DNA from: Methanothrix sp.
GTDB taxonomy: Archaea > Halobacteriota > Methanosarcinia > Methanotrichales > Methanotrichaceae
DNA: 36,359 nt
Direction: 5' to 3'
Assembly (NCBI GenBank): GCA_026394565.1
Contig: JAPKYA010000089.1
Span: 1 to 36,359, forward strand
Numbering within the stretch: position 1 is the first letter of the stretch; every line of letters begins with the position of its first letter. The notes under the pieces are model-generated. The model did not search any database. It was not told the DNA's origin and saw only the letters and a list, made by a program, of their open reading frames with translations. A program made the position numbers and the translations under genes. Below, piece after piece: positions 1-36,359 of this stretch.

Positions 1-200
1 ATCTGAAGTTCCAGAAAGACAACAGCCTTCACTGCCCATACCACATTAAAGATGGCATTCCGGCTTTATCATGGTTTTCATCTTGCTTGTATGATCCCTG
101 TCCTGAGGATCATGAGAGTTTGTGGTGAAAATCGTAACCCATAGGTTTAGCCCAAAGGTAGATTCATCTTATCGATGCAAAGCCCAAGAGATAAAATAAC

Positions 201-692
201 TCATCGTCTGCAGCAGCCGCCCCTCCCCCCCTCCAGGGTCTCGGCGGTCTTCATGGCTGCAGCAGCCTCCTTTTTCCGGCCCAGGCACTGCAAGGCTAAC
301 GCCGAATTATACCAGGCCCCAGAAAAATAAGGGTCTGCGGCGATGGCCGCCTCAAAGCAGCCTAATGCCTCGGTATATTTTTTCTGCTGGGCCAGCACCA
401 TGCCCTTGTTGCTCAGAGCTTGCTTATGCGCAGGTGCGAGCTTGAGTACCTCCTCGAAGCACTGGAGGGCCTCAGGGAAGCGTTCCAGGCTGGCCAGAAC
501 CAGGCCCTTGTTGTTCCAGGCGTCGATCAGGGTCCCATCGATGCCCAGAGCGTGATCGTATGCTTTCATCGCCTCTTCCCCCTGCCCGCAGTTGCATAGC
601 TCATTTCCCTTCTCCAGCCAGAATCCGGCGGACTGCGTTTCACTGGCGGATGGCATCATGAGTACGGAAAAAGCCTGAATTGGAGAGAACAT
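201..692 (-). CDS. TPR repeat protein
   Basis: 163 aa, made almost wholly of four consecutive 34-residue tetratricopeptide repeats (about residues 23-56, 57-90, 91-124 and 125-152), with the usual W/G/Y and A/F/P positions (for example AWNNKGLVLASLERFPEALQ). TPR arrays form a helical scaffold for protein binding; the partner cannot be told from sequence. No signal peptide or membrane segment is obvious, so it is probably cytosolic. The tail is Gly/Cys/Arg rich (GGRGGCCRR). The start is uncertain: ATG at 692, or the ATG pair at 659/656, which would remove an unconserved-looking leader; none has a clear ribosome binding site. It lies 53 nt downstream of the DUF166 gene on the same strand. Confidence 0.85.
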   Translation of the reverse strand: MFSPIQAFSVLMMPSASETQSAGFWLEKGNELCNCGQGEEAMKAYDHALGIDGTLIDAWNNKGLVLASLERFPEALQCFEEVLKLAPAHKQALSNKGMVLAQQKKYTEALGCFEAAIAADPYFSGAWYNSALALQCLGRKKEAAAAMKTAETLEGGRGGCCRR

Positions 693-745
693 AAACTGGT
701 GGAATGTCTCTCAATGCAAAAAGGTTTCGACGAAAAGAAAGATCT

Positions 746-1531
746 CTAGTCCTGTCTCTTCGCCCTCTTGAAGGCGTCCTCCACCGCATCGCGAATGATG
801 TAGCCGCCCTTGTGCAGCACTGTGTCCCCCAGCTCCGTGTCCCTCTCCATCGATCCCGTGCAGGGGTAGGCATGATGCGCCTCGGAGATTCTCTCTCTGA
901 TGTCGGGCTGATCAGGCTCCAGGCCCAGGAGGCGCTTGGCCACAAACCAGGTGGAGCCGCAGGGCGCTGTGCGCAGCACACTGGCAGCCAGGATGTGGTC
1001 CTTGCCCGCCCGGCTCTTTTGCACAGTCACATCGATTAAAGGATCGCCAATGCCCGCCTCAGTGAGGAAGGCATAAATGTTCGGCTTGGCCGGATCTGGG
1101 CGAAGAGCGCAAAAAGGCTTGGCAAAGGCCGCCTCCATCCCCAGCTCCGCAGCCTTCTCCTCCAGTTGCTTTCTCTGGCCCAAAGGAAGCTCGCGTGGCG
1201 ACTCCGAGCCGCCCACAATGCCCTTCACGCCCGCCTCCTTAAGCCTGGGAAGCAGGCCGAAGAGAATGTCGGGATGAACATTTATGACCAGGGCGATGTC
1301 CGCGGCAGGAATATTCTGGGGCAAGAGCGGCTCCACATCATCGATGAAGTCCCCGAGGGATGCGGGATCGGGCATCTCCACCAGGGAGACGATGTTCTCA
1401 GCATAGCCCGGCCGGACATTGCGGCACTGGCTGCAGGCCTCGCCACAGGAAATGCAGAAGCCCGAATAGTTGATGAGATTGCCCACCACTCGCGCACCAA
1501 ATTCGCCATTGTAGAATACTACCAGTTTCAA
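746..1531 (-). CDS. DUF166 family protein
   Basis: About 261 aa from a TTG start at 1531. This start is preferred because GGTGA lies 4 nt upstream and the protein then begins KLVVFYNGEFGARVV, as expected for the family; a longer frame begins at a TTG at 1567. Cysteines at about residues 26-35 (CISCGEACSQC) and conserved segments such as GGSESPRE and ASVLRTAPCGSTW mark the archaeal DUF166 family. Some database entries label the family a thymidylate synthase, but a recognisable ThyA is encoded at 18404-19069, so that label is doubtful here. The Cys cluster suggests a metal or Fe-S site (inference). The function is not established. Confidence 0.85.
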   Translation of the reverse strand: MKLVVFYNGEFGARVVGNLINYSGFCISCGEACSQCRNVRPGYAENIVSLVEMPDPASLGDFIDDVEPLLPQNIPAADIALVINVHPDILFGLLPRLKEAGVKGIVGGSESPRELPLGQRKQLEEKAAELGMEAAFAKPFCALRPDPAKPNIYAFLTEAGIGDPLIDVTVQKSRAGKDHILAASVLRTAPCGSTWFVAKRLLGLEPDQPDIRERISEAHHAYPCTGSMERDTELGDTVLHKGGYIIRDAVEDAFKRAKRQD

Positions 1532-1624
1532 GCCTTCACCACACTTGCATAATGCAATAGAATGCAAATAACGTTTGCGGGCTCTTTGATCCGGGCCCTA
1601 AATAAAAAAAGGTTTTTAGCCACA

Positions 1625-2632
1625 TTATGCGGCCTTTGCCTGGCAGGATGTGGCCAGGCGGCGCGCTGCATAGAGTATGGCAGCAAAGCCCAGGCTCATG
1701 GAGATCAATGAGACCAGACCGCCCACAAACGGCAGCAGAGAGAGCACATTGAGGATGACAAATCCGATCACGAAGTGGACCAGATCGCTCTGCTTCTTCT
1801 TGGCGCGCTCGCCGATCCATTTGCCTAGGCTGAAGGAGACGAAGGTCCCGCTGAGCATGAGGGCCGCCAGGATGAGCAGAGCTGAGATCGAGGCAATGGG
1901 AAAGCCCACCACCGTCGCCGCCACCAGCAGAATTGCTATGAATGAGGCGATGATCATAACGAATCCCAGTAGGGTTTTGAGAAGAGTTGAGCTTCTCACC
2001 TCGCCGTCCACAGCCAGGAAGATGCCGGGCAGATACTTGACCAAAATCAATCCCAAAATGAAGTAGCCCAGAATGGCCAGCAGGCTGAAGATGTTAAAGC
2101 CCATATCATTGTCCGCTCTCTTCTCAGCCTGATCCTCTACCTTGTGGAATTTCACCGCGGTCGCCGAGCCGGTGTTATTGAATTGATTGGCGCTGACGGT
2201 GAGGGTGCCGTTGACCCGTCCCGCATTGACCACAAGGCCGCCGCCGATGAGTGCATCTCTTTCAATCGCCTTGCCTGGAAGGATGTTCACCTGGCCGCCC
2301 GCCGCCACCAGATTGGTGCCGATGTTGCCGCCCAGGTTGACATTGCCACCCATCACTACAACCTTTCCCCCCACATCAGCATTGACATAAACCTGGCCCC
2401 CGGCAGCGATAACGTCGCCCTTCACCGGGGCATTGATGTTCACAGTGCCTCCGGCAACTATGGCCGAGTCCACCGGGGCATTGATGCTCACCATGTTGCC
2501 CGCAGCGATGATATCGTCGGCAACAGCCGTGTCTATGGAGATTGTATCTCCGGAAAAAGTCTGCAATGCCTGCCCTGTCGAGCAGAGCAGAACAAGAGTC
2601 ATTAAAACGAAAAATGCTTTAGTACACATCAT
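1625..2632 (-). CDS. Secreted bactofilin-like beta-helix protein with C-terminal membrane helices
   Basis: 335 aa from the ATG pair at 2632/2629, which has GGTGA 5 nt upstream; a 24-residue upstream extension of the open frame is unlikely to be translated. Residues 1-20 form a signal peptide (TKAFFVLMTLVLLCSTGQA). Residues about 35-130 are a roughly 17-residue repeat built on AGGxVxINA/GD units, typical of bactofilin-like right-handed beta-helices. The C-terminal half has about four hydrophobic helices (FSLLAILGYFILGLILV; LLGFVMIIASFIAILLVAATV; ISALLILAALML; VIGFVILNVLSLLPFVGGLVSL). The design suggests an extracytoplasmic beta-helix tethered to the membrane, perhaps structural. A TATA-like GTATTTAAAC lies upstream on the minus strand near 2715-2724. 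The precise role is unknown. Confidence 0.8.
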   Translation of the reverse strand: MMCTKAFFVLMTLVLLCSTGQALQTFSGDTISIDTAVADDIIAAGNMVSINAPVDSAIVAGGTVNINAPVKGDVIAAGGQVYVNADVGGKVVVMGGNVNLGGNIGTNLVAAGGQVNILPGKAIERDALIGGGLVVNAGRVNGTLTVSANQFNNTGSATAVKFHKVEDQAEKRADNDMGFNIFSLLAILGYFILGLILVKYLPGIFLAVDGEVRSSTLLKTLLGFVMIIASFIAILLVAATVVGFPIASISALLILAALMLSGTFVSFSLGKWIGERAKKKQSDLVHFVIGFVILNVLSLLPFVGGLVSLISMSLGFAAILYAARRLATSCQAKAA

Positions 2633-2771
2633 CCCATTCACCGAAATTAAATAGCATCTTCTCCAATAAATAACCAGTGTATGAGCTATATCATTCAAAT
2701 TCAAGTTCCAGTTTAAATACTAAGAACATATAAACGGTTTTGCTGAGAAGGATTCGTATGGGTGGCCTGAT

Positions 2772-3338
2772 TTGAAGATCGCAGTGGACATTGACGGGGT
2801 ATTGGCGGATCAAGTCAGCGCTGTCCTGGATGCAATTGAAAAGGAGTATGGACTGAAGTATTGCAAGAGCGATGTCGATCGTGCCCACTGGAGCTTTGCG
2901 GGAAGAGAGATCTGGTCGGAGATAGCCAGGTTGCTGGCCGATCCGGAATATGTTATGAGGGTGCCGCTGATCGAGGGCTCGCAAAAGGCCATCAAACAGC
3001 TTTGCATGCATGATGTAATCGTTGTGACGGCCAGACGGCCCAATGCAGAGGAGGCCACCAGAAGATGGCTCTGCAGGCACTTTCCCAGTCTCACCCAGTA
3101 CTATCATGCCAGGACCGGCACCAAGCATAATATTCCCTCCGACGTGCTGATAGATGACCTGGATATGAACATCGTGGAATTCGTGAGAAGCAATCCCGAT
3201 CGGCGGGGCATTCTTTTCCTGCATCCCTGGAGCTTAAATGGCACGGATATCGAAGATTATTCAGACCAGGTATACTATTGTCCGGAGTGGCAAAGTGTGG
3301 TGAGATCTATTGACAATATTATGGGCGATCGACCTTGA
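2772..3338 (+). CDS. HAD-superfamily 5'(3')-deoxyribonucleotidase-like hydrolase
   Basis: 188 aa from a TTG start with GGTGG about 7 nt upstream; the nearby ATG at 2758 is out of use because its frame stops at once. HAD motif I is DIDGVLAD (D6 nucleophile, D8 acid), motif II is VVTAR (T86), K118 is a candidate motif III lysine, and motif IV is VLIDDLD (D128, D129). The short alpha-helical cap after motif I matches the NT5C-like nucleotidase family, which dephosphorylates small phosphomonoesters such as nucleotides; the substrate here is inferred. Its stop overlaps the next start by 4 nt (TTGA at 3335-3338), so it is probably translationally coupled to the U32 gene. A TATA-like ACATATAAAC at 2727-2736 could drive both. 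Confidence 0.85.
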   Translation: MKIAVDIDGVLADQVSAVLDAIEKEYGLKYCKSDVDRAHWSFAGREIWSEIARLLADPEYVMRVPLIEGSQKAIKQLCMHDVIVVTARRPNAEEATRRWLCRHFPSLTQYYHARTGTKHNIPSDVLIDDLDMNIVEFVRSNPDRRGILFLHPWSLNGTDIEDYSDQVYYCPEWQSVVRSIDNIMGDRP

Positions 3339-5896
3339 AAAGACTGCCTGAACTGCTCGCCCCGGCCGGCTCGCCCGAGGCCTTGGCCGCAGCCATTGCC
3401 ACAGGAGCCGATGCCGTTTACATTAGCGGCAAGAGATTTGGGGCAAGAAAATTCGCCGCAAACTTCGATGAGATCGCATTAGCTCAGGCCATAGACTACG
3501 CACACCTGGCGAGCGTAAAGGTCTATGTGACCGTCAACACTCTTATCCGGGAAAATGAGCTCTACGATGTGGCCGAGTATCTTCTCCGGCTCTACGAGAT
3601 GGGCGCAGATGCCGTGCTGCTGCAGGATCTAGGCGCAGGCCTACTGGCCAGCCGCATGGTGCCACAGCTGGAGAGGCACGCCTCCACTCAGATGACCATC
3701 CATAACAAAGAGGGCGCTCTCTGGGCAGAGCGCGCTGGATTTAAGAGAGTTGTTCTGGCCAGAGAGGTTGGGCTGGATGAGATAAACGAGATGGGAAAAG
3801 AGACCGCAGCGCAGGAAATCGGCCTGGAGGTATTCGTGCACGGAGCTCTCTGCTACTCTTACTCCGGACAGTGCCTTCTCTCCTCGGCCATCGGCGGGCG
3901 CAGCGGCAACCGGGGCATGTGCGCCCAGCCCTGTAGAAAGCCCTATGTGCTGCTGAGAGGCGAAAAAGACAGTTACGGCCGGCCGGCCGGCCTGGCAGCA
4001 CAGCCGCAAAGAGAGCGATTTCTCATCTCCACCCGCGATCTTTGTGTTTACAGGCATCTGGATAAGATCGTCCGCTCGCCGGTAAAGTCCCTGAAGATTG
4101 AAGGACGGATGAAGTCCCCGGAGTACGTGGCCATAGTTACCAGCATCTACAGAAGAGCCCTGGAGGCCATTGCCAAAGGCAAGTGGTCGCCCTCTCCAGA
4201 GGAGGAAAGAGACCTGGCCTTATCCTTCAACCGCGACTTCACGCAGGGCCACCTGCTGGGGGCCGGGGATGTCATGGGCAGGGAGATGTCGGACAACCGG
4301 GGCATTCTCATCGGCAGCGTGGCCTCCTTCGATGTCCATAGAGGCGAGGCGGCGATAAGGCTCTCCGGGCCCATCTGCCCTGAGAAGGGCGACGGCCTGG
4401 TCTTTCTGGCACCGGGCCAGGAGATGGGACTGGTGGTACAGAAAGTGGTACAAAAGGACGGCCTGCTGCGGCTTATAACGCCGGAGAGGGTGCGCCCAGG
4501 CACCAAAGTCTATTTGACGGGCAGCACTGCTCTGGCCAAAAAGGCACAGGAGATCATCGCCTCCGCCAAGATAGAGATCCCCCTGGATCTGACCATCACC
4601 TGGCGAGAGGGCACGCCTCTGCTGCAGGCTGCGCTGGAAGAATGCCGCGGCGTCCAGGTCAAAGCCGCCTTTAAAATGGAAAAAGCCAAAAATCAGCCTA
4701 CTTCCCGGCAGCAGATCGAATCGCAGATGCGCCGCACAGGTGGAACGCCCTTTGTCGTCCGAAAGATTGCTATGGACTACGCAGGGGATCTTTTCGCCCC
4801 CCTGGGAGCCTTAAACCAGCTGCGCCGCGATCTCCTGGAAAAGGTGCAAGAGGCGCTCCTGGAAAAGAGACGCCCCACGATGGAGATGGTAGAGCGGGCT
4901 CGATATATATTGAAAGAGATGAAACTGTCCGCCTCAGCCGCACCATCCACTTCATCTCTCACTCGATCCGCCACAGCCCCGGAATCTGCTGCAGGCAGCA
5001 GACCCTCACTGGCGGTTTATGCCGACAGCCTGGAGACGGTGAGGGGCGCAGTAGAGGGGGGATGCAGGCGGGTTTACTTTGAGCCCATCTTGGGAGAGGA
5101 GGAGAAAGATCGAGCATCAAAGGCAGAGATGATGATAGAAGAGGCAAAGGCCATCTGCGGGAACGAAGAGCTGATCTGGAAGTGGCCCAAAATCACGCAC
5201 GCCGATTTCTTCAAGTTCGCCGGACCCTTGCTGGCCAAAGCAAATGTCGATGGGATCATGGTGGAGAACGTGGGAGACATCCAGGCCGTTATGCAAGCCG
5301 GGCCCGGAGCCCATCTTTTCGGAGCCTCCGGCCTGAATGTCTGCAATCACCTGACGGTGCAAGCGCTCTCTCCACCCCTAGAGCTTCTTACCCTCTCGCC
5401 GGAGCTGTCCGCCCGGCAATTGGCCAATACCGTCGCTGCTGTGCGCGATCTTGCGAACGCGCCCCAGATGGAGCTGATGGTGCAGGGCAACCAGGAGGTG
5501 ATGGTGGCAGAGGACTGCATGCCTCTTCCGACCAAAGGAAAATATGATCCAGACGAGTTCTGGGGCCTGCAGGACATGAGGCGCATCTTTCCTCTGCGCC
5601 TAGACGATGACAGGAGGACGCATATCTTCAACTCCGCCGAGACCTGCCTGCTGGACCAGATGCCTGAGATCTTCGCAATCGGCCTGGATGGGGTAGCAGT
5701 GGATGCGAGGGGCCGGACGCGAAAGTACGCCCGCGAGATGACGGAGATTTACAGAAAGGCCATAGATATGACAGAGAAAGGCGAAAGTACTCTCCACCAA
5801 GATATGGAATGCCTGAAGGAGTCCCTCCGGCCCCTGGCCCTGGGAGGCTTAACCCACGGCCACTTCCAGAAGGGTCTGAAGGATGAGATCAGTTAG
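3335..5896 (+). CDS. Peptidase U32 family protein (DUF3656-type, two-part)
   Basis: 853 aa. It starts at a TTG inside the previous gene's stop. The N-terminal about 280 residues carry the U32 signature, E165 V F V H G through C173...C180 and LLSS. C173, C180, C196/C200 and C237 are spaced like the Fe-S ligands of the U32 relatives UbiU/UbiV/TrhP. A central about 100-residue insert resembles DUF3656, and residues about 560-830 form a second, diverged TIM-barrel-like part. Many U32 proteins annotated as collagenases are in fact Fe-S hydroxylases acting on tRNA U34 or quinones. A tRNA or other hydroxylation role is therefore more likely than proteolysis, but this is inference. The two-part length resembles bacterial long U32 proteins. 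Confidence 0.87.
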   Translation: MKRLPELLAPAGSPEALAAAIATGADAVYISGKRFGARKFAANFDEIALAQAIDYAHLASVKVYVTVNTLIRENELYDVAEYLLRLYEMGADAVLLQDLGAGLLASRMVPQLERHASTQMTIHNKEGALWAERAGFKRVVLAREVGLDEINEMGKETAAQEIGLEVFVHGALCYSYSGQCLLSSAIGGRSGNRGMCAQPCRKPYVLLRGEKDSYGRPAGLAAQPQRERFLISTRDLCVYRHLDKIVRSPVKSLKIEGRMKSPEYVAIVTSIYRRALEAIAKGKWSPSPEEERDLALSFNRDFTQGHLLGAGDVMGREMSDNRGILIGSVASFDVHRGEAAIRLSGPICPEKGDGLVFLAPGQEMGLVVQKVVQKDGLLRLITPERVRPGTKVYLTGSTALAKKAQEIIASAKIEIPLDLTITWREGTPLLQAALEECRGVQVKAAFKMEKAKNQPTSRQQIESQMRRTGGTPFVVRKIAMDYAGDLFAPLGALNQLRRDLLEKVQEALLEKRRPTMEMVERARYILKEMKLSASAAPSTSSLTRSATAPESAAGSRPSLAVYADSLETVRGAVEGGCRRVYFEPILGEEEKDRASKAEMMIEEAKAICGNEELIWKWPKITHADFFKFAGPLLAKANVDGIMVENVGDIQAVMQAGPGAHLFGASGLNVCNHLTVQALSPPLELLTLSPELSARQLANTVAAVRDLANAPQMELMVQGNQEVMVAEDCMPLPTKGKYDPDEFWGLQDMRRIFPLRLDDDRRTHIFNSAETCLLDQMPEIFAIGLDGVAVDARGRTRKYAREMTEIYRKAIDMTEKGESTLHQDMECLKESLRPLALGGLTHGHFQKGLKDEIS

Positions 5897-6159
5897 GGCA
5901 TTTCCTTTCCCGAGAGGAAGCAGCAATAGCCGTAGCTTATCGGCCCCAGCTTCGTCGTCTCACAGGGAAACTCCGGGCACTGGAAGCAGAGAGCTACGCC
6001 CTTTTGAAAAGCGCAGGTGGCGATCCGGCACATCCTGTTCTCTCTGGGACGGCAGCCTGCCTCTCCATTGGGGCACTTGCCCGAGGCCATGCGGGGGCAA
6101 ACCTGACAGGCTATGCCGCAAACGCCGATTTTCAGTTGATAGGGCGGATCAGAGGACAT
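5893..6159 (-). CDS. DUF3795 cysteine-rich protein
   Basis: 88 aa with twelve cysteines (14, 18, 21, 29, 36, 44, 49, 58, 61, 66, 79, 80). The CGIACQVC start and CFQCPEFPC middle are the hallmark of DUF3795, a small family common in methanogens and anaerobes, presumed to bind zinc or Fe-S clusters. The start codon overlaps the end of the Dabb gene by 11 nt, so the pair is likely cotranscribed and coupled. The 3' end overlaps the end of the convergent U32 gene by 4 nt. The function is unknown. Confidence 0.85.
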   Translation of the reverse strand: MSSDPPYQLKIGVCGIACQVCPRMASGKCPNGEAGCRPRENRMCRIATCAFQKGVALCFQCPEFPCETTKLGPISYGYCCFLSGKEMP

Positions 6160-6451
6160 AATCCACCACTATCCGGCTCTCGCATGCTTTGCCGACAAAG
6201 TTCGCCACCTTGACGTGCTCAGGGTGCTTCTGATAGCTGTAAAGGGCTTCTTTGCTCTCGAATTCTGAAATAAGTACCAGATCATAGGCCACGCTCGCCT
6301 CGATGAAGTTGATGCCCACCTCGAAGAACTTGATCTCGTCGATTTGGTCGGGGAGGGCCACCAGCTTGGCCTTCAGCGTCATGATATTTGCCGCCTTGTC
6401 TCCGCCCTCTGCCCATTCCTTGAGCTTGAACATAACGATATGCTTGATCAT
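6149..6451 (-). CDS. Dabb (stress-responsive A/B barrel) domain protein
   Basis: 100 aa from ATG at 6451 (MIKHIVMFKLKEW), chosen because GGGAGG lies about 9 nt upstream; the open frame extends 16 codons further without support. The whole protein is one Dabb domain (PF07876): the opening IKHIVMFKLK, the central EVGINF strand, and the YQKHPEHVKV signature. Dabb proteins form ferredoxin-like alpha/beta-barrel dimers. Some are cyclases or haem-related enzymes, but most have no known reaction. It is the first gene of a pair with the DUF3795 gene. A TATA-like ATTATAAACT on the minus strand near 6507-6516 is well placed for its promoter. Confidence 0.9.
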   Translation of the reverse strand: MIKHIVMFKLKEWAEGGDKAANIMTLKAKLVALPDQIDEIKFFEVGINFIEASVAYDLVLISEFESKEALYSYQKHPEHVKVANFVGKACESRIVVDYVL

Positions 6452-6519
6452 CCGCAAAAGCCTCCCAGCCACCCGGCATATTTTCTCTTCTGTGCTCACA
6501 TGCTTAGTTTATAATGATA

Positions 6520-6666
6520 ATGGTTTTCCCGAAAGAGTGCAGCGAGTGTGAAGACCTGGACCACGCTGCCCTGCTTGGCGGATGGAAAAGCGAGAGCGAA
6601 GAATGGAGGGAACGGGGGATCGAAAAGCGATTTAATTGTCCTATCTTTTTTGCGTCAAGCTGGTGA
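6520..6666 (+). CDS. Possible 48-aa cysteine-containing small protein
   Basis: An open frame ATG-TGA giving MVFPKECSECEDLDHAALL... and ending NCPIFFASSW. It has a CxxC pair near residues 7-10, one further Cys near 40, and an acidic/basic middle (KSESEEWRERGIEKR). Third-position composition looks coding-like, and there is no competing frame. The TATA-like sequence just upstream is too close to the ATG to serve it and more likely belongs to the divergent Dabb gene; no ribosome binding site is seen. I do not recognise the family. It is offered as a candidate only. Confidence 0.35.
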   Translation: MVFPKECSECEDLDHAALLGGWKSESEEWRERGIEKRFNCPIFFASSW

Positions 6667-7411
6667 GATACACTTTTGAGATGGCATTAGTAAGTGTTAA
6701 ACTCGACGGATATGAATAAGGAGGGAGTAAATGGGCCATCGACTTTCGCTAATATAGAATCCTTACCAAAGGAGATAACGGAAAAGAGAGAATCGAGGTC
6801 TCAGGCAGGCCAGCGCCGAAAGCCACAGCGTCCTTTTGAAAGAGCCAGTCACCGCAGTGATGGCCTGACCCTGCCCGAAGCCCGACTAAAAGCTGGAAGG
6901 CGGCACAGCACTGGAATTTGACACAGCGTCCATTTTACGGGAACCCGTTCTCATGGGGCCATGGTGCTCGCCCTCAGCCACTGGTTTGTGACGCGCTCCT
7001 GTCCCGGCCGTGTATTAGCGCGAGAGATCCCGGCAGATTGCTAGGCCTATTATGGCCTGCAACTTTCAGCCGCCGGAATTCTTATGCCTCACAGGCTCGT
7101 AACCGAATGCATTGCCACGAAGGCATGCATCTCCTGAAACAAGGACCAAATCTTCCCTGCCAACAGAGCATTATCGGAATTACGTTGAGCCCACGGCACG
7201 CCCGCCAACCCTTGCAGGAACGCGACAAACTATCTATATAATCGTTATGGATATTTGTAGTTTGCGGTTGAGGTCGAATCCTATTCCTTGAAGCCCTCCC
7301 CTCGATGCGCTCGTCCGCCAATTCCTGCTGCCGCTTCTGGATAGCCAGGCAGCAGGCACAACGCGAAAGCAATGCGACTTTGATCTCGAGCACTATTTCA
7401 TAAAGAAATAG
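6667..7411. other. Gene-poor intergenic stretch
   Basis: About 750 nt with no frame that I can support. Several 70-110 codon frames exist on both strands (6694-6921, 6918-7241, 7082-7393), but none resembles a known family and their amino-acid content is rich in Arg/Gly/Ser/Cys, as expected from noncoding GC-rich DNA. An AAGGAGGGAG at 6718-6727 looks like a strong ribosome binding site, but the ATG 4 nt after it opens only an 8-codon frame. Could be a decayed gene. Confidence 0.4.
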
Positions 7412-7420
7412 CTTTATATT
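7412..7420 (+). promoter_or_regulatory. Putative TATA box of the psiE-like gene
   Basis: CTTTATATT sits in an AT-rich stretch about 65-70 nt before the ATG at 7484. This would give a transcript start near 7440 and a leader of about 45 nt. Assigned from composition and position only. Confidence 0.35.
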
Positions 7421-7483
7421 GAAACATACAACATTTTATTGCGTAGTGCGGGCAGCAAGGATTCGGAAGAAGGGCTCTGTTTC

Positions 7484-7891
7484 ATGACATATCTTGAAAG
7501 GTTTCAGAATGCAATATTGACCCTCTTGACATGGACAATGACTCTTGTAACTTTTTTGGCCACTATGGATGTGATCTACACCCTGGCCAAATACCTGCTA
7601 TTGCCTCCCGTAAACCTGCAAATCAACGAGCTATTGAGCTTTTTCGGAAGCATACTATTGGTGCTCATCGGAGTAGAGCTTCTGGAGACCTTCAAGAACT
7701 TTCAACTGGATAAGACGGCTAATGTCCTGAGTGCATTGCTGGTGGCCTTGATCGCCATAGCCAGGAAAGTTATCATCATGGAGATAAACGACGATACGAA
7801 TGAGATGGGACTGATCGGGCTTTCTGCAATCATAATATCGCTATCTTTGGGTTACTTTTTAATCAAGAGAAGCGGATCTATGGGAAAATGA
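7484..7891 (+). CDS. PsiE family membrane protein
   Basis: 135 aa from ATG at 7484 (MTYLERFQ); the open frame extends 15 hydrophilic codons upstream. Four hydrophobic segments at about residues 10-35, 50-70, 78-100 and 108-128 match the phosphate-starvation-inducible PsiE family (PF06146), as does the conserved INELLSFFGSILLVLIGVEL. PsiE proteins are small inner-membrane proteins of unknown activity; the phosphate link was shown in enteric bacteria and may not hold here. The gene converges with the giant glucan synthase gene. Confidence 0.8.
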   Translation: MTYLERFQNAILTLLTWTMTLVTFLATMDVIYTLAKYLLLPPVNLQINELLSFFGSILLVLIGVELLETFKNFQLDKTANVLSALLVALIAIARKVIIMEINDDTNEMGLIGLSAIIISLSLGYFLIKRSGSMGK

Positions 7892-7962
7892 CCTGCAGAC
7901 GTAGAGGAGACTTTTTGTCGCTGTATGATCTAGGATAATAAAAGCCGGACCTCTTCCGCCCC

Positions 7963-10900
7963 TCAAGCTATCATTATCTCCACGAAATGCTCCCTTTGAT
8001 CATCGACCAGGTGTATCGACCCGTCGCTTTGCACCTGGCCGTCAACCGTCACGCTTTGCGCTGCCCCCTCCCGCGTAACCGTGATGTGAAAGAATGTTTC
8101 ACGATAGCGGTAATGCAGGCGAAACGACTTCCAATCATCCGGAATACAGGGGGCAAAGCGTAGCGTGTCAACCTCCAGCCTCAGTCCAAGCAGCGATTCT
8201 ACTATGAGGCGGTACATCCAACCTGCAGCTCCTGTGTACCAGGTCCATCCGCCGCGCCCGGTGTGCGGCGGGAGTGCATAGACATCTGCGGCAACGACGT
8301 ATGGCTCCGCACCGTAAGTTGCCACTTGTTCTGGTGTAGAGCCATGGTTTACCGGGTTGATCAAATCCAATAGCTCCCAGGCCCTGGCGCTGTCGCCCAG
8401 GGCCGCAAAAGCCATAATCACCCAAATAGCCGCATGGGTATACTGCCCGCCATTCTCTCTCACTCCAGGGATGTAGCCTTTGATATAGCCGGGATCAGAG
8501 TCGGACTTATCGAAGGGCGGCCCAAGAAGCTGTATCAGCGAGGCATCTCTATTGACCAGAAGGCGATCCACTTCCGCCATTGCCTCCTTTGATCTTTCCG
8601 GGTCTCCTGCCCCGGATAGAACCGACCAACTCTGGGAGATGGAATCGATCCGGCACTCCGCATTGGCAGCGGACCCGAGGGGCTCACCGTTGTCAAAGTA
8701 GGCGCGCAGGTACCAATGGCCATCCCACCCTGACTCTTTGATCTTTTGGCGCAGATGGGAGGATTCGCTACGGCATAGATTTGCGAAGGTATCGTCGCCC
8801 CGCATCAGGGCAATTTCAGAGAACTTATTGAGCACATCGTGCAGGAAGAAGGCCATCCAAATGCTTTCGCCGGATCCCTGGTAGCCAACTCGGTTCATGG
8901 CGTCGTTCCAGTCTCCCGTTCCCATGAGCGGCAGGCCGTGCCTACCCAACTGCAAGCTGCTCTGGATGGCTCGGACACAGTGCTCGTAAAGGGTGCCCGA
9001 CTCCTCCGACCTGGTGGGCAGGTCATAGTAAGCTTCCTCCTCGGGCCTCAGGGGCCGGCCCAGGATGAAGTTAATCCTCTCGTCAAGCACGCCGAAGTCA
9101 CCCGTAATTGTGACGTAGCGGTGAGTTGCCAGCGGCAGCCAGAGGCGATCATCGGAACTATGCGTGCGCACGCCGCGTCCCGATGGCGAGTGCCACCAGT
9201 GCAAAACATCTCCTTCCAGGAATTGATGGGCCGCACAGCAGAGGAGGTGCTCGCGGAAAAGTCGCGGCTTTGCGAAAATCAGCGCCATTGCATCCTGCAA
9301 CTGATCCCGGAAGCCATAGGCTCCGCTCGATTGGTAGTATCCGCTGCGCGCCCACATGCGACAGGCTAGTGTCTGGTAGAGGAGCCAGCCGTTAGAGAGC
9401 ACATCGATGGCTTTATCCGGGGTCTCCACATGCACCGCGCCAAGGGTGTGGTTCCAGTAGCTCCAAACCAGCTCCAAGGCCATCTGGGCCGGAACCGAGC
9501 CGCGAAAACGTTTGATCAGGCGGCGTGCATCTTCCACATTGTGCCCAGTTCCACATGTGAAGATGATCTCGCACTCCTGCCCGTCTTCCAGATCGATTTT
9601 AATTTGTAGGGCCGCACACGGATCCATGGCCACGCCAACTCGGTTGGAGAGCCGTTCTTGCGTTAGCGCGGCAGGTCTGACCATGCTGCCGTTTCGTCCC
9701 AGGAACTCAGTCCGATCACCAGTGACGCTGTTGATTTCCATGTTCACATCCAGGAAGACTATTCTTCCCGGAAAATCCGTATTGTAAGGGTTTCTCGCAA
9801 AGAAGGCCCCCGTCTTTGAATCGATCTCCGTGACTACATGCATCTCGGTCTTGGAGCGCATCTCTCCCAGCACCAGCTCGATGTAGCTGGTCACAGAAAG
9901 CCGGCGGAAGATGCCTGATTCATTGCGAACAACGAGCCTGCAAAACTTCACAGGCGCATCCACTGCCACATATACCCACAGCTCGGATGCAATTTTGCTC
10001 TCGTTGTGCTCGAAAACGCTGTAGCCAAAGCCGTGCCTGCAGGTGTAAGCCGTCTTGCCGCGAGCGGGCAATGCTGTGGGCGACCAGAATGCTCCGCTCT
10101 CCTCATCTCGAATGTACAGAGCCTCGCCGCTGCAATCGCTCACAGGATCGTTATACCAGGGGGTCAGGCGGAACTGCTGGGAGTTCTCGCCCCAGGTATA
10201 TGCGCTGCCGCATTCAGAGATCACCGTCCCGAAATGGGGATTTGCGATCACATTCGACCAGGGAGCCGGTGTGGCCTGTCCCGGTGCGATCCGGATTATG
10301 TATTCGCGTCCATCCTTGGTGAACCCGCCAAGACCATTGAAGAATATCAGGTCCCGGCCTGAAGACTCGATCGCCTTGTGGTCCTCGACACTCGCGATCT
10401 TTTCCGGCTTTAAAAGAGGAACTGCTGCGAAGAGTCTACTCTCGCGTTCGAGTTGCTCCTCAAACGTTCCCCGGTCATCGGTGAAGATGGCACGAGCTGC
10501 GGCCTGTACCAGGACTCCTGCCTCTTCTGAGATCTGGTCCGCGTGTATTACGAAGACTCCACCCGATCGCTCCCTAGTACTGGTATCGGTGCAGATGGAG
10601 ATCAGGCCCATAATTTCATCCTGAAGCTCCTGCCGATAGCCTGAGCGATCTTCATTCCATATCACCAGATCCACTGCAAGCCCCATCATATGCCAGTAGG
10701 CATGAGCCCTCAAGAGCTGATGCGCCAGACCGATGTAAGACAGATCTTTGATGCGAAGGAGGACAATTGGGAGATCTCCCGATATGCCGTAAGCCCACAG
10801 GCCTGACTGGCCATGCTGATTGCTCAAGAGAACGTCGGGACCGGCACGCCAGTTGGAGCAGGGATAAATTATTGCGCTGGCAAGGCGCATATAAAGATTA

Positions 10901-13900
10901 ATATCGACATCTGTGATGTTGAGCTGCTGCATGATCATCTGGTTGTGAGTCCAGGCCAGGTTGTGGACGCGCTCAGCCATATGCACGTCGCTGTATTTAT
11001 CAATCAGTTCAATGGCACGTTCTTGCGTCTCTGCCATTCCTGTGATGAAGTTCACCCTGCAAGTCTCTCCTGGATCTATCGTGACAATGCACCTGATGGA
11101 AACTATCGGATCCGAGACGAAGCCCTCGCTATCTGAGAGTTCTATTACTCTCGTCACGGCCACAGGATCGGCAACCGTTCTTCCTCTGCCTATGAACTTG
11201 GAGCGATCCGTCTCAAAAGAAACCAGATCACGCTCGACCTTCTCCGCCACCATAAGATGCAGCATCCAGGGCGTCCTCTCGTCCTTGGACCTTTGTCGGC
11301 GAGTGCATAGGATAGCAGATCTTTTGCGCAGAATCTTTGTCTCTACGAAGAGGTTGCTAAAAGCGGGGTGAGTTGCATCTGCCGCCTGGGTCGTCAGAAC
11401 GACCTCTGCATAGCTTGTCAGCTCAATCTTCCGCCTTATCGATGAGCGATTGGTTAGACTGATGCTCCGTAACTCGACATCGTCCTCAGGCGAGACGACA
11501 ACTTCAGTAAAGGCATCAATCCCCAAAACCTTTGACTGCAACTCCGCCTTAGATCCCTGGAATATAGCCTGATATGTCTTTGCATCTTTGCACACAGGCT
11601 GATATCCTGCCGACCAGACATCATTGCTGTCCAGGTCGCGGATATAGAAAAACTGTCCCTCATTGTCGCGGGTAATATCGCCATGCCAGCGAGTGACGGC
11701 CAGATCCTTCCACCGGCTATAGCCTGCACCGCTAGCAGAGATCATCACTCTGTAATCGCCGTTGGAAAGAAGGTGCACATCCGGCGAGGCACTGTTCGGA
11801 TCATTGAAGACCCGCATGGACCTCTCACGCGCCGGCATGCCTGCCCTCCAGATTGATGGCGATGCCTCCGCTGCATGAGGATAGAAGGACTTCGCCATGG
11901 GAACCCTTTCTTGGAGAAGCAGATCCGCAGCCTGGAAGATGGGATTGGCCATGAACCTCCTTTGCATAGGTCGGTCTAACAAAACATAAGCCATAGCGAG
12001 AAAGCTCATGGCCTGGTGGTGGGACATGAAGGACCGCACAGTAGCGCTTCTTTGATCGTGGATCAGACGTGACGGAGTATAATCTATGGCCTCATAGAAG
12101 CCATACTCTCCCAGATAGCCTTCGTCTTCCATTCGCTGCAGATTGATGCAGCTTTCTGCGGGGGAAACCATCAAGGCCAGAGCCGAGGCATAAGGTGCGA
12201 TCACCAGGTCTTTGGCCAGCCCGCGCTTAAACCCAAGGCCCGGCACTCCGAAAGCCCGGTACTGGTAGATCTGATTGACATCTATGAGATTGTAGCCGGA
12301 TTCTGAGATGCCCCAGGGAACACTTCGTTGTTGCCCATATTCGATCTGCCGTTTGACCGTGGAACGGTAGGTCTGATTGAGAAGGGTGTTCTCATAAGTC
12401 GGCATAATCAGTAGCGGCATGAGATACTCGAACATAGTCCCACCCCATGAGAGCAAAGCCAGCTCTCCGCCTGCGGTGGTTAGCATGCGACCTAAAGCAA
12501 ACCAGTGCTCCTGCTTAAGCCGCCCCTGAGCAATAGCCACATAGCTGCATAGCCTCGCCTCAGATGCCAAAAGATCATAGCAGCTCTCATCGCGTCTGGA
12601 GTCGTCGACATTGTAACCGATAGCAAGAAGCCGACGCGACTCATCGAAAAGGAAATCGTATTTTAGATCGGCCAGCTCGCCGCAGTCGAGTGCAAGCCTC
12701 TCGATTGATGCGATCCTCTCGCCGGCGCGTTTTTCTGCATCCATTGTCTTCGAAGCGAGCTCTTGCAGCCACAAACTTTCCGTTTGGCGGTCAACACCCA
12801 GGAAGTAGCTGCTGATTTGATCTATGATAGGCATCAATTTTCGGGCAGTCTCCGGGACCTCTCGCAGCAATGGAATGCCGTCAAGTCTGAGCAGCTCATC
12901 TTGCAGCTCGACTCTCCTTCCTTCCTGCTCTGTCGAGCCATGCGCCGGAAATTCCTTAGGGAGAGGATGCCCCATAATCCACATAGGCAGCATGAACCAC
13001 GGTGCCATGAGGACCAGATCCTGCAAATGATCCCAAAGCTGCAGCTCATAAGAGCGTGTCCACCACAATAGATCATCATCAGCATCTGAGCCCAGGCGAT
13101 CCCTCAGCAATGCTACTGCCTTTGCCTGGCCGTCCAGCAATTGCCACGCTGCAGAGAGGTTGCCCGGAGGCGCCTCGAGCTCCGTCCAGAGTAGATCGAT
13201 CTGCGCGAGCAACTGTGAGGACACCAATTCCCTCCCGTCCCTGTCTGCAATCCCGGCACCTCCGCTGGCAGCATCCCTTATAATCTGCAGCGTATCCTGA
13301 AGACCGCTAAAGGCCTGCTCCGGCAGGATCTTCTGGTCCATAAGCTCGATAATCCCTTGCTGCACAGTCAACAGATGACCTGCCAGGTTACCGCTGTCAA
13401 CAGTCGAGATATACTTGGGCTGCATCGGCTCTAGTAGCTTGATATCGTACCAATTGTAAAAGTGGCCCTGGAACCGTTCCAGGCAATTCATTGTATGAAG
13501 AGCGCAGGCGTTCCGCTCTATCAGCTTTCCTGCCGAGATGTAACCGAAGTCGTATGCTGCCAAGTTCGCGAGCAGTGACAAGCCCATATTCGTAGGAGAT
13601 GTGCCGTTGGCGACCACGGAGCGCGGGTCCTCCTGGTAGTTGTCCGGCGGAAGACAGTGCTGTTCGGGCAAAACGAACGTCTCGAAGAACTTCCATGTCT
13701 TCCGAGAAAGCTTGCGCAGGAAGATCGTCTTTCCCTCGTCAAGTTTTGCTCTAGGTGAGGCAAGAGGCAAGCTTATCCACCAGGCAACCGCAGGCGCGAA
13801 GCTCCAGGATAGCAGCAGCGGCCAGACGAAGTACAGAACATCAGGACGCCAAAACAATAGAGAAGAGGATAAGGCAACGGCTAACGTCGGGGCTATCCAC

Positions 13901-16845
13901 ATCGACTGGTAGAATCCCGCTAGATCGCTCTTCCCACTATTCCGGGTGCTGCTCGAAGAGTTCCATTCCAGCAGCCTCTTACGGGTGAATAGCATTCGCC
14001 CACCAGTGCGCACAACCGCATCCAGGCTGAAGAAGGCCTCATAAGGCAAAAGGGTCAGGCTGAGCCCTGCCTGAGCCAGGTACCTGACAATCGCTCTCCC
14101 GGCATAATGCAGGTGCTTATCCAGGGGCAGCTCGACGGACTTGTTCAGAGTGGCTCGGATGCAAGAGAGTACCGGTAAAGCCAGAACCGCTCCGATCACC
14201 ACAATTGTCCAGAACCTGGGCTGCGGCAGCATCAACCAAGCCGAAAACAGAAGCAAAATCTGGGCCGGGGTCACCAGGCTGCGCCGAAGGTTGTCGAGAA
14301 TCTTCCATCTGGATAACGCTGAGATGGGGTTGTCCAGGATCAAGCCGCCTGGGCCCGGCACACGCATAAGCAACCAGCTGGCAATCTGCCAGTCTCCCCT
14401 GATCCATCTGTGCCTCCGGCTAACGTCTGTAGTGTAACGATAGGGATAGTCCTCATAGAATTGCACATCGCTGACCAGTGCCGCTCTGGCATAGCTGCCC
14501 TCCAGAAGATCATGACTCAGGATAAGGTTATCTGGAAAGCGTCCGCCCAGGGACTGCGAGAAGGCATCCACGTCGTATATGCCCTTGCCGGTGAAGGAGC
14601 CTTCTCCGAAAATGTCCTGGTAGACATCCGAGACCTCCCGCGTATATGGATCAATTCCCGGCTCGCCTGCAAAGAGCCTCGCAAACCTGGATCGGTCTGC
14701 TTCAGGCATGCCTGAACTCAAGCGCGGATGGAGTATGCTGTATCCCTCCACCACAGATTGCTTATGCTCATCGAATCTGGGCCGGTTGAGAGGGTGGGCC
14801 ATGGTCTCCACCAGCAGTCGGGCAGAGTCGTAGGGCATCTTGGTATCTTCGTCAACTGTGATGACGTACTTTATGCCGGGCAGGATCGATACGTCGCCCG
14901 CGATTGAGGAGAAGCTATTTTTGGATCCGCCCCGTAGCATTGAGTTGAGCTCCCCGAGGATGCCCCTTTTTCGCTCATATCCTCTCCAGATCTCCTCCTT
15001 AGAATCCCAACTGCGCTGGCGGGGGAAGAGAAAGAAGATACTATCATGGTACTTTTTATTCAGAGCCTCGACTCCCTGACGAGCCATAAGCAAAAGATTC
15101 TCGTCCTTAGGCACGACCTCCTGCCGGGCGTCGCCCAGATCCGTCAGAAGGCCGAAGTGGAGGTTTATATCCCGGTTTGCCAGGTACCGAACCTCAACAC
15201 CCTCCAGCAGATCCATAACTTTTTCAGGGCTGGTCAGAACAGATGGTACCACCACCAGAGTTCGCAGCTCTTTTGGAATGCCTGATGAGAAATCCATTCT
15301 GGGGAGAGCATGAGGCCTGACCAGCAGAGTGGCCAGCCAGTTCACCAGGCCGACCGCAGGACTGCTTATGCAGATCACCAGGAAGAGGAAAGCTAAGACC
15401 TGCACCCATCCGCCCGATCCGAGCCCATATGCCAGGCCCAGCACAGACGCGGTGATGAGGGCCGTGACCAGCGTTATCGCACCCAGATAACAGAGCAGAG
15501 GAAACTGGTAAATCGTCCGGCTAAGTGACGCCAGCAGCGACAGGCTCATGCCGGCAGCCCTCTCAAGCACAGGTAGCCCCTTATCTATCAGATAGAACCC
15601 AACGTGTGCACTTCTATCTTCGCTGCCATTGGCCTCAAGGCTCTCCTGGGCTAACTTTACCGCTAAAAGTGCCACCTTTTCCTCAGAATGCAAGCTGCAC
15701 CTTGCGATCCTCTCAACTGCGTGGCGATAACGGTCACGTGTGGCGAAGTCCATCCGGCTATATGTGCCGTCAGGATCCATGTGCAGTGCCTTCTCGACAG
15801 CGCTCGTCCCCTCTACAAACTTCCTCCAGTCCATGGACTCAAGAAAACGAAAGCTTGCAATGTTGTTGCCAATGGAGACCTTATCTGCCGCCTTTTGCTG
15901 GATATCCTCCTGGACCATCTGCCCAATGGTCTTTCCCTTCTCAGAGAGACGCTCTTCAATCCACATTAACGGGAGAGACAGTGCATGACTCTGTCCTTCC
16001 AACCTTCGGGCAAATTCAGCAACAAAGGCACAGGACATTGATGGGTCTGATCCGGCCAGATCAGCCACCACAGCGATCATGCTCTTTGGTTCTGTCTCTG
16101 CCGTCAGAATAACCTGATCTGCCCAGTAGCTGGCCAGGTTGCGGTCAATCCTGCCCTTGGCGATTCGCAAAGAGATGCGCCGCAGGTTCTCGATCAGTGC
16201 CAGGCGGAGCATGATGGCAACAGCCCAAAGCTCGCCCAGGTTAAGCACTGTGATCGTCTGATACGCATCCACGAAGCTTTTTAGGCTTTCTGCATCCAAC
16301 CGACCATCGGTATGAAGGATCAGCTCCTTAGCAATGTCATAAATGCGCGGGTAGCCGGCCAGCGGCCCTCTCTGCATATGCGGCAGCTCTTTGCTGTAAT
16401 CTTTCGGCAGATGCCGCTTGGCCATGACAATTTGCTCTTCTATCTTGTAGAAGTTGTCGAGCAGCCACTCAGAAGCCGGCGAAATCCGCAGGTTCGATGC
16501 CGCGGCCTCTGTCAGCAGCTCGTTTGCCTGCTGCAGGATTGCCTCGTTCTCAGCAAGCCTAGGCAAAAGCAGGTCCTTGCCGGGCATTGGATCAACCTCA
16601 TGGCGTTCTGCCAGCGCCTTAGCATGCCGCTCCAACTGATAGGTGCTGAACAGCTCAGATCGTAGCGGCAGCTCATCGCTGTATTGGCGTAGGAAGGCAT
16701 TGCTGTCGAGGCGCGCCTTGAGACGGTTTAAGGTCCTTTGAACTTGATTTTGGCTTAGAATCAATTCTTGACACCCGGTTAGCTGTACAGTGGTCCAATA
16801 TCGGTTGTCTGCCATTCTGTGACAGGAAGATGCCCAAATTAGCAT
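7963..16845 (-). CDS. ndvB: Cyclic beta-1,2-glucan synthase-like giant protein (GT84 + GH94)
   Basis: 2960 aa, close in size to bacterial NdvB/ChvB (about 2800-2870 aa). In order: an N-terminal helical region; membrane helices at about 445-510; a glycosyltransferase core with D665-E-D667 and R810-R-H-R-W814 then RGDWQ, the family-2-like donor-binding and QxxRW motifs; membrane helices at about 860-895 and 985-1030; a glycoamylase-like domain near 1500-1620 (PWGISESGYN, SHHQAM); then two GH94-type phosphorylase parts with the catalytic-type GDWND at D2645-D2648. In bacteria this enzyme starts, elongates, cyclises and trims UDP-glucose-derived beta-1,2-glucan at the membrane. All key motifs are present and the frame is unbroken over 8.9 kb, so the gene looks active. 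The ATG at 16845 has GAGG about 8 nt upstream. No partner exporter is seen nearby. Confidence 0.9.
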   Translation of the reverse strand: MLIWASSCHRMADNRYWTTVQLTGCQELILSQNQVQRTLNRLKARLDSNAFLRQYSDELPLRSELFSTYQLERHAKALAERHEVDPMPGKDLLLPRLAENEAILQQANELLTEAAASNLRISPASEWLLDNFYKIEEQIVMAKRHLPKDYSKELPHMQRGPLAGYPRIYDIAKELILHTDGRLDAESLKSFVDAYQTITVLNLGELWAVAIMLRLALIENLRRISLRIAKGRIDRNLASYWADQVILTAETEPKSMIAVVADLAGSDPSMSCAFVAEFARRLEGQSHALSLPLMWIEERLSEKGKTIGQMVQEDIQQKAADKVSIGNNIASFRFLESMDWRKFVEGTSAVEKALHMDPDGTYSRMDFATRDRYRHAVERIARCSLHSEEKVALLAVKLAQESLEANGSEDRSAHVGFYLIDKGLPVLERAAGMSLSLLASLSRTIYQFPLLCYLGAITLVTALITASVLGLAYGLGSGGWVQVLAFLFLVICISSPAVGLVNWLATLLVRPHALPRMDFSSGIPKELRTLVVVPSVLTSPEKVMDLLEGVEVRYLANRDINLHFGLLTDLGDARQEVVPKDENLLLMARQGVEALNKKYHDSIFFLFPRQRSWDSKEEIWRGYERKRGILGELNSMLRGGSKNSFSSIAGDVSILPGIKYVITVDEDTKMPYDSARLLVETMAHPLNRPRFDEHKQSVVEGYSILHPRLSSGMPEADRSRFARLFAGEPGIDPYTREVSDVYQDIFGEGSFTGKGIYDVDAFSQSLGGRFPDNLILSHDLLEGSYARAALVSDVQFYEDYPYRYTTDVSRRHRWIRGDWQIASWLLMRVPGPGGLILDNPISALSRWKILDNLRRSLVTPAQILLLFSAWLMLPQPRFWTIVVIGAVLALPVLSCIRATLNKSVELPLDKHLHYAGRAIVRYLAQAGLSLTLLPYEAFFSLDAVVRTGGRMLFTRKRLLEWNSSSSTRNSGKSDLAGFYQSMWIAPTLAVALSSSLLFWRPDVLYFVWPLLLSWSFAPAVAWWISLPLASPRAKLDEGKTIFLRKLSRKTWKFFETFVLPEQHCLPPDNYQEDPRSVVANGTSPTNMGLSLLANLAAYDFGYISAGKLIERNACALHTMNCLERFQGHFYNWYDIKLLEPMQPKYISTVDSGNLAGHLLTVQQGIIELMDQKILPEQAFSGLQDTLQIIRDAASGGAGIADRDGRELVSSQLLAQIDLLWTELEAPPGNLSAAWQLLDGQAKAVALLRDRLGSDADDDLLWWTRSYELQLWDHLQDLVLMAPWFMLPMWIMGHPLPKEFPAHGSTEQEGRRVELQDELLRLDGIPLLREVPETARKLMPIIDQISSYFLGVDRQTESLWLQELASKTMDAEKRAGERIASIERLALDCGELADLKYDFLFDESRRLLAIGYNVDDSRRDESCYDLLASEARLCSYVAIAQGRLKQEHWFALGRMLTTAGGELALLSWGGTMFEYLMPLLIMPTYENTLLNQTYRSTVKRQIEYGQQRSVPWGISESGYNLIDVNQIYQYRAFGVPGLGFKRGLAKDLVIAPYASALALMVSPAESCINLQRMEDEGYLGEYGFYEAIDYTPSRLIHDQRSATVRSFMSHHQAMSFLAMAYVLLDRPMQRRFMANPIFQAADLLLQERVPMAKSFYPHAAEASPSIWRAGMPARERSMRVFNDPNSASPDVHLLSNGDYRVMISASGAGYSRWKDLAVTRWHGDITRDNEGQFFYIRDLDSNDVWSAGYQPVCKDAKTYQAIFQGSKAELQSKVLGIDAFTEVVVSPEDDVELRSISLTNRSSIRRKIELTSYAEVVLTTQAADATHPAFSNLFVETKILRKRSAILCTRRQRSKDERTPWMLHLMVAEKVERDLVSFETDRSKFIGRGRTVADPVAVTRVIELSDSEGFVSDPIVSIRCIVTIDPGETCRVNFITGMAETQERAIELIDKYSDVHMAERVHNLAWTHNQMIMQQLNITDVDINLYMRLASAIIYPCSNWRAGPDVLLSNQHGQSGLWAYGISGDLPIVLLRIKDLSYIGLAHQLLRAHAYWHMMGLAVDLVIWNEDRSGYRQELQDEIMGLISICTDTSTRERSGGVFVIHADQISEEAGVLVQAAARAIFTDDRGTFEEQLERESRLFAAVPLLKPEKIASVEDHKAIESSGRDLIFFNGLGGFTKDGREYIIRIAPGQATPAPWSNVIANPHFGTVISECGSAYTWGENSQQFRLTPWYNDPVSDCSGEALYIRDEESGAFWSPTALPARGKTAYTCRHGFGYSVFEHNESKIASELWVYVAVDAPVKFCRLVVRNESGIFRRLSVTSYIELVLGEMRSKTEMHVVTEIDSKTGAFFARNPYNTDFPGRIVFLDVNMEINSVTGDRTEFLGRNGSMVRPAALTQERLSNRVGVAMDPCAALQIKIDLEDGQECEIIFTCGTGHNVEDARRLIKRFRGSVPAQMALELVWSYWNHTLGAVHVETPDKAIDVLSNGWLLYQTLACRMWARSGYYQSSGAYGFRDQLQDAMALIFAKPRLFREHLLCCAAHQFLEGDVLHWWHSPSGRGVRTHSSDDRLWLPLATHRYVTITGDFGVLDERINFILGRPLRPEEEAYYDLPTRSEESGTLYEHCVRAIQSSLQLGRHGLPLMGTGDWNDAMNRVGYQGSGESIWMAFFLHDVLNKFSEIALMRGDDTFANLCRSESSHLRQKIKESGWDGHWYLRAYFDNGEPLGSAANAECRIDSISQSWSVLSGAGDPERSKEAMAEVDRLLVNRDASLIQLLGPPFDKSDSDPGYIKGYIPGVRENGGQYTHAAIWVIMAFAALGDSARAWELLDLINPVNHGSTPEQVATYGAEPYVVAADVYALPPHTGRGGWTWYTGAAGWMYRLIVESLLGLRLEVDTLRFAPCIPDDWKSFRLHYRYRETFFHITVTREGAAQSVTVDGQVQSDGSIHLVDDQREHFVEIMIA

Positions 16846-17316
16846 CCTGTCGCCCTCGCCCCAGGAGGCCTGCTCATTAGGATTGTGGAGAGGGCGTCCT
16901 GGGTGGCAAATAGACGGCCTGGTGAGGGATCAGAATGATACGGCCCGAAAAGAACCCGGCAACTGGGGAGTAGCACATGGGACTTCCGGGCCGTATGAAT
17001 ATAGAACCAAGATGTTTATGAAGGCTGTGGGATGAGGTACAGGATGATGTCATCTTGCAGTTCCTGTTTTGACCATATAATAAAAATTAAGTAATGATAA
17101 AAAGCGTCAATTTTAAATATTTTTACTAGAGAGTTATAGTTAATGGTTATTACTGTTAAACTGAGAGATGGAATGGACTATTCTATCGGGCAAATCGCAG
17201 ATAACCATTTTACCTCTCGACGATGTACTCGATCTTTAGTATTGGCCAGCACGAGCATCCCGCTGCCGGGACTGTAGGCCCCCCCATCCGCCCCTCTGCC
17301 GTGAGCCGTTGCGATC
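16846..17316. other. Long intergenic/leader region upstream of the glucan synthase
   Basis: 471 nt. On the minus strand it is the probable leader and promoter of the giant gene. An AT-rich block at 17070-17160 includes a minus-strand TATA-like TTTATTATATGG near 17074-17085, followed by about 220 nt of GC-richer leader with a strong inverted repeat. On the plus strand, 17143-17277 is a 44-codon frame (MVITVKLRDGMDYSIGQ...) that could be a remnant or a small gene; it is not supported further. Confidence 0.5.
16938..16996 (-). repeat. Long-armed inverted repeat in the ndvB-like leader
   Basis: ATACGGCCCG at 16938-16947 is perfectly inverted at 16987-16996 (CGGGCCGTAT), with 39 nt between that contain further short CCC/GGG pairing. 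The fold would lie about 95 nt before the start of the giant gene if the AT-rich block upstream is its promoter. It may be a structured leader RNA, an operator or a remnant of a small mobile element. No known riboswitch consensus was recognised. Confidence 0.55.
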
Positions 17317-18339
17317 TTATCTCAGCATCACTCGGCTTAGTGTCACCAGGAAGAGGGCCATGAGCAGCCATCCCAGCAGGGTCTCCATAACCGTCAGGAA
17401 CTCGTAGCCTTCGACTATGCTGAAATTCTGAGGGCTCCTGCCTAAAAACTCCATGCTGCTGAAGTAAAAGGCATCGTTGAGCGATACGCTCGCCTTATCT
17501 TGCCGGTGCGTATCCGCGCCGTCCGGCTGCAGAGCCCCACCCCCCCAGAAGATGCCCGTGAAGAGGAAGATGATGGCCATGCTCAACAGAATGGTATGAG
17601 AGGGACGCACCCCGTAGCCGCAGGAGATCCAGGCCAGACGATCAAAGAGCTGGGGGAAGGTCTTGTGCGAGCGCGCCTGCTTTTCCTTTCGATACTGGTA
17701 ATAGCAGTCGTCCTGATCCTCGAACTGCTCCTGGTTCCTGAAGTTTTTGGTGAGCGTCAGGTACACCGAGCCGTTAAAGGGAATGTGCTCCTTGATGGAA
17801 TTCCAGCGCACATCTATGCGGTTAAAATTGAAGTCCTTTAGGTGAAGGCTTGATCCTTCCGAGAAGACTGCATCGGACAGATTCAATGTGTATACCTTGG
17901 CATTGGCCAGGTGGAAATATTTCTCGAACCTCGCCCGGCCGAAGTCGGCATCATTGAACTTGGCCCGCGAGAAATTGGCATCGATTGCAAAGTGGGCCCG
18001 AGAGAAGTTGGCCTCTCCCTGAAACTCTGCATCGGAAAAGCCGGCATCCTCCTGAAAATGAGAGCCTGAGAAGTTGGCCGCCTTGGTAAATGTGGTGCCG
18101 TCAAAGTCCACCAGCCCGGCGAAGGCAGAGTGATCGAAGAAGACATCGCCCTTGATAACCGAGTATTCGATTTTTATTATTGATTTTATAATTTTAAGCT
18201 TATTTTTATTGAAGGACAGATCCAGGCGGTGCAGATCCAGGTCTCCGTAGATGATGACGTTCTCATACTCTACCGGTTTGCCCTTCTCGATCTTTTCCAG
18301 GATCTCCTCGGCCTTGATCATTAAGAGACTATCGACCAT
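17317..18339 (-). CDS. Pentapeptide-repeat protein with C-terminal two-helix channel-like domain (paralog 1, no signal peptide)
   Basis: 340 aa. Residues about 25-165 hold pentapeptide repeats of the A(D/N)F type (ANFSRAHF, ANFSRAKFNDADFGRARF), which fold as a square beta-helix. A conserved linker follows (WNSIKEH..., DDCYYQYRKE, LAWISCGYGVRPS), then a membrane helix (LLSMAIIFLFTGIFW), a pore-like loop (LNDAFYFSSMEFLG) and a last helix (ETLLGWLLMALFLVTLSRVMLR). The last part resembles Ion_trans_2 channels, but the K+ filter TVGYG is replaced by MEFLGRSP. Unlike its two paralogs at 23853-26875, it has no N-terminal hydrophobic segment. In-frame sequence upstream of the ATG reaches a stop within about 20 codons and holds none. 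It is last in the elp3-rps8e-thyA run. Confidence 0.85.
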   Translation of the reverse strand: MVDSLLMIKAEEILEKIEKGKPVEYENVIIYGDLDLHRLDLSFNKNKLKIIKSIIKIEYSVIKGDVFFDHSAFAGLVDFDGTTFTKAANFSGSHFQEDAGFSDAEFQGEANFSRAHFAIDANFSRAKFNDADFGRARFEKYFHLANAKVYTLNLSDAVFSEGSSLHLKDFNFNRIDVRWNSIKEHIPFNGSVYLTLTKNFRNQEQFEDQDDCYYQYRKEKQARSHKTFPQLFDRLAWISCGYGVRPSHTILLSMAIIFLFTGIFWGGGALQPDGADTHRQDKASVSLNDAFYFSSMEFLGRSPQNFSIVEGYEFLTVMETLLGWLLMALFLVTLSRVMLR

Positions 18340-18403
18340 AAACGAAGGGAGAAATCGATAAAAGCAGATATCCTTTGCGGTGCCGTTGGGTTACTATGGA
18401 CTC

Positions 18404-19069
18404 TCATCTTTCATCCGATCCCGTCCCCAGCAACATCCTCTCCACAAAGTCCCAGTCATGCTCGTAGATGTGAGCTGAGGCGCTGGTGGTCGAGATCGAT
18501 CCCGGCTCCGCCCCCACTTGGCTGCTGACGTATTGCAGCAGCCTGGCCAGGCCGTAGAGATTAGCGGGATAGGCCCCGGCAAAGTCGTGGCTGCGAAAGA
18601 AGATGGACAGATGCAGGCGACCATCGCGCAGCTTGAAGTCGTCCACAATCATGCAGGGAACCTCATCTTTGGCCGCATCTACCGGCGCAATCCAGGTTAC
18701 GGCCGTGGCCCGGCGCGTATTGGCCGAGGCCTTGAGCCGCAAGATAACCTGCTCGATCTGATCCAGAGCAGGCATTCCCGGCAGATGCCAGGCACGCAGG
18801 CGCTCGCCGTAGGTGTACTCAAAGCCTGGATTCTTGCCGGATAAAAGCTGCTGGGAATACTCTTCCAGACGCTCCTCGTTCCAGGAGTACTGGGCAGGAA
18901 TCATCTCCAGGTAGGGGTCCTCCACTACCACCTGTAAAGACAAGAGCTCCCTTATCCTGGTGCCCCTCTCATCAGTGATCTTCGCCCCCTGCCGCCAGAT
19001 GAGGTTAAGCCCACGCTGCCAGGCATCGGAGATGGTTCTTGCGCGAATGAATCTGCCCAGTCTCGCCAT
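18404..19069 (-). CDS. thyA: Thymidylate synthase, archaeal ThyA type
   Basis: 221 aa, close to the shorter archaeal ThyA. It makes dTMP from dUMP, using a methylene-folate or methanopterin-type one-carbon carrier in methanogens. The catalytic cysteine is C139 in EVPCM. The dUMP-binding FFRSHDFAGAYPAN (R159, S160, D162, N170) and the later SAHIYEHDW follow the ThyA pattern. ATG at 19069 has GGAG 7 nt upstream. It lies 21 nt after the DUF1922 gene in the same run, so it is probably cotranscribed with rps8e. The cysteine motif is VPCM rather than the usual PPCH, as seen in the methanogen-specific branch. Confidence 0.9.
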   Translation of the reverse strand: MARLGRFIRARTISDAWQRGLNLIWRQGAKITDERGTRIRELLSLQVVVEDPYLEMIPAQYSWNEERLEEYSQQLLSGKNPGFEYTYGERLRAWHLPGMPALDQIEQVILRLKASANTRRATAVTWIAPVDAAKDEVPCMIVDDFKLRDGRLHLSIFFRSHDFAGAYPANLYGLARLLQYVSSQVGAEPGSISTTSASAHIYEHDWDFVERMLLGTGSDER

Positions 19070-19090
19070 GAAAAAGCTCCAAAGATGGGG

Positions 19091-19300
19091 TTATAGCCTT
19101 GCCGGCTTGAAACCGGTCATGCCGTGCTCCCCAAGCTGCAGCTTTCTCACCATCTCGCCGGCAGCATAAGCGTCCTCCGCCTGGGCTAAAACCCTTGCTT
19201 TGCCAAGAAGAGTTCTCTTTCCGCATGGGCAGGTCCTCGTCTTGGCGTCCAACGGGGCGTAGAGGTGGCGACCACAACTACACCGGAAGACGACGAACAT
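19091..19300 (-). CDS. DUF1922 zinc-ribbon-like small protein
   Basis: 69 aa. The CSCG (8-11) and CPCG (24-27) pairs with the FRCSCGRHLYAPLDAKTRTCPCG pattern define DUF1922 (split here: FRCSCGRHLYA then TRTCPCG), a small archaeal family with a zinc-ribbon-like first half and a helical second half (EMVRKLQ). Probably metal binding. It starts 17 nt after rps8e ends and stops 21 nt before thyA begins, so it is almost surely in the same transcript. The function is unknown. Confidence 0.85.
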   Translation of the reverse strand: MFVVFRCSCGRHLYAPLDAKTRTCPCGKRTLLGKARVLAQAEDAYAAGEMVRKLQLGEHGMTGFKPARL

Positions 19301-19317
19301 CTAAAAGAGAAGAGGTT

Positions 19318-19701
19318 TTAAACGGCAGGCAGCAGCATGGCATTGATGACGCCATCCTGGCCGGGCCGGTTGGTTATCCTGGCATCTCCCATTTCCGTCT
19401 TGATGACGGCACCCTTGGTGAGAATGTTCCTTCTCATGTAGTGCAAATTGGCCTTGTTTTCCTTAACAGTCTCAATCTTGACCATCTTGGACTTGCCTGT
19501 CACCGGATCGGCAATTGTGGCCATATCGCCCCGCAGCATGCGCATCTTCAGGTTTCCGCCTTTTGTCTCGATCTTCTTGACCCGGACCGCGGCAATGGTG
19601 GTATCGCTCTGCTCTCTGCCTATCTCACACTTTCTCTTGCCCCTGGCGGGAATCAATTTTCCCCCGGAGGGCTTCCTTCCAGATTTGCCTTGCCAACGCA
19701 T
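19318..19701 (-). CDS. rps8e: 30S ribosomal protein S8e
   Basis: 127 aa, full length for archaeal S8e, a small-subunit protein found only in archaea and eukaryotes. The start MRWQGKSGRKPSGGK and the end ITNRPGQDGVINAMLL are the family signatures. ATG at 19701 with GAGG about 9 nt upstream. It sits between elp3 and the DUF1922 gene on the minus strand; the gap from elp3 is 43 nt, so it could be cotranscribed or have its own promoter in the AT-rich stretch near 19735-19745. Confidence 0.95.
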   Translation of the reverse strand: MRWQGKSGRKPSGGKLIPARGKRKCEIGREQSDTTIAAVRVKKIETKGGNLKMRMLRGDMATIADPVTGKSKMVKIETVKENKANLHYMRRNILTKGAVIKTEMGDARITNRPGQDGVINAMLLPAV

Positions 19702-19744
19702 ATTATAATTCCTCAGATCGAAAATCTTCTTTGGTGCACGGTAT

Positions 19745-21355
19745 TTAATGGTTGTGGTACTTTGATCCCATTCCCATTTTCAATCGCCTGGCCATGTAAG
19801 ACCCGCATAGCTCATATCCCAGCCGCCGGTAGTAGCCTCTGGCTCCAATGCCGCTGGTAATTTCCAGGGAGCCGTAGCCTGCCTCTTCTGCCAGGGCCTC
19901 TGCCGCATGCACCAGTCTTGCCCCATATCCACGGTGCTGCCACCCTTCCGCTCTGCTGCCGATGGGAAGCATAGGCCCGTAGACATGCAGCTCCCTCACC
20001 CGGGCGCGGGCAGAAAGCCGTAGGCGCAGGAAGCCGACTATTGTCTCGTCCTCCCCCACAAATGACAAAAAGTGCTCGGCACCGCCGCATGCCTCATAAT
20101 CCTCATGCATAAGCCGCACATCCCCATCCAGGACCCGGCGCAGTCCCGCCTCCCGGCAGCGGATGCAGCTGCAGTGAAGGCCCCGCGCCAGCAATCGCCG
20201 CTGGGCCAGTTGGCGCAGATTGGATTTCTTGACCCCCGCCACGATGAGCTGGGCGGGAATGTCTCTCTGTACACGCTGCAGCCGAACATAGGCAGGCAGA
20301 ATCTCTTTTATGCGAGAGACCAGCTCTGCCGCAGCGTCATCGCCCAGAGGGACGTACTCGCCTCTCAGGTATTGCCGGTAAAGCTCGGTTCCCTCCACCA
20401 CCAGCGTGGGGTAGATCTTGAGGTAGTCCGGGCGAAAGCGGCTGTCCGAGAAAAGCTCGCGAAAGACCTCCAGATCCACCTGGGGAGAGGAGCCGGGCAG
20501 TCCCGGCATCATGTGAAAGCCCACCTTCAGGCCCGCCTCCCGTAAAGCGCGATTGGCAGAGACTGTATCCTCTACCGTATGGCCTCGCTTCATAGTCTGA
20601 AGGAGATCATCGCGAGTGCTCTGCACCCCCAGTTCCACCTTGGTGGCCCCCATGAGCAGCATGTTCATTGTCTCTGCCGGGCCGCAATAGTCCGGCCGGG
20701 TCTCGAAGGTGGTGCCGATGTTTCTAACTGCGGCAGTCTCATTGGCCGCGGCCGCATCGGCAAAGGACTGGTACTCTGTGCCCGGTACTTTTGTCGCGGG
20801 ATAATCATTCATGGCCTGCAGACAGCGCTTGACAAACCAGTGCTGATAGCCCAAAGGGCGCGCCGTGATCGTTCCGCCCATGATGATCAGCTCCGACTTG
20901 TCCAAGGGATGGCCGATCTCATCCAGTTGAGACAGCCGGGCCGTTACCTGGCGGTAGGGATCGTAGTCGTGCTGCGCTGCCCGAAGCGCTGCAGGCTCGC
21001 GACCGGTGTAGCTTTGCGCTGAGGAGCAGAGAATGCCGCCCGGACAGGGAACGCAGATTCCGTGCGGGCAGCGGGCGGGTGAGGTCATGGCCGCGATGAC
21101 GGCCACGCCGGAGAGGGTTCGCGTGGGCTTTCGCACCAGCATCTTGAGCAGGGCGCGCTCCGGAGGAGAAGCAAAGCCGAGTATATCTGCATTGCTGGGC
21201 AGAGATGAGAGGGCGAGGCGTGATGAGGCGTCCTTTTTATGCGACTCCAGATCCGCCTGCGTCTTGATAACGCCTGCCAGTATGGCCTCAACTATGCTTC
21301 GCAGCTCCCGGCCAAGGGCCTTGCCGTCCCGGCATGCACAAAGTGCCTCACTCAT
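19745..21355 (-). CDS. elp3: Elp3 tRNA U34 carboxymethyl-forming enzyme
   Basis: 536 aa. It forms the cm5U-type modification at wobble U34 of tRNA by radical SAM chemistry with acetyl-CoA. The radical SAM cluster is C96-PHGI-C101-VP-C104; GGTITARPLGYQHWF and the ETRPDYC segment (C in the conserved Elp3 strand) follow. The C-terminal GNAT domain (about 385-536) has the acetyl-CoA loop EGWQHRGYGARL and ARGYYRRLGYE. Archaeal Elp3 acts alone without the other Elongator subunits, as here. ATG at 21355, 24 nt after the 102-aa gene. It starts an informational run with rps8e downstream. Confidence 0.95.
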   Translation of the reverse strand: MSEALCACRDGKALGRELRSIVEAILAGVIKTQADLESHKKDASSRLALSSLPSNADILGFASPPERALLKMLVRKPTRTLSGVAVIAAMTSPARCPHGICVPCPGGILCSSAQSYTGREPAALRAAQHDYDPYRQVTARLSQLDEIGHPLDKSELIIMGGTITARPLGYQHWFVKRCLQAMNDYPATKVPGTEYQSFADAAAANETAAVRNIGTTFETRPDYCGPAETMNMLLMGATKVELGVQSTRDDLLQTMKRGHTVEDTVSANRALREAGLKVGFHMMPGLPGSSPQVDLEVFRELFSDSRFRPDYLKIYPTLVVEGTELYRQYLRGEYVPLGDDAAAELVSRIKEILPAYVRLQRVQRDIPAQLIVAGVKKSNLRQLAQRRLLARGLHCSCIRCREAGLRRVLDGDVRLMHEDYEACGGAEHFLSFVGEDETIVGFLRLRLSARARVRELHVYGPMLPIGSRAEGWQHRGYGARLVHAAEALAEEAGYGSLEITSGIGARGYYRRLGYELCGSYMARRLKMGMGSKYHNH

Positions 21356-21379
21356 GGCGAAACGGATGCAAAGGGACCA

Positions 21380-21688
21380 TCAATCACAACCACAATCCGG
21401 CTCAATTTTTCCTTCTGCTTTCGCCTGCTGATACTGCTGCTCAACCTGCTGGGCAAGGTTGCAGCGCAGCAAGCCCGAGACGAACATGCCTGCCATCAAG
21501 ACATGCTCTTTGTGCATATCTTTTAGCGCCTCCTTGAGCTTTGCCACAGCTTCCTGCTCGCTGCCGGTCTGGGGACCGAAGAGCAGCATTTTGAATTGAT
21601 CGCCGATCTTCATCATCTCCTCAGAGGGAATGTCAAAGAAGCCGCGCACCATCTCCATGACCAAGGATTCCTCGTTTGGTTCGAACAT
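21380..21688 (-). CDS. Conserved-looking small helical protein of unknown function
   Basis: 102 aa from an ATG with AGGT 6 nt upstream. It is largely predicted helical, with acidic and Gln-rich stretches (QVEQQYQQAKAEG), a central hydrophobic helix (HVLMAGMFVSGLLRCNLAQQ) and a terminal CGC motif (DCGCD). I do not recognise the family. It stands 24 nt before elp3 and 40 nt after the phosphoesterase gene on the same strand, so it is likely part of that transcript. The terminal Cys pair could bind metal or be redox active (inference). Confidence 0.7.
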   Translation of the reverse strand: MFEPNEESLVMEMVRGFFDIPSEEMMKIGDQFKMLLFGPQTGSEQEAVAKLKEALKDMHKEHVLMAGMFVSGLLRCNLAQQVEQQYQQAKAEGKIEPDCGCD

Positions 21689-21728
21689 GTTTTGACCTGG
21701 ATGATACAGGATGAAATAGGTTTGGCAT

Positions 21729-22670
21729 CTAGAGAAGCTCGCATAAAAAAAGAGGCTTTTTCCGGCCCAGCTCCCTTATGGCCAGTCCGCCTTCATCCAG
21801 AAGCAGATAGGTATCGGGCGTCTCAAGGCAGGACCGATCTCCCTGCTCGCGCATAAAGCAGCCTGTATTCACGGCCAGAGGCCCTCCCTTTCTCTGAAAT
21901 ATGCCGGCTCGGTGCGTATCCCCATAAATGAAGCAGTCTATTTTGCCGAGGCTCCTCTCGCGAATGAACTTCAATATGGCCTCATATTGCCCCTCGACAG
22001 AAGCCTGGCGCTGGTTGGAAAAAATACCCGCATTAAACCTGAGCAGAAGGCTGGAGGCCTTCCAGATGGAGTTCTCGAAAGAGACCATCTCTCCGATGCA
22101 GGCGGAGCGGTAGATGCCCTCGTAGGCGTAAGTCATCATCATCTCCAGGTCTGCAGGAAGAAGCTCCTCCCCGGAGAGCCGGCGCAGCTTCTCCACCATC
22201 TGCAAAGTGATGTTTTGAATGCCGTCCAGATGATGGCCGTGCGTGAATAGGAAGGTCCGATGGCAGCATCGTGACCGGTAAGCAGGATAGAGCATCTCGA
22301 TATCAAGGCCGCAAAAAGTCCGTTTCCAGCGTAAAGAAGGATAATAAATGGGATATAGATCGCCGCGTGCCGCCCTTTCCATGAACTCAGCCTCCTGCTT
22401 TTGTACCACCAGGTGATGATCGTGATTCCCCACAACGTAGCGAATCTTCAGACTCTCCTGGGAGAGCCGTTTTAAAAAAGGGATGGAGCCGTGCACAGCA
22501 TTCTCCGGGCGCACCCTCCAGAAATCGAAGATATCGCCTAAGAGCACGACCTCTTCGCAGCCGCTCTCAAATTGCGATATCTCTTGCATCAACTGGTCTA
22601 CCTTTGCCGAGCTCTTGAGAGTCGATGAATCCAGGCCGAAATGAGTATCAGAGATAATCAGAGATGACAA
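21729..22670 (-). CDS. Calcineurin-like metallophosphoesterase
   Basis: 313 aa from a TTG start at 22670 with GGGGG about 8 nt upstream. All dimetal-site motifs are present: D8-T-H10, GDIFD (D46), GNHDHH (N82, H83), THGHH, and GDTHRAG near the C-terminus. The layout resembles LpxH-like UDP-diacylglucosamine diphosphatases, but a methanogen has no lipid A. A nucleotide-sugar, lipid pyrophosphate or nucleic-acid substrate is possible, and the true one is unknown. It is first in the minus run that continues into elp3. The minus-strand TATA-like CATTTATAGG at about 22685-22694 is near its start. Confidence 0.85.
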   Translation of the reverse strand: MSSLIISDTHFGLDSSTLKSSAKVDQLMQEISQFESGCEEVVLLGDIFDFWRVRPENAVHGSIPFLKRLSQESLKIRYVVGNHDHHLVVQKQEAEFMERAARGDLYPIYYPSLRWKRTFCGLDIEMLYPAYRSRCCHRTFLFTHGHHLDGIQNITLQMVEKLRRLSGEELLPADLEMMMTYAYEGIYRSACIGEMVSFENSIWKASSLLLRFNAGIFSNQRQASVEGQYEAILKFIRERSLGKIDCFIYGDTHRAGIFQRKGGPLAVNTGCFMREQGDRSCLETPDTYLLLDEGGLAIRELGRKKPLFLCELL

Positions 22671-22710
22671 TTGCTCGCCCCCATCCTATAAATGTTTATT
22701 ACTGTTGTTA

Positions 22711-22720
22711 TTTATAAATA
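22711..22720 (+). promoter_or_regulatory. Putative TATA box between phosphoesterase gene and hisG
   Basis: TTTATAAATA in the divergent intergenic region; it reads well as an archaeal TATA element in either direction. For hisG (ATG at 22828) it would give an approximately 80-nt leader. A second TATA-like AAAAATATG at 22797-22805 lies about 25-28 nt before the hisG ATG and would give a nearly leaderless hisG mRNA, consistent with the absence of a ribosome binding site there. Confidence 0.35.
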
Positions 22721-22827
22721 TTGTGAGCGGCGAGTTCAGGAAAACGGGGAGCAAAACATAGATCCTCGATAGGTCTACCCCCTCGAGCAAAAGACAAAAA
22801 TATGTTCTAAAAAAGCAAAACATCAGA

Positions 22828-23700
22828 ATGATCGACATCGCCATTCCCAAGGGCAGCCTGCAAAATCAGACACTGCAGCTCTTCGAGCAAGCCGGGCTGG
22901 AGGTTAAGAGAACAGAGCGGGAGTACAACGCCCGCATTGAAGATCCTCGCATCGGCAAGGTGAAGATCCTCCGCCCCCAGGAGATACCGGGATATGTGGC
23001 CAAAGGCTACTTCGACCTGGGCATATCCGGAACGGACTGGATAATGGAGTCCGGAGCGGTAGTGGCCCGTGTGGCTGAGCTCAACTACGGCAAACAGGGG
23101 CCGGGCATTGTAAAGCTGGTGGTTGCCGTGCCGGAGAGCCTGGATATCCACTCCGCCCGCGAGATAAGACCGGGCAGCCGCGTATCCACGGAATATCCGA
23201 GCCTCACCCAGGCCTTCTTTTTGAGCCTGGGAATACCGGTGGAGATCCAGTTCTCCTTTGGAGCGACCGAGGCCAAAGTCCCGGAGCTGACCGATGTGGT
23301 CGTTGATCTCACTGAGACCGGTTCCACACTGAAGAAGAACGGCCTGAAGATCATTGATGTCATGCTCAAGTCCACCTCGGAGCTGATTGCCAACAAAAAG
23401 AGCTGGGCGGATCCGGAGAAGCGCGAGGAGATCATCGCCGTGCAGACGCTTCTATCTGCGGTCATAAAGGCGAGAGGAAAGGTGCTGCTCAAGATGAATG
23501 TGCCCGAAGATGCCATCAAGGATGTCATCTCCATGCTGCCCAGCATGAAGAATCCCACCATCTCCAAGCTCTACAACTCCGGCTACTACGCCGTGGAGAC
23601 TGTGGTGGACAAATCCACAGTCAACCTGCTCATTCCCCAGTTGAAAAAATCAGGTGCGGAGGATATCCTGGAGCTGGCCATCTCCAAGATAGTGCCCTAA
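22828..23700 (+). CDS. hisG: ATP phosphoribosyltransferase, long form
   Basis: 290 aa. It catalyses the first step of histidine synthesis, ATP plus PRPP to phosphoribosyl-ATP. The opening IAIPKGSLQ, the GISGTDWI loop, and the PRPP-binding DVVVDLTETGSTLKKNGL are diagnostic. The length and the C-terminal about 75 residues (MNVPEDAIKDVISMLPSMKNPTIS split around GYYAVETVV) form the ACT-like regulatory domain of the long form, which is feedback-inhibited by histidine and needs no HisZ. It stands alone, with no other his genes in the window. Confidence 0.95.
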   Translation: MIDIAIPKGSLQNQTLQLFEQAGLEVKRTEREYNARIEDPRIGKVKILRPQEIPGYVAKGYFDLGISGTDWIMESGAVVARVAELNYGKQGPGIVKLVVAVPESLDIHSAREIRPGSRVSTEYPSLTQAFFLSLGIPVEIQFSFGATEAKVPELTDVVVDLTETGSTLKKNGLKIIDVMLKSTSELIANKKSWADPEKREEIIAVQTLLSAVIKARGKVLLKMNVPEDAIKDVISMLPSMKNPTISKLYNSGYYAVETVVDKSTVNLLIPQLKKSGAEDILELAISKIVP

Positions 23701-23720
23701 TCTGTTTTCAAAAAAGCAAG

Positions 23721-23795
23721 CGGGCGCGGGGGGATTCGAACCCCCGATCTACAGCTTAGGAGGCTGCCGCCTTATCCGGACTAGGCCACGCGCCC
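23721..23795 (-). tRNA. tRNA-Arg (anticodon CCU)
   Basis: 75 nt on the minus strand. The acceptor GGGCGCG pairs with CGCGCCC, with discriminator G. The anticodon stem CAGC/GCTG encloses loop CTCCTAA, giving anticodon CCU (Arg, AGG). The T arm GGGGG-TTCGAAT-CCCCC is perfect. No intron and no encoded CCA. It lies just downstream of the pentapeptide paralog 2 gene. Confidence 0.95.
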
Positions 23796-23852
23796 TTTTC
23801 AGGCTTTCCCGTTTAACCAACACGTATATCAACCTTTCCGGATTGGCACGCA

Positions 23853-25352
23853 TCAGCGAATGAGCACGGCGCTCAACACCACCACGAAGAGGCCCAGGAA
23901 GAACCAGCCCAGGATACCTTCCGCCATGGCCAGATACCTGTAAACGCCTACGGGATAGGTATTCACAGGCGCCTGGGAGGTGGTGAACATGGCAATGCTG
24001 AAATAGAGGGCATCGGTGAAAGAGACGCGCTTGCTTGGCACAAGCCGCGCATCTCCGGGTAGCTCCACGCCCTCGATCACGAACTTGTCCATGCCTTTTC
24101 CCGCCCAAAAAATAATGCCGAAAATAAGAATGGTAAAGAGGCACCAGAAGGCTGTGTAGCTCACCCGAACTCCATAGCCGCAGGAGAGCCAGGAGATGAT
24201 GTCCGAGAATTTGTCCCAGCCCCAGGGCGCCAGCTCTTGACCGATTCTGCGGTATTGATAGTAACATTCATCTGCTTCGTCAAACCACTCCAGGCTCTTG
24301 TAGTTCTTCACCAGTGCCAGGTAGGCGGCCCCATTATACACCATGCGATCCCGCATGGTGCTCCAGTGGACCACGAACTTAGTGAAGTCAGTGCTGTTGA
24401 GATTTATTTTGGATGTCTTATTGAATGAGACATTATCCAGTTGCATGCTGTACAGCCGGGCACCCTCCAAGATAAAATCCCCATCAAACCTGGCATTGGT
24501 GAAATAGGCCAAGTCTGCTAACTTCACTCCGCCAAAGAAGGCCGTCTTTTTGAATCCGACATTGCCATAGTCCGCCAGGCCCCCAAAGCTGGACAGGCCG
24601 AAAGTGCTTCCTTTCCAGAAGCGGGCCTCACGAAAGAGCACATCGCTCTCGAAACGGGTGGCTGCAAATGTAGCATTGCCCCGAAACTGGGCAGATCGAA
24701 ATGTGACCTGCCCGGCAAACTGAGTCTCAAAGAAGCTCACATCTTCAAAGTTCGCATTCCAGAAAGATCCGGAACGCAGGAACTTGGCATAATTAAAGTC
24801 GACATCACTGGCGAAGCCGGCATCCAGAAAGACTGCATCCCCATTGAACTGGGCGTTGCCAAAGCTGCTATCGCTCTGAAAAAGCGTGCTGATGAAGGAG
24901 GCCGGTCCTTGAAAATAGGTCTCGGCAAAATCGGCCTGCCTCATGAATTTTGCTCCGGAAAACCTGGCATCTCCCTGGAACCTGGACTTGATAAAGCTGA
25001 CATTATCTTGAAAGATGCATCCCCGCAAATCCAGGACCTCAGCGAAGGTCACGGCCTCAATTCTTAACGGTCCCTGGAAGCGGGAGTTGGTAATTCGTAT
25101 CGATTGCTTGACCGGCTCAACTCCCGGCCCCAGATCCAGCAGACCGGCGATGGTTACATTGTCATAGTTCAGCGGCTCGCCCGATCTTATTTGGGCCAGG
25201 ATATCCTGGGCGGCGATGGCCGGAGAGGCCAGGCCCCGGGAGGCCGGCGACGAGGCATCAAGCCCGGGCTCTTCTGCCGAGACGCTCTCGACAAGCAGGA
25301 GGAGTAGCAGCAGGGCCAAGCGCAGCATGTGCCATCTGGAAACTGTAATCAC
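23853..25352 (-). CDS. Pentapeptide-repeat protein with channel-like domain (paralog 2)
   Basis: 499 aa from a GTG at 25352 (an ATG at 25328 is an alternative). It has a signal peptide or anchor at 9-26 (MLRLALLLLLLLVESVSA), about 220 residues of pentapeptide repeats (DARFSGAKFMRQADFAETYF and onward), and the shared linker (HWSTMRDRMVYNGAAYLALVKN in part, DECYYQYRRIG, WLSCGYGVRVS). The C-terminal channel-like unit is helix FWCLFTILIFGIIFWAGKG, pore-like loop FTDALYFSIAMFTTSQAP, and last helix MAEGILGWFFLGLFVVVLSAVLIR. The sequence fits Ion_trans_2 except that TVGYG is absent. Its gene starts 32 nt after the stop of paralog 3, so the two form a tandem pair. Confidence 0.85.
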   Translation of the reverse strand: MITVSRWHMLRLALLLLLLLVESVSAEEPGLDASSPASRGLASPAIAAQDILAQIRSGEPLNYDNVTIAGLLDLGPGVEPVKQSIRITNSRFQGPLRIEAVTFAEVLDLRGCIFQDNVSFIKSRFQGDARFSGAKFMRQADFAETYFQGPASFISTLFQSDSSFGNAQFNGDAVFLDAGFASDVDFNYAKFLRSGSFWNANFEDVSFFETQFAGQVTFRSAQFRGNATFAATRFESDVLFREARFWKGSTFGLSSFGGLADYGNVGFKKTAFFGGVKLADLAYFTNARFDGDFILEGARLYSMQLDNVSFNKTSKINLNSTDFTKFVVHWSTMRDRMVYNGAAYLALVKNYKSLEWFDEADECYYQYRRIGQELAPWGWDKFSDIISWLSCGYGVRVSYTAFWCLFTILIFGIIFWAGKGMDKFVIEGVELPGDARLVPSKRVSFTDALYFSIAMFTTSQAPVNTYPVGVYRYLAMAEGILGWFFLGLFVVVLSAVLIR

Positions 25353-25384
25353 TGCCTAATTTGAAGATGGCTCAGGATTTAGTA

Positions 25385-26875
25385 TTAACGGATCATAACC
25401 CGGCCCAAGGTCACCAGGAAGAGCGCCAGCAGCAGCCAGCCCAAAATTCCTTCCAGTATAACATAATACCTGTGCCGGCCCACGGGCAGAAAGTCGATGG
25501 GCCCCTGAGAGAGAAAGACCATGGTGCTGAAGAATAGGGCGTTTCGTAGTGTGACGCGTTCAGGCACGCTGTCCACCTCGGCGGGCTCATTGAGGGGCCT
25601 GGCGGAGCGGCGGATGCCGTCCCCTCTCCAGAATAGCAGAGCGAAGGCCAGGATGGTGAGAAGCGACCAGGCTACGGCATAGCCGGGGCGCACCCCGTAG
25701 CCGCAGGAGAGCCAGGCCAGGAGATCGATGGCCTTCGACCAGCCCCACTGCTTTTTGCCCTGATTGAGACTGCGATATTGATAGTAGCAGTCGTCCTCGT
25801 CTGCCGACCAGCCCAGGCCGTGGTAATTATTCACAAGGGCCAGGTAGGCCCCCGGATCCCAGACCACATGCTCCTCGATCTCATTCCAGTGGGCCTTGAA
25901 GCGGGAGAAGTCGGTGTCGTTGAGGATAATGCGGGAATCCTTGCCGAATTTTGCTTTATCCAAAAGCATGGTGGAGATCGATGCGCCCTTGAAGTTGAGA
26001 TCCCCCTCGAACTTTGCGCTCTGCAAGCTGGCGATGTCCTGGAACTTGGTCAGGCCGAAGAGGGCAAGCCCGCGAAATTCGGCTCCCGAGAAGTAGGCGG
26101 CCTGGGAAAAGCGGGCCAGATTGAAATTCGCCTCCTTCGCAAAGAGCGCGCCGCCAAAGGAGGAGAGGCCGGAGAAATCTGCCAGGCCGAACTGGACTGG
26201 GCCGGAAAAGACTGCATCGGAAAAGCCGGCGCTGCTAAAGCGCGACTGGAAGAAGTTGGCCCTTCCGGCAAAGGATGCTGCAGAAATGTCCAGGGCTCCC
26301 GAGAAATCGACATCCGAGAAGAGGGCGTCGCCGAGGAAATGCGCGGCTGCAAAGTAAGAGTAAGAGGCAAAATCGGAGTAATTGAAGTCGGCGGTGGCCA
26401 GGAAGCGGGCTTCATTGAAGAAGGCATCCTTGCTAAACTTTGTATCCGCAAAGCTCACGTTATCCCGAAAGAGCACTCCATCGAAGAAAGCCGGCTGGGC
26501 AAAGGATGCGGCGGTGAAGCTGGCGTTGCAAAAAGTGGTGTTGGCAAAGTCGGCCTGGCCCTGGAAGGCGGCTTTCTCAAAGCTGGCATTGCCGAAGGTG
26601 GTGCCCCAGAAGACGGCGTCCTTCGCGAAGGTGATGCCGGTGAAAGAGGCATTGATGATGGTAGAGTTCGTAATAGCGAATGAGGCTGACACCTGAGCCT
26701 CGGGCAAGGATTTGAGATCCAGGTCGCCCAAAACCCGGATACTATCATAATAAACAGGCTCATCGCTCGCTATTTTGGCCAATATCTCCTCGGCAGGTAC
26801 AACCTGCTGTGCGCAAGAAGTTGAGACTGCCACCATCGCTAAAACGGCTATCAATGCAATAGATCGCCAGGCCAT
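25385..26875 (-). CDS. Pentapeptide-repeat protein with channel-like domain (paralog 3)
   Basis: 496 aa from ATG at 26875. Signal peptide at 1-22 (MAWRSIALIAVLAMVAVSTSCA; a lipobox-like STSCA is visible). Pentapeptide repeats run from about 70 to 300 (ANFNLARFSQAAYFSGAEF, ADFNYSDF). The shared linker follows (HWNEIEEHV, DDCYYQYRSLN, LAWLSCGYGVRPG), then helix VAWSLLTILAFALLFW, pore-like loop LRNALFFSTMVFLSQGP, and last helix EGILGWLLLALFLVTLGRVMIR. The C-terminus aligns closely with paralogs 1 and 2. It is first of a tandem pair. Strong codon periodicity in the repeat region produces a 301-codon antisense frame that should be ignored. Confidence 0.85.
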   Translation of the reverse strand: MAWRSIALIAVLAMVAVSTSCAQQVVPAEEILAKIASDEPVYYDSIRVLGDLDLKSLPEAQVSASFAITNSTIINASFTGITFAKDAVFWGTTFGNASFEKAAFQGQADFANTTFCNASFTAASFAQPAFFDGVLFRDNVSFADTKFSKDAFFNEARFLATADFNYSDFASYSYFAAAHFLGDALFSDVDFSGALDISAASFAGRANFFQSRFSSAGFSDAVFSGPVQFGLADFSGLSSFGGALFAKEANFNLARFSQAAYFSGAEFRGLALFGLTKFQDIASLQSAKFEGDLNFKGASISTMLLDKAKFGKDSRIILNDTDFSRFKAHWNEIEEHVVWDPGAYLALVNNYHGLGWSADEDDCYYQYRSLNQGKKQWGWSKAIDLLAWLSCGYGVRPGYAVAWSLLTILAFALLFWRGDGIRRSARPLNEPAEVDSVPERVTLRNALFFSTMVFLSQGPIDFLPVGRHRYYVILEGILGWLLLALFLVTLGRVMIR

Positions 26876-26946
26876 CCATCAGCATCTTTGAGACTTCCGG
26901 GTCATATTCTTTGCTATATTGGAAGGCATTACACGTAGACACGTAG

Positions 26947-26954
26947 CTATATAT
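26947..26954 (+). promoter_or_regulatory. TATA box of taw1, placing a leaderless start
   Basis: CTATATAT lies about 27-34 nt before the taw1 ATG at 26981. The usual archaeal spacing puts transcription at or within a few bases of the ATG, so the mRNA is probably leaderless. This fits the lack of a ribosome binding site before the ATG. Confidence 0.5.
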
Positions 26955-26980
26955 CTGCGGATATTCTTTTTGCACTTGGC

Positions 26981-27904
26981 ATGGAACCTGAAAATCAAGC
27001 TACACAGACCCTCACCAGGCAAGGCTACCACCTCGTCGGATCGGGCGCAGTCAAGCCCTGCCTCTGGCTGAATCGCTCCCTGCGAGGCGGAGATCAGTGC
27101 TACAAGCACCACTTCTACGGCATCTCCAGCCACCGCTGCGTGCAGATGACGCCCACCCTGGAGTGCAACCACCTTTGTCTGCACTGCTGGAGGCCGATAG
27201 ACGATCCTGTGCCGGGAACTGCACCACTGGAGCCCGAGGCACTTTTGGACGGCATCCTGCTTGGCCAGCAGAAGTTTCTCTCCGGCTACGGCGGAGCCAA
27301 GACCACGGATATGGAGAGGCTGGCTGAGGCCCGGTTGCCCAAGCACGTGGCCCTCTCCCTCATGGGCGAGCCCACCCTCTATCCCTATCTAAAGGAGCTT
27401 ATCGAGCTGATCCGCAAGAGAGGCATGACAACATTTGTGGTGAGCAACGCCACCCACCCCGAGGTTCTGGCCGAGCTGCAGCCGACGCAGCTCTACCTCA
27501 GCATCAATGCTCCCGATGAGCAAATGTATCGCCGCGTCTGCCGGCCTGCGGCAGATCTATGGCCGCGAATTCTGGAGAGCCTGGAGATCATCAAGCAGCA
27601 CCGCTGCCGAAGCGTGATGCGCCTGACTTTGGTGCGCGGCCTGAATATGGTTAGGCCGGAGGACTACGCCCGTCTCATCGCGAGGGCCGAGCCGGACTTC
27701 GTAGAGGTCAAGGCTTACATGCACCTGGGCCGCTCCCGAGACCGCCTGACAAGGGAGGCCATGCCGCAGCACTCCGAGATCCTGGAATTTGCTCGCTCCT
27801 TAGGCGGAGCCCTGGGCTACGAGCTGGAGGCAGACGTGCCCCTGAGCAGGGTTGCCCTTCTCTCCAGCCGGCGCATGGAGAGAAGCCTGATAGATAAGAA
27901 CTAA
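26981..27904 (+). CDS. taw1: 4-demethylwyosine synthase (Taw1/TYW1)
   Basis: 307 aa. It builds the tricyclic base 4-demethylwyosine from N1-methylguanosine at position 37 of tRNA-Phe, using SAM and pyruvate. The radical SAM cluster is C62-NHL-C66-LH-C69. The second 4Fe-4S site uses C27, C40 and C53, matching the spacing known for archaeal Taw1. LSLMGEPTLYP and FVVSNATHPE follow the family. ATG at 26981. The gene is divergent from pentapeptide paralog 3 and stands alone. It must work with Trm5-type methylation, which is not in the window. Confidence 0.95.
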   Translation: MEPENQATQTLTRQGYHLVGSGAVKPCLWLNRSLRGGDQCYKHHFYGISSHRCVQMTPTLECNHLCLHCWRPIDDPVPGTAPLEPEALLDGILLGQQKFLSGYGGAKTTDMERLAEARLPKHVALSLMGEPTLYPYLKELIELIRKRGMTTFVVSNATHPEVLAELQPTQLYLSINAPDEQMYRRVCRPAADLWPRILESLEIIKQHRCRSVMRLTLVRGLNMVRPEDYARLIARAEPDFVEVKAYMHLGRSRDRLTREAMPQHSEILEFARSLGGALGYELEADVPLSRVALLSSRRMERSLIDKN

Positions 27905-28235
27905 AAAGGCAAAACTGGAGAGAAGCGGAGTGCGATTCATCTCACTCAAAATAAAGATACATATGCCCGATGATCACTCCCGATTAAAGACACACTTCTG
28001 ATCAAAAATCAGAACTACCGCAGACGTTGAATATTCATAAATTCATAAAATATAAAGATTTTGAGCAAAGATGGTTTCACGCTCAGTATTAAGATACAGG
28101 GTTAAGCTAAGGGAGAGCATTTAAGAGCAAATTTTTCCCGCTCAGTGGGAAAACTATTTTTGTGGGTAGTTGCAATAACTCCTTTAGCCTTAATAATTAA
28201 GGAAAAAAAGTGGGCGCAAAGCTCCGGGTGAATCT
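27905..28235. other. Intergenic region with two hairpins and a palindrome
   Basis: 331 nt without a gene. TTCTGAT/ATCAGAA (27996-28002 and 28008-28014, 5-nt loop) could end taw1. TTTTCCC/GGGAAAA (28133-28139 and 28147-28153, 7-nt loop) follows. CCTTAATAATTAAGG at 28188-28202 is a perfect 15-nt palindrome 34 nt before the response regulator start and may be an operator or promoter element. An AT-rich stretch near 28031-28060 could hold the promoter. Confidence 0.45.
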
Positions 28236-28628
28236 ATGGACTTAGAAATAAAGATCCTGCTGGTGGAGGACAATCTTGAGGACGCAGCCGTAACAAAGCG
28301 CGTGTTATCGCACAATAAGCTGAATAAGGATCTGGTTATTGCAGCCAGAGGCAAAGAGGCCCTTGCCGCTCTGCAAAATATTACTAAGGCAGATTTGCCC
28401 CAGCTAATCTTGCTGGACATCAACCTGCCCGACATCAGCGGCATAGATCTTCTCACCTCCATAAAGAAAGACAATAATCTTCGGAGCATTCCTGTGGTCA
28501 TTCTTACCGGGTCCAATGTGGATCAGGATATTCAGAAGAGCTACGATCTGGGAGCCGACAGCTACCTGGTCAAGCCCATCTCCAATGACGCCTTGATGCT
28601 GGTCATCAAGAAGCTATTTTATCCCTGA
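28236..28628 (+). CDS. Single-domain response regulator (Rcp1-like receiver)
   Basis: 130 aa made of one receiver domain with no output domain. The acidic pair is E11/D12, the phosphoacceptor D61 (LLDINLP), the switch Thr is in VILTG, and the conserved lysine is in VKPIS (K113). The longer loop LQNITKADLPQ and VEDNLEDA resemble the Rcp1 group, which pairs with hybrid or phytochrome-like kinases. ATG at 28236 with GGTGA 4 nt upstream. No histidine kinase is adjacent, so it is an orphan. Its last 15 nt overlap the end of the convergent endonuclease IV gene. Confidence 0.92.
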   Translation: MDLEIKILLVEDNLEDAAVTKRVLSHNKLNKDLVIAARGKEALAALQNITKADLPQLILLDINLPDISGIDLLTSIKKDNNLRSIPVVILTGSNVDQDIQKSYDLGADSYLVKPISNDALMLVIKKLFYP

Positions 28629-29468
28629 GGCAAGACGCCTCGCCACTTCAAGATTCCCTCTATCATCCCGGCGGGCGTCCACCGGCGTCTCCAGTATCAT
28701 GGCCAGGTCGACAAGAGCGGGATGGCAAAGAATTGCCCGAAAGCCCTCCACGCCTATCTTCCCCAGGCCGATATGCTCATGCCTGTCCAGATGCGATCCG
28801 ATGGCCCCCCTGCAATCGTTGAGGTGGATGAGCATAAGCAACTCCAGTCCGATGCAATCCTGAAACTGATCCAGCGTCGCCTGCAATGCCCGAGGAGTTC
28901 GCAGGTCGTATCCTGCGGCATGAAGATGGCAGGTGTCCAGGCACACGCCCAGACGACGACGCTCAGACGGCAGGGATTCAAGGACTGCAGCAATATCGGA
29001 AAAAGTGCTGCCCATGCTGTTCTTTGTGCCGGCGCTGTTTTCCAGAAGCAAGACCGTATCGCCATCATACTCAGAAAAGACAGTCTGCAAAGCAGCTACA
29101 ATCCTCGCGAGCCCATTCTCCGGCCCCGCGCCCAGGTGACTTCCCAGATGAGTCACAAGATACGGTATGCCTAAAGTCTGGCAGCGCTCCAGCTCCCTGG
29201 CTAGAGCCTGCAACGATTTGGCATAAACCTCTTCCTTTGCCGAGGCAAGGTTGGGCAGGTAGGGCATGTGGTCCACCGCCGGAGAGAGGCCGGACTGCTT
29301 GAGCTGGGCAAGAAAGCGCTTTGCAGATTCGTCGGGGATGGGATTTGATCTCCAGCCGCGAGGATTGGAAGAGAAGATCTGAAATGCATCACATCCTTTT
29401 TCGCGAGCACGAGAAACGGCCCTGTCCACGCCGCCCGCCACGGAAACGTGCACGCCCAATCGCACCAT
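28614..29468 (-). CDS. nfo: Endonuclease IV (AP endonuclease, Nfo)
   Basis: 284 aa from ATG at 29468 (MVRLGVHVSVAGG); a TTG two codons earlier is possible. It cleaves DNA 5' of abasic sites in base excision repair using three zinc ions. The signatures FQIFSSNPRGW, LVTHLGSH, CLDTCHLHAAGYD, and HLNDCRGAIGSHLDRHEHIGLG (in parts) give the zinc ligands. Length matches the family. The 3' end overlaps the response regulator by 15 nt, an unusually tight convergent arrangement. Confidence 0.95.
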   Translation of the reverse strand: MVRLGVHVSVAGGVDRAVSRAREKGCDAFQIFSSNPRGWRSNPIPDESAKRFLAQLKQSGLSPAVDHMPYLPNLASAKEEVYAKSLQALARELERCQTLGIPYLVTHLGSHLGAGPENGLARIVAALQTVFSEYDGDTVLLLENSAGTKNSMGSTFSDIAAVLESLPSERRRLGVCLDTCHLHAAGYDLRTPRALQATLDQFQDCIGLELLMLIHLNDCRGAIGSHLDRHEHIGLGKIGVEGFRAILCHPALVDLAMILETPVDARRDDRGNLEVARRLASGIK

Positions 29469-29582
29469 ATTCAAGGCCTATGAGTGCTTCTCAGATCAAA
29501 CTTGCCCTGAGACCCGGGCCCCAGGGATAAATTGATCCCCGAAAAATGCACCCGGATTCGGTCCATCTTAATAGTAGACGAA

Positions 29583-29590
29583 CTATTTAG
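29583..29590 (+). promoter_or_regulatory. TATA-like box of the box C/D sRNA
   Basis: CTATTTAG centred about 22 nt before the predicted 5' end of the guide RNA at 29608, in agreement with archaeal TATA-to-start spacing. Weak consensus; position is the main argument. Confidence 0.35.
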
Positions 29591-29607
29591 GGCATGGATC
29601 CAAGTAA

Positions 29608-29672
29608 GCGACGCCGATGATGATATAGCATGCTCTGATGGCATGATGAGCCCTATGAGTTCTGAGGCGCGC
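29608..29672 (+). ncRNA. Box C/D methylation guide sRNA, D guide fitting C34 of a CAU-anticodon tRNA
   Basis: 65 nt with every element of an archaeal C/D sRNA in order: box C ATGATGA (29617-29623), 11-nt guide TATAGCATGCT, box D' CTGA (29635-29638), 4-nt spacer, box C' ATGATGA (29643-29649), 12-nt guide GCCCTATGAGTT, box D CTGA (29662-29665). The ends close with GCGACGCC/GGCGCGC (one bulged A). By the D+5 rule the D guide targets the C in 5'-AACUCAUAGGGC; the ACUCAUA core is the anticodon loop of a tRNA with anticodon CAU (elongator Met or Ile2), so C34 would be 2'-O-methylated. Haloferax has a comparable guide for elongator tRNA-Met. The D' target is not identified. Confidence 0.85.
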
Positions 29673-29703
29673 AAAAAAAAATAAGGAATTTCAAAAGAGG
29701 TAA

Positions 29704-29730
29704 GGGAAAAAAGGCTCCTTGTTTTTTCCC
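29704..29730. terminator. Bidirectional hairpin terminator
   Basis: GGGAAAAAA (29704-29712) and TTTTTTCCC (29722-29730) form a perfect 9-bp stem around a 9-nt loop. It begins 14 nt beyond the stop of the minus-strand gene at 29745. A run of nine A (nine T on minus) at 29673-29681 lies further downstream for that gene. U tracts occur on both strands. Confidence 0.6.
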
Positions 29731-29744
29731 GTTCTTTCCAGGCC

Positions 29745-30107
29745 TCAAGAAGGCATGCGAGCTTTCGCCCATCGGCCAATATTGTCGATCAGATTCAGCT
29801 CGACGATCTTTCGAGTATCATAAAGCATCTCTGCCACTTCATGAATTGCGATGCTCATCTTTTCGCCCTTCTTATCGACAACTTCGATGACCTCTTTGGG
29901 CATGGATTTGCCCATCTCCCGCATCTGTTCTGCCAGCAAAGAGCAGGCATTTTTTAGATATTTTATGGAGTAGTCTGATGTAGACTTCCTGTCGGCGAGG
30001 TTCTTATTGACCTCTTTGATGGACCAGCATATGGTGAGGATATCTCTGTACATCTCGGCACCCTGCAGGAGATCGCCCCGAGGATATTTAAGAGCTGTGG
30101 GGGGCAT
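29745..30107 (-). CDS. Small helical protein of unknown function
   Basis: 120 aa from ATG at 30107. The open frame extends further upstream, but there it overlaps the tRNA-Trp gene and cannot be real. A shorter start at 30053 (MYRDILTICWS, 102 aa) has GGGTG 5 nt upstream and is a strong alternative. Mostly helical and charged (CSLLAEQMREMGKSMPKEVI), with IGRWAKARMPS at the end; no signal or membrane segment. I do not recognise it. It follows tRNA-Trp on the same strand and may be cotranscribed. Confidence 0.6.
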   Translation of the reverse strand: MPPTALKYPRGDLLQGAEMYRDILTICWSIKEVNKNLADRKSTSDYSIKYLKNACSLLAEQMREMGKSMPKEVIEVVDKKGEKMSIAIHEVAEMLYDTRKIVELNLIDNIGRWAKARMPS

Positions 30108-30127
30108 AGGGAGATAGAATAAAAAGG

Positions 30128-30291
30128 TGGGGCTGGTGAGATTCGAACTCACGATCGACGGGTATCTCCGATATTCAGTGCTCCAACGGATCATCAACGA
30201 CCTCCCCGTCGAGAGATCTCAGTAGACCCGTTGCTCATCATTAAATTATACCGCTGGAGCCCATCGCCCTACCTGGCTAGGCCACAGCCCC
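30128..30291 (-). tRNA. tRNA-Trp (anticodon CCA) with 90-nt intron
   Basis: Minus strand. Exons are 30254-30291 and 30128-30163, 74 nt together. Acceptor GGGGCTG/CAGCCCC with discriminator A; anticodon stem ATGGG/CCCGT; anticodon loop CTCCAG+A (CCA at 30255-30257); T arm ends with TTCGAAT. The intron sits between positions 37 and 38. The bulge-helix-bulge motif is explicit: CTCC pairs with GGAG, the 3-nt bulges are AG^C and AT^A, and GGTAT pairs with ATATC inside the intron. A T run on the minus strand at 30121-30125 may terminate it. Confidence 0.95.
30164..30253 (-). ncRNA. Box C/D guide RNA inside the tRNA-Trp intron
   Basis: The 90-nt intron carries box C ATGATGA (30235-30241), D' CTGA (30219-30222), C' TGATGA (30191-30196) and D CTGA (30175-30178), each guide 12 nt. 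The D guide pairs over ten bases with the exon 1/intron junction and places its fifth base on C34. The D' guide pairs with exon 2 bases 38-43 and places its fifth base on C39. Haloferax tRNA-Trp intron guides the same two positions (C34 and U39). The 22-nt D'-C' spacer can form its own hairpin (CTCTC/GGGAG). Confidence 0.9.
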
Positions 30292-30304
30292 GGTCGTTTT
30301 GAAG

Positions 30305-30378
30305 CGGGCCGAGAGGGATTTGAACCCCCGACCTAAAGGTTAAGAGCCTTTCGCTCTGCCTGACTAAGCTACCGGCCC
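30305..30378 (-). tRNA. tRNA-Lys (anticodon CUU)
   Basis: 74 nt, minus strand. Acceptor GGGCCGG pairs with TCGGCCC (one G-U), discriminator G. Anticodon stem AAAGG/CCTTT encloses CTCTTAA, giving anticodon CUU. T arm GGGGG-TTCAAAT-CCCTC has one G-U pair. No intron, no encoded CCA. It lies 13 nt before tRNA-Trp in the same direction, so the two are probably one transcript, and downstream of glnA. Confidence 0.95.
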
Positions 30379-30451
30379 GGACTCCTCCAAGGTTGATGCC
30401 ATATATATACGTTTTGGGTGACAGATTATCTGAGAGCCCCGGCGCATGCAT

Positions 30452-31777
30452 TTAAAACGCATTGATATACCTATCAATCTCCCAGGGATGGACGTAGGTG
30501 TTGTAAGCCTCCCACTCCAAAAGGCCCAGGCGCATGATATTCTCATAGACGTGCTCTCCCAAAGCGTCGCGTACGACCTTATCCGCTTCCAGATAGTCCA
30601 GAGCCTCCTTGAGATTGGCGGGCAGGGTCTTGATGCCCAAGGCTTTGCGCTCGGCTGGGCTGAGATGATAGACATTCAGATCCACCGGCTCTCCCGGATC
30701 GATGCCCCTCTTGATTCCGTCGAGGCCGGCCGCCAGGATAACGGCAAAGGTCAGGTAAGGATTGCAGGTCGGATCGGGTGAACGGAACTCCACACGCGTG
30801 GAGAGGCCCCGGCCGGCAGGAATGCGAATGAGGGAGGAGCGGTTCGGCCCGGACCAGGTGATGTAGACGGGTGCCTCAAAGCCCGAGACCAGTCGCTTAT
30901 AAGAGTTGATGAGGGGATTGGCAATGGCGGTTATGGCGCAGGCGTGCTCGATCAAGCCCCCTACGAAGAACCTGGCCAGATCGCTTATGCCCATGGCAGT
31001 CTCGGAATCGAAGAAAGCATTCTCCCCGCCTCTGAATAGCGAGATATTGGCATGCATTCCCGTGCCGGCTGCACCGTAAATGGGCTTGGGCATGAAAGTG
31101 GCGCGCAGGCCCTCTCTCATTGCGATGGTCTTGGTGACATACTTGAAGGTCACTACCTTGTCTGCGTTCTTCAGAGCATCGTCATAAACAAAGTCTATCT
31201 CGTGCTGACCCTTGGCAACCTCGTGATGAGAGGCCTCGATGGTAAAGCCCATCTGCGTCAGCGCCCGGATGATCTCGCGGCGCACATCCTCAGCCAGGTC
31301 CACGGGACCAAGGTCAAAGTAGCCCCCAAAGTCGTGCGGGATGGTAGCTGAGCCACCATTCTGCTTTTCGAAGAGGAAGAACTCCAGCTCCGGGCCGACA
31401 TTCATCCCAAAGCCCATCTCCTGGGCTTTTTCGAGCTGCTGGCGCAGGACATGGCGGGGATCGCCCTCGAAGGGCTTACCGTTGGGCAGGTGCACATCGC
31501 AGATCAGCCGGGCCTCGTTGGAGCCGTCCTTGGAGCGCCAGGGCAGGAGACTGAAGGTGGACAGGTCCGGTCGCAGGACCATATCCGACTCCTGGATTCT
31601 GGCAAACCCCTCAATGGAGGAGCCGTCAAAAGATATGCCGCTCTTCAAGGCTTTTCCTATCTGGGTGGCCGGAATGGCCACGTTCTTCACAATTCCCGAT
31701 ATATCCGTGAACTGTAGTCGGAGGAACTCTACGTTCTTCTCCTGAACGATTTTTTGCACCTGCTCTTGGGAGTACAT
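30452..31777 (-). CDS. glnA: Glutamine synthetase type I (alpha group)
   Basis: 441 aa. It makes glutamine from glutamate, ammonia and ATP as a cytosolic dodecamer; it is the main ammonium-assimilating enzyme. Active-site segments are visible: DGSSIEGFARIQESDM, GPELEFFLFE, AGTGMHANISLF, NRSSLIRIP and RVEFRSPDPTCNPYL. The length and the segment VYHLSPAERKALGI in place of the Tyr adenylylation site put it in the GSI-alpha group, which is not controlled by adenylylation. A minus-strand TATA-like CTATTTAAG near 31853-31861 suggests a leader of about 55 nt; AGGAG lies about 11 nt before the ATG. No clear NrpR-type operator was recognised. Confidence 0.95.
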   Translation of the reverse strand: MYSQEQVQKIVQEKNVEFLRLQFTDISGIVKNVAIPATQIGKALKSGISFDGSSIEGFARIQESDMVLRPDLSTFSLLPWRSKDGSNEARLICDVHLPNGKPFEGDPRHVLRQQLEKAQEMGFGMNVGPELEFFLFEKQNGGSATIPHDFGGYFDLGPVDLAEDVRREIIRALTQMGFTIEASHHEVAKGQHEIDFVYDDALKNADKVVTFKYVTKTIAMREGLRATFMPKPIYGAAGTGMHANISLFRGGENAFFDSETAMGISDLARFFVGGLIEHACAITAIANPLINSYKRLVSGFEAPVYITWSGPNRSSLIRIPAGRGLSTRVEFRSPDPTCNPYLTFAVILAAGLDGIKRGIDPGEPVDLNVYHLSPAERKALGIKTLPANLKEALDYLEADKVVRDALGEHVYENIMRLGLLEWEAYNTYVHPWEIDRYINAF

Positions 31778-31947
31778 TGCATTATCATCTCCTATAGCGA
31801 ACCCGCGGAATGCATGTTATGAAGATTTATGAATCTGGCTTTCCTGGTGTCTTAAATAGCTAACCGATGGGAAACGATGTTTTGACAGCACCCGAGCAGC
31901 GAGCGCAAATATGCTTATCTAGGGTTATACTCTTCAAAGTGAATTTG

Positions 31948-33369
31948 ATGTCCGGCAAAAGAGTTTTCGTGGTGGACGCGGGAGGCAGAGGAAATGCCAT
32001 AGCCCACGCCTTTGCCCGGAGCGAAGGCGTGGAGACGGTATTCGTAGCTCCCGGCAATGCGGGCAGCGAGATGATAGAGAAGTGCCGCCTGGCAACAGTG
32101 CAAGGCAAGCCTCCTAAAGCCATCTCGGAAATGCTCGCTTTTGCAAAACAAGAAAATATTGACCTGACCTTTGTCGGGCCGGAAGGCTACCTGTCCGAGG
32201 GCATTGTCAATATCTTCCAGGAGGAAGGCCAGAGAATCCTGGGCCCCAAGAGGGAGGCGGCCGTCCTTGAGAACAGCAAGTGCACGACCAAAGATCTTCT
32301 TAAGAGCCTGAATGTTCCAGTGCCGCCCTGCGAGAGCTTCGATGACCCGGCTCTTGCCAGGGAGTACGCTCATCAGTTCTGCTCGGAAAATCCCGGTCAG
32401 GGCCTGGTGATCAAGGCCGACGGCCTCGCCGCGGGAAAGGGCTCAGTGGTCTGCTCCACAAAAGAAGAGGCTCTGTCTACAATCGAGCGCATCATGGTCA
32501 GCCCCAAGCTCTTTGGCCGTGCAGGAGAGAGAATCGAGATCGAAAAGCGGCTGGAAGGGCGCGAGCTGATGTTCTTTGCCTTGAGCGACGGCAGGACGGT
32601 TCAGCCGCTGGAGTCGGCTCTGGACTACAAGCAGGCCTTCTCCGCTGACGAGGGCGTAGCCGTCCGCCTCTTCAATAAGCTCTCCAATAACCCCAATCAA
32701 GAGAACAATCCCAACACGGGCGGAATGGGCGGCTTCTCGCCCCATCCCTGGCTGGACGAGGAGCTGACGCAGAAAATTATGAATAAAATCGCCATTCCGA
32801 CGGTGCGCGGCTTTCGGGAAGCCACCGGGCACGAATACGTGGGCGTGATCTACTTCGGGCTGATGATCTCAGAAGAAAGGGAGCCGTCTGTGTTGGAGAT
32901 CAATGTGCGCCTGGGAGATCCCGAGACGCAGGTCATTTTGCCCCGCCTGGAGACGGACTTTTTCCTGCTTTCGGAGGCTATATTGGACAGAAAGCTGGAC
33001 TCTGTGCCGCTTCAGTGGTCGCGCGACGTCTGCCTGGGGGTTTGCGCCGTCTCCGGCCGGGCCATCAAGCCGTTGGCTTCAGCCGGAGGCGGGGAGCGGC
33101 CCGGCTATCCTGGAGAGCACTACACCAACATGCCCATTTCCGGATTGGAGACGATGGACCCGGAGGTTGTCGTCTACCACAACGGCACGGCCTTTGGCCA
33201 GGATGCCACGGGCAAGAGGAGGCTCTTTACCACGGGCGGCCGGGTGCTGACCCTGGTTGCCCGAGGCCGCAGCCTGGCTGAGGCCAGGATCAAGGCCTAC
33301 GACAACATCAAGAGGATCAGGTTCAATGGAATGCGCTACAGAAAGGACATAGGCCAGGGCGATCCATGA
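31948..33369 (+). CDS. purD: Phosphoribosylamine-glycine ligase (GAR synthetase), divergent
   Basis: 473 aa from ATG at 31948 (MSGKRVFVVDAGGRGNA); the open frame extends 27 codons upstream without support, and GTGA lies 7 nt before this ATG. An ATP-grasp enzyme of purine synthesis, joining glycine to phosphoribosylamine. VIKADGLAAGKGSVVC, NTGGMGGFSPHPWL and NVRLGDPETQ are diagnostic. The N-terminal motif is GGRGNAIA rather than the near-universal GGREHA(I/L)A, so the phosphoribosylamine-binding part has diverged, and a paralog with altered substrate is possible. The stop overlaps kae1 by 4 nt (ATGA). Confidence 0.87.
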   Translation: MSGKRVFVVDAGGRGNAIAHAFARSEGVETVFVAPGNAGSEMIEKCRLATVQGKPPKAISEMLAFAKQENIDLTFVGPEGYLSEGIVNIFQEEGQRILGPKREAAVLENSKCTTKDLLKSLNVPVPPCESFDDPALAREYAHQFCSENPGQGLVIKADGLAAGKGSVVCSTKEEALSTIERIMVSPKLFGRAGERIEIEKRLEGRELMFFALSDGRTVQPLESALDYKQAFSADEGVAVRLFNKLSNNPNQENNPNTGGMGGFSPHPWLDEELTQKIMNKIAIPTVRGFREATGHEYVGVIYFGLMISEEREPSVLEINVRLGDPETQVILPRLETDFFLLSEAILDRKLDSVPLQWSRDVCLGVCAVSGRAIKPLASAGGGERPGYPGEHYTNMPISGLETMDPEVVVYHNGTAFGQDATGKRRLFTTGGRVLTLVARGRSLAEARIKAYDNIKRIRFNGMRYRKDIGQGDP

Positions 33370-34340
33370 TAATATTCGGTCTGGAAGGAACGGCCTGGAA
33401 CCTGAGTGCTGCCCTGGTGGATGAGCAGGGCGTGATTTACGAGAAGAGTGCCACCTACACCCCGGCCAAAGGCGGAATTCATCCACGCGAGGCGGCCCAG
33501 CATCATGCAGAGTACATGGCCAAGGTAGTGGGAGAGGTACTGGCTTACTCTCGCGAACAGAGCTTGAAGATCGATGCCATCGCCTTCTCCCAGGGTCCGG
33601 GACTGGGGCCGTGCCTGAGAACAGTAGCTACCGCGGCGCGCACTCTCAGCTTGCGCTTTGCCGTACCCCTGGTGGGCGTCAACCACTGCGTGGCGCACAT
33701 TGAAGTGGGCAAATGGCAATCCGGCGCCCGCGATCCGGCTGTGATTTACGTGAGCGGGGCCAACTCGCAGATTCTGGCGCTGCGCCAGGGCCACTATAGA
33801 ATTTTTGGCGAGACCCTGGACATAAGCGTGGGAAATGCCATAGACAAGTTCGCCCGCTCCGTGGGCCTCTCCCATCCTGGCGGGCCCAAGGTGGAGGAGC
33901 TGGCCCGCAAAGCGTTGCAGTACATCCCCCTGCCCTACACAGTGAAGGGCATGGATCTCTCCTTCTCCGGCCTATCCACGGCGGCCACGGAGGCTGCCAA
34001 GAAGCATGACCTGGCCGACGTCTGCTACAGCCTGCAGGAGACGGCCTTTGCCATGCTGGTGGAGGTCACTGAGCGGGCCATGGCCCATGCCGAGAAGAAG
34101 GAGGCCATGCTGGTGGGTGGCGTGGGGGCCAACAAGCGCCTGGGCGAGATGCTCAATATCATGTGCGAGGAGAGAGGCGCGAAGTTCTTCTTGCCGCCGC
34201 GAAAGTTCATGGGCGACAACGGCAGCATGATCGCCTACACCGGGCTGATCATGCTGAAAAGCGGGGCGACAACGCCGCTCGCGGAGTCGAAGGTGCGCCC
34301 AGGATACAGGACGGACGATGTGGCGGTGACGTGGGCCTAG
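33366..34340 (+). CDS. kae1: tRNA N6-threonylcarbamoyladenosine synthase subunit Kae1
   Basis: 324 aa. It transfers threonylcarbamoyl to A37 of tRNAs that read ANN codons, as the catalytic subunit of the archaeal KEOPS complex. The iron ligands H107 and H111 lie in NHCVAHIE; SQGPGLGPCLR, SGANSQI and the late DNGSMIAYTG are characteristic. The protein is Kae1 alone; the Bud32 kinase fused to it in some methanogens is absent and not found downstream. Start ATG at 33366 overlaps the purD stop, so translation is probably coupled. Confidence 0.95.
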   Translation: MIIFGLEGTAWNLSAALVDEQGVIYEKSATYTPAKGGIHPREAAQHHAEYMAKVVGEVLAYSREQSLKIDAIAFSQGPGLGPCLRTVATAARTLSLRFAVPLVGVNHCVAHIEVGKWQSGARDPAVIYVSGANSQILALRQGHYRIFGETLDISVGNAIDKFARSVGLSHPGGPKVEELARKALQYIPLPYTVKGMDLSFSGLSTAATEAAKKHDLADVCYSLQETAFAMLVEVTERAMAHAEKKEAMLVGGVGANKRLGEMLNIMCEERGAKFFLPPRKFMGDNGSMIAYTGLIMLKSGATTPLAESKVRPGYRTDDVAVTWA

Positions 34341-34344
34341 CCGA

Positions 34345-34989
34345 TCATGACCTTTCCAGCGCCTCTTGATATGCGAGAACCAAAACAAATAGCCATATCG
34401 TGCCGATGATATAACTACCTAAAACATCACTCGCCCAATGTGCTCCAAGAAATATACGTGATGGTCCGATTAGAACGATCAATGCAGCGCAAATGGCAAT
34501 GACGATCATCCGCACGCATCCAGTAAAGTGCGTCCAAGCAAGATAGGCGAAAAATCCAAAAAAGACGACAAAGAATAGGACATGCCCGCTCGGATAACTG
34601 TATTGGTTGATCTTCTGTATGAGCCCGGTTGCATTTTCCGCTACTGGGAATGGACGCGCTCGATGGATGACCTCCTTCAGCGCAAAAGTCAGCAATAAGC
34701 TGCTGGTTGTCGCTAGCATAAAGATTGCCTCTCGCCATTGGCGCCTTAATGTAAAGATCGCCACCGTGATGACTATCAGTGCCATCGAAATCACGGTTTC
34801 GCCGAGATAGCTGATCCATTGCATTAAAATGTTAAATAATGGGTTTGCTTCCTCTTGCAACTCGTGGTAGGACTTCAGGTCGAAGGGCAAGACAGTGAAC
34901 TCGCTTGCTAAATACGAGAGCGTGATTGCAGGCACAAGCATCAGCACAAATGCCAGGGCGATCTTTCTATTCACTAATTTTTTCTTCAT
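34345..34989 (-). CDS. PAP2-family membrane phosphatase
   Basis: 214 aa with about six membrane helices. The three phosphatase motifs are present: KEVIHRARP, PSGH, and SRIFLGAHWASD, the last carrying the catalytic histidine. Such enzymes dephosphorylate lipid phosphates or isoprenyl pyrophosphates at the membrane; the substrate is unknown. Start is given as ATG at 34989. It converges with kae1 4 nt apart. From here rightward the DNA is more AT rich than the core of the window, in keeping with an accessory segment. Confidence 0.85.
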   Translation of the reverse strand: MKKKLVNRKIALAFVLMLVPAITLSYLASEFTVLPFDLKSYHELQEEANPLFNILMQWISYLGETVISMALIVITVAIFTLRRQWREAIFMLATTSSLLLTFALKEVIHRARPFPVAENATGLIQKINQYSYPSGHVLFFVVFFGFFAYLAWTHFTGCVRMIVIAICAALIVLIGPSRIFLGAHWASDVLGSYIIGTIWLFVLVLAYQEALERS

Positions 34990-35327
34990 AGATTAGCACT
35001 TAAAAGTCCTTTGGCCAACCCTAGACTGGGAAGAAGGTTATGGCGCCGCTTGCTCGATGACTAGCTTTGGCATTTCTAGTAGAATTCCCTCGGATAGCAT
35101 ATTTTCGAAATGCCAGTCCTTTCTTGAAGCCTAATAATCCTACCGCATTGAAACCGCATTTATATCCTGGAGAGGCAATTCCTTGGTTGTTGACTATTTT
35201 TGCCTGCGAACGTTCCCAGTGTTCGCAGGTGTTCACTGAGCCTAATGCTGTGAATATAGCAGAAAAAGCTTGTGAACCAAAGGCGTAGTTTACAGGCATC
35301 GAATACTCGGGCAACAAAATTTGTCAC
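34990..35327. other. Intergenic stretch without a supported gene
   Basis: 338 nt. Overlapping frames exist on both strands (minus 35021-35317, 98 codons; plus 35067-35288, 73 codons). Neither resembles a known family, and the two cannot both be real. CTGCGAACgTTCcCAGTGTTCGCAG (in part) at 35201-35227 contains an imperfect inverted repeat, GCGAACG/TTCGCAG. May be remnant DNA next to the IS-disturbed end. Confidence 0.35.
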
Positions 35328-35870
35328 CTATTCCTCAAGTCTCCTTTTGTGCGCCAATAGGATCAACACAAAGCTCAAAATAATGGGAGTTCCCAAAGCA
35401 ACAGGAAGAACCTCTCCCGGATTGAGATTAATTTTGGGATTCACATGAAACTGGATGATGCTGCTCACTTGAGGCAATTCGTTTCCAGCGGCTTCTGCAA
35501 CAATAATTAAGGAGTAGGCACCGGATTTCACAAAATGAATCTTCCAGTTGAGCGGTAATGTTTGGCCAGCTTCGATAGTGCCAATGTGCAGCCCCTTTTC
35601 TGCACTCCAATCTTCGAGATCGACAGGGAGCTTAGTTTCATTGTCAACCAGCGATAAATATGTGACAATATCCTGGTGTGGTTTTTCTCCTGTATTTGTT
35701 ATAGTTCCGTCTACCGTCACATAATCTCCGGCGGTGCCATTCAATGTTTTTGAGGATGTAATATCTATGGAAAGAGCTGGAGGGCTGCTCATGGCGGGAG
35801 CGCTGCTCATTAAGTGGATAATAAAAATACCTGCGACTAAGATGGATCTGAATTTTATCTTCTCAATCAT
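35328..35870 (-). CDS. Membrane-anchored NEW3/CARDB-like domain protein
   Basis: 180 aa from ATG at 35870 (MIEKIKFRSILVAG). It has a signal peptide (about 7-27), an Ig-like domain (SIDITSSKTLNGTAGDYVTVDGTI in parts, then NTGEKPHQDI and SLVDNETKLPVDLEDWS) of the NEW3/CARDB kind, and a C-terminal helix (VLPVALGTPIILSFVLILLA) followed by basic HKRRLEE. So it displays a beta-sandwich outside the cell. The start overlaps the end of the permease gene by 8 nt, so it is coupled to it. Such NEW3-ABC-2 pairs occur in archaea with unknown cargo. Confidence 0.75.
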   Translation of the reverse strand: MIEKIKFRSILVAGIFIIHLMSSAPAMSSPPALSIDITSSKTLNGTAGDYVTVDGTITNTGEKPHQDIVTYLSLVDNETKLPVDLEDWSAEKGLHIGTIEAGQTLPLNWKIHFVKSGAYSLIIVAEAAGNELPQVSSIIQFHVNPKINLNPGEVLPVALGTPIILSFVLILLAHKRRLEE

Positions 35871-36240
35871 TTTTGATAACCCCCTGTTCATTGAACCTTC
35901 TGGCCGCAATAACCAGGAATCCAAGCATCAATAAGCAGAATATGAGAAGTGGCAAAATAAAACGCCAATTTTGCAAGAGTGTGGTTTGATAGTCAACAAG
36001 TACATTATCAAGCGACAAAAAAATGTTGTCGATGGGATTTATCTGGCTCAAGAGCTGGGATGGAAGATTATTCTTAAGAGTAGTAGAGAAGAGCGCTGGT
36101 GTAGTGAGAACTAGAATTACGATAAGAGAGGTTGTGAGAGTATTCTTGGTTGAACGAAGGAGCAAAGAGATAGCGAAAATAAAAGCCGTCACGCCTGTGA
36201 GTCCCAATGTGCCTAGAAGTGGAGTGAACCCCAGATAGTA
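35863..36240 (-). pseudogene. ABC-2 type permease, C-terminal remnant truncated by an IS
   Basis: About 125 codons ending ARRFNEQGVIKND. In frame upstream of the TTG at 36207 the sequence continues as YYLGFTPLLGTLGLTG, typical inner residues of an ABC-2 permease, up to a TAA at 36250-36252 that belongs to the transposase end. Three hydrophobic helices remain (LTGVTAFIFAISLLL; TSLIVILVLTTPALF; WRFILPLLIFCLLMLGFLVIA). The N-terminal half and the ATPase gene are missing from the window and may lie beyond the IS. The next gene (NEW3-like protein) overlaps it and was probably part of the same operon. Confidence 0.75.
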
Positions 36241-36359
36241 GACAATTAGTTAAGCCGCAGTACTTAAAGCAACCCCCATTTCGAACTGTTCTGGAGATCT
36301 ATAGCCAAGGGCAGAATGCAGCCTCTTCTTGTTGTACACCATCTCAATAAAATGCCATA
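36239..36359. mobile_element. IS3-family insertion sequence, one end
   Basis: The boundary is estimated at about 36239 (TAGACAATTAGT on plus), where the transposase tail ends and permease coding sequence resumes. The other end, target duplication and OrfA lie outside the window, so the exact terminus is not proven. Confidence 0.6.
36250..36359 (-). CDS. IS3-family transposase (OrfB), C-terminal end, cut by window edge
   Basis: The last 35 codons of a transposase reading off the window edge: HFIEMVYNKKRLHSALGYR then SPEQFEMGVALSTAA and TAA at 36250-36252. The KRLHSALGYxSPxxFE block is the classic end of the DDE integrase of IS3-family OrfB. It shows that an IS begins at about 36239 and runs rightward beyond the window. 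Confidence 0.9.
   Translation of the reverse strand, partial: WHFIEMVYNKKRLHSALGYRSPEQFEMGVALSTAA

Follow-up and report, generated by a model that had tools for sequence, protein, structure and literature searches.

A stand-alone box C/D sRNA in Methanothrix predicted to guide methylation of C34 in the intron-containing precursor of elongator tRNA-Met

The window analysed here, a 36,359-nucleotide contig of Methanothrix sp., holds a complete box C/D sRNA at positions 29608-29672 of the forward strand. Comparison with related genomes indicates that this RNA is very probably a guide for C34, the wobble base, of elongator tRNA-Met in its intron-containing precursor form. The locus is well conserved and belongs to an established kind of sRNA whose mechanism is already known; what is added here is this member and a survey of its relatives. 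Taken singly the locus is ordinary, and it extends the record of tRNA-Met wobble guides to the methanogens to which the window belongs (Methanothrix).

As in other archaeal box C/D sRNAs, the boxes follow the order C, D', C', D, the guides fall in the range of about 9-12 nt and a closing stem joins C and D. Box C (AUGAUGA, 29617-29623) is followed by the 11-nt D' guide UAUAGCAUGCU (29624-29634) and box D' (CUGA, 29635-29638), and after a 4-nt spacer by box C' (AUGAUGA, 29643-29649), the 12-nt D guide GCCCUAUGAGUU (29650-29661) and box D (CUGA, 29662-29665), all on the forward strand. In alignment A2, which has 19 rows with the window locus present twice, the TGATGA part of both C boxes and the whole of box D are invariant, and box D' is at least 90% conserved. 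The closing stem, CGCC/GGCG, is lengthened to 7 bp in the computed MFE fold, where 29608-29615 pair with 29666-29672 and A29611 is bulged. The fold energy is itself ordinary (z -1.31), with 21 of 200 shuffled sequences equally stable. Boxes, guides and stem all lie where the preliminary description, made from the sequence alone, had put them.

This architecture occurs only once in the window, on the forward strand, and was absent from both strands of 300 first-order Markov sequences of window length. The sRNA sits in a 270-base gap between two reverse-strand genes, one for a protein with an AP_endonuc_2 domain (Pfam; a xylose-isomerase-like TIM barrel; 28614-29474) and one a 150-aa ORF with no Pfam match (29745-30197). 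A mechanically called 102-aa ORF, also with no Pfam match, overlaps it on the reverse strand (29471-29779). Upstream, the TATA-like sequence CTATTTA (29583-29589, forward strand) is a possible promoter at a suitable spacing. The gap and this spacing agree with what the preliminary description had claimed, but by eye we found no conserved promoter among 26 upstream regions (4 of the 30 loci were unparsed and left out), and a counterpart of CTATTTA was recognised only in genome G009, as CTATTTG.

Family membership was checked against Rfam. In cmscan the sR41 model (RF01126) matched 29613-29667 over its full length with 56.0 bits (E 2.4e-10) against a curated cut-off of 54, which makes the RNA a member of that family. 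The margin is thin: in a genome-scale search the same place scored 41.8 bits, below the cut-off, and only one of 60 genomes passed it. At E 0.001 or better the model matched 57 of the 60 related genomes, the window's own included, and all 43 relatives with completeness of at least 90% and contamination of at most 5%. It was also positive in 3 of 14 named control genomes, namely Methanocaldococcus jannaschii, Haloferax volcanii and Methanosarcina acetivorans. The window RNA has the same boxes and D guide core, GAGCCCUAUGAG, as sR41 and differs only in the D' guide, which is nothing essential. This core is also identical to the consensus of the Haloferax sR-tMet family, in keeping with the likeness to a Haloferax tRNA-Met guide that had been pointed out beforehand. 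Against the sR-tMet model itself (RF02163) the RNA reached 34.7 bits, short of the cut-off of 50, and it differs from the Haloferax volcanii RNA by its 4-nt D'-C' spacer. The sR-tMet of H. volcanii (Joardar et al. 2011) is reportedly longer and unusual in its C'/D' region. The window RNA thus works like sR-tMet yet is not filed as a member of RF02163.

The two guides have fared very differently in relatives. Fifty homologues were compared, these being the loci parsed by pattern out of 59 (9 unparsed loci, and one genome with no fetched locus, were dropped). The D guide has only eight variants among them, with its ten inner positions 96-100% identical, whereas the D' guide shows 43 different 9-nt ends. 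Conservation of the boxes and the D guide, named beforehand as a source of support, was therefore observed. It also bears on whether the locus could be an unexpressed C/D motif, either decayed or arisen by chance, as the unconserved promoter might imply. We regard this as extremely unlikely, given a D guide held constant while the D' guide drifts, the sR41 matches in 57 of 60 genomes, the retention of neighbouring tRNAs in 19 of 21 family loci and the failure of the architecture to arise in any Markov sequence.

A target for the D guide was sought among tRNAs. Rfam tRNA searching of the window's own assembly, which has a completeness of 79%, returned 36 matches. Among the tRNA genes that ARAGORN read at these loci one has the anticodon CAU, and its three G-C pairs mark it as an initiator, a criterion also used in excerpts of PMC7668247. 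No elongator tRNA-Met was found in this assembly by Rfam, ARAGORN or similarity search, and a tRNA-Met arm sequence typed as a guess had no match in the genome. The probable target was therefore drawn from relatives. These carry an elongator tRNA-Met interrupted by an intron behind A37, together with a tRNA reading GGGCC...CUCGGCUCAUAACCGAG, which by sequence type we take to be tRNA-Ile2. A similarity search for the elongator tRNA-Met gave matches in 58 of 60 genomes, although five of these spanned no more than 22-26 bases; the window's genome gave no match. ARAGORN read 47 of 54 loci as CAU tRNAs with an intron after A37, beginning GGG in 45 and AGGG in two; in six of the seven loci that it left unparsed GGG was read directly by eye. 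An attempt to find targets in the 60 genomes with the full 12-nt complement of the D guide, CTCATAGGGCTC, was unsuccessful. Many matches were the sRNA itself and 12 others that were fetched held no tRNA by ARAGORN. This search missed the tRNA because the tRNA matches the guide only as far as the third or fourth intron base.

Pairing was assessed in 38 relatives in which both RNAs were parsed, a set that does not include the window's genome, with the fifth base before box D (G29657 in the window) placed on C34. In all 38 the guide and the precursor of elongator tRNA-Met form an uninterrupted duplex that runs across A37 to take in the start of the intron; it measures 12 nt in 20 genomes, 11 nt in 17 and 10 nt in one. 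The spliced tRNA offers less, with 8 nt in 34 genomes, 7 in two and 9 in two. Likewise, the computed duplex energy of the window guide was -19.3 kcal/mol with the precursor from genome G010 and -8.4 kcal/mol with its spliced form. By the D+5 rule the preliminary description had placed the guide on the wobble base, C34, of a tRNA with anticodon CAU, and this placement was found throughout; the pairing with ACUCAUA that it gave is also present, but the paired stretch is longer, at 10-12 nt including the first intron bases. As a control, three of 400 shuffled guides found a place in the tRNA set that scored as well as the precursor does. The D guide itself also finds a weaker 12-nt fit (8 Watson-Crick and 4 G-U pairs) near the 5' end of another tRNA of the window's genome. 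Going by its title, a 2016 study reportedly found an upper limit of 10 nt to what a C/D guide reads. Such a limit would still take in two intron bases here.

tRNA-Ile2 and initiator tRNA-Met both contain CUCAUA, and the guide might act on either in mature form, instead of or besides elongator tRNA-Met. Cm34 has indeed been placed on initiator tRNA-Met of M. maripaludis and P. furiosus by 2020 mass spectrometry, as excerpts of PMC7668247 report, so an initiator may be the target in other archaea. For the window guide the pairing makes this alternative very unlikely. With tRNA-Ile2 (from genome G003) or the initiator of its own genome, this guide forms no more than 8 contiguous pairs, of which two are G-U and none lies immediately past A37, at -8.1 kcal/mol against -19.3 for the precursor. 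Nothing in this tRNA-Ile2 adds complementarity beyond the shared CUCAUA. Guide bases 9-11 fit the tRNA-Met intron. In three Methanobacteriales pairs, furthermore, a C at guide base 2 faces G31 of tRNA-Met. Between the two candidates named in the preliminary description, tRNA-Met and tRNA-Ile2, the evidence thus favours the precursor of elongator tRNA-Met, and tRNA-Ile2 was rejected on its 8 pairs against 10-12 nt.

We propose that the locus is transcribed as a stand-alone sRNA of about 60 nt, which would assemble with L7Ae, Nop5 and fibrillarin into a 2'-O-methylation RNP. The D guide would pair with positions 30/31, the anticodon, A37 and the first three or four intron bases of pre-tRNA-Met, and fibrillarin would then convert the base opposite the fifth guide position before box D to Cm34. 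This modification would help C34 to read only AUG. Most of the discrimination against tRNA-Ile2 and the initiator, with their common CUCAUA, would come from the intron bases. Since the guide would pair with intron bases, methylation would precede splicing. Anatomy, conservation and the complementarity in relatives are observations of this analysis; transcription, RNP assembly, methylation and the occurrence of the same tRNA in this organism are predictions.

Similar guides are on record. Excerpts of PMC2584109 describe Cm34 of intron-containing tRNA-Met as guided by a stand-alone C/D sRNA, citing Pyrococcus sR49, and report 18 candidate guides; the sRNA pairs with a portion of the intron, which requires methylation to come before splicing. 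In these respects sR49 and the 18 candidates, which are likewise predictions, resemble the window RNA. For haloarchaea, excerpts of PMC4033218 name sR-tMet as the Cm34 guide, citing Joardar 2011. The tRNA-Trp intron guide (Rfam RF01133, sR3) is, from excerpts of PMC2584109, also a box C/D guide for an anticodon C34 that uses the pre-tRNA, but it sits inside the tRNA-Trp intron and guides two tRNA-Trp sites, whilst the window sRNA stands alone. Our literature search, which did not extend to supplements, found nothing on a tRNA-Met guide in Methanothrix or on covariation of guide and intron. There is also a conflict of names: the Rfam family that carries the tRNA-Met guide is called sR41 (RF01126), whereas excerpts of PMC2584109 assign that role in Pyrococcus to sR49 and treat Pyrococcus sR41 as an orphan that could modify G1950 of 23S rRNA.

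Two kinds of matched change were seen between guide and tRNA. In family f2 (genomes G037 and G039, of one genus) the intron begins with A where the others have G, and a change from C to U at guide base 9 restores the pair. The usual guide would pair with the f2 tRNA over only 8 contiguous nt, but with a bulge it would be about as stable (-17.9 vs -17.2 kcal/mol), and the change represents one event in one genus. In the three Methanobacteriales pairs, G31 of tRNA-Met stands in place of A31 and C replaces U at guide base 2. Covariation of guide and tRNA-Met is thus based on few independent events. Intron base 1 appears to lie in the splicing bulge, and the next two bases seem to be paired with a CC close to the intron's 3' end. 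A match at base 1 would therefore not be explained by splicing alone. Conversely, the GG at positions 2-3 looks to be held by the splicing motif as well, so its conservation would not be due to the guide alone.

The survey was then taken beyond close relatives. The guide with its flanking boxes was found at at least 120 loci, in records labelled as Methanothrix, Methanosarcina, Methanoperedens, Methanobrevibacter, Methanomassiliicoccales, Thermoplasmata, Poseidoniales, Natrinema and others. Thirty genomes were picked by hand from among the listed loci. In 21 of these the pre-tRNA-Met model found an intron-containing tRNA-Met reading CTCATAGGG, and one further tRNA-Met-like stretch was recognised by eye after a pattern search, at locus L378; neither model nor pattern search identified tRNA-Met in the other eight. 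Because most introns used to train the model begin with GGG, this search favours introns of that kind. Contiguous pairing in the 17 pairs computed was 9-12 nt.

These results bear on why the intron of tRNA-Met persists in archaea. It is conceivable, though we put it forward only tentatively, that guide and intron have been kept together by selection across Euryarchaeota. If the guide distinguishes elongator tRNA-Met from the other two CAU tRNAs by the bases at the start of the intron, a tRNA without the intron would also lack Cm34, which would help to explain the persistence of the intron. Guide and intron would then coevolve, as the matched change in family f2 suggests. A role for the guide's need in retaining the intron is compatible with the present results but draws on few covariation events. 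If true, the choice of one among three CAU tRNAs would give a testable reason for intron persistence.

The D' guide gave no comparable result. Against the 23S loci of genomes G003 and G055 its fit was equalled by 279 and 252 of 300 shuffles, respectively; no 23S rRNA was obtained from the window's own genome. In a set of 39 tRNA genes from that genome and one relative's pre-tRNA-Met, 388 of 400 shuffles did equally well. With respect to the 23S rRNA of these two relatives and this tRNA set the D' guide is best called an orphan, and neither of them supports the idea that it could have a new target. That the sRNA mainly serves rRNA through the D' guide, at sites matching AGCAUGCUAUA, with the tRNA match secondary, is extremely unlikely. 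Such a role would suit excerpts of PMC7994747, where 56% of Pyrobaculum guides have predicted rRNA targets and 16% tRNA targets, and relatives in other phyla do carry a second conserved guide. In the window's own lineage, however, the D' guide is unconserved and fits the 23S rRNA of G003 and G055 no better than shuffles do.

Two sorts of second guide were noted elsewhere in the survey. A D' guide reading AAGAGGGTCA stands at 22 of the 120 listed loci (L254, L237, L239 and 19 more, from Thermoplasmata, Poseidoniales and untyped Euryarchaeota). The sequence complementary to it, TGACCCTCTT, is present in the 23S rRNA of G055 at 1943 and of G003 at 1946 (L340, L341), a site that we take to be just after helix 69, near C1920 of E. 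coli. At another 22 listed loci (L222, L226, L266 and 19 more, mostly Methanobrevibacter and other Methanobacteriaceae) the tRNA-Met guide precedes D' and TGATGGGCGAn precedes D. Locus L337 of Hydrothermarchaeota has these two guides in the reverse order, as in a circular permutation.

The surroundings of the sRNA hold other genes connected with tRNA. A tRNA-Trp gene (30128-30291, reverse strand), whose intron is itself a box C/D RNA (Rfam sR3, RF01133; 30173-30245, reverse strand), lies beside tRNA-Lys. The tRNA-Met guide, tRNA-Trp and tRNA-Lys occur together in 19 of 21 parsed family loci and in none of the five loci of family f3. Since the tRNA-Met guide is kept beside tRNA-Trp, two C34 guides adjoin. 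About 1.7 kb from the sRNA, at 26981-27904 on the forward strand, is a gene for a radical SAM protein with a Wyosine_form domain, presumably a Taw1/TYW1-like tRNA modification enzyme.
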